Below are positions 1 through 64,000 of a stretch of 64,000 nucleotides of DNA, one piece after another. How positions within the stretch are numbered: position 1 is the first letter of the stretch; every line of letters begins with the position of its first letter. Location: positions 1 through 64,000 of the forward strand of contig NZ_JAAXPO010000006.1 in assembly GCF_012396485.1 (NCBI RefSeq), in the 5' to 3' direction. The notes below the pieces were generated by a model, which saw only the letters and a list, made by a program, of their open reading frames with translations, was not told the origin of the DNA and ran no database searches. This stretch comes from Leuconostoc holzapfelii. GTDB lineage: Bacteria > Bacillota > Bacilli > Lactobacillales > Lactobacillaceae. A program made the translations under genes and the position numbers.

Positions 1-161
1 GTTCGTGAGCTGATAAACTAGAAGACATAAGCTGCAGATCCTTTATGGTTGATTTTAGTCAATTACCATTAAAGTCTCTGCAGTTTTTTTATGCAAGGTG
101 TTCGGTTTAATTTTACAATCTGCCATATGCAGAAGAAAAAATTCAAGCTGGTACCTGGCAA

Positions 162-521
162 ATGAATGATGCCTTAGAAAATTCTGAAAAAACATATACG
201 CGTTTATTGCCAAATGGCCTTGAAACATCCGGAAACTATTTTTATTCAATCTATGATGAAATTAATATAATAGGCTACATTTGGCTAGGAACTGATAGCG
301 AAAATGAATCAAATGCTTTTATTTTTGATTTTGAAATTTACAAACAATATCAAAACAATGGCTTTGGCTCAAAAGCTATTATATTAGCTGAAAAGGAAGC
401 CAAAAATATGGGATTTCGTACCATTGGTTTACACGTATTTGGTAGTAATCAACGAGCCATACATGTTTATCAAAAATGTGGTTACGGTATTACAGATATC
501 AAGATGCAAAAAGCACTCTAA
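162..521 (+). pseudogene. GNAT family N-acetyltransferase, 5'-truncated
   Basis: The 119-residue product carries the C-terminal part of a GNAT acetyltransferase: a YSIYDE/GYIWLG beta-strand pair, the acetyl-CoA loop region QNNGFGSKAI (about residues 65-75) and the terminal NQRAIHVYQKCGYG segment. The same frame stays open upstream to an in-frame stop at 108-110 and reads PYAEEKIQAGTW, which resembles the usual N-terminal helix of this family. The first 20-25 residues, including the normal start, are therefore missing. No ribosome binding site precedes the internal ATG. I infer a decayed or recently 5'-deleted gene. A short functional acetyltransferase starting at 162 is less likely. The acetyl acceptor is unknown. 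Confidence 0.6.
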
Positions 522-545
522 ATTAATTTCAGAGTGCTTTTTCTT
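508..545 (+). terminator. rho-independent terminator after the GNAT remnant
   Basis: An inverted repeat (AAAAGCACTCT ... AGAGTGCTTTT) overlaps the stop codon of the acetyltransferase frame and runs into a T tract. Confidence 0.8.
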
Positions 546-1127
546 TCTGAACCGGACCAATCAAAATTTACATAATCGTTGCTATTTCCAAACGCTGGAA
601 AAGCGTTTGGAAATACAAAAAAATGCTTGTGAAAAACAAAAATCCATATACATCTCTTATACGCTATTAACTAGTTTCATAAGATCATAAATAATAACAT
701 TGCACAAACATAAAAAAATTGACCAACTTTTTTGATCGATTATAAAAAATAAAATCGGTATTCCACTGTGTAGCTTTTTTTGTGTTCAGGCCAATGTCAT
801 TCCGATTCTAAGTGTATTTAGTATAATTCACGAGACCTTGTTCAATAGAATATTCACTCCCCTTATATCCGTGATTACTTAGTATATTTTGTTTCCAATT
901 TTTTCAACGTACTCTTCCAGACCAGCCAACTTACTAGGGTATATTGCTCATTCTTGTAGGTATCATAATCGTGGACATCATTTTTAGGTTCATTGCCTTT
1001 GTGACGGCATTTTAATCACAAATAAACGTTAGTATAAAGTCATTACGCCCCGCTTTATTTCAATGTCAGTGATATAGGTGATACGTAAGATTTTCTGCTT
1101 CTTATCAATTAAGTGAATTATTTATGA
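546..1127. other. gene-poor AT-rich stretch
   Basis: No gene could be supported in about 580 bp. It holds a 13-bp inverted repeat at about 585-613 (TTTCCAAACGCT, short loop, AGCGTTTGGAAA) without a T tract. On the minus strand there is a short open frame of about 47 codons between stops at 1016-1018 and 875-877, without a convincing start. The stretch looks like decayed sequence between the acetyltransferase remnant and the ABC exporter. Confidence 0.5.
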
Positions 1128-1176
1128 AAAGCAATGGTCTATTGTTTGCACATGCTAAACAAATAGACCATTGCCT
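1128..1176 (-). terminator. terminator of the bacteriocin-type ABC exporter
   Basis: A near-perfect 20-bp inverted repeat (GCAATGGTCTATTGTTT / AACAAATAGACCATTGC) lies just after the ATPase stop codon. Read on the minus strand it ends in TTTTC. Confidence 0.85.
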
Positions 1177-1181
1177 TAATG

Positions 1182-1829
1182 TTAGTCTGTATTTAACACA
1201 ATTTGCCTTGTCGCCATTTTCGCCACGTTTGAGTCATGTGTCACAAGAATAATCGTTTTTCCAAGTTGATTTGCTTTCAGTAGTAAAGCCATAATATCGT
1301 CGCGGTTCCCAGAATCTAGTGAGCCGGTTGGTTCGTCTGCTAATAATAATCTACCAGGCTTGATAAGCGCTCGCGCAATAGCAACGCGCTGTTGTTCTCC
1401 GCCAGATAGCTCATAGACATGACGATTTTCAAAGCCACGCAATCCCACCTCAACAAGTATGTTTTTAATCATTTGATTTTTTTCTGACTTGCTTTTCTTG
1501 AGATATTTTATAGCGATGTTGAGATTTTCAGCAACGGTATCTGATTCAATGAGTCCAAAATTTTGAAATAAATAGCTCAAATCATCTCGAATAATTTTCT
1601 GAGATTTTTGACTATTAATTGGGATATTGGTTTTGCCTGAAAAACTGTACATACCAGCATCAAAACGATCAATAAATCCAATAATGTTCAATAAGGTTGA
1701 TTTGCCAACGCCGCTTGGTCCAGTGATGGCTAGAATCTCACCTTCTTGTACTGTTAAGTTGAATCCTGAAAAAATCGTTTTTTGGCCGAATTTTTTTGTT
1801 AAGTTAGCTAGTCTAATGAGTTCTGGCAT
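1182..1829 (-). CDS. ABC transporter ATP-binding protein, lactococcin-972-export type
   Basis: A 215-residue stand-alone ABC ATPase. Walker A GPSGVGKST is at about residues 37-45, the Q-loop at FQNFG, the signature LSGGEQQRVAIARAL near residue 141 and Walker B LLLADEPTGSLD near 162. It hydrolyses ATP on the cytoplasmic face for the FtsX-like permease encoded 1 bp upstream. The size and partner match the MacB-like pair found beside lactococcin-972-type bacteriocins in Firmicutes. The start ATG has an AGGGGAG ribosome binding site inside the end of the permease gene. No bacteriocin structural gene is visible nearby, so the substrate is unknown. Confidence 0.85.
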   Translation of the reverse strand: MPELIRLANLTKKFGQKTIFSGFNLTVQEGEILAITGPSGVGKSTLLNIIGFIDRFDAGMYSFSGKTNIPINSQKSQKIIRDDLSYLFQNFGLIESDTVAENLNIAIKYLKKSKSEKNQMIKNILVEVGLRGFENRHVYELSGGEQQRVAIARALIKPGRLLLADEPTGSLDSGNRDDIMALLLKANQLGKTIILVTHDSNVAKMATRQIVLNTD

Positions 1830-1830
1830 C

Positions 1831-3972
1831 TTATTCTCCCCTTAATGTCGTACTTAAACTTTTATTTTCAAGCCGTAGTATAAATGTTAACGCCATAGCG
1901 GCATCAATCAACAATATCAAAATGACAATTGGTAACACGAGTAACGATTGACTAAATATGGCTAAAGTGAGGAATTGAATCACATATATGCCGATAAAAA
2001 TCATCATTTCCCAGCGATACCGATCCTTGACTTTGTAGCCATGCATTTTTTGGATGGCTAATATTTTTCTTTTTGTTTGGATAATTGTTGTTGTGAGAAA
2101 GAATGAACTAAAGCCATTTAATATGAGCAATGCCAGCAATATGAGGCCTAAAATTTGTAATGATGATATATTGCTATCAATCTGATCACCAACCAATGAC
2201 CCAATACTTGAAAACTTTGGCATAATTCTGCTGTCCCCTGTTTGTTGGTGAATTACCTTTTGAATGGTTTGAAGATTGTTGTGAGTATTGGTGATTTTAA
2301 TTGGTGAATGATTTAAACCTGTATTTGCAAGCAGTTCTTTTTCAGACCAGGACATATTTTGCTGATTAAAAAAGGCAAAAATTGGCTGCTTGATTTGGCT
2401 GGGCATGTTTGAATTATAAGGAAATACCTTGATGTTTGCTTTATAGTAAACAATATTAAACGGTACCGTGTTAACGTCTAAGTGCTGTTGATCTTGAAAC
2501 GATTGTCCTTCGAAAATACTATTTTGTATCAAATGAGTCATTTTTTGTTGTTCAGCTTTATAAGCTTCTGGTACAAAAAACGTCCGGATATTTCCTTGCA
2601 GCTTAGCCTTTGGAAAAGGGAACTGCATCGCTTCCAGATAGTTCTGGTTGATATGAACGATGTTGTATTCATCTGATTTTTGATACAAATGTGCGTAGTG
2701 ATGCTGGGATAAAAAATAATTTTTCGTTGGGACGACATGTTCGACGTTAATATATTGTGCAGCAACAGATTGCTCAAGTTGTGCAAATAAATCAACAAAT
2801 CGCTTTTGATTTTCTGATGTATTATTAACTAGGTCTTGTCCAGCCAACCCCGTTGGCGTGAGGTAATCAAGTGTCAACGTTTTTTGATGCGCCTGCCAAT
2901 GCTTGCTCATTTGGTAGTTGGTCATGAGCGATTTGGCATTAGCCCCGACTAACATTAAAACACCGACTGTTGCTATCATTATCAAACATTTTAGTGTGTA
3001 AGTGATAAAGACGCCAATTTTAAAATCAACAAAATTCTTCAATAGATGCTGAATCGTCATATTTTTAATCACAAGATAAGTCATCAAATGACTGGCTAAG
3101 TGAATAAGGCCGATGGTTAACTGTACGACTATGAGCGTTGGCATCATGAGATTGGGTAGAAAGTCAAAGACAATGATCAAACCTATGTCGACCACAAAAC
3201 TTATGCCAAAAATCCAGCCGATATTTTCTAGGATCTCTTGCCAAAAGATACCACTATTAGACCAACCATTTAGTTTTTTAATGCCGATAGCCTTGATGTA
3301 ATGTAATGGCAAAATGAAGTTAATCGCAAACATGATCAACAGCAGGCATAGAATCATGACTGCTAAAATGATCAAATGATAATTGACAAAACCAACGCGG
3401 CCTTTCGATGTTTGTTTTTGTAAACTTTCGGTACTTTCACCAAAAAAACGCGCAAGTTGTGCTAACACTGCTGCTTGATTATTGCGACTTAAAACGACCG
3501 TATATGCGCCCACAATAGACATACTTTTATCTTGATAGGTTTTATCCAAAGTCTGTAATTTAAGTGTCCTCGGACTCAAGAAAGTTGGAATGATCGTATG
3601 AGTATGCCGTTCCTGACTGGGTTTATTACTGTAAACAGTATTTTCATTAGAAAATAAATTGGTTTTTTTCAGGCCAAATGCTTGATATGGGAAACTGTTC
3701 GCATCATAGATGACTGACTTAATCATCGTATTCGTGTTAATGACGTCGGTTTTAAAAATCGTGACTTTTTTATCATGTGACAGTTGTTTTAAAAAAGTGA
3801 GTTCCGAAGCTAACGAAACACCCCGATTTTCTTTAATATAAAAATTAAAGCTCTTGTCCGTCTTCTCGATCTCCTGAAGACGAATGATGTCTTTTGTTTG
3901 AAAAATATTCACAATAAGTAGCGTTGTGAGTATCACCGTACTGATCAAAATGGCGCGAATGACTTTTAGCAA
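1831..3972 (-). CDS. bacteriocin-associated integral membrane protein (DUF1430/FtsX-like ABC permease)
   Basis: A membrane protein of about 713 residues. It has an N-terminal membrane segment (ILISTVILTTLLIVNIF), a large extracytoplasmic region, a central block of about four membrane helices, a second large extracytoplasmic domain and two or three C-terminal helices. Length and layout match the bacteriocin-associated integral membrane family paired with lactococcin-972 exporters. I place the start at the TTG at 3972-3970 because an AGGGGGAG site lies 8 bp upstream and because the longer frame would run back into the terminator at 4069-4104. Operon partner is the ATPase downstream. Role (export, immunity or peptide sensing) is inferred from family context. 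Confidence 0.75.
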   Translation of the reverse strand: MLKVIRAILISTVILTTLLIVNIFQTKDIIRLQEIEKTDKSFNFYIKENRGVSLASELTFLKQLSHDKKVTIFKTDVINTNTMIKSVIYDANSFPYQAFGLKKTNLFSNENTVYSNKPSQERHTHTIIPTFLSPRTLKLQTLDKTYQDKSMSIVGAYTVVLSRNNQAAVLAQLARFFGESTESLQKQTSKGRVGFVNYHLIILAVMILCLLLIMFAINFILPLHYIKAIGIKKLNGWSNSGIFWQEILENIGWIFGISFVVDIGLIIVFDFLPNLMMPTLIVVQLTIGLIHLASHLMTYLVIKNMTIQHLLKNFVDFKIGVFITYTLKCLIMIATVGVLMLVGANAKSLMTNYQMSKHWQAHQKTLTLDYLTPTGLAGQDLVNNTSENQKRFVDLFAQLEQSVAAQYINVEHVVPTKNYFLSQHHYAHLYQKSDEYNIVHINQNYLEAMQFPFPKAKLQGNIRTFFVPEAYKAEQQKMTHLIQNSIFEGQSFQDQQHLDVNTVPFNIVYYKANIKVFPYNSNMPSQIKQPIFAFFNQQNMSWSEKELLANTGLNHSPIKITNTHNNLQTIQKVIHQQTGDSRIMPKFSSIGSLVGDQIDSNISSLQILGLILLALLILNGFSSFFLTTTIIQTKRKILAIQKMHGYKVKDRYRWEMMIFIGIYVIQFLTLAIFSQSLLVLPIVILILLIDAAMALTFILRLENKSLSTTLRGE

Positions 3973-4068
3973 GTGTCTATCTCCCCCTAAAAAATTATGC
4001 TGACGTGTGTTAAATACTACGTTTTTGCGCTTGATTTGACACACATCATAATTCATTTTTGATACAAA

Positions 4069-4104
4069 TAAAAAGAGCAAAGCGCTGACGGCTTTGCTCT
4101 TTCT
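4069..4104 (-). terminator. terminator of the Asp23 operon
   Basis: Inverted repeat AAGAGCAAAGC / GCTTTGCTCTT with a 7-nt loop, followed on the minus strand by TTTTTA. It separates the Asp23 operon from the ABC exporter. Confidence 0.85.
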
Positions 4105-4109
4105 CAATG

Positions 4110-4244
4110 TCAACTTTTCTTTTTATTTCTAATGTCTTTGATTTCATGATAGACACTAAATAACAATTGGCCAACGGCCAACAAAACAGATAACCGGCTC
4201 CAAAAGCCAGCTTTTTTCATTTTATGCTTTTTTTCTGACATCAT
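4110..4244 (-). CDS. small basic membrane peptide, last gene of the Asp23 operon
   Basis: A 44-residue ORF starting with a double ATG behind a GGGGGAA ribosome binding site. A lysine-rich N-terminus (MMSEKKHKMKK) is followed by one hydrophobic stretch (about residues 17-31, SRLSVLLAVGQLLFSV) and a charged tail ending KKKS. It stops 6 bp before the operon terminator. The conserved translation signals and position support a real gene. No family was recognised. The operon context suggests an envelope-stress role at the membrane. Confidence 0.6.
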   Translation of the reverse strand: MMSEKKHKMKKAGFWSRLSVLLAVGQLLFSVYHEIKDIRNKKKS

Positions 4245-4271
4245 TTGTTCCCCCAAAATCCCTGAATTTAA

Positions 4272-4406
4272 TTAGTGAATGGCATCTTGCAGTTCATCAC
4301 CGGCCTTGTCAATTTCTTTTGCTGCAAAAATTGTACCGCCAATGACTAACCCACCGAGAACAAGTGATGTTGCCACTGTGAACTTTAAAATATTTTTTAA
4401 CATCAT
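4272..4406 (-). CDS. small single-span membrane peptide in the Asp23 operon
   Basis: A 44-residue ORF with tandem ATG codons (4406 and 4403) after an AAGGAG site. One membrane span (about residues 10-29, VATSLVLGGLVIGGTIFAA) precedes a short charged tail, KEIDKAGDELQDAIH. It lies 85 bp after asp23 and 27 bp before a second peptide of identical length. The glycine-rich span and acidic amphipathic tail resemble small YtxH-like stress proteins, but identity is not established. Probably co-transcribed with asp23. Confidence 0.65.
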   Translation of the reverse strand: MMLKNILKFTVATSLVLGGLVIGGTIFAAKEIDKAGDELQDAIH

Positions 4407-4491
4407 GGATCTCCTTGATTAAGCGAGTCAGAATGACTAGTAAAAAAGAACCGTAAAGGTTCTTTGCCTTATTTGGACAAGATCAAACTTG

Positions 4492-5013
4492 TTAGACAAC
4501 ACGCGTATCGTCGTCTTCCGTCATTTTACTGGCGGTGTTTTTCACACTATCATAACCATCGGCAGCCTTTTCTTTCAAGGTATTACCGGCATCCGTTACC
4601 CGATCTTGTAACGTCACGCGAGATGATTCATATTCAGATTTTGTTTGAATATCAACAACTTCGACGTTTAACTCAACTAGGTTCAAGCTTGTCGTTTCGG
4701 TCAATTTCTTAGCCACGACCTGTGTGATTGATTGGTAAATGTCATGTGCATTATGGCCAAATTCCATAATCACATTTAGATCAACCGCGACCTGTTCTTT
4801 ACCGACTTCAACTTCAATACCATCCGTAGCGTTGTCGCTATTAACGATTTTATTTTTGATATTGGCCACAAAGCCACCATCAACACCTAACAAACCAGGT
4901 GTATTTTCAATGGCATAGCCGACAACTTTTTGGATCACTTTATCGTCAAACGTCAATTCACCCTTAGGCGCTGCCGCTTGTGTGTCTTGTGTTGCTTTAT
5001 TTTCTGTCACCAT
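4492..5013 (-). CDS. asp23: Asp23/Gls24 family envelope stress response protein
   Basis: A 173-residue Asp23/Gls24 (DUF322) protein. The core LTFDDKVIQKVVGYAIENTPGL begins near residue 20. It continues through the VDLNVIMEFGHNAHDIYQSI segment and NLVELNVEVVDIQT, then a hydrophilic tail ending DDDTRVV. In staphylococci the family coats the inner membrane face and is anchored by AmaP. The start at 5013 is chosen because a GGAGGAAAT site lies 4 bp upstream. It follows the DUF2273 gene by 21 bp in an operon with amaP and glsB. Expected to respond to cell-envelope, bile or alkaline stress. Confidence 0.92.
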   Translation of the reverse strand: MVTENKATQDTQAAAPKGELTFDDKVIQKVVGYAIENTPGLLGVDGGFVANIKNKIVNSDNATDGIEVEVGKEQVAVDLNVIMEFGHNAHDIYQSITQVVAKKLTETTSLNLVELNVEVVDIQTKSEYESSRVTLQDRVTDAGNTLKEKAADGYDSVKNTASKMTEDDDTRVV

Positions 5014-5034
5014 GCGTATTTCCTCCAAATGGAC

Positions 5035-5244
5035 CTATTGTTGGTGCTTGCCGACGCGCTTTTTTATCACGGACAAGACATCAATATTGTGTTTATCTAA
5101 TAAATAGCCACTATAAGTGCCAACTAGCGTCACGAAAATGATAAAAAGTGTTTTGAAAAATCCCAAAGCCATCAATAAAGTAGCTAACAGAAAACCCGTA
5201 CCACCCATTATCCCAATCAACGCTAAACGGTTATAATTTTTCAT
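5035..5244 (-). CDS. DUF2273 family small membrane protein
   Basis: A 69-residue protein with two closely spaced hydrophobic segments (ALIGIMGGTGFLLATLLMAL and FKTLFIIFVTLVGTYSGYLL) and a basic tail. This is the usual form of the DUF2273 protein placed between amaP and asp23 in Firmicutes. The ATG at 5244 has GGAG at 7 bp; an in-frame GTG two codons upstream is an alternative. Biochemical role is unknown; it probably belongs to the AmaP/Asp23 membrane assembly. Confidence 0.85.
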   Translation of the reverse strand: MKNYNRLALIGIMGGTGFLLATLLMALGFFKTLFIIFVTLVGTYSGYLLDKHNIDVLSVIKKRVGKHQQ

Positions 5245-5261
5245 CTCCACACTCCAAACGA

Positions 5262-5816
5262 TTAGATCACGCGCGATGTTTTGCGCTTGCTGTGATTAGC
5301 TTGGTTGATCTGCATGTCAATTTTGACCGGCACATCATTGACGCCTGCCAACAAAGTTGTCAATTGGTCCGTTAATGTTTGCTTCAATCGGGGGAGTTTT
5401 GCGACCATATGTTGTTGGTAAGTAGTATCTGCCACAACCCGAAAGCGTCGTCGATGACGAGTATTCTTAATTTTGACGCGAATGTTGGTTAAGCCTTCCC
5501 CTGATAACTGCGTCTGAATAAAGTGCGTGATGCCATCATTGCTCAATGCCAGCCGACCACTTGATGAGACGCGCAATGGCACATCATGTTTTTGTGATGG
5601 CAAGAACAGAACCATCAAGAAGATCAGCAACGTGATCCCAAGCAGCGTCAAGCCATAATAGTGGCCGATAACTTGGCTATTGCCGTCGAGGTTCAGATGC
5701 CATTGGCGCAAGAGTTGCAAGCATTGCGCAAAGAGTCTTGGCCAAAGCATGAGTGCTAATCCGATCAAATAACCAATACTAAGTAAACTTAGCAAAGTTT
5801 TTTGCCATTTCTTCAT
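5262..5816 (-). CDS. amaP: alkaline shock response membrane anchor protein AmaP
   Basis: A 184-residue protein with two N-terminal membrane helices (about residues 8-27 and 54-73) and a cytoplasmic domain of about 100 residues carrying RVKIKNTRHRRRFRVVAD. Family members anchor Asp23 to the membrane. The start has an AAGGAG site. It is the second gene of the operon, 23 bp after glsB and 17 bp before the DUF2273 gene. The basic patch NTRHRRRFR may contact acidic Asp23 or membrane lipids (inference). Confidence 0.88.
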   Translation of the reverse strand: MKKWQKTLLSLLSIGYLIGLALMLWPRLFAQCLQLLRQWHLNLDGNSQVIGHYYGLTLLGITLLIFLMVLFLPSQKHDVPLRVSSSGRLALSNDGITHFIQTQLSGEGLTNIRVKIKNTRHRRRFRVVADTTYQQHMVAKLPRLKQTLTDQLTTLLAGVNDVPVKIDMQINQANHSKRKTSRVI

Positions 5817-5839
5817 ATCACACTCCTTAAACAGTTGTA

Positions 5840-6085
5840 TTAACGTCTATTCTTCACACCAAAAATAGCCGAAACAACGAGTACGAGAATAACCGCACCA
5901 ATAATTGATGGAATGAGTGCCATCCCCGCTAGGCTTGGTCCCCAATGGCCAAGAATCCCTTGACCAATGGCTGAACCAATTAACCCAGCAAGAATATTGC
6001 TAATCCAACCCATTGATTCTCCGCGATTTGTAATTGCACCTGCAACGGCACCAATAATGGCACCAACGATTAATGACCAGATCAT
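5840..6085 (-). CDS. glsB: GlsB/YeaQ/YmgE family stress response membrane protein
   Basis: An 81-residue, glycine-rich protein with three hydrophobic segments and the family signature GAVAGAITNRG...GWISNILAGLIGSAIG. First gene of the Asp23 operon, 90 bp or less after the promoter at 6153-6181, with a GGAGG site before its ATG. Transglycosylase-associated in older annotation; actual function unknown but stress-linked in enterococci. Confidence 0.9.
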   Translation of the reverse strand: MIWSLIVGAIIGAVAGAITNRGESMGWISNILAGLIGSAIGQGILGHWGPSLAGMALIPSIIGAVILVLVVSAIFGVKNRR

Positions 6086-6131
6086 AATGAGATCCCTCCG
6101 TTTTTTCTCTTTTAAATAAAATTCTATCTAA

Positions 6132-6181
6132 GTAGCGCTACCTATTAGTGATATTATAGCACTGTTTTTGTTATTTCACAA
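6132..6181 (-). promoter_or_regulatory. Asp23-operon promoter with downstream palindrome
   Basis: On the minus strand TTGTGA (6181-6176) and a perfect TATAAT (6158-6153) are 17 bp apart. A perfect 10-bp palindrome GTAGCGCTAC at 6132-6141 lies just after the expected start point, where a repressor could block transcription. Regulator unknown. Confidence 0.8.
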
Positions 6182-6214
6182 ATTAACATTTGAACAAACG
6201 CCCATACAACGGCT

Positions 6215-6229
6215 TTGGAAGCGCTTACT
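6215..6229 (+). promoter_or_regulatory. cre-like (CcpA) site
   Basis: TTGGAAGCGCTTACT fits the consensus WTGNAANCGNWNNCW at every defined position. It lies 34 bp upstream of the Asp23-operon -35 box, so it could serve activation or repression; it may also be chance. Confidence 0.5.
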
Positions 6230-6325
6230 ATTATTTATTTTTTCACAAGAAAAGAAAAATAAAATAAAAATTCTACGCAACTTATGGTATCGATAATGGC
6301 ACGATTCACCATTTTTTTAACCACA

Positions 6326-6354
6326 AAGAGCAAACCACTGTATGGTTTGCTCTT
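6326..6354 (-). terminator. terminator of metF-metE
   Basis: AAGAGCAAACCA / TGGTTTGCTCTT with a 5-nt loop, 44 bp past the metE stop. The T tract is imperfect. Confidence 0.65.
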
Positions 6355-6397
6355 CCTCAATATGAAAGAAAAAATCGCTGGTTTGCCCAAAAGCAAG

Positions 6398-8695
6398 TTA
6401 TGCCTCTTGATGTTTAAGCACGACGCGGTCGCGTGCGGCTTGAAGACGAGTAAGTGCGATAATCACTTGTTCTTCAGTTCGCGTTTTTAAGCCACAATCA
6501 GGGTTGACCCAGAATTGTTTTGGATTAATCACTTGCAGACCACGTTGAATGTTGGCCGCAATTTCACTAATGTTTGGCAGTCTAGTCGCATGAATATCAT
6601 AAACCCCTAAGCCAATTTGCTTTGTATAATGCGTCCGTTCAAAGGCGGCAATGATTTCCCCGCGCGAACGTGCAGTTTCAATTGAAATCACATCTGCATC
6701 TAAATTGGTAATCGTATCGATAATGTCATCAAAGTCCGAGTAACACATATGCGTGTGAATCTGTGTCTGATCTTGGACACCGGTTGTGGTAATTTTAAAT
6801 GCAGCCACGGCAGCATCTAAATATGCTTGCCAATGACGGACTTTTAAGGGCAACCCTTCGCGTAGTGCCGGTTCATCAACTTGAATGATTTTGATGCCCG
6901 CTTGTTCTAAATTCAATACTTCCTCTCGCAATGCCAAGGCAATTTGGTTTTGAACAGTTGCCCGTGTGATATCATCACGAACAAAAGACCAATTGATAAT
7001 GGTTAATGGTGCTGTAATCATGCCTTTGACCGGTTTGTCCGTTAATGACTGGGCATACACAGATTTGTCAACTGTGATGGGTTCTTGATAATAAACATCC
7101 CCATAAATTACTGGTGGGCGTACCGCGCGCGAACCGTATGATTGCACCCAACCATTCTTTGTCGCTAAGAACCCGCCTAACTTTTGCCCGAAGTATTCGA
7201 CCATATCTGTGCGTTCAAACTCTCCATGAACCAAGACATCAAAGCCAATGCGCTCTTGCAACCGAATCCAACGCTTGATTTCCGAGGCAATGAACATGTC
7301 GTAAGCTTGATCCGTTAACTTACCCTGTCGCCATGCGGCGCGTTTTGCGCGTACAGTGGCGGATTGCGGAAAAGAGCCAATGGTGGTAGTTGGTAAGAAC
7401 GGCAATTTTAATGCCGCAGCTTGTATCTTTTGCCGTGTGTGATAGTCTGATTTGCGTTTGAATTGTGATTCATCTAAAGCATTGACACGTGCTTTCACGT
7501 TAGGATGATGACGAAAAGGTGCTAATTTTAAATGGTTAAGCGCCTGTTGATTTTGGGTCAGTGCTTTGGTCACATCTTGCTGGTTGCAGGCCTTTGCAAT
7601 GATGCCTAACTCTTTAATTTTTTCATCGGCAAAAGCCAGCGCATGATAAATTGTGTCATCGCGTGCGGCTTCATATTTTGTCGTGATGGGAACGTGTAAC
7701 AGGGAATTACTGGGTTGCAGCCAAATTTTAGGCGCGTACCCTTGTAGCGTTTTGGCCAATTGCACCTTTTCTGTTAAATCTGATGCCCAAACATTGTGAC
7801 CATCTATAATCCCTGCAGCCAAGATTTTATCTTTTGGGAATCCGATCTGTTGGATATGTTTCAGATTTTCACCATGATCATGGACAAAATCTAAGCCAAT
7901 AGCTTGGACGGGCAGCTTCATCACAGCTTCGAAAGGATCAATCGCGTCAAAATAGGTTTGCAATACAATGTTGATTGTTGGCGCAACGCGATGTAAATAG
8001 GCCGCCATTTTTTGGTAAGGCAACACATCGTCAGCGTGGGTTAATTGCACCAGTGTCGGTTCATCAAGTTGCACCCATGAAACACCAGCTGCCGCCAGTT
8101 GTTGAAATACTTCACCATAGATTGGCAATAGCTGATCCAGAAGTGTGTTGATATGGTCGGCCTCAGTGACATAAGTGCCGTTAATTTTCCCAAGTTTGAT
8201 GAGGCTAACAGGCCCGAGAATAACCGGTTTGCCATCGATATGCAAGGCATCTTTGGCTTCTTGCCAATAGCGTAACCACCGATTATCTAATAAACGTGGT
8301 TGGGTATGATCAAATTCAGGCACGGTATAGTGGTAGTTAGTATTGAACCATTTTGTCATGTCGGCTGGCACATTTTTGTCTGTTCCCCGCGCAACGGCGA
8401 AATATTCGCTCAAGTGCAAAGGCCGATTATACGAACCAAACCGTTCCGGCACCAGATTAAAAGCAGCCATTGTATCTAACACATGGTCATAATTCGAATT
8501 ATCGGCCACTGGAATATGTGTCACCCCAAATGCTAACTGCTTTTGAAGATTTAATAACCGTAACCGTTTAGCGGCGATTTCAAATTGGTGGTCATCAATT
8601 TCATGGCGCCAATAGGATTCAAGCAATTGCTTCCATTCTCTTTTTTCGCCAAGTCTGGGATAACCTAAATTCGATGTTTTCACAGTTTCAAGCAT
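6398..8695 (-). CDS. metE: cobalamin-independent methionine synthase
   Basis: 765 residues, the usual full length. It transfers the methyl group of 5-methyltetrahydropteroyl-triglutamate to homocysteine, giving methionine. The N-terminal barrel begins NLGYPRLGEKREWK. The catalytic C-terminal barrel has TTIGSFPQS and the zinc ligands His649 and Cys651 in IHTHMCYSDF and Cys734 in NPDCGLKTR. The gene overlaps metF by 8 bp, so it is translated in coupling with the enzyme that makes its methyl donor. Both lie behind a methionine T-box. All motifs are intact. Confidence 0.97.
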   Translation of the reverse strand: MLETVKTSNLGYPRLGEKREWKQLLESYWRHEIDDHQFEIAAKRLRLLNLQKQLAFGVTHIPVADNSNYDHVLDTMAAFNLVPERFGSYNRPLHLSEYFAVARGTDKNVPADMTKWFNTNYHYTVPEFDHTQPRLLDNRWLRYWQEAKDALHIDGKPVILGPVSLIKLGKINGTYVTEADHINTLLDQLLPIYGEVFQQLAAAGVSWVQLDEPTLVQLTHADDVLPYQKMAAYLHRVAPTINIVLQTYFDAIDPFEAVMKLPVQAIGLDFVHDHGENLKHIQQIGFPKDKILAAGIIDGHNVWASDLTEKVQLAKTLQGYAPKIWLQPSNSLLHVPITTKYEAARDDTIYHALAFADEKIKELGIIAKACNQQDVTKALTQNQQALNHLKLAPFRHHPNVKARVNALDESQFKRKSDYHTRQKIQAAALKLPFLPTTTIGSFPQSATVRAKRAAWRQGKLTDQAYDMFIASEIKRWIRLQERIGFDVLVHGEFERTDMVEYFGQKLGGFLATKNGWVQSYGSRAVRPPVIYGDVYYQEPITVDKSVYAQSLTDKPVKGMITAPLTIINWSFVRDDITRATVQNQIALALREEVLNLEQAGIKIIQVDEPALREGLPLKVRHWQAYLDAAVAAFKITTTGVQDQTQIHTHMCYSDFDDIIDTITNLDADVISIETARSRGEIIAAFERTHYTKQIGLGVYDIHATRLPNISEIAANIQRGLQVINPKQFWVNPDCGLKTRTEEQVIIALTRLQAARDRVVLKHQEA

Positions 8696-9605
8696 GTTTG
8701 TTCTCCTTTGGTGAAAGACCGTCAGTTTTTTTGTTTTGTATATATTGGTTGATTTTGGGAATCATGGTGGTGAGGACATCTTGTTGATTCATGGCATAAA
8801 TATGAATGCCATCGACCCCATGATCAATTAAGTCATAAACTTGTTTAAGCGCATACGTCATACCTGCTTGCCGAAAGCCAGCAGGATCATGCTGGTATTT
8901 ATGGATAAGCTTTGTTAACTGAGCGGGCAGTGACGATCCGGTCAGATAGGTTAATTTTTCGACATGCTGCGGGCTAATAATAGGCGCAATACCAGCCGAA
9001 ACTGGCAAATGGATCCTTTGACTGCTTAACGTTTCTTGCATGCGATAAAACGCCTGATTATCAAAGAAAAGTTGTGAAATGAGAAACTTAGTACCAGCGT
9101 GCATCTTGCTTTTAACGCCTTCAATATTTATCCCAGTTGCTGGATTGTCCACGTGACCTTCTGGGTAAATAGCAGCCCCAACACAAAACTGCTGGGTTTT
9201 GGAAATGGCCTGAATTAAATCTTTGGCAAAAGGAAAGTCATGCGTGCCCTGGCTTAACTCAGAGACGTCACCGCGCACTGCAAGAATATTTTCGATACCA
9301 GTTGTGCTGATCTTTTCTAATAATTGTTGTAGACGGTTTGGGGTTTGATTGATACCAGTTAAATGATGTAATACAGGAATACCCCAATCATTTTGAATCG
9401 TCTCGGCAATGTCATGCGTCTGCAATTGATTATTTTGCCCGCCAGCGCCATAGGTCACGCTGATAAAGTCCACGCCAGCCTTTTTAGGTTCTAAGTTGGC
9501 CAGGGCTGCATATAACGCCCGACGTCGTGTTGGATGCGGGGGATAAATTTCAAACGATAGCACAGGCCCAGTTTTTGTGTGATAAATTGTGTCAATCTTT
9601 GTCAT
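8688..9605 (-). CDS. metF: methylenetetrahydrofolate reductase
   Basis: A 305-residue FAD enzyme that reduces 5,10-methylene-THF to 5-methyl-THF for MetE. It shows the N-terminal LSFEIYPP motif with the catalytic Glu, DFISVTYGAGG, ENILAVRGD, and GAAIYPEGH in the FAD/folate barrel, plus KFLISQLFFDNQAFYRM and PVSAGIAPI. The start is preceded by AGAGGAGT. A 32-codon ORF ends 35 bp upstream, and the T-box terminator lies about 185 bp upstream. First enzyme gene of the metFE operon. Confidence 0.96.
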   Translation of the reverse strand: MTKIDTIYHTKTGPVLSFEIYPPHPTRRRALYAALANLEPKKAGVDFISVTYGAGGQNNQLQTHDIAETIQNDWGIPVLHHLTGINQTPNRLQQLLEKISTTGIENILAVRGDVSELSQGTHDFPFAKDLIQAISKTQQFCVGAAIYPEGHVDNPATGINIEGVKSKMHAGTKFLISQLFFDNQAFYRMQETLSSQRIHLPVSAGIAPIISPQHVEKLTYLTGSSLPAQLTKLIHKYQHDPAGFRQAGMTYALKQVYDLIDHGVDGIHIYAMNQQDVLTTMIPKINQYIQNKKTDGLSPKENKHA

Positions 9606-9640
9606 AACGACTCCTCTCTTTTAACATAAAAAAACAGGCG

Positions 9641-9739
9641 TTACATGACAGCATCTACCGCACCACTACCACGCAAATAAACTTGCGTCGTCATTTTGTT
9701 GGAATGCAAATAATAAAATTTTTTAAAACCTTTCGACAT
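9641..9739 (-). CDS. 32-residue ORF between the T-box and metF
   Basis: A short ORF starting MSKGFKKFYYLHSNKMTT and ending with a C-terminal Met. TGGAG lies 10 bp before its ATG. It sits after the T-box terminator and 35 bp before metF, so it is translated only when the riboswitch reads through. It is basic, aromatic-rich at the start and has no membrane span. No family recognised. It could be a genuine small protein or a leader that tunes metF translation. Confidence 0.5.
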   Translation of the reverse strand: MSKGFKKFYYLHSNKMTTQVYLRGSGAVDAVM

Positions 9740-9789
9740 ATTGGTTACACTCCAGATTGCATACTAAGTGAAGTAACTTGTCTGAGAGA

Positions 9790-10072
9790 CAAAAAAATCC
9801 CATAGTCTCTGTTTTCAAACAAAGACTATGGGACGAGGTTATCGTGTTACCACCCAATTTTAATAAAGCATGACTACTTTATACTCTATAGGTACATCCG
9901 TGGAAATACCTTGTCGCGATAACGGGCGCACCCGAGACATTCTCACTTCACAAAGCTGACACGACTATGAACTCAAAGACCATATTCCGGCGCGCCTCAT
10001 GCCAAATCACACCCCACTTTGGCTCTCTATCAATCCGCTTCGCCGTACTCATCTTTTCAACGTTTAATCTTA
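9790..10072 (-). ncRNA. methionine T-box riboswitch upstream of metFE
   Basis: About 280 nt of leader on the minus strand. The T-box motif GGGTGGTAACACG is at 9855-9843. The terminator hairpin (CCCATAGTCTTTG / AGAGACTATGGG plus seven T) spans 9832-9790. Stem I contains AGAGAGCC, and a specifier-loop candidate GAATATGG places ATG (Met) at 9983-9981, matching the downstream methionine genes. Uncharged tRNA-Met should stabilise the antiterminator and turn on metF-metE. Confidence 0.92.
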
Positions 10073-10080
10073 ATGCCACC

Positions 10081-10109
10081 ATTATATAATAATTGTAATT
10101 TAATGTCAA
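10081..10109 (-). promoter_or_regulatory. promoter of the metFE T-box leader
   Basis: Perfect sigma-A boxes on the minus strand: TTGACA (10109-10104), 17 bp, TATAAT (10086-10081). Confidence 0.92.
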
Positions 10110-10159
10110 TTAACATGCCATTTTTACACGATAAAAACAGTATGATATAACAAAAAAGA

Positions 10160-11839
10160 TTAATATTCGCCCCAGTATTTTGACATTGATTGTTGGCCAA
10201 TGCCAGGATTGAAGCTATTCGTTGGATCGTTCTTACGGTAGTGATTGACCAATGCGGGTGCTGCAAAGTATAAATGCCCAACATTATGTTCAGCCGGGTA
10301 CACCGCATGCCGGGCATCCAAGATTTTTAACATGTCCTTTTTCAATGCATGTGCATCTACACCAGGTTTGAGTATATAATCCTGGTGCATCACGTGATCA
10401 AGTAAGTGACCATAGTAAATTTTATAGGCAATTTTTTCTTCAATTTCCGGTGGTAATTGTTCGAACCAATGATACTCATTGCTAGCAAACGCGATATCTA
10501 AAGGCAAAATGTCAATGGTATCCTGTTTCAATTCTTGGTAGCGAATGGCGACACCGGCCGTCACATAACGGTGAGTTTCTGCCTTACTGGTTTCATTGGC
10601 ATCTGCTTCAAAATAGTCCCCATCCTGAGTTGGGAAAATTGACGCCAGATAGTCACGTGCCTCAGCAATACCATCTCCAGCCATTTTGAGTTGCAAATAA
10701 TGGTCGTATTTTTCATAATACGTTTCTAAGCGTTTGGGCAATTGGTTTGGGAAAAGATGACTGAGGGCTTGCAATAAGCGATCTGGGAAATAAGGCTTAA
10801 AGAACGGGATATGCTTCAAGAACCGTTCACCCCAAGCTTTCAAGGCAAACATCTGTGGCAAGTGTCCGGTCCCAATTTTTTCAATCACAATTAGCGAATC
10901 TTTACCGTATTGCTTAGCGAGTTCATATGCCGTCTTATGCATATACTCTCCTGAAACCGGCAATGCTTTAAATTGCGTCATGATATGCCGTCGAATATCT
11001 TCGAGCTCATCTGGATTATTCGTCCCAATATAAAAGACTTGTGTCGTCTCATCTTTTGGGAATGTATCTAAACGTACAGCCAGCGCGGCCACGTGACCAG
11101 CAGAACCAGACACTTCAAACAATTCTTTTGGATTGGCATTATAACGAATTGGTTGATCAGATGTCACATCACGCACCACTTTTTCATGGTTAAACATTGA
11201 GCCGTGATGGTCAGTTGCTGGCACTTGGTTTAAGTCGAAATGACGATTTTCCAAATTGGTAATGATCTCTTCCGGGGTGTTTCCTAAATCAATGCCGAGA
11301 TGGTTCACTAAGTGCATCTCATCATTTTCATCAATCCAAACATATAGCGCCAATTCGGTATAGGCTGGACCGCGACGAATCAAGGCGCCACCAGAATTAT
11401 TGTTTATACCTCCAATCACGGAAGCACCAAGATTAGATGAACCAATGACGGAATGGGGCTCGCGATTTAATGGCCGTAAGGCATTTTCCAAATTAAATAG
11501 TGTTGTCCCTGGGAAAGCTAGGACCTGTTCTCCATGATTAATCAGTTGTAGCGCCTTAATCTTCATGCCGTTGACAACCACAGCGGGCCGATCATAACCA
11601 GGGGCGGGTACTGACCCTTCTGTCAAACTGGTATTGGCGGCTTGCATAATGATCACGATGTTGTGATCATGCAAGACATTCAAGACACGCCACATCGCCA
11701 TCAAACTGGTTGGGAAAACCACTGCTAAAGCATCCCCATGGCCCGAACGATACCCCTTTCGGAAACGTAAGGACTTCGCGGCATTCGTGATGACATTTTT
11801 TTTGCCAACAACCGCAACTAACTCGTCAACTAAACTCAT
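10160..11839 (-). CDS. dld: quinone-dependent (membrane-bound) D-lactate dehydrogenase
   Basis: 559 residues, close to the E. coli Dld length. An FAD-binding type 4 (PCMH) domain occupies about residues 30-200, with TSLTEGSVPAPGYDRPAVVV and GASVIGGINNNSGGALIRRG. It is followed by the Dld-type membrane-binding and C-terminal domains ending NPGIGQQSMSKYWGEY. It oxidises D-lactate to pyruvate at the inner membrane face, passing electrons to menaquinone, so the cell may have at least a rudimentary respiratory chain. Monocistronic; the start fits GGAGGG 13 bp upstream. Confidence 0.93.
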   Translation of the reverse strand: MSLVDELVAVVGKKNVITNAAKSLRFRKGYRSGHGDALAVVFPTSLMAMWRVLNVLHDHNIVIIMQAANTSLTEGSVPAPGYDRPAVVVNGMKIKALQLINHGEQVLAFPGTTLFNLENALRPLNREPHSVIGSSNLGASVIGGINNNSGGALIRRGPAYTELALYVWIDENDEMHLVNHLGIDLGNTPEEIITNLENRHFDLNQVPATDHHGSMFNHEKVVRDVTSDQPIRYNANPKELFEVSGSAGHVAALAVRLDTFPKDETTQVFYIGTNNPDELEDIRRHIMTQFKALPVSGEYMHKTAYELAKQYGKDSLIVIEKIGTGHLPQMFALKAWGERFLKHIPFFKPYFPDRLLQALSHLFPNQLPKRLETYYEKYDHYLQLKMAGDGIAEARDYLASIFPTQDGDYFEADANETSKAETHRYVTAGVAIRYQELKQDTIDILPLDIAFASNEYHWFEQLPPEIEEKIAYKIYYGHLLDHVMHQDYILKPGVDAHALKKDMLKILDARHAVYPAEHNVGHLYFAAPALVNHYRKNDPTNSFNPGIGQQSMSKYWGEY

Positions 11840-11943
11840 ATTTCCAACTACCCTCCATCGTGTTTGGACTAACTCTACACCCCATCATACGCCTTTTTTT
11901 GGTCAAAGTTTAGTCAAAATGTCTATTTTTCCGCATAATTATT

Positions 11944-11983
11944 AAAAAAACGATCATTCAGCAGGTGAAATACCGAATGACCG
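11944..11983 (-). terminator. terminator of the split thrE operon
   Basis: CGGTCATTC / GAATGATCG stem (one G-T pair) followed on the minus strand by seven T, just after the stop at 11986. Confidence 0.85.
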
Positions 11984-11985
11984 TG

Positions 11986-12435
11986 TTATCGTTCTGATGC
12001 AACGCGCTTTTTTTTGTAAAATATTCCATTAAAAATATTAGCAACACCAACACCCAAGGCCAACGAGATAGCAACACACCCTGTGTTAAATAGGCCTTTG
12101 AGCACAGCCGATAAATTATTTTCAGAAATTTTTTGCAACGTACTAAACGCCATACCACCTGGAACCAGTGAAATCAGTGCCCCAACATAGATCATGGTCA
12201 CTGGGACACGAAAGCGGCGTGCTAAGTAAAAGCCAAGCACACCAACGACTAAAGCAGCTGCAAAATTGGGGACTACAATGCTGTGATACACTAAATTTAA
12301 AAGATAATAGGCTATCCACGAACAGACGCCAGTCATGCCAGCACCCAATAATGCGCGCTGTGGCACATTAGCAATGATTGAAAAACCAATACTCGAAAGC
12401 AAGGCTAAAAACGTGCTGAATAAAAAATTTACCAC
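11986..12435 (-). CDS. threonine/serine exporter family protein, small subunit (DUF3815)
   Basis: About 149 residues with four or five membrane helices; the C-terminal half of ThrE encoded as a separate protein (YjjB type). GxGMTGVCSWIAYYL and VYVGALISLVPGGMAF-like segments mark the family; here the latter reads IYVGALISLVPGGMAF. I favour the GTG at 12435 because GAGG lies 8 bp upstream. A TTG at 12453 would overlap the upstream gene by 8 bp. Works with the large subunit to export threonine/serine by proton antiport (family knowledge). Confidence 0.88.
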   Translation of the reverse strand: MVNFLFSTFLALLSSIGFSIIANVPQRALLGAGMTGVCSWIAYYLLNLVYHSIVVPNFAAALVVGVLGFYLARRFRVPVTMIYVGALISLVPGGMAFSTLQKISENNLSAVLKGLFNTGCVAISLALGVGVANIFNGIFYKKKRVASER

Positions 12436-12445
12436 AAGCAATACC

Positions 12446-13219
12446 TCAAACAAAATTTACGATTTCTAACGCGAGCCAAACGCCAGTGACTAAGGATGAC
12501 ACCACCAACAAAGCGTTAATTGATCGCACCAATCCAGACAAGACATCACCCATAATAATTTCTCGGATGGCATTAGTCATTGCCAAACCAGGCACAAGCG
12601 GCATGACAGCGCCTAAGATGATGGAAAGTGATGAACTTCCAGACAACAAACTATGACTCATTAATACAAAGAGGCCAATACCAAATCCACCAATAAATTC
12701 AGGCGCATACGGTGTTTTGGAATATCTGTCGGTCATCACATAGCACAAGTAACCAATAATGCCAGCAAAAAACATGAGCACAAAATCAAGCCCGGTTCCC
12801 TGCCCAATTAACGAAGGTGCCATCGCCACCAACCCAGCACTCAATACTTTTACGGCCAAGGGGAAGTCAACTACCCGTTGTTTCAAGTCGTCAATGGCCA
12901 CATAAAACGCGTCGGGCGAGATCGTCCCAGCCACCAAGTCACGCGAGAGACTATTAACGCGGTCAACTGTCTGCAAATTAAAACCCGAAATACGGGCTTT
13001 GACTAACTTTGTTTGGACACCGTTGTTTGCAGAAACGACGACGGCTGTCATGGTGACATAACACGTTAACGGCAAGCCGAGTGATTTGCCAATATGTTCC
13101 ACCGTTTCTTCTATGCGAAACGATTCTGCGCCACCAAGCAAGAGCAACCGACCAGCTTCGGTGGCAACGTTGATAATGTCTGATTCTGTATACACAGTTT
13201 GCGATGTTGGCGTTGTCAT
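12446..13219 (-). CDS. threonine/serine exporter family protein, large subunit (DUF1212)
   Basis: About 257 residues. A cytoplasmic N-terminal domain (about 1-115) carries the YjjP hallmark AGRLLLLGGAESFRIEETVEHI and is followed by about five membrane helices with PLVPGLAMTNAIREI. This is the N-terminal half of ThrE as a separate protein. The ATG at 13219 has AGGGTGA 8 bp upstream; a GTG at 13231 is possible. Forms the exporter together with the downstream small subunit. Confidence 0.9.
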   Translation of the reverse strand: MTTPTSQTVYTESDIINVATEAGRLLLLGGAESFRIEETVEHIGKSLGLPLTCYVTMTAVVVSANNGVQTKLVKARISGFNLQTVDRVNSLSRDLVAGTISPDAFYVAIDDLKQRVVDFPLAVKVLSAGLVAMAPSLIGQGTGLDFVLMFFAGIIGYLCYVMTDRYSKTPYAPEFIGGFGIGLFVLMSHSLLSGSSSLSIILGAVMPLVPGLAMTNAIREIIMGDVLSGLVRSINALLVVSSLVTGVWLALEIVNFV

Positions 13220-13353
13220 CAATTCGTTCACCCTATTTGGACAATGAACACATTGTCCGTCTTTTCGTTTTATTATTATTATCTAGTGTATCATGGATTG
13301 AATGCACAGAAAAAAATACGAATGTTATTCGACAAAAACTTGGTTTTGTTCAA

Positions 13354-13380
13354 TAAAAAAGCCGTAGTTCCCTACGACTT
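13354..13380 (-). terminator. terminator after the Rrf2 gene
   Basis: AAGTCGTAG / CTACGGCTT stem with loop GGAA, then TTTTTT on the minus strand, overlapping the gene end. Confidence 0.85.
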
Positions 13381-13805
13381 TAACATGACGCCTGTTGTAA
13401 AATATCTTGAATCACATCAGTTAGTGGCATGGCAGCCATTTTTTGGTAAGCGGCCGCTTCAACCGTTGTATACATATGGTCGAGCGTTGTTTGAATTTGA
13501 CCCCCTACCAAGCAATTTGGGTTCGTTTTGGGATCGACATGCAAGAGTTGGTGTGTCATGTTAATCGCTTGATAAACATCATATAGGCTAATCGCCTCTG
13601 GGGCTCGTGCCAACGCTGGTTTCGCCACACCTTGGCGGGTGGTGAGTAAGCCTGCTGCACGCAAGTCCAACATCAAGTTACGAACAACACTCGCATTTGC
13701 GCCAATACTTGCTGCAATGGCCTGACTAGATAAATCTTTGGTTTTAAAAATTTCAATGTAAGCTAAAATGTGGATGGCATCGCTTAATTTATAAGAATAA
13801 CGCAT
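13380..13805 (-). CDS. Rrf2 family transcriptional regulator
   Basis: 141 residues with an N-terminal winged helix (about 1-80: SYKLSDAIHILAYIE, SSQAIAASIGANASVVRNLM, LLTTRQGVAKPALAR). There are single Cys residues at about 98 (NPNCLVGG) and at the C-terminus, not the three-Cys cluster of Fe-S Rrf2 proteins such as IscR. This places it in the YwnA-like subgroup that senses redox or electrophiles rather than an iron-sulfur cluster. It lies 51 bp downstream of an NmrA-like reductase, and a 21-bp palindrome at the shared promoter is a likely target. Confidence 0.9.
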   Translation of the reverse strand: MRYSYKLSDAIHILAYIEIFKTKDLSSQAIAASIGANASVVRNLMLDLRAAGLLTTRQGVAKPALARAPEAISLYDVYQAINMTHQLLHVDPKTNPNCLVGGQIQTTLDHMYTTVEAAAYQKMAAMPLTDVIQDILQQASC

Positions 13806-13856
13806 ATTAGGCAGATGCCCTCCTTCTGTCTACTGTCGTTGTCCAATGGCGACCAA

Positions 13857-14708
13857 TTAACGCGCGAGAATTTCCTTTAACGCCAATGGAAGCGGTGTTA
13901 ACTCACGACCCAAAACTGCCGCCAAGTCATCTGAAGCGACAGCTAACGATCCTTCAGCAATCGGACTTTGGAACGAAGCAAATAGCACGGCCAACTCGTG
14001 TGGTAAATCGTGGCTTTCTAAAATACTAACGTATTCGTCTTGTGTTACTTGTTTGACTTGAATAGCTTGGTCGGTGGCTTCACTCAGCGCTTGTCCAAGC
14101 GCTTCATAATCAGCTAATCGACCAGAAAATTCATAGACGGGCTTCGGCGTATCACTGACCAAAACTTTCGCAGCGGCTTCAGCATATTCGCGTTCCAACG
14201 CCCAACCCGCGCGTCCGGACGCCCAGTAGGCCGTGATTTTTTGCGTGGCACCGGTGGTAATAAACCCAGTTTCATTTTCAAGATACCAATTATTGCGCAT
14301 GATTGCTGCGGGAATGCCAGCGCTTGCTAAAGCTTTTTCAGTGGCTAAATGATCTGCCGCTAGCGCGCTCACAGATTGGTCTGCTTGAATGAAACTTGTG
14401 TAAGCGACAAATGACACATGCGCTGCAACCATGGCATCAATGACATTTTGATGTTGCTTGTCACGGGGCACGGGCCCACCGGGTTGCGATGAGATGAATA
14501 AGACACGATCAATACCGGCAAATGCGCGCGTCAAAGCATCGACATCATCGTAATCAGCGATCCGTACTTCGGCATCGGGGAATTGCTCAGTTGCCTTCGC
14601 TTGATTTCTAGCGATGACGACGATATCTTGATTATCGACTAGCGCTTGGAGGTAGTGATAAGCTAATTGACCAAAATGACCAGTAGCGGCAGTAATTGCA
14701 TATTTCAT
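13857..14708 (-). CDS. NmrA-like/SDR family NAD(P)-dependent quinone reductase-type protein
   Basis: 283 residues with an atypical-SDR Rossmann fold. The N-terminal TAATGHFGQLAYHYL is the NAD(P)-binding GxxGxxG-type loop, followed by VLFISSQPG and FVAYTSFIQAD. It resembles the QorB/NmrA group that reduces quinones or senses NADP. The start has an AAAGGAC site. It is transcribed together with, and probably controlled by, the Rrf2 regulator downstream. Substrate not determined. Confidence 0.85.
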   Translation of the reverse strand: MKYAITAATGHFGQLAYHYLQALVDNQDIVVIARNQAKATEQFPDAEVRIADYDDVDALTRAFAGIDRVLFISSQPGGPVPRDKQHQNVIDAMVAAHVSFVAYTSFIQADQSVSALAADHLATEKALASAGIPAAIMRNNWYLENETGFITTGATQKITAYWASGRAGWALEREYAEAAAKVLVSDTPKPVYEFSGRLADYEALGQALSEATDQAIQVKQVTQDEYVSILESHDLPHELAVLFASFQSPIAEGSLAVASDDLAAVLGRELTPLPLALKEILAR

Positions 14709-14769
14709 GATAAATGTCCTTTTCTATCAATGCCTGTTGTTTTATTTGTTACAAGTAGTATAGCACAGC

Positions 14770-14790
14770 TTGTTGTTTAAAAAACAACAA
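14770..14790 (-). promoter_or_regulatory. palindromic operator candidate for the Rrf2 regulator
   Basis: A perfect palindrome TTGTTGTTT-AAA-AAACAACAA lies 62 bp upstream of the reductase start and next to a TATACT -10 box (minus strand, about 14763-14758). It suits a homodimeric Rrf2 repressor. Confidence 0.6.
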
Positions 14791-14845
14791 TTTTTTCAAT
14801 TTTTAACAAATCAAACAATGTTAAGTAAAGTTTAATTCACCCCCT

Positions 14846-14854
14846 TGTTATACT
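14846..14854 (+). promoter_or_regulatory. extended -10 promoter of a candidate small RNA
   Basis: TGT-TATACT, an extended -10 box, with no good -35. The same TTGTTATACT string recurs at 15047-15056 before the MscL-like gene. Confidence 0.5.
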
Positions 14855-14860
14855 GTTAAT

Positions 14861-15041
14861 GTACCACGTTGGTACGCACGCAAAGCCATGTTTATTAAAC
14901 TATGTTTCTCAAATATACCGTAAAATTCATACTCCCAGAGCATGGTTTTTGTGTACATAAGGCCAATTTGGCCGCCATTCGATTCAAAGAACTGTAACAT
15001 GCTATTGCCTCATAAAACCTGGGGCGCTAGCATGTTTTTTT
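14861..15041 (+). ncRNA. candidate small structured RNA (about 180 nt)
   Basis: A non-coding stretch with its own promoter (14846-14854) and a strong terminator (AACATGCTA / TAGCATGTT plus seven or more T, 14996-15041). It folds locally: AAAGCCATG (14882-14890) pairs with CATGGTTTT (14941-14949); TATGTTT/AAATATA form a small stem inside; GGCCAATTTGGCC (14961-14973) is a hairpin. ATGTAC (14860-14865) can pair with GTACAT (14953-14958) to close the domain. A second promoter after the terminator serves the next gene, which argues for an independent RNA rather than an attenuator. Class not recognised. Confidence 0.45.
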
Positions 15042-15093
15042 GAGATTTGTTATACTTATTTCTACTATATTGATGAGGAATAGCCAGTAACAC

Positions 15094-15582
15094 ATGAAAA
15101 ACCCAAAAAAATTTATCCAACAGCAAACCAATCAAATGCTCAACAAGTCAACCGAACATTTAGGGCAGTTTAAACAATTCTTGTTTGCCCCTAACCTCAT
15201 CACATTTGTGATTTCAGTTGTTGTCGGTAATAGTTTTGGTGCCACCATTAAAACGCTTGTCAACCTTGTATTTGGCCTGTTTGATTTTACCAGAATTTGG
15301 CTTTTTTCAGCACAACACACGGCCTATTATAACCGCATTACACAGCCTTTTTCAGAATTTTCCAGCAGCCTGATTACCACAATTTTGATTGCAACGATTG
15401 TTTTTTTCACCATCCGTTTCATCAATGAAGCGCTCATCGTTGATCCTGTCAATAAGTGGGGCTACAATCAAGTGCATGCGGATGCCCTGCAATTACAAAA
15501 GCAAAATGAAGAAACAATTGCCTTGCAACGTCAAATTTTGACTGAGCTTGAAAAACTCAATCAGCAGCGTGACTCAAGGTAA
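15094..15582 (+). CDS. MscL-like mechanosensitive channel family protein
   Basis: 162 residues. The region FKQFLFAPNLITFVISVVVGNSFGATIKTL (about 27-57) matches the first MscL helix, with small residues along the pore face. A second span lies at about 94-113 (ITTILIATIVFFTIRFINEAL), followed by a cytoplasmic coiled coil (LQLQKQNEETIALQRQILTEL). It is longer and more divergent than standard MscL. Probably releases solutes at hypo-osmotic shock. A GAGGAA site is 13 bp from the ATG, which is long. It has its own extended -10 promoter at 15048-15056. Confidence 0.75.
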   Translation: MKNPKKFIQQQTNQMLNKSTEHLGQFKQFLFAPNLITFVISVVVGNSFGATIKTLVNLVFGLFDFTRIWLFSAQHTAYYNRITQPFSEFSSSLITTILIATIVFFTIRFINEALIVDPVNKWGYNQVHADALQLQKQNEETIALQRQILTELEKLNQQRDSR

Positions 15583-15595
15583 CTTTGGACACAGC

Positions 15596-15625
15596 AAAAA
15601 AACCGGTTGTTCACCGGTTTTTTTG
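15596..15625 (+). terminator. terminator after the MscL-like gene
   Basis: AAAACCGG TTGTTCA CCGGTTTT followed by T residues. Confidence 0.85.
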
Positions 15626-15767
15626 TGGGTTTTTAGCCACATTGGGTTAAGTTTTTTTGCCCTTGAGATCGTATCATGATGAATATTAGTGAAACAATGA
15701 TAAATCAATAACATTTTAATGTGATAAAATGAACTGATTATTCGAACGAGGAGCACGTTGCCATACA

Positions 15768-16502
15768 ATGATCAAACAATCATCTGGTTTTAAACAGTTT
15801 ATTAACGGCATGCAAGCTGCATTGCCAACAATTTTAGGCTTTATTAGTATTGGTGGAGCTTTTGGTATCATCGCCAGTTCCGAGGGTTTTTCCGTATGGC
15901 AAGTGTTTCTTCTGTCAGCCGTCCTCTATGCCGGTTCTGCACAATTTATTATTATTAGCATGCTGCTATTTCATGCGGCCTTAGCTGATATTGTCTTCAT
16001 GGTCTGCCTCGTGAATTTTAGAATGTTTTTACAATCACTTCATGTGGCACAATACTTCGAACCGCAGCCAATGTTATCAAAACTCTTGATGGGGAGCATG
16101 ATTACCGATGAATCATTTGGTATCTTTTCGTTGGAATTAATGGCTAAAAAACCAATGAGCATGAACTGGATGCATGGGTTAAATATTGCTTCTTGGGTTG
16201 CATGGTGGGGCGCTTCTACTGGCTTTGCCCTGCTTGGCAAAAATATTCAAAATCCTGAAAAATATGGTTTGGATTTTGCACTCACGGCGATGTTTGCTGG
16301 CTTGTGGTTGTTAACGACCGTGTCATTCTTCAAAAATCCAAACGAATCCCGCTTAAAAATTATCATTGGAATCACCGTGACAACAGCCCTTTTCTATCTC
16401 ACGGAAACTGTCTTTAGTGCAGTGATTGGCGTGCTCGTTGCCGCTGTTTTTGGCAGCCTATTTCTCACGTACTTAAATAAGGAAACCGTTCATGTCAGCT
16501 GA
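15768..16502 (+). CDS. azlC: AzlC family branched-chain amino acid exporter subunit
   Basis: 244 residues with about seven membrane helices. Family segments are GISIGGAFG-like (GFISIGGAFGIIASSEGFS), YAGSAQFIIISMLL and GSMITDESFGIF. Large subunit of the AzlCD/BrnFE proton-driven exporter of branched-chain amino acids (azaleucine resistance). It overlaps azlD by 11 bp. An AGGAG-like site lies about 14 bp upstream of the chosen ATG, and no better in-frame start exists. Confidence 0.92.
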   Translation: MIKQSSGFKQFINGMQAALPTILGFISIGGAFGIIASSEGFSVWQVFLLSAVLYAGSAQFIIISMLLFHAALADIVFMVCLVNFRMFLQSLHVAQYFEPQPMLSKLLMGSMITDESFGIFSLELMAKKPMSMNWMHGLNIASWVAWWGASTGFALLGKNIQNPEKYGLDFALTAMFAGLWLLTTVSFFKNPNESRLKIIIGITVTTALFYLTETVFSAVIGVLVAAVFGSLFLTYLNKETVHVS

Positions 16503-16824
16503 TGCACAAAACTTTTATACAATTTTGATTCTCTCAACTTTAGTCACTTTGGCGATTCGGATTATCCCTTTTTTGCTCGTCAAATTCATGCGTTTTCCTG
16601 ATTGGTTGACAACTTTTTTACATTACCTCCCGCTCACAATGATGACCGCCCTTTTTGTACAAAATATTTTCGATAAAAAAACTGGCCACCTCCTACCACT
16701 CATTAACTTTGAAAATCTATTAGCTATTCTCCCAGCACTAGTTGTCGGCTATCTCAAAAATTCCTTAATGGCTGTCGTGATTGTCGGTATCGTGTGTATG
16801 GCAGCCTTACGCCTACTGCACTAA
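16492..16824 (+). CDS. azlD: AzlD family branched-chain amino acid exporter subunit
   Basis: 110 residues with four hydrophobic helices and the family features LVTLAIRIIPFLLV, YLPLTMMTALF and LPALVVGYLKNSLM. Small partner of AzlC; the start codon lies inside the azlC end, so translation is coupled. The gene converges on the ica-like operon with only 17 bp between stop codons and no clear terminator. Confidence 0.92.
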   Translation: MSADAQNFYTILILSTLVTLAIRIIPFLLVKFMRFPDWLTTFLHYLPLTMMTALFVQNIFDKKTGHLLPLINFENLLAILPALVVGYLKNSLMAVVIVGIVCMAALRLLH

Positions 16825-16841
16825 ACATTGCCTGACATCAA

Positions 16842-17750
16842 TTATTTCATGACGAGCCAATCTTGCAATTGTTTGAAGTTCTGGTCGGTAATAATAAAAC
16901 GCGGGATTTGCTGCTGGATATGCTGCGCATCATTTGTCACAATGCCTGGTTCTAACAGGTAAATACCTTTCACACCATGCGTCATCATGTAGCGCGTCAG
17001 GGTTTTGTTGGCACGCCCATAAGGATAAGCAAACACATTGGGTTGCCGATTTAATTGTGCTTTGATTTTAGTACGTGATTGTTTATAGTCCTTAATTATG
17101 TCACGCTGAGATACCTGGTGTGTGGCTAAAACTGGTTGATTATTCACTTGGTAGTGCAAATCATTTGTGTGCAGTCCAACAGTCACGCCATGACGTTGAG
17201 ATAATTTTTCAATTTCCGGCCAAGAGGCCAATTGCTCACCATCAAGATTTTTACCGACCTGACCTGTAATCACAAAAAACGTAAACGGGAATTGTTTTTC
17301 AAAAAGCACATTTGCGGCATTGCGAGGTAAGGTCGTGTCGATATCATCAAAAGTTATAACAACATGTTTCCCCTTGATATCATTTGCTTTGATGTGTGCA
17401 AGTAATTCATCACTGGACCAGACACTAATTCTTTCTTGCTTCAACCAGGCCATCTGTGCGTTAAAAACTGCTTGGGAGACATTATATTCTTGCAACTGTG
17501 GGTTTTTGGATACGCGCTGCGCAAAATTAACGACTTGATTATCCTTTAGAATTCGATGGTAAGCCAGCACAATCACACCATCTTTAATGTCAGCATGCTT
17601 TGCGGCAAAATCACGGTACGTGTAATCGACTTTTTTGGCAACCATATCTGGCTGATAATTTGGTTTTAACCCCTTAAAAATCATCAGCACACCCGTACCC
17701 AACATCACACAAATCAGCAAAAAGACGAGTAATCGATTACGCTTCGTCAT
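16842..17750 (-). CDS. icaB: poly-beta-1,6-GlcNAc N-deacetylase (IcaB-like polysaccharide deacetylase)
   Basis: 302 residues with an N-terminal membrane anchor/signal (LVFLLICVMLGTGVLMI). The NodB-type deacetylase domain has IVLAYHRI, VVITFDDIDTTLPRN (catalytic Asp-Asp), VGLHTNDLHY (metal histidines) and FAYPYGRANKTL. It partly deacetylates poly-N-acetylglucosamine outside the cell so that it sticks to the surface. Last gene of the operon; its ATG overlaps the icaD-like stop (ATGA). Confidence 0.88.
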   Translation of the reverse strand: MTKRNRLLVFLLICVMLGTGVLMIFKGLKPNYQPDMVAKKVDYTYRDFAAKHADIKDGVIVLAYHRILKDNQVVNFAQRVSKNPQLQEYNVSQAVFNAQMAWLKQERISVWSSDELLAHIKANDIKGKHVVITFDDIDTTLPRNAANVLFEKQFPFTFFVITGQVGKNLDGEQLASWPEIEKLSQRHGVTVGLHTNDLHYQVNNQPVLATHQVSQRDIIKDYKQSRTKIKAQLNRQPNVFAYPYGRANKTLTRYMMTHGVKGIYLLEPGIVTNDAQHIQQQIPRFIITDQNFKQLQDWLVMK

Positions 17751-18025
17751 CGCGCGCTGACCTCATTTTTTGCTGCAATGAATGCCAAGGTCGGTAAAAT
17801 CAATAACGCTGTACAAATCAGCAATGTTTGCCAACATTGCACCAGCACGTGATTACTGATCCCAAAAATCAGTTGTAACACAACAAGACTATCGTTGTAG
17901 AAACCCAGTTGCGTCACGAGTGCTAATATCAGGACGACAATGTGAAATAACCAAGCTAATAAAGTAACAAGGTTTGACAAACTATTGCCTACCCGATTGC
18001 GACGCCGAATAATTAAATTTTCCAT
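17747..18025 (-). CDS. icaD: IcaD/PgaD-like small membrane subunit
   Basis: About 92 residues with two membrane spans (LVTLLAWLFHIVVLILALV and TLLICTALLILPTLAFIAA). Size, topology and position directly after the glycosyltransferase match IcaD/PgaD, which is needed for full synthase activity. The ATG at 18025 has an AGGTAAG site and lies 5 bp after the icaA-like stop. Sequence similarity is weak, so the call leans on context. Confidence 0.7.
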   Translation of the reverse strand: MENLIIRRRNRVGNSLSNLVTLLAWLFHIVVLILALVTQLGFYNDSLVVLQLIFGISNHVLVQCWQTLLICTALLILPTLAFIAAKNEVSAR

Positions 18026-18030
18026 AACAC

Positions 18031-19251
18031 TTACCTCCCACGATCTGGGCTCTCCCATGAGCCTTTTTGTTGATAGAAAAACACGACTTGAAATTGTGAC
18101 ACCAAGGCCGCGACCAAAGCAGTTAACCAGTAGAACAGACTATAAAATGGTATGGTAAAAAGATCTTGAATCTCTACTTGTGACTGATGCTTGTCTTGAA
18201 TCATCCCCTGCAAAAACATCACAAAAAACAACACCGTGTACAGGAACAAAACGCCGCCCGGTAATGAAAAAGTTTGATTTGCGACAGCTTGCACAACATA
18301 TTGCCCTAAAGTCATAATGACAAACCATGCCCAAATATGGCTAAAAAACATATCCAGAAGCAATAATTTTTGGTGTAAGTAACCTTTCCCAAGAACCCAT
18401 GCTTTATTTTTTAAGAAAACCTCGATACCACCCACTGACCAACGCACACGTTGCTTAAAATAACCTTTCACCGTTTCTGGCACTAAGATATAAACTAAGG
18501 CATCAGCGGCATAACGAATTTGCCAATGCTGCTTGCGTAAACGCCAAGTAATATCGATATCTTCTGTAATCGCCTGGCGATCAAAACCGTTGACGGCAAG
18601 CAGCGCTTCACGGCGATACAAAACAACCACACCTGCCACGGTCATAATGCCACCATACAGACTCGCCTGTGCACGTTTGATCCGATCAATAATGCCAAGA
18701 TACTCTAACGTTTGGAGACGACCAAGTAAGGTCGTTCGATTTCGTACAACTGGCTTGCCAGTAACGGCAGCCACGCGATCACTCGTGACTTGCCGGAGTA
18801 ACTGGTCAATGACATCTGGTGCTAATAACGCATCGGCATCCGTCGCTAAAATAAACGGCGCATCAATATGCTTAATTGCCTCATTGAGGGCCTGTGCCTT
18901 GCCGATGTTTTGAGACAAAGGGATCAGCCTAAACTTTGTGCTTGATTGTTTTGCGAGCCATTGAGAAACCACTGCGACAGAATGATCGGTACTTTTATCA
19001 TCGACAATCACCACATCATAATTGGCATACTGAATTTTGGTTAATGCTGTGAGCGTTTCTAATATGGTGTTTTCTTCGTTAAACATCGCTAACAATATCG
19101 TCACTTTCACACCATGGGTAGGACGAGTTATTTGATGCCCGTTTGATTGCCATTTAAAACTCGACAATCCTGCCCCAATGAGCCAGACAAGTGACATGAT
19201 AATAGGATAATGGGCAGTGTAAAATTGTAAAATATTTGACATAACGGTCAT
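18031..19251 (-). CDS. icaA: poly-beta-1,6-N-acetylglucosamine synthase (IcaA/PgaC-like glycosyltransferase)
   Basis: 406 residues. One N-terminal helix, then a GT2 domain with DVVIVDDKSTD, FILATDADALLAP (DxD), AITEDIDITWRLR (acceptor ED) and KQRVRWSVGG (the Q/RxxRW motif), then three C-terminal helices. It polymerises UDP-GlcNAc and threads the chain across the membrane. The start overlaps the upstream acyltransferase stop (ATGA). Core enzyme of the biofilm polysaccharide operon. Confidence 0.92.
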   Translation of the reverse strand: MTVMSNILQFYTAHYPIIMSLVWLIGAGLSSFKWQSNGHQITRPTHGVKVTILLAMFNEENTILETLTALTKIQYANYDVVIVDDKSTDHSVAVVSQWLAKQSSTKFRLIPLSQNIGKAQALNEAIKHIDAPFILATDADALLAPDVIDQLLRQVTSDRVAAVTGKPVVRNRTTLLGRLQTLEYLGIIDRIKRAQASLYGGIMTVAGVVVLYRREALLAVNGFDRQAITEDIDITWRLRKQHWQIRYAADALVYILVPETVKGYFKQRVRWSVGGIEVFLKNKAWVLGKGYLHQKLLLLDMFFSHIWAWFVIMTLGQYVVQAVANQTFSLPGGVLFLYTVLFFVMFLQGMIQDKHQSQVEIQDLFTIPFYSLFYWLTALVAALVSQFQVVFFYQQKGSWESPDRGR

Positions 19252-20297
19252 TTTTTTTGCCCCTTTCTTTGATTAAATATTGGGTTAATCACTAGCCAAG
19301 TCGTGATCCCAGCCAAAAAAGTGGCAGACAGAAATGACGCCATGATGACCACCGGCGCCCAAGGTAGCCGATCTGCAACGTTTGGCACGAGTTGCTTTAA
19401 GTGTGTATAAATCACACGGTCAGTCAAATGGGACATCAGATAAATTGACAAGGTCATGTTAGCTAGCCAAATGCTTAACTTTTGGCTGTGCCCTGTTGGT
19501 TTTTGAGGCTGGATAGGTACTTTCAGCCACATGGCAAAAATAAGAACGGCCAACATCATTGGTTGGTAGCCCATATAATCATTTTCAGCCGTCCAAGCAA
19601 AAACACGGTGATAATTTGCAATCAACGATGTCGTGGCAAACCAACCAAAAATAAGGACAAAGCTGATGAACCATGTCCGCCATTTCGTTTGTTGGAGGGC
19701 TTCTTGGTAAGTTTTAAAGTACAAGCCTAGATAATAGTAGCCAATCGGGTATGCGCCAGTCCACCATGCAGGCAACAATTGTCGTTCAGCATTAAACAGT
19801 GACGGTGCAAAGAATAAAATCATGGCCACGCCAAGAATATAAACGTGATAAGCCTTTTTCCGGTTGAAATGCCACGCAGCGTTTAGAAACGGGATCATCA
19901 GATATAAGCCGATATACATTTCAACATACCAGGCATAATCATCTGTCGAGAAAGCCATTAATCCCCATAGCGCATCAGTTAAAGTCCCACCTTGATGTAA
20001 TAACAGGCATTGCCCTGCCCAATCAATGAGGGCAATCACAATATAAACCACGATAAACTGCAATAGTCTGGTCATATAGTGCGCATCTAAGGTTTTTTCT
20101 CCCATTAAAAACCCCGTGGTCATCATGAATAATGGCACTGCTGTAATGAAAATTAATCGACATAGAATCCCAATACTGGTCGCCAATGACCCCGTTTTAA
20201 TATCGTAAAAACCACTATTTAATAAAAAATGGACGGCGACAACTGCAAAAACAGAAAAAATCTTAATTTGATCAATTTGCGCATAACGTTGTGTCAT
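19248..20297 (-). CDS. icaC: acyltransferase 3 family membrane protein (IcaC-like)
   Basis: 349 residues with about ten membrane helices. The acyltransferase-3 N-terminus (QIDQIKIFSVFAVVAVHFLLN, with the conserved His) and YAWYVEMYIGLYLMIPFLNA fit the family. IcaC is thought to O-succinylate or help export PNAG. First gene of the operon here (order C-A-D-B), unlike icaADBC of staphylococci. The start follows GAGGGAAAT. Confidence 0.85.
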   Translation of the reverse strand: MTQRYAQIDQIKIFSVFAVVAVHFLLNSGFYDIKTGSLATSIGILCRLIFITAVPLFMMTTGFLMGEKTLDAHYMTRLLQFIVVYIVIALIDWAGQCLLLHQGGTLTDALWGLMAFSTDDYAWYVEMYIGLYLMIPFLNAAWHFNRKKAYHVYILGVAMILFFAPSLFNAERQLLPAWWTGAYPIGYYYLGLYFKTYQEALQQTKWRTWFISFVLIFGWFATTSLIANYHRVFAWTAENDYMGYQPMMLAVLIFAMWLKVPIQPQKPTGHSQKLSIWLANMTLSIYLMSHLTDRVIYTHLKQLVPNVADRLPWAPVVIMASFLSATFLAGITTWLVINPIFNQRKGQKK

Positions 20298-20427
20298 ATT
20301 TCCCTCAATACCTTCACTTAATCATCATTAAATGCTATTTTATCGGGTGAAAATTAGAAATTATTTTCTATATTTTGCCTAAAAATAAAAAATAAAAAAA
20401 GCATGAGTAATTGTCATCGCAACATAA

Positions 20428-20460
20428 AAAAACCATTGTTAACAAGCAAACAATGGTTTT
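20428..20460 (-). terminator. terminator of the lectin/MucBP gene
   Basis: AAACCATTGTT / AACAATGGTTT with a 7-nt loop and seven T on the minus strand. Confidence 0.85.
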
Positions 20461-20472
20461 GCACCGTCTTTA

Positions 20473-22095
20473 TTAACGGCTGGAAAAAGTTGTATCGTGG
20501 GCTAATGCTGTTAGTACCTGGGTGAAATCACTCACCACTGCCACAAATGGTGCAGGTTTTTGGGCACGACTGTTTAAATTGCCGCCAAAATCAGTTGTTG
20601 GATCCTCGGTCACAGTAGCTGGGACAACATCAGGCCAACGCCCTTTAAATCGGTGATTAGCTCGACTTAACGTATGCTGCCTTTGCGTCACGCCTGGCTT
20701 AGTGCTCAGGTGACGTGCGTTTAACGGCCGCTTGGCGTCATTAACTGGTAGTACTGGCATGGTTTCAGAATCGGCCTGTGGTCTTGTTATCGTTTCATCA
20801 GGCAAATGTCTTGGTGCACTGGGCTGCGCGCCACCATACCCCGCCGGTGCTGGCCATTTGGCGACGTTTTGCGGTAAGGCTGTCGCCCGTTTTTCTAATT
20901 GTACAGTGAAAATATGCGTGTTTTGCTCACGATTGGGCAGCGTGAATTGACCCGGCCACGTCGAAGAAAGCATTTGATAGTCCTTGAGTTGCGCCAATAG
21001 GACATCATTGGCATAAGTCACTGTCTCACCTGCCTGCCCCGTTAGCACTACCGTGTGCAACGTGCGACCGCGATAAACATAATCAATGGCAATTTGTTGT
21101 GTCAGCGGTTGATAGTAATAGGTCACATCCGTTGGCTTGGATGCAAAGGTCCCCGTTGCATTTGCGGGCATTTCTTGTAAGCGATAGCCCGAAATCGCTT
21201 TCGGGTGTGTTGAATATGGCGTATTAAGCTGACCAGTGAATTGTTGTGACTCAGCCAGTGGCTGTTGCTGCGAGTCTAGATAATGGGCCGTCACTGTGGC
21301 TGTTGTGCCCGGATTGACCTCTTGTGTCACGGGTGGCAAACTCACGACAAGTTGGGATACTTGTGAAGTTGCTGCTGAGAAAACCACATATAATGGCTGA
21401 GACAACAGACTCGTGTCACGCAGTGAATAGGTCCAATGATGCCCATGGTAAGTTACGTGGATCACATGTTGGCTTTGCTTGTAATCCAAAGACAATGTTT
21501 CAAATTGCTGATTAAAAATACTGTCATCTAAGGTTTGCGCCTGATTTGGCATGGACTGCGGGGTCCCATCACAATTTGTTGAGAAAAAGGTTCCAAAAGG
21601 ATATGGTGGCACGCTTGGTTGGCTATTTGGGATAGTGGCATCATTTTGTGGTACCAAATTGATTTTAAATCCCAAGACATTTGGTAAGCCAATAAAACCA
21701 TCAACACCTGGTGGTACTTGTCTAAATGCTGATAATTGTGCTGCTGACACTAATCCGATCGTGAACGAATCACCGGGTTGGTAAGCTGACGCTGATCCTT
21801 CAAATTTCACGCCAAGATTGATTGCAAAATCATGGTTTAAAAAAATTGGCTGCTTCAAATAGCCCGTACGACTGACAGTCGGGTTGTTTGGCGCCAAAAT
21901 AAGCCGATTCGCTTGACTGGCAGACAATGAATCCAGGGTTGCCATTGCGTTGCTTGATGCACTTTGATTCGAGGTAGGTATGGTTTGTGCAGCAGTGGCG
22001 ATTTGAGGCCATGATAACGTACCGATGACAAGCAGCAAATGCGTCATGGTCCGCACATGAGATTTTTGATGCAGTTTAACGAGTTTATGCTTCAT
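20473..22095 (-). CDS. secreted lectin-like and MucBP domain protein
   Basis: About 540 residues. A signal peptide (MTHLLLVIGTLSWPQIATAA) is followed by an L-type lectin-like beta-sandwich at about 40-260 with FEGSASAYQPGDSFTIGLV, GVDGFIGLPNVLGFK and FETLSLDYKQ. A MucBP-type repeat follows at about 280-340 (VTAHYLDSQQQPL, SGYRLQEMPANATGTF), then a second, weaker one and a Pro/basic tail. No LPXTG motif or C-terminal anchor is present, so it is probably released or held non-covalently. The ATG at 22095 lies inside the end of the upstream regulator and has no strong ribosome binding site, indicating coupled translation. A GTG at 22122 is the alternative start. Confidence 0.8.
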   Translation of the reverse strand: MKHKLVKLHQKSHVRTMTHLLLVIGTLSWPQIATAAQTIPTSNQSASSNAMATLDSLSASQANRLILAPNNPTVSRTGYLKQPIFLNHDFAINLGVKFEGSASAYQPGDSFTIGLVSAAQLSAFRQVPPGVDGFIGLPNVLGFKINLVPQNDATIPNSQPSVPPYPFGTFFSTNCDGTPQSMPNQAQTLDDSIFNQQFETLSLDYKQSQHVIHVTYHGHHWTYSLRDTSLLSQPLYVVFSAATSQVSQLVVSLPPVTQEVNPGTTATVTAHYLDSQQQPLAESQQFTGQLNTPYSTHPKAISGYRLQEMPANATGTFASKPTDVTYYYQPLTQQIAIDYVYRGRTLHTVVLTGQAGETVTYANDVLLAQLKDYQMLSSTWPGQFTLPNREQNTHIFTVQLEKRATALPQNVAKWPAPAGYGGAQPSAPRHLPDETITRPQADSETMPVLPVNDAKRPLNARHLSTKPGVTQRQHTLSRANHRFKGRWPDVVPATVTEDPTTDFGGNLNSRAQKPAPFVAVVSDFTQVLTALAHDTTFSSR

Positions 22096-23461
22096 GTTGT
22101 TTAACTTTGACGAGTAGTTCACCTAATGCGCGCCAATCACTTAACGTCGGTGGCTTTTTCCAAATGACTTGTTCACCCGCAAGTGTGTCATCAATGGCTT
22201 CTGATAGGAATATATCCGCATCCGACACATTTTGCGTGAAATAAACATTGGCATGATTAATGTGGCCACGTAACATGGAAATGATCATCTGGTTGGTCAT
22301 CTGGGTTTCCGTAAAGTTCACGTTAATAATCACGCGATCAATATCTGCGGCAGTAATTTGGTCAAACATCATCCCAATGAGATTGAACTCAAATAATTCT
22401 TGCTCAAGCGACCGCACAATAGTATGTGCCGCATTCACTTGCTCGACGATTTCAGGTAATAATTTGAAGACTGAGGGATAAATATCGCGGAAGTAATTGA
22501 GATTAATTACACCTTCATGTTTAAAAAACCATTCCTGCTTATAGCTAAACCTTTGGCTATAGACCGCAATGCGATGGCTTAATGTTTCAATCGTTTGCAC
22601 ATCAAGCGTTGCGAAAAACTTTTTCAAAATTGGATGCACGCGTGTTTTTGTTTGGTTAATTTCATGATCGATTTCCGGTAGAAAACTATAGTTAGTATTG
22701 GGCAATAAAAAATCATACACGTCGAGTATTTCTAATAATTTCGCCATAAATACGTGTACATCACAACCAATCAAGCCAGAAATGCAGTTTGGTAAACTCA
22801 CCTGTGCCCCGATCGTAAAGACCAGGCTGACGTCAAAATCGTTGGTATCACCGTGATTTAAAATTTCTGTGACGAAGAAATTCACTAGGACAGTCTTTTG
22901 AGCTAAATGTTCCTCGTCGATTAACGCTTCGTCTAGCAGAAAGCGGATCACTTCGCGGCTAATCGTACTGGCTCGTTTAGAGAAACTTGGTTTGTCGTCA
23001 AAATAAGTATAGATGGCATAAGCCGCTTGAATGAAATCATACTTACCAGCAATGGGCACAAGCTCGGTTAATTGGTTTTTTTGCGCAAAAAAATAAGATG
23101 TACTCCAGCCGTATTCCGACTGCACCGTGGTATAAGACGGAATCGCCCCTGTTAATACGCGTTTTTCAAGTAATAACTTGAGGGGTGAAAGGTTAAAGTA
23201 AAGTTGAGAAAGCTTGTACAAATGATACCGCGTCACCCGATAATTTTGATAAATTGTGCCTTTCTCAATCATTAACCAATCAAATTGGAATAAATTATCG
23301 ATGTCAAGATTAATCGCAGCGACCGTCTCTCGTAACATATAACCTGAGATGGCAAATTTTTCTTCCACATCTTTCATATCATAAAGCTGTTGGTCAGTCT
23401 CTAAAATATAGGCCACCAAATCGATTTTCAGTAAATCATTCTTATTCACAAATGTGCGCAT
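22085..23461 (-). CDS. Mga/AtxA-like helix-turn-helix regulator
   Basis: 458 residues. The N-terminal part (about 10-100) contains a Mga-type helix-turn-helix (LYDMKDVEEKFAISGYMLRETVAAIN), then YHLYKLSQLYFN. It is followed by long alpha-helical PRD-like regions and a C-terminal alpha/beta domain (DIDRVIINVNFTETQ, ANVYFTQNVSDADIF) like an EIIB fold. Such regulators activate surface-protein genes in streptococci and bacilli and may be phosphorylated by the PTS. It overlaps the secreted lectin gene by 11 bp, its most likely target. Confidence 0.8.
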   Translation of the reverse strand: MRTFVNKNDLLKIDLVAYILETDQQLYDMKDVEEKFAISGYMLRETVAAINLDIDNLFQFDWLMIEKGTIYQNYRVTRYHLYKLSQLYFNLSPLKLLLEKRVLTGAIPSYTTVQSEYGWSTSYFFAQKNQLTELVPIAGKYDFIQAAYAIYTYFDDKPSFSKRASTISREVIRFLLDEALIDEEHLAQKTVLVNFFVTEILNHGDTNDFDVSLVFTIGAQVSLPNCISGLIGCDVHVFMAKLLEILDVYDFLLPNTNYSFLPEIDHEINQTKTRVHPILKKFFATLDVQTIETLSHRIAVYSQRFSYKQEWFFKHEGVINLNYFRDIYPSVFKLLPEIVEQVNAAHTIVRSLEQELFEFNLIGMMFDQITAADIDRVIINVNFTETQMTNQMIISMLRGHINHANVYFTQNVSDADIFLSEAIDDTLAGEQVIWKKPPTLSDWRALGELLVKVKQHEA

Positions 23462-23653
23462 GCAGCGTTTCTCCCATTATCATATTCATCTCGTTTTGAC
23501 TAAGATTGCGCGTAAAATTCATATTTCGTGTCTGATTATGCCAATAACATAACTTGCTCGTAAAATTTCGGCCATCTATCCAATTATGTGGCAAGACAAA
23601 GCGTAATATTTTCATGTTTTTAAAAAATATACAAAAATATCAGAAAATAATCT

Positions 23654-23686
23654 ACCAACATCATGTTAAGCACGCATGATGTTGGT
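23654..23686. promoter_or_regulatory. 12-bp perfect inverted repeat upstream of the Mga-like gene
   Basis: ACCAACATCATG - 9 nt - CATGATGTTGGT, between the terminator at 23704-23731 and the regulator. No T tract follows, so an operator is more likely than a terminator. Confidence 0.45.
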
Positions 23687-23703
23687 GTGCAATTTGCGGT
23701 AAC

Positions 23704-23731
23704 AAAAAACCTTGATTACTTTCAAGGTTTT
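23704..23731 (-). terminator. terminator of the flavoprotein disulfide reductase-like gene
   Basis: AAACCTTGA / TCAAGGTTT stem with six T on the minus strand. Confidence 0.85.
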
Positions 23732-23758
23732 GACGATATTCATTGGCAACCGCTAGTT

Positions 23759-25093
23759 TTAAAGCTGGTCCCATGCGGATGCCGCAATTGATGGAAATAC
23801 ATGGATTAACCGTTCGATTTCTTCTGCGCCATATTGGAACGTGATGGCTGGCAATAATGCATTAATGACATCGTCGGCACGATGTGACACTTCGGTGGCG
23901 CCAACTAATGTATGTTTTTGATCAAAAATCAACACGTTATCGCCCATTGTCTCTTGCTCAACCTGACGATACCAGTCATCTGGCACGTGATGCTTTTCAA
24001 TGACATATTGGTCAGGATGGGCCTCAGCTTCAGCCACCGTGACGCCTGCTTGCGCCAAGCGTGGGGAGGTAAAAACAACGGAAGGTACAACTGGGTAATC
24101 AATTGGTGCTGACGTTTCCCCTGCAAATAAATGCATCAGATATTTTGATTCAAAAATCGCTGTTGGTGTCAACTTTGGTTGCGTCTTGTCAATCACGTCC
24201 CCAGCTGCGTATATACTTGGTACATTGGTGCGCAAATATTGGTCAACGACAATGCCTTTTGGCGTATACTTGACGCCGACTTTTGCCAAATTTAGTGATT
24301 CGATATTGGGTACGCGTCCAGTTGCATCTAGTATCCAATCAGTCTGCATCTCAAACCCCTCATCACCACGCACGATGAAATGATCACGCTGTTGGTCAAT
24401 GGTAGTCACGGCTGTATCAGTCACAAATGTGACCCCACGCTTTGTCAGATCGGCCATGATCTGCGCGACAAAAGGTTGATGATATGCCCGCAACGCTTGT
24501 GAACCGCGCATTAGGACTGTCACTTCCGCCCCTGCTGCGTTGGCCATTGTAGCAAATTCCATGCCAATGTAACCAGCACCAATAATTGTCAGTCGTTTGG
24601 GCATCACCGTCAAATTCATGAAGTCTTCAGAATCATGGGCGAACTCAGAACCAGGTATGTCTAAACGATTCGGACGTAAGCCTGTTGCAATGACAATTTT
24701 ATCGGCCGTTTTATTCTGCCCAGCCACAAGTACAGTGTGGGCGTCTAACAACTGGCCCTGGCCAAAAATCACATCCACGCTATGATCATCGAGCAACCCC
24801 TGAATAAAGGCCGGTAATCCTGAAATCACTGCTCGCTTATGGGCTTGATTGGCTGCCCAGTCGATTGTTGTTTCACCAGTCACGATATGATGAACATCTG
24901 CAAGATGGCGTTTTAGTGCCACTGGCGAATCCAACACAATCTTTGCATTACAACCGCGGTTCGGACAAGTACCACCAATCAAATCCTGCTCGATCACACC
25001 GACTTTAAAACCCTTTGCCCCCAGTGGAATAGCCCCATCAAAGGTTCCATGTCCACTGCCAATATATAAAACATCATAATCATATGTTGTCAT
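23759..25093 (-). CDS. NAD(P)/FAD-dependent oxidoreductase, glutathione-reductase-like
   Basis: 444 residues. The FAD loop is YIGSGHGTFDGAIPLGAKG (unusual GSGHGT in place of GGGSGG), the redox disulfide GGTCPNRGCNAK, the NAD(P) loop IIGAGYIGMEFATMA and the FAD motif IYAAGDVID. The C-terminal dimerisation domain ends IHVFPSIAASAWDQL, where the usual HPT..E catalytic pair is altered. Class I disulfide reductase; substrate uncertain (glutathione, bacillithiol-like or other thiol). The ATG at 25093 is chosen for its AGGAGG at 7 bp. Confidence 0.85.
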   Translation of the reverse strand: MTTYDYDVLYIGSGHGTFDGAIPLGAKGFKVGVIEQDLIGGTCPNRGCNAKIVLDSPVALKRHLADVHHIVTGETTIDWAANQAHKRAVISGLPAFIQGLLDDHSVDVIFGQGQLLDAHTVLVAGQNKTADKIVIATGLRPNRLDIPGSEFAHDSEDFMNLTVMPKRLTIIGAGYIGMEFATMANAAGAEVTVLMRGSQALRAYHQPFVAQIMADLTKRGVTFVTDTAVTTIDQQRDHFIVRGDEGFEMQTDWILDATGRVPNIESLNLAKVGVKYTPKGIVVDQYLRTNVPSIYAAGDVIDKTQPKLTPTAIFESKYLMHLFAGETSAPIDYPVVPSVVFTSPRLAQAGVTVAEAEAHPDQYVIEKHHVPDDWYRQVEQETMGDNVLIFDQKHTLVGATEVSHRADDVINALLPAITFQYGAEEIERLIHVFPSIAASAWDQL

Positions 25094-25241
25094 CTGTTTC
25101 GCCTCCTGTAGCACCGTTCTTGCGAGTAAAATATTTGGCAAATCATTAAGCACCTATATTATAGCTAAAAAAGCATCAGTTGACGAGTTGTTTGACTTCA
25201 AAGTTTTACCAAGTCATTATTTTTAAACGCAAAATACCCGT

Positions 25242-25514
25242 TCACTGTACATGATTATGTTGGTAGAGCTGCTGAATCTGTGCTACCCAATAAGTCCGAG
25301 TGGCTATGTCGGCACAATCTGAAAAAGCATAATCGATGTGAAGCCGATGGAAACGTCCATAAGATACCCATATCATCACGCATGGTAAATCGTCGTTTTT
25401 GGTCACAGCTTGAATCGTCACCTCTTTTTGATGATTTATCGCATTAATCACTTTTTTCAGCAGTTCCTCTGAAGAAAATTTTGGGTCTGCGCTTTGATAA
25501 CGATAGACTAACAT
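25242..25514 (-). CDS. uncharacterised small protein
   Basis: About 90 residues, beginning MLVYRYQSADPKFSSEELL and soluble by composition, with an alternating strand/helix pattern (TIQAVTKNDDLPCVMIWVSY, FHRLHIDYAFSDCADI). The ATG at 25514 has GGAG at 7 bp; the longer frame would run into the terminator at 25578-25608. It follows the ABC-2 exporter. Not recognised. Confidence 0.65.
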   Translation of the reverse strand: MLVYRYQSADPKFSSEELLKKVINAINHQKEVTIQAVTKNDDLPCVMIWVSYGRFHRLHIDYAFSDCADIATRTYWVAQIQQLYQHNHVQ

Positions 25515-25577
25515 GTTAAAACTCCAATCCGTTTTTGCTATCACCCATGTTAACCGTGTTGTTGTTAAAACAGTATT

Positions 25578-25608
25578 AAAAAACCCTGGTAGTTTTACCA
25601 AGGGTTTT
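25578..25608 (-). terminator. terminator after the ABC-2 exporter operon
   Basis: AAAACCCTTGGTA / TACCAGGGTTTT with a 4-nt loop and a T run on the minus strand. Confidence 0.85.
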
Positions 25609-25661
25609 GAGTGCATCATTTATTTAACATACAATCTCTGCATGCTAAGTTCTATCACGTT

Positions 25662-26252
25662 TTACAATGCTACATGATGAAACGCCATACCTTCTAATTG
25701 TTCTACATGATGGGTCACCATCACGACAGTTTTGCCCCGTGCCGTGGCTAATTGATCAATTAATTGCAACATCACTTCAGCATGCGCTGAATCAACACCA
25801 CTCATGGGTTCATCGAAAAGGTACAATTCTTTGTCTAAGAGGCAATGACCATACGTTAGAACCATTTGTTGTTCCCCGCCAGATAACCGACCCATTGGCG
25901 TTGACGCTAATGGGTCTAAAATCGATGCCTTTGCCGCTTCTAACAATGGCTGTTCAGTGGTGTCAACGTCATAACTCAGAGACCGAAATAAACGGATTGT
26001 TTGAGCAACCGTTAAGTTTGGAAAAAAGTGCGTCTTTTGTAATTGATATGCGATAGTGCGCGTGTGAGGCCAGTCTATTTTTTTACCATTTGTCGCACTT
26101 GACCCCACACCAGCAATAAAATCTAACAAGCTCGACTTGCCTGAGCCATTTGCTCCAGTGATAATATTGAGTTTGCCTGGCAAGAATGTGATATTTCTGG
26201 GCGCCACTATTTGCCGTTTACCAATTTGAAACACATAATTTTGGATTTCCAT
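25662..26252 (-). CDS. ABC transporter ATP-binding protein
   Basis: About 196 residues: Walker A TGANGSGKSS, Q-loop YQLQKTHFFP, signature LSGGEQQMVLTYGHCLL, Walker B LYLFDEPMSGVD, switch His in VTHHVEQL. Short relative to the usual 220-300 residues, but complete. It lies 10 bp after the permease with AGGAGG before the ATG at 26252. Powers the ABC-2 permease upstream; substrate unknown. Confidence 0.88.
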   Translation of the reverse strand: MEIQNYVFQIGKRQIVAPRNITFLPGKLNIITGANGSGKSSLLDFIAGVGSSATNGKKIDWPHTRTIAYQLQKTHFFPNLTVAQTIRLFRSLSYDVDTTEQPLLEAAKASILDPLASTPMGRLSGGEQQMVLTYGHCLLDKELYLFDEPMSGVDSAHAEVMLQLIDQLATARGKTVVMVTHHVEQLEGMAFHHVAL

Positions 26253-26262
26253 CACGAGCCTC

Positions 26263-27018
26263 CTATGCACGACTTGCAACCGGTTGCACGGTCAGCCTTT
26301 TTAAAGCAAACAGCCCAATTCCGGTATATAACAGTGTGATTGCAAGCACTAATAACCACATGCTGGGATTGAAATTTGCTGATTCAAATATACTATATAT
26401 TTGAACAGCCACTTCAGCCACATAGTTCATCGGATTAAGCAGTAGTAACCCTGCATGTAACGTTACACGCGTAGGTAAACCTGTCAAAAACAAGAGACCA
26501 AACAATAATAAACCGGTTAACACATTGACTGATTCAATTTTAATTTTAAATAAAAGCAAGGCACTACAAAGCAAGGCAATCGGCAGGGCACTAAGCCATG
26601 CTACCCCCACCCCTGTGACCAAAATGACCAGGCTAAATTGTCGGCTGAGAAGCAACACAACGCTATTGAAAAGCAACAGCTCAATACTCAGCAAAATAAA
26701 TTGGACAAAAAACAATGCCGCAATCAACTTCATTTTCGATCCAATGATAAAGAAAAGTTGTTTCAACAAACCAAGTTCACGATGGGCAATCAGTGTGACG
26801 ACGAAATTATTTAACAAAGTTACTACGATAATGTAACTCCAAAAAAAGCTGAGTGTCGCGAACATATGCTGCGTGATTGGGCGTAAAATGGGTTGGTTAC
26901 TTGTCATCTGTCGGTAAACATAAAATGCGGTTGGCACAACCAGATTATAAATAAAAACAAATTTATTGGCCCATAAATATTGAAAATACACTTTAATTAA
27001 TGCCTGTATTTCTCTCAT
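26263..27018 (-). CDS. ABC-2 type transporter permease
   Basis: 251 residues with six predicted membrane helices, arranged as in ABC-2 exporters: an N-terminal helix at about 20-35, a cluster of four at about 55-195 and a C-terminal helix followed by ALKRLTVQPVASRA. Partner of the ATPase downstream. This type often exports peptides, drugs or polysaccharide, but nothing here fixes the substrate. Confidence 0.85.
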   Translation of the reverse strand: MREIQALIKVYFQYLWANKFVFIYNLVVPTAFYVYRQMTSNQPILRPITQHMFATLSFFWSYIIVVTLLNNFVVTLIAHRELGLLKQLFFIIGSKMKLIAALFFVQFILLSIELLLFNSVVLLLSRQFSLVILVTGVGVAWLSALPIALLCSALLLFKIKIESVNVLTGLLLFGLLFLTGLPTRVTLHAGLLLLNPMNYVAEVAVQIYSIFESANFNPSMWLLVLAITLLYTGIGLFALKRLTVQPVASRA

Positions 27019-27324
27019 CCAAACCCTCCAAAACTCACTTTAATACAGTTTAATCATATCACATGCTCATCGATTTAATATTTTATACTTATTAAAATGT
27101 CATTAAATAAATTAAAACAAAGAAACCCCCAAGTAAATTAATCGGTATTCAAGCCAAAATCTGACGTTGATCGACATAAAAAGAAAAAAGCAGTGACGCT
27201 GGTCCCTGCTCAAGTTAAACTATCTTTGTCTGATTTGATTGTCGCCTTAGTCCGCTGTTTTACGCCCATGACAAAACTCGCCAATTATTTGATCAGTTAT
27301 GCCAAAACGGCGTAGCACATGCGA
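27019..27324. other. intergenic region with a possible gene remnant
   Basis: On the plus strand a 57-codon frame is open from 27142 to a stop at 27313-27315, with no ATG, GTG or TTG near its beginning and no ribosome binding site. It encodes a basic segment (KKKKAVTLVPAQVKL) and a hydrophobic one. It may be a 5'-deleted remnant. Otherwise only the AT-rich upstream region of the ABC-2 exporter is seen. Confidence 0.4.
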
Positions 27325-28014
27325 TTATTCTAGCGCACGGATGAATCGTTGCGTGATTTCTAACGGGCGCGTAATTGCGCCACCAATCACAATCCCGGCA
27401 ACGCCTAATTGATGAATCGCCTTGACTTGTGCTGTTGTATGAATCCGCCCTTCGGCGATCACAGCAATGCCAGACTGGACTAATTGCGCGATTAATGCCA
27501 TGTCTGGTCCGTCTTTTGAAGCACTGTTAGCTGTGTAGCCAGCGAGAGTGGTCCCAACAAAATCAACGCCCGCATCAACTGCAGCCACGCCTTCTTCAAA
27601 GGTTGCAATATCTGCCATAAGCAATTGATCTGGATATTTTGCCTTGATTTGTTGAATAAATGTGCGCACTGTTTGCCAATCATGCCGCGGACGATCGGTA
27701 CAATCGAGCGCAATCACGGCAACATCAGTAGCAGCCAATTCATCAATTTCACGCATGGTTGCGGTAATAAAAGGCGCTTCGGGCGGATAATCCCGCTTAA
27801 TGATACCAATAATTGGCAGTTGGACAGTGGCTTGAATTTCTTGAATGTCGCGGATTGAATTCGCTCGAATACCCACTGCGCCTGCTTGCGCCGCTGCGCG
27901 TGCCATCAGTGGCATGACACCGCCTTGTGGGACATAAAGTGGCTCGCCTGGTAAGGCTTGGCAAGAGACAATAATGCCATCTTTAATCTGTGCTAAAAAC
28001 GTTGCTTTATCCAT
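27325..28014 (-). CDS. nanE: putative N-acetylmannosamine-6-phosphate 2-epimerase
   Basis: About 229 residues, TIM barrel. Family motifs: [48 protein letters not shown] and [12 protein letters not shown]. Converts ManNAc-6-P to GlcNAc-6-P in sialic acid/ManNAc catabolism. The ATG at 28014 has GGGGAA at 7 bp. No nanA, nanK or transporter is next to it, so it may serve ManNAc recycling or a pathway encoded elsewhere. Confidence 0.9.
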
Positions 28015-28106
28015 ATTGATCTTCCCCGCTTTCACTATTTCCTGCTCACCGTCAGCCTAACATGGCTGAGTGTGGCTTGTAAAGAGACCAATTACCCAAC
28101 GATAGT

Positions 28107-28136
28107 AAAAAAGCGCCTTGCCTGGCAAGCCGCTTT
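28107..28136 (-). terminator. terminator of the RclA-like gene
   Basis: AAAGCGGCTTG / CAAGGCGCTTT hairpin with six T on the minus strand. Confidence 0.8.
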
Positions 28137-28144
28137 CAAAGATG

Positions 28145-29494
28145 TCATGTGTCAATTAAGCCAAAAACATCGTTTAATCCTTCCATCATCGAAGGATGCG
28201 TATAAATTTGGTCTCGTAATACTTGATAACTTATCCCCTGATGCATGGCCAGCGAGATCAGATTGATCATTTCTTGTGCAGCAACTGCAAAGAAGGTTGC
28301 ACCCAAAATTTGATCATTTTGACCAACCAAAACTTTTAGGTAACCACGTGTATTACCTTCAATATGTGTTTTCGGCAAACTGGCCACTGACAATTTCGCT
28401 ACGCGATAGGCCACATGAGTTGCTTTAGCTTGTGCTTCGCTTAGCCCAATCGTGGCCAATGGTGGATTCGTAAACAACACGTGGGGCACGAGTTCTTGTT
28501 GTGCGAGTGTGGCCTGCCCATCCCCAAAGAATTGTTGCCAAACAATACGTGAATCGTCGAGTGATAGATAGGTAAATTGCGCACCACCACGCACATCACC
28601 TACCGCCCAAACCTCTGGTGCTGTTGTTTTCAAACGACTATCCGTCACAATGGCCCCGTCCTCAACCACGACGTCCGTATTTTCGAGACCGAGATTGGCA
28701 ATGTTTGGCCGGCGACCCGTCGCCACTAAAATGGCATCCGCAGTTAACGTATCAGTTGTGTGCTGGTTTTCAGCAAGTGATAACACGGCCTGTTTTTCTT
28801 CGTCAACGACTGCGGTAACCAGGGTGTGATAACGCACCACCACACCCAAATCAGCCAGGGATGCTGCAATAGCTGCGACAGCCTCAGCTTCAAGGTGTGG
28901 CAACAAATGGCCATCACGGACCAATAACGTGACTTTAGCTCCAAATTGGGCATATGTTGTGGCGAACTCCACGGCAATATGCCCGCCGCCAATAATCACG
29001 AGATGTTTTGGTAACACGTCATGGGCCATGAGTGTTTCCGTGTTGTAAACAAAACCACTCGACTTCAAACCTGTAATTGGCGGTATCACGGGTGTCGCAC
29101 CAGTATTAATGATAATGCGTTCACCAACAACTGTCTCGGTCGTCCCGTCCTTCATTTGAATCGAGAGTGTGTGATTATCAACAAATTGTGCAGCACCCGT
29201 TATCACAGTCGCCGTTGGTAAATCAGCAACCTTCTGGTAATTAGCCTGCCGTAATTTACCTATCGTGGCCGTTTTATTTAATACGGCACGTTGATAATCA
29301 GCAGGTTGACTCGCATGAGCCGATAACGTGTAGAGTAATTTTGAGGGGATGCAGCCAACGTTAATGCACGTACCGCCATACATCTGGTCTGACTTCTCCA
29401 GCAAAATGACGGATTCCCCTTTTGCTGCTAACTTAAAGGCGAGGGTTTTCCCCGCTTTTCCAAAACCAACAATCACATTTTTTGCGTTTCTCAT
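28145..29494 (-). CDS. RclA-like flavoprotein disulfide reductase (oxidant defence)
   Basis: About 449 residues. FAD loop VIVGFGKAGKTLAFKLAAKG, redox pair GGTCINVGCIPSK, NAD(P) loop IIGGGHIAVEFATTY, VWAVGDVRGG and a C-terminal THPSMMEGL with the catalytic His-Glu pair. The GFGKAGKT loop is typical of the RclA/hypothiocyanite-reductase branch, which detoxifies HOSCN or reactive chlorine species. Start at 29494 with TAGGTC before it; two upstream ATGs are weaker. Exact substrate is inferred. Confidence 0.85.
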   Translation of the reverse strand: MRNAKNVIVGFGKAGKTLAFKLAAKGESVILLEKSDQMYGGTCINVGCIPSKLLYTLSAHASQPADYQRAVLNKTATIGKLRQANYQKVADLPTATVITGAAQFVDNHTLSIQMKDGTTETVVGERIIINTGATPVIPPITGLKSSGFVYNTETLMAHDVLPKHLVIIGGGHIAVEFATTYAQFGAKVTLLVRDGHLLPHLEAEAVAAIAASLADLGVVVRYHTLVTAVVDEEKQAVLSLAENQHTTDTLTADAILVATGRRPNIANLGLENTDVVVEDGAIVTDSRLKTTAPEVWAVGDVRGGAQFTYLSLDDSRIVWQQFFGDGQATLAQQELVPHVLFTNPPLATIGLSEAQAKATHVAYRVAKLSVASLPKTHIEGNTRGYLKVLVGQNDQILGATFFAVAAQEMINLISLAMHQGISYQVLRDQIYTHPSMMEGLNDVFGLIDT

Positions 29495-29621
29495 ATGACC
29501 TACCCATTTCATTTTAATAATTTGTGATGCGAACCGTGTGCGGCTGCTGGGCATTTATTTTTACAATATCTCATCATATTGTTATTATAACAAGGCCATT
29601 TTGAAAACTGGTATTTCGTGC

Positions 29622-29954
29622 TCAGGGCTTAATATAGGCAAAGCCAGCATGTTGCCGCAAGGCGAGTTCAACAACACCTGAAGGGACAACAGTTAGACCA
29701 GGCTGAAGTTCTGGGCGGGTAATCCCACGCTGCGTCATCGAGTGATGACAGACCGCCACTTGAACCCCTTGGTCGATGACCGCCTGTAGATCGATGGTTG
29801 CGTTTTTGACCGCTTGACTCACAGCTTCGCCGTTAATCAGTAAAATAATTTGGCCAGACATTTTTTGATGGTGCAGCCAATCAGACATATGCTGTAAATT
29901 TGAGCGTACTGTTGGCCATTGCCGTGGGTCATCAATATGAAAAATAGTATTCAT
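29622..29954 (-). CDS. DsrE family protein
   Basis: About 110 residues. Pattern of a DsrE/YchN-like fold: MNTIFHIDDPRQWPTV, GQIILLINGEAV, VQVAVCHHSMTQRG and LTVVPSGVVELALRQ. One Cys (about residue 71) sits at the position of the DsrE active-site cysteine. Possible sulfur-carrier or redox role, not established. ATG at 29954 has AAAGGA upstream. Stands alone between the RclA-like and MATE genes. Confidence 0.8.
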   Translation of the reverse strand: MNTIFHIDDPRQWPTVRSNLQHMSDWLHHQKMSGQIILLINGEAVSQAVKNATIDLQAVIDQGVQVAVCHHSMTQRGITRPELQPGLTVVPSGVVELALRQHAGFAYIKP

Positions 29955-30023
29955 GTGTTGTCCTTTCCTAAACGCCAATTTTACCGCAACCCTGGGCATT
30001 TATTTCCAACCTTTTTATGTTTA

Positions 30024-31349
30024 TCATACCATGTTTCGACTGTTTTTTTGCCAAGTCAACCATAAATAAATCGCACGTACATCATAATCTATGCCCAGTG
30101 CGATCCAGATACCAGCAATTCCCCAGTCACACCATTGTCCAAGCACAATCACCCCAATAATTCGAATACCAAACATCCCGATTAAGGTGCTCCATAGCGG
30201 TGTTTTTGTATCGCCCATCCCTTGTAAGGCACCTGCAATAATGATAGTTACAGCAAGCCCGGGTTGGCTAAAGGCATCAATTCGCAGTGCTGTGACAATT
30301 TGCGCGATTGCGACATGATCTTGCGTAAACCATGTAGCCATGACCGGCACCGTCAAAAACATCACCAAACCAAGTAGCGATAGCAGCAGTATCCCATATC
30401 CTACAGTGAGTTCAGCAATGCGCTGAACGATTTTTTTATTTTTAGCCCCTACATTTTGACCAATAAGTACCGCTGCTGCAGTGGCTAAACCATAGGCTGG
30501 CATGTAAACAAAGCTTTCAATATTACCCGCAATCATATGGGCTGCAAACGTTGTCGCACCGATCGCCACGATTAATGAAAAATACACAACTTGCCCGCCA
30601 CGCAAAACTAACTTCTCGCCTGCGGCCGGCAATGAAATTTGAACTATTTCAGCTAATATCGGGCGGTTGCGCCACGACCAACGCCACTTGACGGCCGTAC
30701 GAGATTGTTGCACAGCCAGCAACAAATATCCCACACTAAAGACACGAGCAGCTAGTGTGCCAATGATAATCCCATAAACGCCTAATGCCGGAATTGGGCC
30801 AAAACCGCGCACTAAGATAAGATCCAACATGATATTGATGACATTAGCCATTAAGCTCGTAAACATCGGCGTTTTAGCATCACCAACCGCACGCAATAGG
30901 CTCCCCAATACCGTTGTCCCGGCCATGAATATGGCAAGGCCGCCCACCCAAGATAAAAATGGTTGTGCATAACTGAGCGTTGCTGGTGTCGCACCAATCA
31001 TTGACAACAACGGACGCCCAAAAACAATCGTCAAAATACCTACCACACTACTTAAACCAGTTGAGAGCAAAATCGCCTGTTGACCCACGGCTTGCGCACC
31101 AGCGATATCTCCTGCCCCAAATTTTCTAGCAACCAGCGAAGATGTCCCAATGCCAATCCCCAAAAAGACAGCCAAGTAAACATTGAGCACCGTATTCGCT
31201 AAATTCACCCCGGTAACAGCCACTAACCCAATTTGGGCGACCATTAACGTATCAACAAAACCCACCATCGTTTGTAAGACGTTTTCGATGGTGGTGGGTA
31301 TTGCAATATTAAATATTTGCTGAGTCAGTGATTGTTTGACGTGCATCAT
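30024..31349 (-). CDS. MATE family efflux transporter
   Basis: 441 residues, 12 predicted membrane helices in two related halves. First half: IFNIAIPTTIENVLQTMVGFVDTLMV; second half: EIVQISLPAAGEKLVLRGGQVVYF. Sodium- or proton-coupled export of drugs or metabolites. Starts with a double ATG behind AGGAATAG. Divergent from the SOS polymerase gene; no regulator is attached. Confidence 0.92.
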   Translation of the reverse strand: MMHVKQSLTQQIFNIAIPTTIENVLQTMVGFVDTLMVAQIGLVAVTGVNLANTVLNVYLAVFLGIGIGTSSLVARKFGAGDIAGAQAVGQQAILLSTGLSSVVGILTIVFGRPLLSMIGATPATLSYAQPFLSWVGGLAIFMAGTTVLGSLLRAVGDAKTPMFTSLMANVINIMLDLILVRGFGPIPALGVYGIIIGTLAARVFSVGYLLLAVQQSRTAVKWRWSWRNRPILAEIVQISLPAAGEKLVLRGGQVVYFSLIVAIGATTFAAHMIAGNIESFVYMPAYGLATAAAVLIGQNVGAKNKKIVQRIAELTVGYGILLLSLLGLVMFLTVPVMATWFTQDHVAIAQIVTALRIDAFSQPGLAVTIIIAGALQGMGDTKTPLWSTLIGMFGIRIIGVIVLGQWCDWGIAGIWIALGIDYDVRAIYLWLTWQKNSRNMV

Positions 31350-31404
31350 CTATTCCTATGTCTCATGTCGTATCTTTTAATTATACCGTATAAAAGATGA
31401 CATC

Positions 31405-31433
31405 TAGACAAATAGAACATTTGTTCGTATAAT
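31405..31433 (+). promoter_or_regulatory. SOS promoter with LexA box
   Basis: TAGACA (31405-31410), 17 bp, TATAAT (31428-31433). GAACATTTGTTC (31415-31426), a Gram-positive LexA/DinR box (GAAC-N4-GTTC), fills the spacer, so LexA binding would block the promoter. Confidence 0.85.
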
Positions 31434-31462
31434 GTAAACTAAGAACTTTGGAGGTTATGACC

Positions 31463-32758
31463 ATGTATGATTATCGCTTTGAAACCCCACGCATCGTGTT
31501 CGTCATTGATACCAAGTCGTTTTATGCTTCTGTCGAAGCTGTAGAACGTGGTTTACATCCCATGAAAGTCCCTTTAGTCGTGGTTTCTACTGGGCCAAAC
31601 GTTGGCGGTGGCGGTTTGGTATTAGCGACCTCCCCTACTGCTAAAAAAAGATATGGCCTTAAAAATAATGTCAGTCGGATGAAAGATCTACAAGGCCTAC
31701 CAGGCTTAATTCAAGTCCCACCTCGCATGAATCTTTACATCCAAAAAAACATGGAAATCAACGCGATTTATCGGCAGTATGTGGCAGATGCTGATTGGCA
31801 TCCCTACTCAATTGATGAAAGTATTTTAGATTTAACCGATACCTGGCAATTTTTTGGGCACACCCCTTGGGAAGTTGCCCGCAAAATCCAACGTGAAGTG
31901 CATGAAAAAACAGGCTTATACACCACAGTAGGTATTGGTGATAACCCCGCTTTAGCCAAAATCGCATTAGACCGCTATGCTAAACACGACCCATCATTTA
32001 TTGGTGAAATCCATTTTAATACAGTCCCTGATAAGCTCTGGCCAGTGCAACAGCTCGACACAATTTGGTCCATCGGCCATCGTACGGCAAAAAAGCTCAA
32101 TCAAATGGGTATCTATTCAATGGCTGATTTAGCCCATTGCAACCCTTTTCGGCTGCGAAAAGTTTTTGGCCCTCAAAACGGGCTCCGTTTGTATGCTTTA
32201 GCCTGGGGCGTAGATCGTACACGCATCCGCGATAAAGTCATGCCTGAGTCACGCACGATTGGTAATTCACAGGTTCTGCCAAGGCGATATACTCGCCTTT
32301 CTGATATTACTGTGGTGCTACGAGAAATTGTTGCGCAAGTTGCGACCCGCTTACGATTTCAACAGCTCTTAGCTGGTAGCATTAGTATTCATGTTGGCAA
32401 CGATGGTGTTGAAAATAGTCTACATCAGACTGTTCGTTTGACCACACCAACAAACATCACCAGACGCCTCCAAGACGAGGCGATCGCTTTGTTAACAAAA
32501 CATTGGCATGGTGGCGGAGCGCGACATTTGGCTGTCTATTTTGGTGAGTTATCTTCTGATCACGTCGCTCAACTCGATTTATTTCATGATCGTATACAAA
32601 CTGAAAAACAACAACGGCTCGATCGTACGATTGACGCCATTCGTAAAAAATTTGGGTTTACAAAACTTGTTCATGGCGTGTCATTAGATCCCGCTGGTAC
32701 CGCAATTAGTCGCGCCAATCTGGTAGGTGGGCATAATGGTGGGCATGCTAATGAGTGA
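31463..32758 (+). CDS. Y-family DNA polymerase (UmuC/UvrX-like)
   Basis: About 431 residues. Catalytic motif FVIDTKSFYASVEAVERG near the N-terminus (variant of D-x-D/N-S-F-Y), YSIDESILDLT with the catalytic Asp-Glu, VGIGDNPALAKIALD, the helix-hairpin-helix WSIGHRTAKKLNQMG and a little-finger domain. An error-prone lesion-bypass polymerase of the UvrX/YqjW type. ATG at 31463 with GGAGG at 8 bp. Controlled by a LexA box and coupled to the next gene. Confidence 0.92.
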   Translation: MYDYRFETPRIVFVIDTKSFYASVEAVERGLHPMKVPLVVVSTGPNVGGGGLVLATSPTAKKRYGLKNNVSRMKDLQGLPGLIQVPPRMNLYIQKNMEINAIYRQYVADADWHPYSIDESILDLTDTWQFFGHTPWEVARKIQREVHEKTGLYTTVGIGDNPALAKIALDRYAKHDPSFIGEIHFNTVPDKLWPVQQLDTIWSIGHRTAKKLNQMGIYSMADLAHCNPFRLRKVFGPQNGLRLYALAWGVDRTRIRDKVMPESRTIGNSQVLPRRYTRLSDITVVLREIVAQVATRLRFQQLLAGSISIHVGNDGVENSLHQTVRLTTPTNITRRLQDEAIALLTKHWHGGGARHLAVYFGELSSDHVAQLDLFHDRIQTEKQQRLDRTIDAIRKKFGFTKLVHGVSLDPAGTAISRANLVGGHNGGHANE

Positions 32759-33164
32759 GACATACCCGAACTATGATCCGACTTGGCCGATGCAAGTTTT
32801 TGGTCAGCTTTATCAAGACCAAGGCATGAAAAAATGGGGCGGGTTCTACTTGTCAGATCATACAGCCGTTTTAAATCAAGCCGCAACACAACAGGCAACC
32901 ATTGCCGCCCGACAATTAAAACCAAAAATGCGCACGGTTGACCTGATAACACAGTGCCGTATTGCCATTGAAAAGCAATTACCAGTTAGCCTGCAACCGG
33001 ATTTGATCACGTTTAATCCCTCAGGCGAACGCGTCATACCGGCACTCGTATCCGGTCGGATCACCAGCTATAATGCTCGAGAACTGCGCATTGCAAATAC
33101 TATTTTTCCATGGGAGGCCATACGCTGGCTTGCCATCATCACCCCAGCCGACTTACCCCATTAA
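32751..33164 (+). CDS. YolD-like protein coupled to the Y-family polymerase
   Basis: About 137 residues. DQGMKKWGGFYLSDHTAVL (about 25-43) matches the conserved block of YolD-like proteins, which accompany UvrX-type polymerases in Bacillus. The rest has a mixed strand/helix pattern. Its ATG overlaps the polymerase stop by 8 bp (AATGAGTGA), so both are SOS-expressed together. Likely a polymerase accessory factor; longer than typical YolD. Its 3' end overlaps the convergent ABC permease by 4 bp. Confidence 0.7.
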   Translation: MSETYPNYDPTWPMQVFGQLYQDQGMKKWGGFYLSDHTAVLNQAATQQATIAARQLKPKMRTVDLITQCRIAIEKQLPVSLQPDLITFNPSGERVIPALVSGRITSYNARELRIANTIFPWEAIRWLAIITPADLPH

Positions 33165-34255
33165 ACACGGCGGTATTTTTTCAACCCTTGAATATTAATA
33201 CCCGTCAAAATAAGAAAGAAACCAATTAAAATCAAACATTCCACCCAAATATGCGTCAAGCCTAATCCTTGCATCATGATCTTTTTATCAGCGCTAGCGA
33301 CATACGTTAACGGTAAAATATATTGAATTTTAGCAATCCACGGGTTGATTGTATCAAGTGGGACAATCCCTGAAAAAAAGATTTGCGGCACGACAATCAA
33401 TGGTATGAATTGCATCATTTGAAATTCCGAGGCGGCAAAAGTTGACATCAAGATCCCAAGTGATAACGCCACCAAAGCAAGCAACATGTTGGTCAAAATC
33501 ACCCAGCCAATGTGCCCGACAATTTGAATATGTAAGACGTCAACCGTGTACAAGACAATCGTTAATGTTTGCAACACAGCCAATGCCCCATAGCTGAAAG
33601 TATAGCCAAAAATAATGTGTCCACGCCGAACGGGTGTGGCTAAGAGCCGCTCAAGCGTCCCCGTGGTACGCTCCTTTAGTATCGCCATACCACTGACTAA
33701 AAAGACAAAGAAGAAAACAAAGAAACCCATTAAGATCGGTAACACAGTATCCATATAACGTGTTTGGCTATCACCATATTGATAGGTCTGCTTTAACGTG
33801 GCTTGCGGTTGAGCAGCAACTGGGTGATGAACAGTTAACTGTGTAATCGTCTGCGCCATTGATTGTAATTTGTCATGCAACATCGCACTTTGCATTGCTG
33901 ACTTGGCTAAGGTTGTTTTATTTACATCTAAATTAGCATACGTTATCTGATAAGTTGCCGTGGTCTTGTTATAGGTTATCACACTGTCAACGCGTTGCGC
34001 TTTTAAAGCAGTATTAGCCGCAGTGACCGTCGGATAGGTTGTCTGGCTGACATGGGAAACAGTCTCTAATTGTTTCACCATGGTTGCTGGCATTTGGACA
34101 GTACCAATCTGGACATGTGGTGTCGCGTTCGTATTAAAAACAAGATTCATCAACGTTAAAACTAATAAGGGCGCTAGGAACATCAACGCCAATGTGCGCT
34201 TATCTTTGCCCAATTCTTTTAAAATACGTTGACTAATGATTAGACTTTTCATCAT
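33161..34255 (-). CDS. ABC-2 type multidrug-like transporter permease
   Basis: 364 residues: an N-terminal helix (TLALMFLAPLLVLTLMNLVF), an extracytoplasmic domain of about 120 residues, then five helices at about 170-355 with the ABC-2 signature LKERTTGTLERLLATPVRRGHIIFG. Partner of the ATPase 4 bp overlapping upstream. Typical drug or lipid exporter; substrate unknown. Confidence 0.9.
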   Translation of the reverse strand: MMKSLIISQRILKELGKDKRTLALMFLAPLLVLTLMNLVFNTNATPHVQIGTVQMPATMVKQLETVSHVSQTTYPTVTAANTALKAQRVDSVITYNKTTATYQITYANLDVNKTTLAKSAMQSAMLHDKLQSMAQTITQLTVHHPVAAQPQATLKQTYQYGDSQTRYMDTVLPILMGFFVFFFVFLVSGMAILKERTTGTLERLLATPVRRGHIIFGYTFSYGALAVLQTLTIVLYTVDVLHIQIVGHIGWVILTNMLLALVALSLGILMSTFAASEFQMMQFIPLIVVPQIFFSGIVPLDTINPWIAKIQYILPLTYVASADKKIMMQGLGLTHIWVECLILIGFFLILTGINIQGLKKYRRV

Positions 34256-34971
34256 TTGCCGGCCTCAACTTCCGCTTTTAAGAACACCTGCTCAACTGTT
34301 GACACGTCATAGCGTGCTTTCAGCGCGGCTGGGCTATCATCTGCGATGATGCGGCCATCAAATAACAGGACAACACGGTCAACTTTTTCGGCCTCATCCA
34401 TCACATGGGTAGTTATCAATATCGTTTTCTGTTGGGCTTGCTGCCGCCTAAGCTCGTCCCAAATTTGCCTTCTGAGTGCCGGATCAATCCCCACTGTTGG
34501 CTCATCTAAAATGAGAAACTCTGGTTCGCCTAAAAAGGCAATTGCTAATGACAGGCGTCTCTTCATCCCGCCTGAGTAACCTTTCACTTGCTGGTCTAGT
34601 GCGTCAGTCAAATTAACAATCGTGGCGACGCGCTTGATCTCCTCATCTACTACCCGAATATCTCGCATTTGCGCAAAAAATTTTAAGTTATCATATCCTG
34701 ATAGTGCCTCATACAAAGCGTCACTTTGGGCCATATAGCCAATTTTTCCTAATGATTGTCGATCCGGCATTTGGATGTCAAAAATATGTGCGACACCAGC
34801 ATCAGCTTGGGCCATGCCCAGCGCCAACTTTATCACTGTTGATTTACCCGACCCTGATGGACCAATCAAGCCCATCAGTTCCCCTGCGGGTAACTTTAAA
34901 TTGACTGCATCAAGTACAGTGCGTCCACCATAAGATTTGGTAATCTGCTGGAGTTCCAAAACATCACTCAT
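34252..34971 (-). CDS. ABC transporter ATP-binding protein (drug-exporter type)
   Basis: About 239 residues: Walker A GPSGSGKST, Q-loop MAQSDALYEALSG, signature YSGGMKRRLSLAIAFL, Walker B LILDEPTVGIDP and HVMDEAEKVD, as in CcmA/DRA-type exporters. ATG at 34971 has GGAG at 7 bp. Start of a two-gene operon with the permease. Confidence 0.92.
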   Translation of the reverse strand: MSDVLELQQITKSYGGRTVLDAVNLKLPAGELMGLIGPSGSGKSTVIKLALGMAQADAGVAHIFDIQMPDRQSLGKIGYMAQSDALYEALSGYDNLKFFAQMRDIRVVDEEIKRVATIVNLTDALDQQVKGYSGGMKRRLSLAIAFLGEPEFLILDEPTVGIDPALRRQIWDELRRQQAQQKTILITTHVMDEAEKVDRVVLLFDGRIIADDSPAALKARYDVSTVEQVFLKAEVEAGK

Positions 34972-35076
34972 CTGCATTCTCCATTATTCAGTTTTATTTG
35001 ATTATACTTCTGAGTATATTATAAGTAAATCCAGTAAACGGTTTAAATGCATTTGCCCCCAATGGTGTAGATGACA

Positions 35077-35111
35077 CAAAAAAACTGAAGCCGGTGAGCT
35101 TCAGTTTTTTC
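35077..35111 (-). terminator. terminator of the VIT transporter pair
   Basis: AAAACTGAAG CTCACCGG CTTCAGTTTT on the minus strand followed by T residues; overlaps the stop at 35110. Confidence 0.85.
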
Positions 35112-35790
35112 ATTTTAATAATGTTCCAATCCAATAGGTGAAAGCCATGGTAATCAGGCCCGTAATAACATTACGTAAAATAGCTGGGGTTTTTGGTGCG
35201 TGCCCTGACCAAGCGCTTAACCAACCTGTTAAAAACAAAGCCCAAAGCGTTGCGACCACAGTGCCAACGACTTTCCAACCTTCAGGTAGCACCACCACCG
35301 CTAACAATGGCCAAATACCGCCCGACACTGAGGCGATAAAGGAAGAAATCAAGGCATGGGCTGGACTTAAATACTTCTCAACGATAAAGCCATACTTAAT
35401 TTGCACGTAATGTCCCAATGCATCTTTGACCATTAAATCATCGGCCACACGCGCAGCTAGTTTTGGTTCAGCGCCCCTTGCTTCATAATGCGCAGCAATT
35501 TCGTCATGAATCACAGCAGGTTGTGTCGCCAGCAAAGTTTTAGCCTGGGTAACAACAGCTTTTTCCGTGTCCTTTTGTGACGACACGGAAACAAATTCTC
35601 CTGAGGCCATGGAAAACGCGACAGCAAACATTTCCGCGATCCCTGCCACAAAAATAACGGTATTGTTCGTCGTGGCGCCAGTCACGCCAAGAATAACACC
35701 GGCGCCACCAATAATACCATCGTTGGCCCCTAACACGCCGGCACGGATAATGTTTAGTTTTTCAGATAATGTTAATTTCTGTTTTGCCAC
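35110..35790 (-). CDS. VIT1/CCC1 transporter family protein (second copy)
   Basis: 226 residues with five membrane helices. Signature: NIIRAGVLGANDGIIGGAGVILGV, MASGEFVSVSSQKD, then a cytoplasmic helical metal-binding-like insert (about 75-140), and SFIASVSGGIWPL. The family moves Fe2+/Mn2+ out of the cytosol. GTG start directly after the paralogue (1 bp gap). About half-identical by eye to the upstream copy, consistent with tandem duplication and a heteromeric or specialised pair. Confidence 0.9.
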   Translation of the reverse strand: MAKQKLTLSEKLNIIRAGVLGANDGIIGGAGVILGVTGATTNNTVIFVAGIAEMFAVAFSMASGEFVSVSSQKDTEKAVVTQAKTLLATQPAVIHDEIAAHYEARGAEPKLAARVADDLMVKDALGHYVQIKYGFIVEKYLSPAHALISSFIASVSGGIWPLLAVVVLPEGWKVVGTVVATLWALFLTGWLSAWSGHAPKTPAILRNVITGLITMAFTYWIGTLLK

Positions 35791-35791
35791 G

Positions 35792-36466
35792 TCACACCAC
35801 CATCAACAAACCAACCAAATACGTCACACCCATTGTCAATAATCCCATCCCCACATTGCGTAAAATCACAGGTTTTTTGGGCGTGTTCCCATAGACGGCT
35901 GAAAAATAACCGGTTAATATTAAGGCGAAAATCACCAATATAAGGGTTGTGACAATCCGATAAGCGGCTGGTACAAGGGTCATCCCAACCATCGGCAAAA
36001 TTGCACCAATTGGGAAAGCCACCATCGAGGCGATCGCGGCCTCAACTGGGGAAATCATTTGACCCTCATCAATCCCGTATCGCGCATGTAACGTCTCATT
36101 TAACGCATCTTTTTGCATCGTTTGTTGTGCAAGCAGTTGTGCGTTAGCCTCACTGATGCCATCAGCTTGGTAATGTTGGGTCAAAAATGCCGTTTCTTGC
36201 GCAAAATGATTCGCCAGTGCGGTTTCTTGTGTCGCTTTGGCTGCACGCTCGGAATCTAATTGCGAATTGACGGAAACATATTCACCGGTGGCCATCGAAA
36301 AAGTGCCGGCAATAGTAGCCGTTAAACCTGCAAGAAAAATGGCCCACGCATTCATGGATGCGCCATAAACACCAAAAACTACGCCAGCAATTGAGATAAT
36401 GCCATCGTTAGCTCCCATCACAATGGCGCGTAAGATATTAATACGTTGACTAATTTCCATTTCCAT
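35792..36466 (-). CDS. VIT1/CCC1 transporter family protein (first copy)
   Basis: 224 residues with the same layout as its neighbour: NILRAIVMGANDGIISIAGVVFGV, MATGEYVSVNSQLDSE, a helical insert and ASMVAFPIGAILPM. Probable Fe2+/Mn2+ efflux. The TATAAT box ends only 6 bp before the ATG at 36466, so the mRNA may be nearly leaderless; an ATG two codons later is an alternative. Confidence 0.9.
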   Translation of the reverse strand: MEMEISQRINILRAIVMGANDGIISIAGVVFGVYGASMNAWAIFLAGLTATIAGTFSMATGEYVSVNSQLDSERAAKATQETALANHFAQETAFLTQHYQADGISEANAQLLAQQTMQKDALNETLHARYGIDEGQMISPVEAAIASMVAFPIGAILPMVGMTLVPAAYRIVTTLILVIFALILTGYFSAVYGNTPKKPVILRNVGMGLLTMGVTYLVGLLMVV

Positions 36467-36472
36467 GGGGCC

Positions 36473-36501
36473 ATTATAACATGATCTTGTGCGTGATCAT
36501 G
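36473..36501 (-). promoter_or_regulatory. VIT-operon promoter with inverted repeat
   Basis: TATAAT at 36478-36473 on the minus strand with no good -35. CATGATC - 8 nt - GATCATG (36480-36501) fills the spacer, a likely operator for a metal-sensing or other regulator. Confidence 0.55.
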
Positions 36502-36624
36502 GAAAAGTTAAGACATTGGCAAATGATTTTGACAACTTGGTTTTGAATTCGCTACACAAGCGTTAATTATGGTACGATATGATCACTAAGACTAACAGAT
36601 CATGCTAAATGAGGAAGTACCACT

Positions 36625-37491
36625 GTGAATACCTTTGTATATGAAACCATTGTGTCAATTGTCGAGGAAAAGTCCTTTCAAAAAGCCTCAGAAAAGCTCA
36701 ATATTACGGCTAGTGCCGTCAGCCATGCCATCAATCAAGTCGAAAAAAAATACGGCTTTCCGATTTTTATCCGAAATCGCTCGGAGGTAACCTTGACTGA
36801 TAACGGTGTCAAACTCTATCCTGTCTTTCGCAAAATCCTTGCAGAAGAAAAAGAATTGGAAAAAACCGTTCAAGCCATTCAAGGACTCGAATCTGGCATC
36901 ATTAAAATTGGCGCCTTTAGTAGTGTCTGCATTAATTGGTTACCTGATATTCTCAGAAATTATTCAAAAAAATTCCCTCATATTGAAATCGCCCTCACAC
37001 AAGGCAATTTTTCTGAAATCAGTCAACGGGTTGAATACGAGGATTTGGATCTTGGCTTCACACTTTTGCCAGTCTCAGATAATGTCAAAGTGACTGAACT
37101 GCTCAAAGACGAAATTAAATGTGTTGCACCAGCCGATTTTACACCACGCAATGGGCAAACAATTACCAAACAAGATCTGCAGGGCTTTCAGTTCATGTTG
37201 CAAAAAGCCGATTATGACCGAGACACCAAGAAAACTCTGGATTTTTACGATGTGCAACCCAACACCATCAATTTTTCAATTGATGACCAATCGATTGTTT
37301 CCATGGTTGAGGCTGGTCTTGGTTTCGGTATTCTGCCAGACCTTGCCTTGAAGAAATTAAGCGGTGATGTGCGGATTTTTCCGTTCGACGAACCCTTTTA
37401 TCGCACAATTTCACTTGTTCAAAGTAAAAGTGAAAGTTTATCGCCCGCTGCACGCGCTTTAGTCAGTGAAGTTGAAGCCTATCTCAATTAA
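36625..37491 (+). CDS. LysR family transcriptional regulator
   Basis: 288 residues. N-terminal winged helix (about 1-60: FQKASEKLNITASAVSHAINQVEKKYG) and a periplasmic-binding-like effector domain (about 88-288: GIIKIGAFSSVCINWLPDIL, FSIDDQSIVSMVEAGLGFGILPDLA). GTG start with GAGGAA upstream. It converges with an aminotransferase gene and may control amino-acid genes in the area; target and inducer are not shown by the sequence. Confidence 0.92.
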   Translation: MNTFVYETIVSIVEEKSFQKASEKLNITASAVSHAINQVEKKYGFPIFIRNRSEVTLTDNGVKLYPVFRKILAEEKELEKTVQAIQGLESGIIKIGAFSSVCINWLPDILRNYSKKFPHIEIALTQGNFSEISQRVEYEDLDLGFTLLPVSDNVKVTELLKDEIKCVAPADFTPRNGQTITKQDLQGFQFMLQKADYDRDTKKTLDFYDVQPNTINFSIDDQSIVSMVEAGLGFGILPDLALKKLSGDVRIFPFDEPFYRTISLVQSKSESLSPAARALVSEVEAYLN

Positions 37492-37522
37492 AAACCAACA
37501 CAAGTCCTTGTGTTGGTTTTTT
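37490..37522. terminator. bidirectional terminator between lysR and the aminotransferase
   Basis: AAAAACCAACACAAG / CTTGTGTTGGTTTTT with a very short loop, T tracts on both strands, overlapping both gene ends. Confidence 0.85.
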
Positions 37523-38726
37523 ACTGTATGGCTGCGCACTGACGCTGTAAAATCTCTCCTAAGCGCGCCACGCCGGTATGAATTTGTTCAGTGGTTACAC
37601 CGGTAAAATTCAATCGGAAATGATTTTTTACCTGGCGTGAGGCATATTGCATTTCTGATGGAACATAGACAACCTGACCTTCAGTTAACACAGGTCCTGC
37701 CAATAATGCTGTGGCGTCCATTGTATCCGGTAAAGTGACCCAAATGAAGAAGCCCCCTTCAGGTTGGGTAAAGGTCACTTCAGCAGGCATGTCAGCAGCC
37801 AACCTATCTAACATGAGCCAACATTTTTCACGGTAATTTTCAATAATTGTTGCAATATGATCGGCCATGCGATGTTGTGACAAGAAATAATCAATCGCCA
37901 TTAAGCTCAAATGAGATGGCTGCACATCAAGGGCAGATTTAATCGTTAAAAATAAGGCCGTTAATTCAGGATTAGCCACCAACCAGCCGGTTCGCAAGGC
38001 AGGCGATAAGATTTTGGAAAAGCTCGATACCAAGATGACACGCCCATGGGTATCCAAAGCGGCTAAGGATGGGAGTGGCGTACCCGAATATCGCAAATAA
38101 CGGTATGGGCTGTCTTCAATAACATAGAAATCATATTTCTCAGCCAATGCCAATAGTTGTTGGCGCTTTGCCAAGCTCATCGTGACCCCGGTCGGATTTT
38201 GAAAATCAGGAATCGTATAGACAAATTTTGTTTCTGGGAATTGCTGTAAGGTGGCTTCGAGTTGCACCATATCTAACCCATCTGATTCAAGTGCTACTTC
38301 ATGATAGGTTGGTTCATAGCTATCAAAAGCATCCAGCGCGCCCATATAAGTCGGTGCCTCAACAATAATATGATCATACTTGTCTAAAAAAGCACGGCCG
38401 ACAATGTCAATCGCCTGTTGCCCACCTTGGGTCATAATAATGTGTTCAGGGGATGGCTTGAAATCAAAATATTCAGCTGTCAGCGTGGCAATCTTTTGTC
38501 GTAAAGATAATGGGCCTTGAGTCGCATGGTACTGAAATATTGTCGCGCCTTCTTGTTGAATGGCTTGGTTGAATGCCTCAGCAAGTGCTGCGCTTGGGAA
38601 AATGGCATCATCAGGCAATCCCATCCCAAATGAAATATTTTCGTTGTTAGCCGCCTGTGCAAAAATTTGATCCATATTTAATTCATCCGTTTGATGATGG
38701 CGCGTTGATAAAGTTGAAATCGTCAT
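37521..38726 (-). CDS. PLP-dependent aminotransferase (MocR/2-aminoadipate type)
   Basis: 401 residues, fold-type I. Motifs: ISFGMGLPDDAIFP, HATQGPLSLRQKIA, IIMTQGGQQAIDI, YTIPDFQNPTGVTMSL, YVIEDSPYRYLRY and the PLP lysine in VSSFSKILSPALRTGWL. No DNA-binding domain, so it is an enzyme rather than a MocR regulator. Probably acts on branched-chain, aromatic or aminoadipate-type amino acids. Shares its terminator with lysR. Confidence 0.9.
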   Translation of the reverse strand: MTISTLSTRHHQTDELNMDQIFAQAANNENISFGMGLPDDAIFPSAALAEAFNQAIQQEGATIFQYHATQGPLSLRQKIATLTAEYFDFKPSPEHIIMTQGGQQAIDIVGRAFLDKYDHIIVEAPTYMGALDAFDSYEPTYHEVALESDGLDMVQLEATLQQFPETKFVYTIPDFQNPTGVTMSLAKRQQLLALAEKYDFYVIEDSPYRYLRYSGTPLPSLAALDTHGRVILVSSFSKILSPALRTGWLVANPELTALFLTIKSALDVQPSHLSLMAIDYFLSQHRMADHIATIIENYREKCWLMLDRLAADMPAEVTFTQPEGGFFIWVTLPDTMDATALLAGPVLTEGQVVYVPSEMQYASRQVKNHFRLNFTGVTTEQIHTGVARLGEILQRQCAAIQ

Positions 38727-38823
38727 AAGCGATAGGTCCTCGTACTTTCTTGAAGACTATCATACCTGACCGACAACATGAATGTGACGAAACTATTTCG
38801 TGTCAACATGAATTAATTTCAGT

Positions 38824-40065
38824 TTAACGGGCCTGTTGCAACACCTTACGATAACGCCAGATGAGATATAAAGTGGCAAGCACTAAACTGGCTGCACAAC
38901 AATACAACCAAAAATAACCAAAACAACTCGCAAAAACACCCCATAAAATGGCCCCCATACCGTAGGCAACATCATTCCCTGACGAGAATATCGCTGTAGC
39001 GCGGCCGCGCTGCATCGGTAATACATGCCCTAATACCACGCCATTAAGCAGTGGCATGAGGAGTGCAAAGCCTAACCCATCTAATCCACCAGCAATCAAG
39101 AGCCCAAAAACACCTTGACTCCATGCAATCAACAGATAAGCACTCGCAATCAACACAATGCTACTGGCAATCAAGACGACAGTTTCAACGGCCTGGTATA
39201 ATTGTGCAAACCATAGGCGAGCGCCGACCCCAATGATGGCTTGTACCGTAAAACTTAGACCCACTAAAGTAAGTGGTAGGTGCTTTTCATAGCCAAATTG
39301 TACTAAAAATGCTGCAACTGCCGCGTTTGCAAAGGAAGCAACGAAAATGATGAGGCTTGGTACCCACACTTCAACCTGAAATAACAAGTCCCCAAAGGGC
39401 TGATGCATCACGATGGTAGTGTTTTCTTGCACTGGTCGCTCATAACTTTCATGAACAAAAAAAGTGCAACTCAAGGCGATGAGAACCAAAGTTAAATTAA
39501 AGTAAAATAACGACTGAAAGCCCCAACGGTTAACAAAAAACAACCCGATCGCTGGACCAATCGCAGCAGGTAAAGTTTGTGAAATACTAAAGTAGCCCAA
39601 CCCAACAGATAATTTTTGCGGTGGCAATTGATCAGCAACCATGGTGGCCACGGCGGTGCTTTGTGTTCCATTGCCGACGCCTTGCAGTGCCCGCAAGACC
39701 ACTAATCCCACTAATGCACTATAAAAAATCAACAACGAAAAATCAGCAGCGAGAATAAATAGCCCAATTAACACCAATTGTTTGCGACCAAAACGATCAA
39801 TTATTTTACCCACAGGAATTCTGGCCACCAGAGCAGACAGCCCCCAAATGCCCACCACTAACCCAGCAATCGTAGCGTGTCCACCGAGTTGCGTCACATA
39901 GAGTGGCAAAGTTCCCATTTGCGTCGTAACAGCAGTCATCACCAAAAAATTAATCACCATGAGTAACATAAAATCACGTTGAAAAAGACGCTGGGTTGGT
40001 CCAACATCTTTGTCCTCCACAGCGTCTTTTGTCATTGGTGCCACGCGCGCATTGTGCCACCTCAT
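38824..40065 (-). CDS. MFS transporter
   Basis: 413 residues, 12 helices. MFS motif A-like [19 protein letters not shown] between helices 2 and 3, [23 protein letters not shown] in helix 4. The ATG overlaps the stop of the ABC ATPase (ATGA), so it is the last gene of the amino-acid operon. An ATG ten codons in is an alternative start. In this context it may export the hydroxyacid product, but drug efflux is equally possible. Confidence 0.85.
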
Positions 40066-40835
40066 AGCGTAACCACTGCCGATTCACTAAAATCTTGCCC
40101 GCTCAGGCGAGCCAAGAACTTCTGTGTACGGATGTCTTGTGGTTGATTAAATAATGCTGCTGGCGTGCCTGATTCAACGACGACTCCCCCCTCCATATAA
40201 AGAACACGGTCAGCCACTTCATAGGCAAACTGCATTTCATGCGTCACCACAATCATAGTATGTCCAGCTTGCGCCAGTTTTTTCATAGCGGCTAACACTT
40301 CCCCGACCAATTCCGGATCTAACGCACTCGTTGGTTCGTCAAAGAGCAATAATTCCGGCTGCATGGCCATAGCACGGGCAATGCCAGCCCGTTGCTGCTG
40401 ACCACCCGATAATTGGGCTGGGTAATAACTGACGCGATCCGCTAATCCCACCTCAGATAACGTGAGCAGACCAAGTTTCATTGCGGCATCGCGTGGCATC
40501 TTTTTAACACGGACCAACCCTTCAATCACGTTTTGTAAGACAGTCATATTGGGGAACAAGGCATGCCCTTGAAAGACCATGGCGGTTTTTAAAATGAGGT
40601 CGCGTGTGTTTTTAGGGTCATGCACGGCAAAGTCTTTGGTCACATGATCAATAGTAATCTGACCACAATCTGCTTTTTCAAGTGTGTTCAAACACCTTAA
40701 AAAAGTTGTCTTGCCAGAACCAGAAGGTCCCAAAATAACAATCACTTCACCTTTTTCGATCGTTAAGTTAATGCCCTTTAAAATTTCTTTACCATAAAAT
40801 GACTTATGCACATCTTGAATTTCAACAAAGCTCAT
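40062..40835 (-). CDS. amino acid ABC transporter ATP-binding protein (second ATPase)
   Basis: 257 residues of the GlnQ/HisP group: Walker [65 protein letters not shown] and [16 protein letters not shown]. Second ATPase of the operon; probably serves the permease encoded first, since each ATPase/permease pair in the operon belongs to the polar amino-acid uptake class. AGGAGG site before the ATG. Confidence 0.92.
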
Positions 40836-40845
40836 GATTGACCTC

Positions 40846-41817
40846 CTAATTTAACACAATATTTGCCGACGTCCCACTTTTAACCGTTTCACGCGCATTT
40901 TCTAGTGCCGTGAAGACAATGTCGCGTACCGCCGCCGACGTATGATAGGCAATGTGTGGCGTCAATAACACACGGCCAAATGCGTGTAATGTTTGATAAT
41001 ACGGATTCATTTCAAATCCTTGTGTGTCCTCATTTTCCAATGCATCAAGAACAACGCCTTGAAACTTCCCGGCAGTCAAATGCGTAATCAATGCTGACGT
41101 ATCCACAATGCCGCCGCGGGCTGTATTGATGAGCATGGCGTGATCTGGCATTTTTGCCAATGTGGCATAATCGAACTGATGAAAGGTAAGATCAGTTAAA
41201 GGCACATGAATGCTAAGCACGTCACTCTCGTGTAGTAACGTCTCAAAATCCACTTGCGCGATGCCCAGTGCCGTTAATGCCGGTTTTGGAGTTCGCGCAT
41301 TAAAAATCACACGTGCGCCCATAAAATGCAAAGTACGCGCCACTAAACTACCCAGACGCCCCGCGCCGTATAGGCCAACAGTCACGTCAGTAAGCTCGGT
41401 ACCAATACCTTGTTTCAAAGGCACGGTTATTTTTGAATCGAGATATTGCGGTAAATGACGTAGCAACATCAGGATACTCATAATTGTAAAATGTGCCACA
41501 GACTCAGGTGAATAATTTGGCACATTCGTGACGGTGAGCTGATACTGCTTAGCATAAGTTAAGTTGATATTATCGTAGCCCGTTGACTTGATTGAAAGAC
41601 ATTGCACACCGTTACGCGCTAATTGCTGATACAGGCGCGCATCCGTTTGAAACTGTTGGCCCGGATAAAAAACGATGGCGTCAAATGTTGCCGTCATTTT
41701 CATCGTTTCGATCCTTAGCGAGTCACTGGTTGTCTGCACAAAAATATGATGATTCGCCGACCATTCTGCAATCAAATCGGCCTCGGCAGCTGACACATTA
41801 AAAAATAATATTTTCAT
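40846..41817 (-). CDS. D-2-hydroxyacid dehydrogenase (D-hydroxyisocaproate/D-lactate type)
   Basis: About 323 residues. NAD loop [17 protein letters not shown]; catalytic Arg in [15 protein letters not shown], Glu in [11 protein letters not shown] and His in [14 protein letters not shown]. Reduces 2-oxoacids to D-2-hydroxyacids with NADH. ATG at 41817 has GAGGTGG upstream. It lies 13 bp after an aminotransferase, which would supply the oxoacid, so the pair fits amino-acid breakdown to compounds such as D-hydroxyisocaproate or D-phenyllactate (inference). Confidence 0.9.
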
Positions 41818-41830
41818 GCTAGTAACCACC

Positions 41831-43066
41831 TCAAACGCTGATACCTTGTGGCTTTTTTGCTGCAGCCGCGGCCGCAGCAATTCGCGCCACACCCTGGGCA
41901 ATCGTTTCAGGGGTTGGCAAAGTAAAGTTTAAGCGGAAATAACGTTCGTAGCCTTGTCCCGCGGCACTCATCACATTACCAGGAATGACACCCACGTGGC
42001 GTTTATCCAGCTCATCGTAAAAAACTGCGGCATCGATATCATCATTAAGTTTGACCGATACGAAATAACCACCATCTGGCACAACAAAAGTCAAATTGCC
42101 ACCACCATCACGTTGTAAAGCAGTCACCATGGCATCTAACTTGACTTTATATAGCTGCTTGAGATAGGCAATATGGGCGTTAAATTCATCATCTTCAATG
42201 AGTTGACTGGCTAAGTACTGCCAATATAAATTCGCAAATGAATCCGCAACTTGCTTCACCAACACGAGCTTTTGGAACACGCGTTCCGGCGCAAGGAGAA
42301 AGCCCAAACGAGAACCCGGTGCTAAAATTTTTGAAAATGACCCCGCGTAGATGACATGTCCAGTCGTGTCAAAGGCCTTAATCTTGGGCTGCTCAGGTGT
42401 CTCAGTATAAAGGAGATCCCCATAAGGATCATCTTCATAAACCATGACATCATGATCGCGACAAATGGCATAAATACGCTGACGATCTGCCGAAGACATC
42501 GACGTGCCGATTGGATTTTGGAACGTCGGGATTAAGTACAGCAGTTTAATTTGATGTGCTGTGTCAGCAGCCAGTGTTTCTAACAAAACATCTGGATTAA
42601 TGCTTTGCCGTTCTAAATCAAATGGCAAGCCTTGTACTTGCCCACCATATGATTTGACCGCGTTGACTGCGCCAACAAAAGTGTGTTCTTCAGTCAGGAC
42701 AATGTCGCCTTCGTTAACAAATATCTTAAAGACCAAATCCATACCTTGGGTTGAGCCAGAGGTAATTAAGACATCATTTGTGATCACATCTAATCCTTGG
42801 TATTGGGATAACCGCGCCTTAATCTGCGCACGTAACTTTGGTATGCCCTCACTTTCACCATATTGCATAAATTCAAAAGCATGGTCACGATAGATACGTT
42901 CAGAAATTTTGGCCAATTTTGCCACTGGAAAAGCCTCATTACTTGGATAACCATAAGTCAACTTGATATAATCATCAGCAATTTGACTTTCCTTTGCTTG
43001 TTCACGCAGCGTGTTGGGCTGTAATGCAGCCACCCGAGTTGCAAATTGATAGTGCTGTTCTGACAT
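41831..43066 (-). CDS. PLP-dependent aminotransferase (MocR/2-aminoadipate type), operon copy
   Basis: About 411 residues, fold-type I. ITSGSTQGMDLVFKIF, IPTFQNPIGTSMSSADRQR, MVYEDDPYGDLLY and the PLP lysine in AGSFSKILAPGSRLGFLL. Ends with an alanine-rich tail (IAAAAAAAKKPQG). Start at 43066 with AAAGGAG. Paralogous to the gene at 37521-38726. Converts the imported amino acid to its 2-oxoacid for the neighbouring dehydrogenase. Confidence 0.9.
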   Translation of the reverse strand: MSEQHYQFATRVAALQPNTLREQAKESQIADDYIKLTYGYPSNEAFPVAKLAKISERIYRDHAFEFMQYGESEGIPKLRAQIKARLSQYQGLDVITNDVLITSGSTQGMDLVFKIFVNEGDIVLTEEHTFVGAVNAVKSYGGQVQGLPFDLERQSINPDVLLETLAADTAHQIKLLYLIPTFQNPIGTSMSSADRQRIYAICRDHDVMVYEDDPYGDLLYTETPEQPKIKAFDTTGHVIYAGSFSKILAPGSRLGFLLAPERVFQKLVLVKQVADSFANLYWQYLASQLIEDDEFNAHIAYLKQLYKVKLDAMVTALQRDGGGNLTFVVPDGGYFVSVKLNDDIDAAVFYDELDKRHVGVIPGNVMSAAGQGYERYFRLNFTLPTPETIAQGVARIAAAAAAAKKPQGISV

Positions 43067-43092
43067 ATTTGGCTCCTTTAATCTGTAGTGCA

Positions 43093-43836
43093 CTAGGCAT
43101 AGCGCACTTTAAAACGACTTAGAAATGCTTTCGTGCGGGCTTCCTTTGGGGATTCGAAAATTTGCTGTGGTGTGCCTTGTTCCACAATGGCACCATCTGC
43201 CATAAAAATAACCCGATCACTCACTTCATAGGCAAACTGCATTTCGTGCGTCACAACAATCATAGCAACGCCCGCCTGCTTCACAGCTTTCATCACTTTG
43301 AGTACTTCACCAACCAATTCGGGATCCAGCGCTGCAGTAGGTTCATCAAACAATAAGACCGTCGGGTGAACCGCTAAAGCGCGCGCAATCCCAATACGTT
43401 GCTGCTGACCACCGGATAACTGGGCGGGATAATAATCACCAAATGCGCCTAAACCAATGGTTTGCAAGAGCTGCGTGGCGCGATCATACGCCTCGGTTGG
43501 GCTCACTTTATGCACCAACACCATAGGTTCCATAATATTTTGACGCGCTGTTTTATTTAAGAACAGCGCATAGTTTTGAAAGACCATCCCCATACGTCGT
43601 CGGAGCGCCATTACCTCTTGTGAGGTCGCCTGATTAAAATTAACCCAATCCTGGTCAATCTTAATTGCCCCAGAATCCGCATGTTCAAGAAAATTCAAAC
43701 ACCGTAAAAACGTTGTCTTACCCGAACCAGACGGCCCCAAAATGGTGACTACTTCGCCTGGCTGGAGGGCTAAATCAACGCCTTTGAGGACTTCATTATC
43801 GTTGAAACGTTTGTGTAGTGCCTTCACTTCAATCAT
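43093..43836 (-). CDS. amino acid ABC transporter ATP-binding protein (first ATPase)
   Basis: 247 residues of the GlnQ/HisP group: [64 protein letters not shown] and [16 protein letters not shown]. Overlaps the permease stop (ATGA). About two-thirds identical by eye to the other ATPase of the operon, from which it probably arose by duplication. Confidence 0.92.
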
Positions 43837-44543
43837 GATATCGCCCTTTCCATCTTCTTGGCCAACTGTAACTCAACCCAATGGGCCCCGCGTTCAATTA
43901 AAATGGTCATTGCCCAATAAATGATCGCTGCTGCAATATAAGCTTCAAAATACTTATAGTTCGAACTTGCTGCTTGCGTGGCTGCTGAAAAAATTTCTAC
44001 GACAGAGACCAACGAAGCAATCGCCGTGCCTTTGATTAAGTTAATCAACATATTGACAATCATCGGAAAAGCCACCGGAAACGCTTGTGGCACTAATACC
44101 CGGCGAATCGTTTGGCCCGTTGTCATTCCTAATGAGCGTGCCGCATCAAATTGAACCAGTTTCACTGACTCAAATGCCCCACGAAATGCCTCACTCAATC
44201 CAACCATCGCCATCAATGAGAGACCTATGATTGCTAGTAAACTCATTGGTAAGTCACCATATTGAAGATGCAAGCCTAGCATTTTGGCCACGTTGTTGAA
44301 ATTCTGCGAGGTGATTAAAAAAATCACCAAGAACACCAAAACCAACGGCACGCCTTTTAAAACCGTAATCATTACCGTCATCACTTGAGATAAGCCCGGC
44401 ACCTGATAAAATCGTGCCAATGCGACCAACAACCCTAAAGCCCCACCAATTATCAAGCTGACAACCGCCATGTAGAGGGTGACTGGGACATAGGGAATAA
44501 TTTTTAACACCACTTGTAAAATAAAACCAAAATCAAATGTCAT
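43833..44543 (-). CDS. amino acid ABC transporter permease (second permease)
   Basis: About 236 residues, five helices, HisM/GlnP type. EAA loop: [27 protein letters not shown]. Tandem ATG codons; the second (44543) is better spaced from GGAGG. Lies 12 bp after the substrate-binding protein gene. Confidence 0.92.
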
Positions 44544-44555
44544 CATTTGCCTCCA

Positions 44556-45386
44556 TTAGTTTTCGGGCACGTAATCACCCTTAAGCCATTCTTCACTGAG
44601 CTTCTTCAAAGTGCCATCTGCCTTCAGTTCACCCATCGCCTTGTTGACAGCCGCAATTAACTTTGGATCGGCGTCCTTATTAAACATTGGATATGCATTC
44701 GAATGATTAATGGATTTGCCGGCAATCAACTGTGTGCCAAACTGGCGATTTAACAGATCAATGGAATACTTTGGTGCTGGATAAACATTAAACTGGCCTG
44801 ATTTAAAGCCTTGTGCAATTTGTTCTGTTGTATAAGTTCCCCGCACAACTGAGAACGCGTCGGGATGATCCTTTAAGTAAGCATCAGTTAATGTTGCTTG
44901 GTTGGTGGCATTTGTCACGTAAACTTTCTTACCCTTAGCATCAGCAAATGAATCTAACTTTCCAGTTGCAGTTTGCGTTGCTAGTAATGTATCCCAAACT
45001 GTGTAACCGACACTACCGAACTTAAAATCTTGCTTACGTTCAGCGTTTTGTTCAATCTGATACATCGCCATTGTCGTTTTCCCACTCTTTAAATTCGTAA
45101 TCAACGTGGGGAAGTCAGACAAAGTTAATTTAAATTGATACTGTGGCAATTTTTTATCAATGGCTTGGATCAATGCAATATCCATGCCGGCTGGCTTGCC
45201 ATTCTTATCCAAATAAGCAAATGGCTGGCCATCATTGCCGGAACCAACATTAATTGTTTGCACCTTACTATCAGACTGGGCTGATTTGCCATTGCCATGT
45301 AACAACATGACAGCTGCCGCTGCCACCACCACAACACCTAAACCAATAAATAAGCCTTTTTTTGAACCTGACTTTTCTTGCATCAT
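44556..45386 (-). CDS. amino acid ABC transporter substrate-binding protein
   Basis: 276 residues, SBP family 3 (INVGSGNDGQPFAYLDKNGKPAGMDIALIQAI type fold start at about residue 45; AYPMFNKDADPKLIAAVN near the end). The N-terminus has one hydrophobic helix (LFIGLGVVVVAAAAVMLL) after a basic start, but the whole protein has no cysteine. It is therefore not a lipoprotein as usual and is probably held by an uncleaved signal anchor. Delivers an amino acid (possibly cystine or another polar one) to the flanking permeases. Confidence 0.9.
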   Translation of the reverse strand: MMQEKSGSKKGLFIGLGVVVVAAAAVMLLHGNGKSAQSDSKVQTINVGSGNDGQPFAYLDKNGKPAGMDIALIQAIDKKLPQYQFKLTLSDFPTLITNLKSGKTTMAMYQIEQNAERKQDFKFGSVGYTVWDTLLATQTATGKLDSFADAKGKKVYVTNATNQATLTDAYLKDHPDAFSVVRGTYTTEQIAQGFKSGQFNVYPAPKYSIDLLNRQFGTQLIAGKSINHSNAYPMFNKDADPKLIAAVNKAMGELKADGTLKKLSEEWLKGDYVPEN

Positions 45387-45426
45387 TGTTTCCTCTAATC
45401 TCTCAATATTTTTCTACTGCCCACGG

Positions 45427-46173
45427 TTAAACCGTCTCTGGTTTTTCAATTACTGGTATCACGGGATTCGTTGCCATAATTGGCATTGGCCGTGATGCAT
45501 AATTACTACGTTTCTCGACCCAGCGGAAGGTGCGTTCTAAGATAAAGCTCAAAATCACAAAGATAATCATCGCGCTGATGTAAGCTTCGACGGTATGAAA
45601 TGTTGCCGTCCCCAAGGCTTTGGCCTTGCCAACCACATCTAACACCCCAATAGTAAAGGCCAAAGAAGTATCCTGAAGTAATGAAATGACCATTGTGGCA
45701 AAACTTGGCATGGCAATGATGATGGCTTGGGGAAAAATAATTTTAAAATACATTTGCTGTTTGGTGTAGCCAGCGGTCATAGCGGCTTCTTTTTGAGTTT
45801 TTGGCACACTCGCTAAGGCCGCACGGATAATTTCGGATAAAAAAGCAGCCATGTTCAACCCATATGTGATAAATAGATAAATTAATGGGTTGACGCTATC
45901 CGCATTGATACCGATGTAACTTAAGAACATGGGTAAGCCATAATACACCAAAAACATTTGAATCAAAATGGGCGTCCCACGTACAAATGATGTAAAGACA
46001 ACCGCAATTTGTTTGAAAATTGGGGTGTTTTCCATGCGGACATAAGCAATACCGGCACCAACAATCACACCAATGATTGTGGACACCAGCGTCAGAAGTA
46101 ACGTTGTCGGTAAAGCCGACAATACATCTGGTAGAAATTCCCAGATGAGGTGTGGTTGGAAATAATTAGTCAT
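45427..46173 (-). CDS. amino acid ABC transporter permease (first permease)
   Basis: 248 residues, five helices. EAA loop AAFLSEIIRAALASVPKTQKEAAMTAGYT; GTPILIQMFLVYYGLPMFL. Resembles TcyL/YtmL-type permeases for sulfur amino acids, although specificity cannot be read from sequence. First gene of the operon, behind a promoter at 46301-46329 and a leader of about 120 nt. AGGAGG site. Confidence 0.92.
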   Translation of the reverse strand: MTNYFQPHLIWEFLPDVLSALPTTLLLTLVSTIIGVIVGAGIAYVRMENTPIFKQIAVVFTSFVRGTPILIQMFLVYYGLPMFLSYIGINADSVNPLIYLFITYGLNMAAFLSEIIRAALASVPKTQKEAAMTAGYTKQQMYFKIIFPQAIIIAMPSFATMVISLLQDTSLAFTIGVLDVVGKAKALGTATFHTVEAYISAMIIFVILSFILERTFRWVEKRSNYASRPMPIMATNPVIPVIEKPETV

Positions 46174-46300
46174 AAAACGCCTCCTGCAACATCAACGATG
46201 TCAACCTCTTCTCCGGCAATTTAATGTATTCCTTGATTTATAAAGCGATCAACCGGTTAAATGCTTTTAAAATTAGAGACATTAAATATGGATTAAAAAC

Positions 46301-46329
46301 ATCATACCTTTTCACAACACTATAAACAA
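46301..46329 (-). promoter_or_regulatory. promoter of the amino-acid ABC operon
   Basis: Minus-strand TTGTTT (46329-46324), 17 bp, TATGAT (46306-46301). Confidence 0.6.
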
Positions 46330-46398
46330 GTATTTTGTTATTTTTGTTAACATTGCACAATAACACCTTGTGCAGTCTGCTATGCGCAGCATTTTCGT

Positions 46399-46427
46399 AA
46401 AAAAAACGCCAACTTTATGTTGACGTT
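46399..46427 (-). terminator. terminator of the TetR/ABC exporter operon
   Basis: AACGTCAAC / GTTGGCGTT stem with eight T on the minus strand. Confidence 0.85.
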
Positions 46428-46434
46428 ATCTGGC

Positions 46435-47109
46435 TTATTTTTCCTGATGAATGTGGCCATCTTCAATGGTGTAAATATGGTCGGCAAATTGCTTTAACCG
46501 TAAATCATGTGTCACAATAACCACTGACTTTTTGTTGGCAACAGCGATTTGTTGAAAAAGCGCCCCAACTTTTTGCACACGCGCACTATCCAATGCAGCC
46601 GTTGGCTCATCGGCCAAAATGAAGTCTGGATTCGTGTATAGCGCGCGAGCAATTGCGACACGTTGGGCCTGCCCACCTGATAGTTCACTTGGGTATTTGT
46701 CGCCCAACGATTCAATCCCTAAAATGGTTAAATACCGCTGAAACGACGACGCATTCAAATTACCAGTCTTTTTCACATGATCAACGAGATCAAATTGCTG
46801 CTGGACTGTTAAAAACGGTACCAAGCTGTGTGATTGGAGGACAAAGCCTACCTGATTCAGCCGAAATGCATCGGCATCCTGCCGATTATCCATCATAATG
46901 GGCTGATCATTGACCTGCACCGTGCCCTGAGTTGGTGATTGTAAGCCGCCAATAATGGTTAATAAAGTACTCTTGCCAGATCCTGAAGGACCAAGTATTA
47001 ACGTTAACTCCCCTTGCTTGGCTTCAAAACTGATATCATCTAAAGCCACTACACGATTGCTATCTTGACCATAAATTTTTGACACGTGGTCTAATTTTAA
47101 TGCATGCAT
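46435..47109 (-). CDS. MacB/LolD-type ABC transporter ATP-binding protein
   Basis: About 224 residues: [51 protein letters not shown] and VTHDLRLKQFADH. Third gene of the tetR operon; its ATG lies 4 bp before the permease end is passed and has GGAGG. Powers the FtsX-like permease, giving a two-component exporter for antimicrobial peptides, drugs or lipids (family knowledge). Confidence 0.92.
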   Translation of the reverse strand: MHALKLDHVSKIYGQDSNRVVALDDISFEAKQGELTLILGPSGSGKSTLLTIIGGLQSPTQGTVQVNDQPIMMDNRQDADAFRLNQVGFVLQSHSLVPFLTVQQQFDLVDHVKKTGNLNASSFQRYLTILGIESLGDKYPSELSGGQAQRVAIARALYTNPDFILADEPTAALDSARVQKVGALFQQIAVANKKSVVIVTHDLRLKQFADHIYTIEDGHIHQEK

Positions 47110-47113
47110 CCTG

Positions 47114-48169
47114 TTACCCTCCAATACCTTGCTTAGGTTCGATTTTAACAATTAAACGAATCGGGATAAACGCAGCAAGTAAGCCAGCAACAATCAACCC
47201 AAGGCCAACAGCAAGGATAAGCTGAAAGTTGAAATACATCGGTACGACGCTGGGGATGGCCAGACTGCTCAATAGACAAGCCAATAAGCCGATGACCACT
47301 GCCGATGTCATGATCATTGCCGTTTCACTCAACGTATTGAAAACCAAATAGCGACTTGGAATGCCTTGCGTGCGTAGCACCGCAAGATTTGGCAGCTTTT
47401 GCATCGTTAGAATGTATAAAAAGATCGCAACAACGACAATTGAGATGACCACCAAAAAACCAATCATTAATTCAAACGTCATATTTTGTGCGGCATAGCC
47501 TGGCATCTTGTTAAACAAGGCACCGCGGGTATAAACTTTTGTCCCAGCGACGTGAGTAAGTGGTTCATCAGAAATAACACCACTGGCATAAAACGCCGAA
47601 GTGACCCCTTTAATTGCTGGCCAATGATGCAAATCCCCATAAACGACTGGCGACATATTGTATGCCGCATTTTTGACAAAACCAACCACGGTGAGTTTTT
47701 GCGGCAATAGGCCAATTGTGATCTGATCCCCGAGTCTTAAACCACTTTGACGTAATTTTTCAGAGACGACCACCTCTTGACTTGATTTTGGCAGGCGACC
47801 CGCTGCCAGTGAGACGCGCTTGCCATAGCGACTATCAGGTAAAAAACCGATAAAAGTTGTCGCAACCCGTTGGCGTTTAAATTTTAAAATAGTCTGTGCC
47901 ACGCCGATCGGGGCACTATGCGGTTGATGGTCAATTAATTGGGTGACTTTATCTTGGGGCAATAATGATTGGGCAAGGTTACCGTTCGCATCATTGCTCA
48001 TTGCCACATGGCGCACTTGCCATGATGTCACCGCTGACGTGTTTTCATTGGATAATCCTAATGCTAACGCACTGAGAATAAAAATTAAAAAACTAATTAG
48101 CGCAATGACGGCAATGACGAGGCCATAGCGTAATTTTTCTTTTCGCATTTCTCGAATTGCTAAGAACAT
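47114..48169 (-). CDS. FtsX-like ABC transporter permease
   Basis: About 351 residues. N-terminal helix (YGLVIAVIALISFLIFILSALAL), an extracytoplasmic domain of about 200 residues, three C-terminal helices (FELMIGFLVVISIVVVAIFL; ETAMIMTSAVVIGLLACLL; LILAVGLGLIVAGLLAAFIPI). MacB/FtsX topology with four helices. ATG at 48169 has AAAGGGAAG and lies inside the end of tetR, so it is coupled to the repressor. Confidence 0.9.
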   Translation of the reverse strand: MFLAIREMRKEKLRYGLVIAVIALISFLIFILSALALGLSNENTSAVTSWQVRHVAMSNDANGNLAQSLLPQDKVTQLIDHQPHSAPIGVAQTILKFKRQRVATTFIGFLPDSRYGKRVSLAAGRLPKSSQEVVVSEKLRQSGLRLGDQITIGLLPQKLTVVGFVKNAAYNMSPVVYGDLHHWPAIKGVTSAFYASGVISDEPLTHVAGTKVYTRGALFNKMPGYAAQNMTFELMIGFLVVISIVVVAIFLYILTMQKLPNLAVLRTQGIPSRYLVFNTLSETAMIMTSAVVIGLLACLLSSLAIPSVVPMYFNFQLILAVGLGLIVAGLLAAFIPIRLIVKIEPKQGIGG

Positions 48170-48702
48170 GTGGCTTCCCTTTCTTGCCATTTGGCTAATG
48201 TCGTTAATGTGGCCATGATCTCTGCTTGGGCTTCAGGATGTAGGAAGAAATCAGCAACCAGGCGATGAACAGACTGCTTGATTAACCAGGCCTGAATTGC
48301 CGAATCTGTTGCATCAGAACGCAGATGCCGCAATTGCTTGGCATGGTCTTCTGGAATGCGTTGCGCAATGATGGCAGCGTTGACGGTAAAATGATGTTTC
48401 AAAAAATTGTAGTCCGATCGGGTTGTGGCATGTTGCAAGAAAGCCTTGGTTTGTGCGATTTGCTCATCTTCACTTTTCAGTTGGGTATGAATATCTGTAA
48501 AAATAAGTTGCGCCGCCCATTGATACGCATCATAGATATCATCAAAATAGGTATAAAATGCCCCGCGGGAGATACCCGCTTGTTTCACGATATTGGCAAC
48601 CTTTGCATCTAACAAAGGATGGTTGGAAAACTCCAAAAATAAGGCTTGTTTTAAATTTTCCTGCTTGGCCGCGCTTAAATTGGTCAGTGTTGCTTTGATC
48701 AT
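48160..48702 (-). CDS. TetR family transcriptional regulator
   Basis: 180 residues. N-terminal helix-turn-helix (about 15-60: LFLEFSNHPLLDAKVANIVKQAGISRGAFYTYFDDIYDAYQW) with a helical C-terminal effector domain. First gene of an operon with an FtsX-type exporter. A perfect 42-bp palindrome 14 bp upstream of its ATG is the likely operator, making it an autorepressor relieved by an exporter substrate. Confidence 0.93.
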   Translation of the reverse strand: MIKATLTNLSAAKQENLKQALFLEFSNHPLLDAKVANIVKQAGISRGAFYTYFDDIYDAYQWAAQLIFTDIHTQLKSEDEQIAQTKAFLQHATTRSDYNFLKHHFTVNAAIIAQRIPEDHAKQLRHLRSDATDSAIQAWLIKQSVHRLVADFFLHPEAQAEIMATLTTLAKWQEREATCS

Positions 48703-48716
48703 CAGTGACTCCTTTC

Positions 48717-48758
48717 AAAAATGACACAATGTCACTATAGTGACATTGTGTCATTTTT
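48717..48758 (-). promoter_or_regulatory. 42-bp perfect palindromic operator of the tetR operon
   Basis: The half-site AAAATGACACAATGTCACTA is followed exactly by its reverse complement. Each half contains a TGACA-CAA-TGTCA dyad, so two TetR dimers could bind. On the minus strand TTGACT about 17 bp before CACAAT at the palindrome edge forms the promoter. Confidence 0.8.
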
Positions 48759-48774
48759 ATAAAAAAAAGTCAAT

Positions 48775-48797
48775 AAAAAAATACCTTACGGTATTTT
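48775..48797 (-). terminator. terminator of the VOC gene
   Basis: AAAATACC / GGTATTTT stem with T tract on the minus strand, upstream of the tetR promoter. Confidence 0.75.
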
Positions 48798-48803
48798 AAT
48801 CGG

Positions 48804-49157
48804 CTATTTTGGATTTTTCGCAATCACGTAATAGTTGCCTTCTGGATCAGCAAAGTTAAAGGTGTCATTCATCTTTTCTCGTCCTTCACCAAGCTTCTCA
48901 TAGAGCGCGTCGAATTTGTCTGTATAAAACATCAAAGACGGCACTGGGCCAAGCACTTCTGGCGAGTATTTGGCGATAAATGCTTTGGGAAACAGGCCCA
49001 ACGACAATTCTGGTGTCACAGTCAAATTCACGTTTGTATAGTTATCTGGCAAGCTGATGGTTTCGACAACTTGCGCCCCGAGATTAGATACAAAAAAGTC
49101 ACGAATCACTTGGACATCTTCAACGTACAACATCACGCGCGTTTGATTCACTAACAT
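48804..49157 (-). CDS. VOC (glyoxalase/bleomycin-resistance fold) family protein
   Basis: About 117 residues, two beta-alpha-beta-beta-beta modules: TRVMLYVEDVQVIRDFFVSNLGAQVV at the start and FNFADPEGNYYVIAKN at the end. Metal-ligand histidines of true glyoxalases are not evident, so a binding or dioxygenase-like role is open. ATG at 49157 with GAAGGAG. Confidence 0.85.
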   Translation of the reverse strand: MLVNQTRVMLYVEDVQVIRDFFVSNLGAQVVETISLPDNYTNVNLTVTPELSLGLFPKAFIAKYSPEVLGPVPSLMFYTDKFDALYEKLGEGREKMNDTFNFADPEGNYYVIAKNPK

Positions 49158-49252
49158 GGTTTCTCCTTCACTTATAAAACGCATCTTTTCCAATATCAAT
49201 CAACTTGTCTTATTTTAACATAACCTCAACTTGCTTGGTCCAAGCGTCGATG

Positions 49253-49912
49253 TTAGTCATTCGCTTGGTTGGGTAAGATTTTCACTAAAAACGCATTAGC
49301 CTGCACCCGAAGCATCGTTTGATGAAAAGCGTACGCCATCGTCCCCCACCAGAACAAACCAAGAAAAACACCGGCAATCGTATCTGTTGGGAAGTGATCA
49401 CGTAGGTAAACCCGTGATAAGGCCACCAAAAAGATCCAAATCACCGCCAAGCTGCGTGCCGCGATCACACCTTGGGCGCCTTTTTTAAGCAATGACAAGA
49501 GTAAAAAGACAAGCATCACAGCCGACAAAGTATGAATACTTGGAAAAGAAAAACCAGTATCAGGGACTAATTGATGGGTTGGGCGGGCACGCGCAGTGAT
49601 TGTTTTGATGACTTCAGCAATCACATCCCCACCAATCACAGTCGTCAGTACCCAAATACTTTCAAATCTCTTGTGTTGACGCCAATAAACCACCGCCAAA
49701 ATGGCCATCATCAACAGTACGCCACCAGGATTACCAACCAACGTGATGACTTTCATTAACGCCGTCATCAGGCCATTTTGCATGTGACTGACGATACCTT
49801 GAATCAGGCGATCTAAGCTATTGAAAGGTTGCATCATCACATAAACCGTCATCCCAAGTAAACCGATCAAACCAGTTGCCGCAACACCACGACGTGCAAG
49901 TACAGGATTCAT
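49253..49912 (-). CDS. PAP2 family phosphatase
   Basis: 219 residues, six helices. Phosphatase motifs: KTITARARP (C1), FPSIHTLS (C2, PSGH usual, here Ile replaces Gly) and SRVYLRDHFPTD (C3 with the nucleophilic His). Dephosphorylates a lipid phosphate such as undecaprenyl pyrophosphate or phosphatidate at the outer face. The C2 substitution might alter activity. AGAGGA site. Confidence 0.9.
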   Translation of the reverse strand: MNPVLARRGVAATGLIGLLGMTVYVMMQPFNSLDRLIQGIVSHMQNGLMTALMKVITLVGNPGGVLLMMAILAVVYWRQHKRFESIWVLTTVIGGDVIAEVIKTITARARPTHQLVPDTGFSFPSIHTLSAVMLVFLLLSLLKKGAQGVIAARSLAVIWIFLVALSRVYLRDHFPTDTIAGVFLGLFWWGTMAYAFHQTMLRVQANAFLVKILPNQAND

Positions 49913-49965
49913 ATTATTCCTCTTTCATTTTTAACATTCTAAGTCCGCGATCCCCATCGCGTGAC

Positions 49966-50736
49966 TTAATCTTCAGTGACTAGTGTCCCCAATTGATTGG
50001 CCACCAATTTTTCTTGAATCAACAAGTAGGCAAAAAGACCAATAAAGCCGACGAGCCAAATCGCACTCATACCAGCACTACCCAAAATACCATGATGCCA
50101 ATCATACCCAAAATAATCAGCAAAACTTGCTCCGATTGGCCGAGTTAAGACATACGCCGACCAAAAAGTGAAGGTATCAAAACGCCCACCCGCAAAACGA
50201 CGAAAAGCGATAATGGCCAAAAATACCAAGCCAAGATAGACGCCAGTATCCAAAAAACCTAAGTGCACTGTTTCCGCTAACAAATCACCAACTGCCGTCC
50301 CCAAAGTAAATGTCAATGTTACGGTTAACCAATAAAACATTTCTCGGCGATTCGTTGTAATCGTGTGAACCGATAAATTATGTGCGTGTCGATACCAAAG
50401 TACCAATGTCACCACTAACGCCGAACCATAAATGATAAACGCCATCACATAGGATAAGCCAATACCGTGTGTGGCATCAGCGATGAAGGTGCCAAACACC
50501 GCTAAGCTTAACAAGGTAAGCCAATAAGTCCACACCCGATATTTTGGTTGCTTAAATTGCAAGAAAAGAAAGACGCCAAAGCTGAGTAAGCCAATGGCCA
50601 AGTCAGCAACTGGCCCCAGCGATTGATTAAAGAAATCAGACCAAGATTCTCCCAAGCCAGTTGTGATGAGTTTTGTCGCCCAAAATGCCAAACCAATCGC
50701 TGGCACTTTTGTGGCTAAATATGTCCGTTCTGTCAT
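49966..50736 (-). CDS. DUF347 (COG4705) membrane protein
   Basis: About 256 residues, seven or eight helices with repeated DUF347 elements: FWATKLITTGLGESWSDF, FIADATHGIG, LGTAVGDLLAETV and VLTRPIGASFADYFG. Conserved Thr/Gly/Glu/Asp in helices suggest cation transport, but function is unknown. It starts just after the terminator of the two-component operon; TTG at 50739 is an alternative start. Confidence 0.85.
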   Translation of the reverse strand: MTERTYLATKVPAIGLAFWATKLITTGLGESWSDFFNQSLGPVADLAIGLLSFGVFLFLQFKQPKYRVWTYWLTLLSLAVFGTFIADATHGIGLSYVMAFIIYGSALVVTLVLWYRHAHNLSVHTITTNRREMFYWLTVTLTFTLGTAVGDLLAETVHLGFLDTGVYLGLVFLAIIAFRRFAGGRFDTFTFWSAYVLTRPIGASFADYFGYDWHHGILGSAGMSAIWLVGFIGLFAYLLIQEKLVANQLGTLVTED

Positions 50737-50741
50737 CAAAT

Positions 50742-50780
50742 AAAAAACCTGCTTTCATAAACTAAGACTAGTTTATGGCA
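50742..50780 (-). terminator. terminator of the two-component system operon
   Basis: CTGC-CATAAACTA-GTCT-TAGTTTATG-AAA-GCAG then GTTTTTT on the minus strand. It ends within 6 nt of the DUF347 start codon, so read-through may feed that gene. Confidence 0.75.
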
Positions 50781-50840
50781 GATTTTAAAATGGCGCGATG
50801 GGTTTTGTCTGAAAGAAAACTGACGATTTGTCAGATTGAT

Positions 50841-52160
50841 TTATCGGCAATCTAATCGCACAATCGTGCCCGTTGGGTGATGATCTAATAACGTAATCTG
50901 AACATGCTGGCGATCGGCTAGCTGTTTAGCCAAAGCTAACCCTAAACCACTGCCACTGATATCTGAATGTGATTTATCCCCACGATAAAATTGTTCAAAA
51001 ATATGCGGCTTGTCATGATCAGCTATACCTGAACCTTGATCAATCATTTGTATCTGTTTTGGTCCACATAACACCGTGATGACGGTCGATTCTGGACTAT
51101 ATTTGGCGGCATTATCAAGGATAATTCGAATTAACTGACTGAATTCGTCCACATTAACGGTCACCGAAAAATCCTCAAACTGGCGCTCTACCACGCGTTG
51201 GGTGTCGATCTCAAAAGCGTGAATAACACGCTCTAAAATCGGCACAACTTGAACAGTCTCTTGATTCATCACAGGCTGATTAGCGGTTTTAGACAGCGCT
51301 AATAAAGTCGCCACCAAATTTTGCATACGCCGTGATTCTTGGTCTAGGTTGGCGATGGCCGTTGGAATAATTTCTGGATGGTCAGTCCCACGACGTTTAA
51401 TTAAATCAATATTACCGCGAAAACCGGCCAGCGGGGTCTTGAGCTCGTGAGAGGCGTTACTGATAAACGCACGTTCTTTGGCAAGTTGCGTTTGCAATTG
51501 CTTGAGCCAGCTTTGCAAATAACGATTTAAAGTCTCAATTTCCTCCGCCCCTTCAATGTTTGGCAATACCAAATCCTGTGTCCCAGAATAATCCAATGTT
51601 TTAACTGCTTGGGTGAGGGTTAATAAAGGGGCATTTAAATCCTTAGCAAGTTGGCGAATAACAAAAATCGTGAGAATGAAAATCACGGTTAAAGTCACTA
51701 ATAACGCCGTGCTGACGGTTTCCACCATCGCAATGACTTCATATAACCCAATGTAAATTTGATAAGTCATCTTGCCAAGATGGCCGGTTTGATAATAGTA
51801 GAAGTAACGCTCGCGTGCTTTATAAAAATGATCCAACCATAAGTGACGGTCTGCGATGCGTTTTAAAAATGTCGCACTGCCGGTTGAATAATAGGTTTCA
51901 TGTTGCGATTTAATCACGACAAAAGTATCACGCGTATCGATGGTACTGTTGCGCCGCCACGTCTCCCAATCAAAATCAGAATCAATATCTGCACCACGTA
52001 AACTGGTCACGATACGTTGCGCATCGGCCGTTCGTGATTGTATCAGTTGATAACTCACCGTGCTAATGACCACCAACGTGGTTGCCACGTAGAGCAAGGC
52101 AAAAAGTTTGACATAGGCACGTGTCATCTGTGCAACAGCTGTATTCTTCCGTCGCCACAT
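50841..52160 (-). CDS. sensor histidine kinase
   Basis: About 439 residues. Two helices (about 17-38 and 150-172) flank an extracytoplasmic sensor of about 110 residues; a HAMP region follows. HisKA motif FISNASHELKTPLAG, N-box RIILDNAAKYSP, G boxes DQGSGIADHD and SGSGLGLALAKQL. ATG at 52160 is 4 bp after the regulator gene. Phosphorylates the OmpR-type partner. Stimulus not known. Confidence 0.93.
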   Translation of the reverse strand: MWRRKNTAVAQMTRAYVKLFALLYVATTLVVISTVSYQLIQSRTADAQRIVTSLRGADIDSDFDWETWRRNSTIDTRDTFVVIKSQHETYYSTGSATFLKRIADRHLWLDHFYKARERYFYYYQTGHLGKMTYQIYIGLYEVIAMVETVSTALLVTLTVIFILTIFVIRQLAKDLNAPLLTLTQAVKTLDYSGTQDLVLPNIEGAEEIETLNRYLQSWLKQLQTQLAKERAFISNASHELKTPLAGFRGNIDLIKRRGTDHPEIIPTAIANLDQESRRMQNLVATLLALSKTANQPVMNQETVQVVPILERVIHAFEIDTQRVVERQFEDFSVTVNVDEFSQLIRIILDNAAKYSPESTVITVLCGPKQIQMIDQGSGIADHDKPHIFEQFYRGDKSHSDISGSGLGLALAKQLADRQHVQITLLDHHPTGTIVRLDCR

Positions 52161-52164
52161 GGTG

Positions 52165-52839
52165 TTAATCCGCCTTTCGCAAGACATAACCGACACCTCG
52201 TGCCGTTTGAATAAGTGATGGCTGGTGCACATCAATCTTTTGACGCAGATGCCGAACATTCACATCTACAGTGTTATATTGGCCAGCAAAATCAATGCCC
52301 CACACGTGATCCAAAATCTCGTCACGAGAAACCACCTGATCCTGATGCTGCATTAAAAATGTTAATAAATCAAACTCACGCTGGGTCAAAGCAATGTTTT
52401 TTCCCCCACGCTGTACCCGATGTGTGGTGGTATTTAGCGTGAGATCCTCGAGCTGATAACTTGTTGGGGCGGGTGCTTGTTGTCGCCGCAACACCACACG
52501 CAAGCGTGCTAATAACTCTTCAATCTCAAAGGGTTTGGTGAGATAATCATCAGCCCCTGTATCTAGCCCAACCACTTTATCGTCAAGCTCGCTTTTAGCA
52601 GTCATTAAAATCACGGGCAACGTCTGATTTGTCTGCCGTAAACGCCGGAGCACAGCCACGCCACTCTTTTTAGGTAACATCCAATCCAACAAGACAGCAT
52701 CTACCGGAGATGAATCCAGGTAGGCTAACCCTTCTTCGCCATCAAAAGCTTGTACGACACTGTATCCTTCAAAAATTAACTCGTTTTTTAAATAATATTG
52801 TAGACTCTCTTCATCTTCAACGACTAAAATTGTTGCCAT
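52165..52839 (-). CDS. OmpR family response regulator
   Basis: About 224 residues. Receiver domain (VVEDEES acid pocket, phospho-Asp in VDAVLLDWMLPKKSG, Thr in ILMTAKS, Lys in DYLTKPFEIEELLARL) and winged-helix domain with ALTQREFDLLTFLMQHQDQVVSRDEILDHVWG and TVDVNVRHLRQKI. ATG at 52839 preceded by GGGGGG. First gene of the two-component operon. Confidence 0.94.
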   Translation of the reverse strand: MATILVVEDEESLQYYLKNELIFEGYSVVQAFDGEEGLAYLDSSPVDAVLLDWMLPKKSGVAVLRRLRQTNQTLPVILMTAKSELDDKVVGLDTGADDYLTKPFEIEELLARLRVVLRRQQAPAPTSYQLEDLTLNTTTHRVQRGGKNIALTQREFDLLTFLMQHQDQVVSRDEILDHVWGIDFAGQYNTVDVNVRHLRQKIDVHQPSLIQTARGVGYVLRKAD

Positions 52840-52879
52840 GTATCCCCCCAATGGTTCGACGCGCTTTGTCTGGCGTGCT

Positions 52880-52914
52880 TAAAACGAGGTCACACTGATG
52901 TGCATAACCTCGTG
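52880..52914 (-). terminator. terminator of msrB
   Basis: ACGAGGT / ACCTCGT outer stem with inner GCACA/TGTG pairing, followed by TTTTA on the minus strand. Confidence 0.75.
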
Positions 52915-52927
52915 GTTGCATTCAAAG

Positions 52928-53362
52928 TTATTTATCCTCAGTCAGGTGGGTTAAATATTGGCCATAACCAGCCGCTGCCATGTCAGCTTTAGGAATAAAC
53001 CGTAAGGCTGCTGAATTAATGCAATAGCGTAGCCCCCCAGTCGCTGCTGGACCATCTGGAAAAACATGGCCAAGATGAGAATCAGCTGCGCGTGATTTCA
53101 CCTCGACGCGCGACATACCATAGGAGGTATCATTTTTTTCTACGATGTTATCAGCAATCGGCTGCGTAAATGATGGCCAACCACAACCTGCATCATATTT
53201 TTCTTTCGAGGTAAACAAAGGTTCACCACTCACAATATCGACATATAACCCATCGTCATAAAATGCATCATACTGCCCGGAAAACGGCCGTTCCGTGGCT
53301 GCATTTTGTGTGACTTCAAATGCTTCTGCATCTAGATTGGCTAAAATTTCAGATTTTTCCAT
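52928..53362 (-). CDS. msrB: peptide-methionine (R)-S-oxide reductase
   Basis: 144 residues. [21 protein letters not shown] and the catalytic Cys in [11 protein letters not shown]. Repairs methionine-R-sulfoxide in proteins using thioredoxin. The paired zinc CxxC motifs of many MsrB are absent (VSGEPLF instead of CGxxLF), as in the zinc-free subgroup. Monocistronic with AAAGGAG. Confidence 0.96.
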
Positions 53363-53486
53363 GCTGACTCCTTTACTGGTGATCTTTCACCACTTCTAAT
53401 CAAGGACAACGTAGCTGTCCAACGCGTGACTGACAATTTGTAAGTTTATTGTACCGCATTTTAATTAGAAAATACGACAAATCAAC

Positions 53487-55364
53487 TTAAATGTCATCGA
53501 GTACGATTGGGACTAAGCCTCGCCCGGCGTTTGTCATATAAAACGCATCAAATGCCTTTAAACCAGTTAAGGGAATATCTTGCCAAACCACTTCATGGGA
53601 CTTCGCAAACTGGGCGAGATACGTCCCTGGTAACGCTTGTGTTGCGGGGGTATAGTAAGTCGTGCCACGACGGGCTAAAAAGTTCCCAATCGCTAATTCA
53701 GTCACCAACCCGTTGGTGTGAAACAACACATCCTGATACCCTGCAGCTTTTGCGCGACCAACCGCTTCATGAAATGCTTTTTGAAACGTTGGCCCAGATA
53801 ATTTGTACTGGGTTAACACTGATGGCGGCAGCGGTTGATCAGCTAGTTTCACACGATATGCACCGGTCAAAGGTGGCAATTGGCGTGTGGCGACAGTCAA
53901 AGCATCGCCATCCGTACTAACGCGCAAAACGCCATTTTCAACTTGGCTTGCAAATACTTGCAGTTGAGCTGTTAAATCCGCATGCTGATACTGTTTTTCT
54001 AATCTTTGCACATGCGCTGACAAGTTTAGGAGTTGCCCATTTTTCACCTGACCAGTAGTAAAAATGGGCGTTGGCACGGTGTCAATCCCAAAGACGTTCA
54101 AAAACGGTTGCGCCTTGACCAAAATTTCGTCAAATTCTGCCGCTGCATCACTTTCATAAGTCACCCCACCGCCAACACCAAGTTGATAATGATGGCCATC
54201 ATAAGCCAACGTCCGAATCGCAATATTCATGTCTAAATCCATCGCCTGATTTAACCACCCCTGCATCCCCGTGTAAATGCCGCGCGGTCTTTTTTCTAAT
54301 TCGGCAATCACAGCCTGTGCACTGCGTTTGGGCGTGCCAGTAATGGATCCCCCAGGAAACATGGCTGTCATAAATTCAGCAAACGTTAAGTCTGGTTTAA
54401 CCTGACTTTTAATAGTGGTGACCAGCTGATGCACATGAGCAAACGTTTCAACCGCCGCAAACTTGTCTACGGTTAACGTCAATGGTTCACTTATGCGAGC
54501 CACATCGTTGCGCAGTAAATCCGTCACCATCAGCAGCTCCGCGCTGTCTTTATGGTTGTTGATGAGTTGCGCTTTTTGTTGCGCATCGGTTTGCGCATCA
54601 CGCCCACGTGCGATGGTGCCTTTAATCGGCTTGGTGATGAGTTGCCGATCTTGAATAGCCACAAACCGTTCCACCGAACTGGAAATTTGGGTCATCTGCC
54701 AATCTGGGTATTGTAAAAAACTGGCAAATGGCGCAGGATTGATCGCTACCAAAGCTTGAAAGACACTAATTGGTTGGGCATCTGATAAAATATCGAATTG
54801 CTGCGTTAAATTGCCAACATAAAGATCCCCGGCTGCCATGTGTTCCTGCATTTTTTCTACGCTGGCCATATAATTTTGTCGCGTTTGATCCATAAAAATA
54901 GCGGCGGGCTGGCTCACCGCGGGCACCTTTTTTGGTACTGGCAATGGGGACGTTGGAGTGAGCCAATAGTCAGCTGTTGTGTGGCCAAATTGTGCGACAT
55001 CAAGCGTTTTCGTGTCATGATCATACAAAAACAATTCATCATAGCGACTAAATCGCGCGGGATCTTCTTCATAACTGACGAAGCCTAAAATTTCTGGTTG
55101 GATTGGCCAATCTGGTAACTGCGGATCGTCTTGTGTGCGTAATGCATCAACAGCTTCTGGAAATGACTGGGCCGTAATCATCCCGTTATATCGCACGACC
55201 CCTTGTTTTTGAGTCACTGTGGCGTAGGGCAGATGACCCAAAATACTGTACCGTTCAGCCGTCCCCGACTGACTAGTATGTAAAAAAACGAGGGATTCTT
55301 CCGGGCTATAATTGGCCATGAACAAATCCCAAATATTGATGTCTGTGCGCTTAAATGTTTTCAA
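53487..55364 (-). CDS. pabB: aminodeoxychorismate synthase component I fused to aminodeoxychorismate lyase
   Basis: 625 residues. The N-terminal chorismate-binding domain (to about 430) has ITKPIKGTIARGRD, whose lysine marks ADC rather than anthranilate synthase, and FPGGSITGTPKR. The C-terminal class IV PLP domain (about 440-625, YRVKLADQ, GLVTELAIGNFLARRG, MTNAGRGLVPI) is PabC-like. So one protein, with PabA, takes chorismate to p-aminobenzoate for folate. The apparent TTG start lies inside the pabA end; an ATG at 55316 is an alternative. Confidence 0.93.
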   Translation of the reverse strand: MKTFKRTDINIWDLFMANYSPEESLVFLHTSQSGTAERYSILGHLPYATVTQKQGVVRYNGMITAQSFPEAVDALRTQDDPQLPDWPIQPEILGFVSYEEDPARFSRYDELFLYDHDTKTLDVAQFGHTTADYWLTPTSPLPVPKKVPAVSQPAAIFMDQTRQNYMASVEKMQEHMAAGDLYVGNLTQQFDILSDAQPISVFQALVAINPAPFASFLQYPDWQMTQISSSVERFVAIQDRQLITKPIKGTIARGRDAQTDAQQKAQLINNHKDSAELLMVTDLLRNDVARISEPLTLTVDKFAAVETFAHVHQLVTTIKSQVKPDLTFAEFMTAMFPGGSITGTPKRSAQAVIAELEKRPRGIYTGMQGWLNQAMDLDMNIAIRTLAYDGHHYQLGVGGGVTYESDAAAEFDEILVKAQPFLNVFGIDTVPTPIFTTGQVKNGQLLNLSAHVQRLEKQYQHADLTAQLQVFASQVENGVLRVSTDGDALTVATRQLPPLTGAYRVKLADQPLPPSVLTQYKLSGPTFQKAFHEAVGRAKAAGYQDVLFHTNGLVTELAIGNFLARRGTTYYTPATQALPGTYLAQFAKSHEVVWQDIPLTGLKAFDAFYMTNAGRGLVPIVLDDI

Positions 55365-55950
55365 CTTGCTGTACCTGTTTTAAGAAATTTTGGAGTATTT
55401 CACGACCGTGGGTTGTTATCCAACTTTCAGGATGAAATTGGACCCCAAAAATTGGCAATGACTGGTGATGCAATGCTTGAATCACCCCATCTTCACTACG
55501 TGCATCGACAACCAACGTTGGAGGTAAGTCAGTCACAACCAAGGAATGGTAACGGGCGACAGTGAGGTGCTGTGGCAACCCGGCAAATAGGCCTTGGTTA
55601 TGGTGTGTAATGTGAGCAGTCACCCCGTGCTGTGGCCGCTCACCACGAACAACTTGCCCACCAAACACAGCAGCAATCACTTGTTGCCCCAAACAAACCC
55701 CCAGAATTGGCAACCGGCCAGCATATATCGTCACGACATCACAGCTAAATGTCGCTTCTGCCGGTGACTTTGGGCCCGGTGAAATCACCAATGCATCAAA
55801 TTCAGCCTGAATGGTTGCAGGGTTTTGGCGCACAATTGCGGCCATTTGGTCATCAGGCGTCACCACGGTGACTGCAGCGCCCAATTCTTTAAAGTAAGTT
55901 ACCAACAGATAGGTAAATGAATCATAGTTGTCAATTAATAAAATACGCAT
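55351..55950 (-). CDS. pabA: aminodeoxychorismate synthase component II (glutamine amidotransferase)
   Basis: About 199 residues, class I glutamine amidotransferase: LIDNYDSFTY, oxyanion SPGPKSP, nucleophile PILGVCLGQQVIA, and FGVQFHPESWITTHG with catalytic His-Glu. Supplies ammonia to PabB. ATG at 55950 with GAGGTGG. Overlaps pabB by 14 bp. Confidence 0.95.
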   Translation of the reverse strand: MRILLIDNYDSFTYLLVTYFKELGAAVTVVTPDDQMAAIVRQNPATIQAEFDALVISPGPKSPAEATFSCDVVTIYAGRLPILGVCLGQQVIAAVFGGQVVRGERPQHGVTAHITHHNQGLFAGLPQHLTVARYHSLVVTDLPPTLVVDARSEDGVIQALHHQSLPIFGVQFHPESWITTHGREILQNFLKQVQQVENI

Positions 55951-55975
55951 GGCCACCTCTTGTATTTCATTATAC

Positions 55976-56003
55976 TAAAAAAACGCCTACAAAGCGGCGT
56001 TTT
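55976..56003 (-). terminator. terminator of the LLM/F420-reductase-like operon
   Basis: AACGCCGC / GGCGTT stem with seven T on the minus strand, overlapping the stop codon. Confidence 0.8.
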
Positions 56004-56676
56004 CTCGGGCTAATTGAATTTCTTGCCCACGGGGTGATTGCGCAAAACGTGCAATCATGGCTTGCAGTTCTGGTAAGGTGACATTAGCGCCAAATACTTC
56101 ACTCCCAGGTTCAAGCATGATGCCATTTGCCAGCGGTCCGATAAACAAACTATCAAAACCTAAATCATTGATAAATGATCGCACAATCGTGATGTCATCG
56201 TCATCATCTCCTGCCAACGCTAGCGCTTTACGCTTTAGCGTCCCTTGAGGCACTGACTCGTCAAACAAATCATGATACCCCATATGATTAAAAGCTTTGA
56301 CCACGTGACTGTTTGGCAAAAAGCGCTGGACAAGTTCACTTGACGACTGCAAGAGATTGGTTAAATCAGTGCGAATGCCATCAACTTCCCACCAATAATT
56401 CATGGCATCTAACACGAGTTTCCCATCTAAACCAGAACGGTCAATCGTTTCATATTTACTTAGCGGTAAAGCTAAAATAACTAAATCAGACTGCGCTCCT
56501 GCTTCTGCGGCCGTGACAGCTTTGGCACCAGGTGCTAAGACTTCAACTGTTAGGGCAATTTTTTCAACGGGTCCCGAACCGGCAATCAGGACCTCATATC
56601 CCGCTTTTAAGGCTAATTGCGCTAAAACAATCCCCACCTTACCCGCGCCAAAAATACCAACTGTTTGAATGGCCAT
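55987..56676 (-). CDS. NADPH-dependent F420 reductase-like Rossmann protein
   Basis: 229 residues. NADP loop VGIFGAGKVGIVLAQLALKAGY, SDLVILALPLSKYE, VVKAFNHMGYHDL and an acidic DDDDDI loop near residue 158. The family reduces F420 in actinobacteria and archaea; lactobacilli do not make F420, so a flavin or another acceptor is likely. Directly follows a luciferase-like monooxygenase gene (2 bp gap). Confidence 0.85.
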   Translation of the reverse strand: MAIQTVGIFGAGKVGIVLAQLALKAGYEVLIAGSGPVEKIALTVEVLAPGAKAVTAAEAGAQSDLVILALPLSKYETIDRSGLDGKLVLDAMNYWWEVDGIRTDLTNLLQSSSELVQRFLPNSHVVKAFNHMGYHDLFDESVPQGTLKRKALALAGDDDDDITIVRSFINDLGFDSLFIGPLANGIMLEPGSEVFGANVTLPELQAMIARFAQSPRGQEIQLARENAAL

Positions 56677-56678
56677 CC

Positions 56679-57719
56679 TTAATCCTCCGCTAATAATTCA
56701 CGTACCCGTGGAATCACTTCAGTGGCATATAAAGTAATCATTCGTTCACGGGCTGACGCTGGCTGTTCGCCAGCCCCATAGACCAAATCAAAGCGACCCA
56801 CGCCAAGTGTTTTAATCGCTTTTGCCATGCGTTGCGCCACCACTTCTGGGGTCCCAACATACATGGAACCAGACGTGATTTCATGTTCAAAATGTTCACG
56901 GGACATTGGCGCCCAGCCACGCGTGACCCCAATCTTATCAAAGGCTAGTTTAATATTTTCCCAAGCCATTTCAACCGCCGCTTCTTGGGTATCGGCAATG
57001 AAACCGTGTGAGTGCATCCCAAGTGGGTGCGTTGGCATGCCAAATTGCTGCGCGGCGCGTTCGTATAGTTCAACGTATGGCTTAAAACGTACAGGATCAC
57101 CACCAATAATGGCTAAAATAACTGGGAACCCAAAATGTGCCGCCCGAACAATCGATTCTGGTGAGCCGCCAACCCCGACCCAGGTATCTAAATGACCACT
57201 TTCAGTTTTTGGAAAGACGTTGGCTTGCTTCAAACTCTGCGTCAATTCGCCTTGCCAATCAAACGGCTTTTCTTCGAGCAACTTTGAAAACAGGGCAATC
57301 TTTTCTTCAAATAACGCATCATAGTCCCCCAGATCGTAACCAAATAACGGGAAAGATTCGGTAAAGGAACCACGCCCAAGAATGACTTGCGCACGGCCAT
57401 TAGAAACAGCATCAACGGTTGAAAATCGTTCAAACACCCGTACGGGGTCATCAGAACTCAAAACCGTGACCCCTGACCCAAGTTGAATTTGGTTGGTTTG
57501 TGTGGCAATTGCTGCTAGGACAGTCTCAGGACTTGAAATGGCAAATTCATCTCGGTGATGTTCGCCTAATGTGATGATATCGACGCCTAATTCATCTGCT
57601 AGCACTGCTTCTTTGACCACTTGACGCAATGCTTGCGCATACGTCATTAACTCCCCATCACTATTTTTAGGTAAGTCTCCAAATGTATCTAATCCTAAAA
57701 CAACTTTTTCTGGCGCCAT
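56679..57719 (-). CDS. LLM class flavin-dependent oxidoreductase
   Basis: 346 residues, luciferase-like TIM barrel: LGLDTFGDLP, LGVDIITLGEHHRDEFAISSPE, VTVLSSDDPVRVFERF, QVILGRGSFTESFPLFGY and WVGVGGSPESIVRAA. Probably an FMN-dependent monooxygenase; substrate unknown. AAGGAG site. Operon with the F420-reductase-like gene, which may supply reduced flavin (inference). Confidence 0.9.
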   Translation of the reverse strand: MAPEKVVLGLDTFGDLPKNSDGELMTYAQALRQVVKEAVLADELGVDIITLGEHHRDEFAISSPETVLAAIATQTNQIQLGSGVTVLSSDDPVRVFERFSTVDAVSNGRAQVILGRGSFTESFPLFGYDLGDYDALFEEKIALFSKLLEEKPFDWQGELTQSLKQANVFPKTESGHLDTWVGVGGSPESIVRAAHFGFPVILAIIGGDPVRFKPYVELYERAAQQFGMPTHPLGMHSHGFIADTQEAAVEMAWENIKLAFDKIGVTRGWAPMSREHFEHEITSGSMYVGTPEVVAQRMAKAIKTLGVGRFDLVYGAGEQPASARERMITLYATEVIPRVRELLAED

Positions 57720-57973
57720 ATTTTGCTCCTTGTTTTCACTTATTTTTTATAAGTAAATTTTATGTAAAAACACGTCGTTTGTCAATGAATTTGTTTTAAA
57801 ACAAAAAGCAAGCTATAAATCGCTCGCTTGAAAATATGATGACTAGCGCTAGATTAAGTACGTAGACCCCAAACAGCCAAGTGACACTTTTTGCCCTGCC
57901 TGTTCCGTTAATGGCAATTAAGGGATCACATGAATGGTAAATTTTATAGTTAAAAAATTTCCTGAAATTAAGA

Positions 57974-58402
57974 CTACGCTGTTAGTTTATTTAGCTCCGC
58001 TGTTAATTTTTTAGCTTCTGTCATTGAAACATACCAGATTATGCAGCATACAAGAACAAAAATACCAGTGTAGAAAATGAACCAACTTAATGTATTTGGA
58101 AACCAACCAGCACATAGTGCTAATAACGTATAACCACAATAAGTGGCGATAAAGTGATAAATTGTTTGTTTGGTAATGCTCAATTTTTCTAATAAGAATA
58201 TATAGTGAGAGAAGAAAAATACGACACCCATTGCGCCCCAAATCATTATCGCCACCGTCAATGCATCTAACGGCGTCTCAAACTCTGCAACAAATGAAGG
58301 GCTAGAAACTAAGCTTTCAAAATAGGGGGCCTTTTGCGGTGTGCTGACAATAATTTTTGGTGCTTGGTTATTCTCATCCACTTGTAATATCACTTCCATC
58401 AT
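57974..58402 (-). CDS. LytTR N-terminus/DUF3021 membrane fusion protein
   Basis: 142 residues. The first 30 or so (MMEVILQVDENNQAPKIIVS) look like the start of a small LytTR-type regulator. From about residue 33 (SPSFVAEFETPLDALTVAIM) the sequence matches a DUF3021 protein after its first helix, with three remaining spans and a basic/acidic tail. LytTR and DUF3021 genes are normally neighbours, so I infer an in-frame deletion that joined them. GGAG precedes the double ATG. The DNA-binding domain is gone. Confidence 0.55.
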   Translation of the reverse strand: MMEVILQVDENNQAPKIIVSTPQKAPYFESLVSSPSFVAEFETPLDALTVAIMIWGAMGVVFFFSHYIFLLEKLSITKQTIYHFIATYCGYTLLALCAGWFPNTLSWFIFYTGIFVLVCCIIWYVSMTEAKKLTAELNKLTA

Positions 58403-58519
58403 GCGTCTCCAATCTTTCTAAGCTACATTGATTGTACCCCCTATCTTAAGACTATTCTGCAATCTATACCTATGTGGTATATACGGCGATATATTTGGTC
58501 GCATGAGGTGACACCACAC

Positions 58520-58550
58520 AAAAACGCGACTTGCCTAGCAAATCGCGTTT
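58520..58550 (-). terminator. terminator of the rib operon
   Basis: AAACGCGA / TCGCGTTT with a 13-nt loop and T residues on the minus strand, just after ribH. Confidence 0.8.
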
Positions 58551-58555
58551 GGCTA

Positions 58556-59029
58556 TTAACCGATGGTTGCAATCTCATCATAAAGGCTTAATACCTCTAA
58601 TAAGCTCATCGTGACTTCCATCCCCTTGTTCCCCGCTTTGGCGCCCGCACGGTGTTGCGCTTGTTCTAGCGTATCCGTCGTCACAACACCAAAAACAATC
58701 GGTATATCTGTGGTTAGACTCACATTAGCCACCCCATTGGCAGCAGCATTGATGACAAGATCATAATGTGCGGTGTCTCCTTTGATGACGGCACCTAACG
58801 TCACGATGCCATCAAAGGCTTGCGTTGCCGCAAGCTTCTTGGCAACCATTGGGATTTCAAACGCACCGGGGACCCAAAATACACTGATATTTTCGGGTTG
58901 TACACCGTGCATCGTAAGTGTGCTTTGTGCACCTTTGAGGAGTTGCTCGGTGATGATTTCATTAAACCGGCTGACCACGATGGCAATCCGGCGCCCTTGA
59001 TGTTGTACTAAATTACCTGAATAAATCAT
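58556..59029 (-). CDS. ribH: 6,7-dimethyl-8-ribityllumazine synthase
   Basis: 157 residues. [49 protein letters not shown] and [16 protein letters not shown] with the catalytic His in the DTxxQAxxR motif. Condenses ArP with 3,4-dihydroxybutanone phosphate. Last gene of ribD-E-AB-H, 11 bp after ribAB. Confidence 0.97.
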
Positions 59030-59040
59030 AGTTTTGCTCC

Positions 59041-60234
59041 TTATAGCAAGTGCTGGAATTTTTCTTTTTTGGTTGCGAGATATCGGTTGTTGTAGGCGCT
59101 GGCGCCGACAATCAAAGGGACGCGTTCAACCACCTCAATGCCATACGCCTGCAACGCTGCAACTTTATCGGGGTTATTGGTCAACAACTTAATTTTTGTC
59201 AAGCCAGCTGCCATCAGCATTTCTGCTGCCTGAGCGTACACGCGTTCGTCGGGCTCATGATTGAGATGAACATTGGCATCATAGGTATCATATTGCTGTT
59301 CTTGTAAAACATAAGTTCGTAATTTTTCACTTAGCCCAATGCCACGCCCCTCTTGACGCAAATACAAAACCGCACCACCCTGTTCATCGACCATTTGAAG
59401 TGCTTGATGCAGCTGAGGCCCACAATCGCATCGAACCGAGCCAAAAATATCACCAGTGGCGCATTCTGAGTGGAGGCGCACCAGCGGCACTTGTTTTGCC
59501 GGTGTCCGACTTTGAATCAAGAGGGTCGGTTCGGCTTGCCCCGTCTCAAAAGCGGTCAAATTAAAATCACCAAATTGAGCGGGTAGATGGACAGTCACAC
59601 CTTCTTTAACGGTAAGGGTTGCTTGAAATGCACAATAAGCCATTAAATCAGCCATTGATAACTGGAGAATCTGATGCGTTTTTGCCAGTTCGGCCAACGC
59701 TGTTTCTCTGGCCATATGCCCATCGGTATCTAAAATTTCGATGATATAGGCGACTGGTGGCACCCCAGCAATTTTAGCCAGTTCTACCGCGCCTTCAGTA
59801 TGGCCTTGCCGTTTTAGCACCCCGCCATCATCAGCAACCAATGGGAAAATGTGCCCCGGGGTTTCAAAATCAGCCCCAGTGGTACTCAAGTTGGCTAATT
59901 GTTGAATCGTATGTGCCCGTTCAAAAGCTGACACACCGGTGGTACTGTCAACATGATCAACACTCACAGTGAATTTTGTGCCAAATTTCTCCGAATTGTG
60001 GCGCGTCATTTGATCTAATCCTAATTGTGTCGCACGTGCTTGAGTCATTGGTACCGCCAAGACCCCTCTTGCGAGTAGAAGCGCTTCATTAATGCGCTCT
60101 GGTGTCGCAAACGAGGCTAAGCCGACCAAGTCCCCCTCATGTTCCCGATTTTGATCGTCGGTCAGGATAATGAACTGGCCTTGCTTTAATGCAGTAACCG
60201 CATCACGCACCTTTTGTATTGCTGTATTCGTCAT
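59041..60234 (-). CDS. ribAB: bifunctional 3,4-dihydroxy-2-butanone-4-phosphate synthase/GTP cyclohydrolase II
   Basis: 397 residues. DHBP synthase domain (about 1-200): [51 protein letters not shown] cyclohydrolase II domain (about 205-397): zinc site [31 protein letters not shown] and ADERxxxxA-like [24 protein letters not shown]. Makes both riboflavin precursors. Overlaps ribE by 32 bp. Confidence 0.97.
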
Positions 60235-60823
60235 GATTTATCCCCGCTAAATATTTTGCGATGACATCCGTTTCGATGTTCACGTGCATCCCTACCGTCA
60301 ATGTGTTCAAATTAGTGTGAGCCAACGTATGTGGAATGAGTCCGATAGTAAATGTCGTCTGGTCCGTTTCAATCACGGTCAAACTCACACCAGATACCGT
60401 GATTGCCCCTTTGGGAACAATCTGTGCCATCAAGTCCGATTGGTTTGGCTGAAAGGTCAGCCACACGGTCTCACCAGCTTGTCTCGCACGCGTGACTGTT
60501 GCCATACCATCCACATGTCCAGACACGATATGCCCATCAAACCGATCCGTTGCCAGCATTGCCATTTCAAGATTCACCGGTTGATTTAAGGTATAGTTTT
60601 GGACAATCGTTGTATCAAATGTCGGTTGCATGACATCAAAGTCAGCAGTTTGCTCGGTCTTATCGATAATGGTGAGGCAAACCCCATCAATCATAATACT
60701 TGCACCAATAAGGGCTGGTGCAAAAAAAGCCTTGTCCGTCGTCACAGTGAGTCGTAATTCTTTATCATGCCGTTTGGTTAATTTGGTTATTTTACCAACG
60801 GCTTGTGTGATGCCAGTAAACAT
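60203..60823 (-). CDS. ribE: riboflavin synthase alpha subunit
   Basis: 206 residues in two lumazine-binding repeats: MFTGITQAVGKI...GVCLTI and VSGHVDGMATV; second repeat KGAITVSGVSLTVIE and IPHTLAHTNL. Dismutates two lumazines to riboflavin plus ArP. GGAGGTCG site; overlaps ribD by 37 bp. Confidence 0.97.
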   Translation of the reverse strand: MFTGITQAVGKITKLTKRHDKELRLTVTTDKAFFAPALIGASIMIDGVCLTIIDKTEQTADFDVMQPTFDTTIVQNYTLNQPVNLEMAMLATDRFDGHIVSGHVDGMATVTRARQAGETVWLTFQPNQSDLMAQIVPKGAITVSGVSLTVIETDQTTFTIGLIPHTLAHTNLNTLTVGMHVNIETDVIAKYLAGINHDEYSNTKGA

Positions 60824-61845
60824 GGGGCGACCTCCTGATTAAAATATTGTTTGCGTAACGTGTTGCCCACACGTTGCAGATTATCTGGTGATTGCGTAAG
60901 TGTCAGCCCTGCTACACCGCCAGTTAAAGGTGTATCTGATGTATAAATTAAGCATTCGTGCCAAAGACACAGATCTAAAAAACTTTGCATTAACGTTGGC
61001 CCGCCTTCGACCATGAGGGATTTTATCCCCCGTTGCCCAAGATCGGCCATGACACCAGTTAACCCGTCAGCCATTAAAACAACGTTATCCGTTTGGGCAA
61101 ACACTTCATTTTCGGTGTACACAAGCCAGTTACTAGATCTTAAACTGGGATGGTTTTGCAATCGACCACGCCGATCAATCACCACGCGCAGTGGCTGTTG
61201 ATGCGTTAAAGTGATGCCACGGACATTTAATCGCGGTTGATCGATCAACCACGTCTCACTGCCAATCAAAATGGCGCTGGCCGCCGCACGTTGCAGATGC
61301 ACATCGCGGTCAGCCACTGCATCCGTGATTTTACTTTGAACGCCGGGTGCTGCTGTCACCATTCCATTATGCGACTGTGCTAATTTGAGTTGAACATAGG
61401 GCATGCGATGCGTATGAAATTGATAAAATGCTGGGTTTAATCGCTGACTGTCTGTCGTGTGAATAACATCGACAAGCATGCCGGCAGATCGTAATTTTTG
61501 AACGCCAAAGCCATGTGTTGATTGGTTAGGATCTAAATCACCAATGACAACCCGTGCCAAACCCCAGTGACTCATTGCCTCTGCACAAGACCCAACCTTT
61601 CCATGAACCGCACATGGTTCAAGGGTCACATAAAGCGTCGCGCCCATAGCATCTTCGGCACGCTTGAGTTGCCGATAGGCATTAATTTCTGCATGTGCCC
61701 CCCCAAAGTACTCGTGCCAACCAATCGCTATTGCTTGACCATTTTTGACAATCACTGCCCCTACGCGTGGATTTTCAAAAGTTTTTTCAGGTTGCGCTTT
61801 TTCGGCCGCGAGCGCGGCCATGCGTAACCATGTTAAATCGTCCAT
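60787..61845 (-). CDS. ribD: bifunctional riboflavin deaminase/reductase RibD
   Basis: About 352 residues. Deaminase domain (about 1-145): HAEINAYRQL and TLYVTLEPCAVHGKVGSCAEAM (zinc His/Cys); reductase domain (about 146-352): RMPYVQLKLAQSHNGMV, LRVVIDRRGRL and SLMVEGGPTLMQSFL. Second and third steps of the pathway. ATG at 61845 has AGGAGG; the longer frame would cover the riboswitch terminator. Confidence 0.96.
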   Translation of the reverse strand: MDDLTWLRMAALAAEKAQPEKTFENPRVGAVIVKNGQAIAIGWHEYFGGAHAEINAYRQLKRAEDAMGATLYVTLEPCAVHGKVGSCAEAMSHWGLARVVIGDLDPNQSTHGFGVQKLRSAGMLVDVIHTTDSQRLNPAFYQFHTHRMPYVQLKLAQSHNGMVTAAPGVQSKITDAVADRDVHLQRAAASAILIGSETWLIDQPRLNVRGITLTHQQPLRVVIDRRGRLQNHPSLRSSNWLVYTENEVFAQTDNVVLMADGLTGVMADLGQRGIKSLMVEGGPTLMQSFLDLCLWHECLIYTSDTPLTGGVAGLTLTQSPDNLQRVGNTLRKQYFNQEVAPCLLASHKPLVK

Positions 61846-61868
61846 CAATACCCTCCTATTTTTCAGGA

Positions 61869-61906
61869 CAAAAAACCCGGTGTGCAAATAAAAGCACACC
61901 GGGTTA
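61869..61906 (-). terminator. FMN riboswitch terminator
   Basis: AACCCGGTGTGC / GCACACCGGGTT with an 8-nt loop and six T on the minus strand, between the aptamer and ribD. Confidence 0.9.
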
Positions 61907-61956
61907 AACGTTTAAGATCGATTCAAAAAAGCCAACATAGTCTATTACGCCTACAT

Positions 61957-62095
61957 CGTCTATCTCTTCTCCCATCCAGACTTTAACTGTCGGTCACAGA
62001 ATCTCACTGTGTCAACCACCTGCCATAACAAGTGGGTCACGGACTTTGGTCTTTAGACCATCACCGTCGGTCGGGAATTTCACCCTGCCCCGAAG
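61957..62095 (-). ncRNA. FMN riboswitch (RFN element)
   Basis: Minus-strand aptamer with GGGGCAGGGTGAAATTCCC, GACCGACGGTGATGG, AGTCCGTGACCC, GTGGTTGACACAGTGAGATT and GACAGTTAAAGTCTGGATG, the conserved RFN blocks in order. With the downstream terminator it stops transcription of the rib operon when FMN is high. Confidence 0.96.
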
Positions 62096-62116
62096 ATTAA
62101 TTATTTAACACTTATT

Positions 62117-62145
62117 AGATTAGCACCTAAACTATGACATGTCAA
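62117..62145 (-). promoter_or_regulatory. rib operon promoter
   Basis: Minus-strand TTGACA (62145-62140), 17 bp, TAATCT (62122-62117), about 20 bp before the aptamer. The -35 box lies next to the terminator of the AI-2E gene. Confidence 0.88.
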
Positions 62146-62146
62146 A

Positions 62147-62173
62147 TAAAAAAGCCATCAAAATTGATGGCTG
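62147..62173 (-). terminator. terminator of the AI-2E family gene
   Basis: AGCCATCA ATTT TGATGGCT followed by TTTTTTA on the minus strand. Confidence 0.88.
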
Positions 62174-62184
62174 AAAAATTTTAG

Positions 62185-63183
62185 CTAGGCACCACGAAAT
62201 CGCTGGATCTTGAAAAAGTCAAGCATGAAGGTCAAGATGGGCAGTCCGATCACTAAGCCCCATACACCAAAAATCTTTTCCATAATAATCAAATTAAGCA
62301 AAATAACCAAGATTGGCATGTGCGTACGATGTGACATAAAATGGGGATGCAAGAAATAGGACTCCAGTGCATGAATGACCGCAACGGCAACCAAAATGGC
62401 AAGCACGGTATGCCAATCACCAATAATAAAAGCGGTGATTGTTAAAGGAATAAGCGATAGCAACACGCCAACAACAGGAATCAAGCCCAAAATAAAGATT
62501 AAGATGGTAAATCCAAGCAGATACGGAAACTTCAAAAAGGCTAATACGGCAACCATTGCGGCAGTATTAATCACACAAATGAGTAATTGTACTTCAAATA
62601 GACGGCCCAAGATAATGATAAAGCGATGAATAATAATATAAAATTCACCAAAAAATTTCTTATATGGGCTATGCAAAAAATGTAGTGACCAATTTCTTAA
62701 CTGCGGGTAAGTCATACAAAAAATATAACTAAATAGCAATGCCAAAATAAGTTCATACAGCATATGCCCTAATTGGTTAAGCTGGGCCAAGGCTTTAGTT
62801 ACCAGTTGTTCTGTGCTAATTGAATTCGTATATTGATGAATATTTTTGTAGATTTCTTTAAAAATACCATGCGCATGCCAACTAGAATCCGTTGCCATGA
62901 CAATCATGCTGCGCATTTGGTGGATTAAGGTATTGGCGCCATGGTCAATAGCCCACACCACAAAACCAACAAAAACAAGATACACTAAACTAATCGAAAT
63001 ACCTCGCGATAATCGCGTCAACCGTTGGACACGTTTTCCGGCATTTAGCGCAAGATAAGCAAAGATAATTGTCAATAAGAGCAATGACATGAACGGTGTC
63101 AATAAGAAAATGGCAATAGCGATTGTAAGTAACACATAAAAACGGTAGAACCGCTGATTATTCAAAGCGGACAAAACGCGCAT
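62185..63183 (-). CDS. AI-2E family transporter
   Basis: 332 residues, about eight helices in the PerM/AI-2E pattern: two N-terminal spans (FYVLLTIAIAIFLLTPFMSLLLL), GISISLVYLVFVGFVVWAI, then C-terminal GFTILIFILGLIPVVGVLLSLIPLTITA and MEKIFGVWGLVIGLPILTF. Family members move AI-2, Na+ or other small molecules; the substrate here is unknown. GAGGAG site. Confidence 0.9.
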   Translation of the reverse strand: MRVLSALNNQRFYRFYVLLTIAIAIFLLTPFMSLLLLTIIFAYLALNAGKRVQRLTRLSRGISISLVYLVFVGFVVWAIDHGANTLIHQMRSMIVMATDSSWHAHGIFKEIYKNIHQYTNSISTEQLVTKALAQLNQLGHMLYELILALLFSYIFCMTYPQLRNWSLHFLHSPYKKFFGEFYIIIHRFIIILGRLFEVQLLICVINTAAMVAVLAFLKFPYLLGFTILIFILGLIPVVGVLLSLIPLTITAFIIGDWHTVLAILVAVAVIHALESYFLHPHFMSHRTHMPILVILLNLIIMEKIFGVWGLVIGLPILTFMLDFFKIQRFRGA

Positions 63184-63214
63184 ACGCTCTCTCTCCTCAC
63201 GTATTTAAAAATGG

Positions 63215-64000
63215 TTAGTTGTTGGGTAACTTTTCGTTACTTGTTGTATCAGATGATGGGTAGAGATCATCGGCTGAACCCACCTGTGCCAGTTGGGATG
63301 GCGTAATCTCACTACCAAATTCAGATCCAGTTGTCGCTGCTTTTAGGCCAAGCGCTGCACGCACTGTATCGGTAACCGCCTGACGTTGTGCGGTCGTCAC
63401 ACGTTGATATGAAACCCCTTGATACATTTCACCTTCACCTTGAACAGTATAGGATTCAATGTGCTTGGTGGCGTCAATATAGTTTGAACCGAGCGCTAAC
63501 ATATCAGACATTTGTAAATCTGAGGCGATATTTTTTGTCGTGGCATGAATGAATTTTGTATTTAAAATGGTTGTTGGATTCTGCTTCACTTTGTTCATAA
63601 TCGCTTCCAACAAAATCCGTTGGCGTTGCGTGCGACCATAATCACCTTTTGGATCTTCATAACGCATCCGTGAAAAGGCTAAGGCTGCTTTACCATCCAT
63701 CGTGTCATACGTTTTAAAGTTTACCCCATCGGCTGCATACGAATAAGTACTTTCACCTTCAGTAAACCGATACAAATTCCCCCCTGTTTCATGCGCCGTA
63801 TCTTGGCTGAACCGGAAGGTCAATGGTGACTTCGCTTGGATGCCGCCCAATTGGTCAACAACATCCCCAAGGCCACTCATATTCACCATGGCATAATAAT
63901 TAATCGGCACATTAAACATATCCTGAATCGTGGCGATTGTTGTCCCGACGCCATCACCCAGCGAAGCTTGGTCATCAGATGTTTCTTTGAAAGCATACGC
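63215..64000 (-). CDS. LytR-CpsA-Psr (LCP) family cell-wall glycopolymer ligase, 5' end outside window
   Basis: The 262 visible codons are open to the window edge; the N-terminal membrane anchor and first part are missing. LCP hallmarks: DGVGTTIATIQDMFNVPINYY, the arginine-rich FSRMRYEDPKGDYGRTQRQRILLEAI, and DLQMSDMLALGSNY. A Ser/Thr-rich tail ends the protein. LCP enzymes attach teichoic acid or polysaccharide to peptidoglycan outside the membrane. Confidence 0.92.
   Translation of the reverse strand, partial: AYAFKETSDDQASLGDGVGTTIATIQDMFNVPINYYAMVNMSGLGDVVDQLGGIQAKSPLTFRFSQDTAHETGGNLYRFTEGESTYSYAADGVNFKTYDTMDGKAALAFSRMRYEDPKGDYGRTQRQRILLEAIMNKVKQNPTTILNTKFIHATTKNIASDLQMSDMLALGSNYIDATKHIESYTVQGEGEMYQGVSYQRVTTAQRQAVTDTVRAALGLKAATTGSEFGSEITPSQLAQVGSADDLYPSSDTTSNEKLPNN

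Follow-up and report, generated by a model that had tools for sequence, protein, structure and literature searches.

A candidate small RNA gene beside an MscL-like channel gene of Leuconostoc, probably one of a four-copy family in a single genome

The LhrC family of Listeria monocytogenes comprises five paralogous copies, each with its own promoter and with UCCC loop motifs that pair with mRNA; the same source describes UCCC as what small RNAs of low-GC bacteria use to bind Shine-Dalgarno sequences (PMC4132741). The csRNAs of Streptococcus are described as five highly similar small RNAs under the control of one response regulator, CiaR (PMC4507080, PMC3091779). Bacterial MITEs, or palindromic repeats, are characterized as short, dispersed sequences with inverted arms and no coding capacity (PMC10969869).

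The locus described here lies in a 64,000-nucleotide stretch of a Leuconostoc holzapfelii contig (the window), part of a genome of 1.76 Mb in 18 contigs. It is flanked by a divergent gene for an NAD(P)H-binding protein (13857–14708, − strand; Pfam NAD_binding_10), which a gene for an Rrf2 regulator adjoins, and by an MscL-like channel gene (15094–15582, + strand). We consider it fairly probable that the region 14849–15041 between these genes, which we call E1, encodes a small non-coding RNA. Because three diverged copies of the same promoter-plus-hairpin arrangement are present in the same genome, E1 probably belongs to a small set of related regulatory RNAs of its lineage. We know of no experimentally studied small RNA of Leuconostoc. 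Full-text searches returned no dedicated Leuconostoc small RNA study recognizable by title among the matches listed, and the nearest item among them was a 6S RNA survey of lactic acid bacteria.

Several attributes of a free-standing transcript had been ascribed to this region by the original prediction, and most of them are borne out. An extended −10 element (TTGTTATACT, 14845–14854, + strand) contains the hexamer TATACT at 14849–14854, and E1 would be transcribed from it with a start near 14861. As no −35 hexamer can be recognized by eye, and none is listed by the promoter scan, the promoter assignment rests on this extended −10. The string TTGTTATACT has exactly two occurrences in the window, both on the + strand and none on the − strand, the second one (15047–15056) being the identical promoter string that had been noticed in front of the channel gene. 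The predicted RNA is about 181 nt long (14861–15041, + strand), its start being taken from the position of the −10 and its end from a T run. It would begin with a GTAC-N7-GTAC pair (14861–14875, + strand), which may form a hairpin of 6 bp at the 5′ end or serve as the site of a regulator. The main hairpin (14872–14956, + strand), with a bulge ANRC in its 5′ arm, is followed by a small hairpin, GGCCAATTTGGCC (14961–14973, + strand), which the fold places in the E1 copy only, and by a terminator-like stem-loop (14997–15041, + strand; −20.1 kcal/mol), which would end the transcript. The stem of the latter runs into the T run 15035–15041, the first T being part of the stem. A simple terminator scan did not flag the stem-loop that ends at 15041, probably because the stem contains a mismatch.

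The folding energy of 14846–15056 is −57.3 kcal/mol compared to −43.1 ± 4.0 kcal/mol for 200 dinucleotide shuffles (z = −3.5). For the predicted RNA itself (14861–15041) z is −4.5 and for its opposite strand −2.3, and the 3′ stem-loop alone (14989–15041) gives −5.3. When the window was scanned in 181-nt stretches (798 in all, with a step of 160, on both strands and with 20 shuffles per stretch), the + strand stretch starting at 14881 ranked fifth, and 18 stretches had z ≤ −3.5. The fold strength of E1 is thus unusual in the window, but not unique. Very stable folds on both strands (z from −4.9 to −6.4) are found at 481–661, 4001–4181, 48641–48821 and 61761–61941.

The region had been said to fit no recognized RNA class, and the covariance search agrees: no Rfam family reaches its cut-off at E1, and relaxing the search to E up to 10 over 14600–15300 gives four matches at chance level (E from 2.4 to 9.7), none of them credible. 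Elsewhere in the window, an FMN riboswitch (61960–62101, − strand) and a T-box leader (9826–10069, − strand) score above the Rfam cut-off.

A 6S-like RNA had been named as one option for E1, which resembles 6S RNA in its size class. This reading might also draw on the failure of the Rfam 6S model to reach its threshold in the genus: none of the 19 Leuconostoc genomes has an RF00013 match above the cut-off, and a weaker full-length match is found in seven of them, not including the source genome, where RF00013 gives nothing at E up to 10. At E1, likewise, RF00013 has no match, either above the cut-off or in the search relaxed to E = 10. The DNA of one of the weaker matches, however, has a counterpart in 19 of 19 genus genomes; that of the source genome, its 6S candidate, lies at C13:13525–13752 (L109:1501–1728), between a rarA-like (RarA/MgsA-type) and a uspA-like (Usp) gene. 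The position between rarA and uspA is the one published for 6S RNA of lactic acid bacteria (PMC8414754). In addition, 6S RNA is a single rod, whereas E1 folds into several hairpins. The candidate elsewhere and the fold of E1 refute this option in practice, and we leave it next to no probability.

The original statement that no supported ORF is present holds, although one ORF is borderline by its codon score. This ORF would encode a protein of 50 amino acids on the − strand (14848–15000) and is preceded by a Shine-Dalgarno-like GAGG. Its codon score of 0.092, the 19th highest among 198 ORFs of 40–60 amino acids, lies towards the bottom of the range for real coding pieces (the 5% point of 247 such pieces is 0.079), and codon use therefore does not exclude it. 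Against a small protein gene stand (i) the absence of any Pfam match at E up to 1 for the four short ORFs on both strands at E1, and of any plasmid or phage match for the 50-amino acid ORF, (ii) the loss of its frame in the related units E2 and E4, no frame being kept across the units, and (iii) the likeness between the units, which follows the hairpin and the + strand promoter. The relatives' genomes were searched with the DNA of this ORF, at the nucleotide level. We consider a protein gene here very improbable.

The reading as an independent small RNA gains support from three paralogous units in the same genome that share the −10 position and the hairpin. E2 and E3 lie in tandem on contig C11 beside groEL, and E4 lies on contig C17 beside ubiE. 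The first lead was a 31-base, 87% match from a DNA search of the same genome (C17, E = 0.0115), which is an inverted repeat with arms resembling those of the window's main hairpin, and a search with the arm led to the two tandem units on C11. All four units have the same anatomy: TANACT (TATACT in E1, E2 and E3, TAAACT in E4), six bases, GTAC-N6/7-GTAC, and then the main hairpin with near-identical arms, GTACRCANRCAAARMCAT and ATG(G)TTTTTGYRTAC, and the four-base bulge. A −35 was seen in none of them. E3 is without the loop, and the E1 segment 14958–15041 is not common to the other units. Terminator-like stems follow E1, E3 and E4, those of E3 and E4 being shared with the convergent genes groEL and ubiE; none was seen between E2 and E3. 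Upstream of a PTS gene that adjoins E2, the sequence TGTAAACGGTTACA (L136:2829–2842, contig C11) presumably resembles a catabolite-control (cre) site.

As the family was assembled by eye from a hairpin arm as the seed, with the −10 and the GTAC pair as shared features beyond that seed, it was tested without E1. A profile built from the three other units recovered E1 at 14835–14959 (+ strand; E = 2.8e-5 in a search of 79 kb), the window's next match having E = 0.79, and a profile of E2 and E4 alone recovered it at E = 8.5e-4. Single-copy profiles found E1 weakly (E = 0.17 for E4 alone and 0.61 for E2 alone), and a profile of E1 only found E4 at E = 0.029. E2 and E4, compared directly and with no use of E1, share a match of 150 bp with 71% likeness (E about 1e-8). 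Since this match, which ends with the hairpin, begins 46 bases before the first GTAC, the promoter region belongs to the homology. A single-sequence model of E1 (R1), run against 18 chosen sources, matched itself and E4 (E = 0.0022), a weak result because the sources were chosen partly by likeness to E1. A hairpin model built from E1, E2 and E4 (R2) scores the E1 main hairpin at 77.4 bits, E1 being itself among the sequences of the model. By itself the hairpin arm shows no enrichment in the genome: with at most three mismatches it has 44 and 36 matches, compared to 38 and 37 for the reversed control.

Multicopy bacterial small RNAs, which are a kind and not a homologous family, are recognized by at least two paralogous units per genome, and there are four here. 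The likeness to LhrC lies in several paralogous units in one genome, each with a candidate −10 element, and in UCCC in the loop of E1. LhrC has repeated CU-rich sites, however, whereas the present units have one main hairpin with conserved arms, are predicted from sequence and have no known regulator. E1 has no credible Rfam match, a result that speaks to LhrC only as far as Rfam holds an LhrC model. The csRNAs are likewise several similar small RNAs in one genome, although their shape differs. Streptococcus belongs to the same order as Leuconostoc, and the CiaR box reads TTTAAG-N5-TTTAAG. By eye, this box is not a common feature of the four-unit alignment.

The units appear to be confined to the source genome. 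An exact pattern written from the four units occurs at four places there and at none in 396 other genomes of the bacterial family, and the DNA of 14850–15045 matches its own genome only, that is 1 of 397 (E ≤ 0.001, two candidates scored per genome). In the search of these 397 genomes with R2 (10 candidates per genome, stricter filters), three units were found in one genome at E ≤ 0.1; because E3 was not recovered, distant copies can have been missed. With laxer filters and up to 150 candidates per genome, R2 found all four units in the source genome among the 19 genomes of the genus. Its matches in nine other Leuconostoc genomes, which are no better than E = 0.29 (range 0.29–5), and one at 702–785 of the window (E = 2.25) are taken as noise. 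The corresponding sites of relatives differ in content: in L. lactis the same neighbours bracket a YdcZ-type exporter gene (Pfam DMT_YdcZ, L053:1869–2798) in place of E1 and the groEL site is some 330 bases shorter, and the ubiE site of both L. citreum and L. palmae is also reduced in length and has no unit. As the units are absent from these sites, they would have been either gained in the source lineage or lost, or diverged beyond recognition, elsewhere. The probable interpretation of this sequence record is a small RNA family with four copies, all in the source genome.

Neither the DNA of E1 nor that of E4 has a match in plasmids or phages. In viral contigs the unit pattern matched two places (L134 and L135), which were rejected: by eye, TANACT does not precede the first GTAC by exactly six bases in either, and the 3′ arm is seen in neither. 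L135 has an AT-rich TATAAAT, slightly shifted. The hairpin model finds nothing in L135, and the 18-base 3′ arm has no viral match.

Conservation of the stems in relatives had been proposed as a test of the original prediction, and its outcome is divided: the relatives lack the copies, and the paralogs keep the main stem with almost no covariation. Across the units, 96.4% of the 56 cells of the stem are paired, compared to 28–66% for slid partners, in a test that leans towards these sequences because the tested structure was derived from E2. Compensatory changes are minimal across the four units of this one genome: ten of 14 pairs are invariant, one double change is present (in one unit), and 257 of 500 shuffles match or exceed the observed covariation.

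Such a pattern bears on a different interpretation, in which the units are a small dispersed DNA element, MITE-like or a palindromic repeat, that has spread in the lineage, with arms that serve a transposase or another DNA-binding protein and with no functional RNA. The near absence of covariation, the conservation of the arms as sequence while the loops have diverged, and the empty sites in relatives all fit this interpretation, and the units do share with MITEs shortness, dispersal, inverted arms and a lack of coding capacity. Unlike MITEs, however, they are four diverged copies, at most about 71% alike where this was measured (E2 and E4), with homology that includes a −10 outside the arms and with no clear target duplication. 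The E2/E4 homology extends about 56 bases beyond the left arm, so that the element does not end in its inverted repeats. In the flanks tested, E1, E2 and E3 have no direct repeat of 7 bases or more, and a Pfam scan of six neighbouring genes near E2–E4 found no transposase; E4 has a flanking direct repeat of 8 bases. For an RNA speak the common direction of the units relative to the −10, the fixed distance of the −10, the extension of the homology into the promoter, the terminator-like stems behind three of the four units and the preservation of the stem in all four. We rate the dispersed-element interpretation, including the role it gives to the arms, as unlikely. A reading of the two TTGTTATACT strings as a target duplication was rejected, since TGAGATT and GCATG, which precede the right copy, occur in L. 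lactis as well. Among the matches listed in the MITE literature, there was no Leuconostoc item.

A combination of the two ideas, a mobile regulatory RNA gene in which promoter, GTAC site and hairpin spread as one unit, seems doubtful to us. Its conserved bulged stem would be recognized by a protein, which could be an RNA-binding regulator or an enzyme resembling a transposase. Insertion next to the terminator of another gene would provide the RNA end, and each loop would then be free to diverge and to gain its own targets.

The original prediction had also offered E1 as a leader whose terminator attenuates the channel gene. A cis-acting RNA of this kind, acting by attenuation or by transcription that interferes with the channel promoter, is suggested by its position: the terminator covers the site where a −35 of the channel gene would lie, and its CCTCAT can pair with ATGAGG upstream of the channel gene. 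Interference is conceivable because the E1 terminator ends ten bases before the channel's −10 (15047–15056, + strand; TATACT at 15051–15056). This TATACT and its 16-base distance to an upstream CATG are, however, identical in L. lactis and L. miyukkimchii, where the hairpin model found no copies of the unit, and the three paralogous units adjoin other genes. The channel thus keeps its own promoter in two relatives without the unit, and we do not favour an attenuator; a leader or other cis-acting RNA as the explanation of E1 appears quite improbable. As the terminator sits inside the promoter region of the channel, a cis effect at E1 may nevertheless be added to another function. The channel protein itself is divergent (Pfam MscL, E = 9.5e-8). 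It is the single MscL-like match of the source genome at E ≤ 1e-5, and a second, shorter match is found in G010 (L. lactis), G011, G002 (L. citreum) and G009.

If E1 is a small regulatory RNA, as we favour, it may lower the translation of target mRNAs in the manner of LhrC, by pairing of a loop CUCC with their Shine-Dalgarno sequences. The loop of E1 contains CTCCC (CUCC and UCCC in the RNA; 14932–14936, + strand), and CTCC precedes the 3′ arm by 5, 7 and 5 bases in E1, E2 and E4, respectively, and is absent from E3. CTCC occurs in all three loops in 0.055% of 20,000 shuffles, whereas 5.4% of them have some 4-mer in common within the last 14 bases of the loops; since CTCC was chosen afterwards, the motif is suggestive only. 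Translation repression by pairing is therefore favoured from the role published for UCCC (PMC4132741), and we put it forward tentatively, as a mechanism that could well prove wrong. If the family is real, a conserved stem with diverging loops within one genome would be a compact case of new regulatory RNAs arising. At its cut-off, Rfam reports neither this four-copy family nor the 6S candidate of the genus.

On the other side of E1, the palindrome TTGTTGTTTAAAAAACAACAA (14770–14790) borders the promoter region of the divergently oriented gene for the NAD(P)H-binding protein, and a near-identical palindrome is found upstream of the same gene in six other Leuconostoc loci (L004–L009). Judged by its sequence, it is likely to be an operator, perhaps that of the neighbouring Rrf2 regulator.
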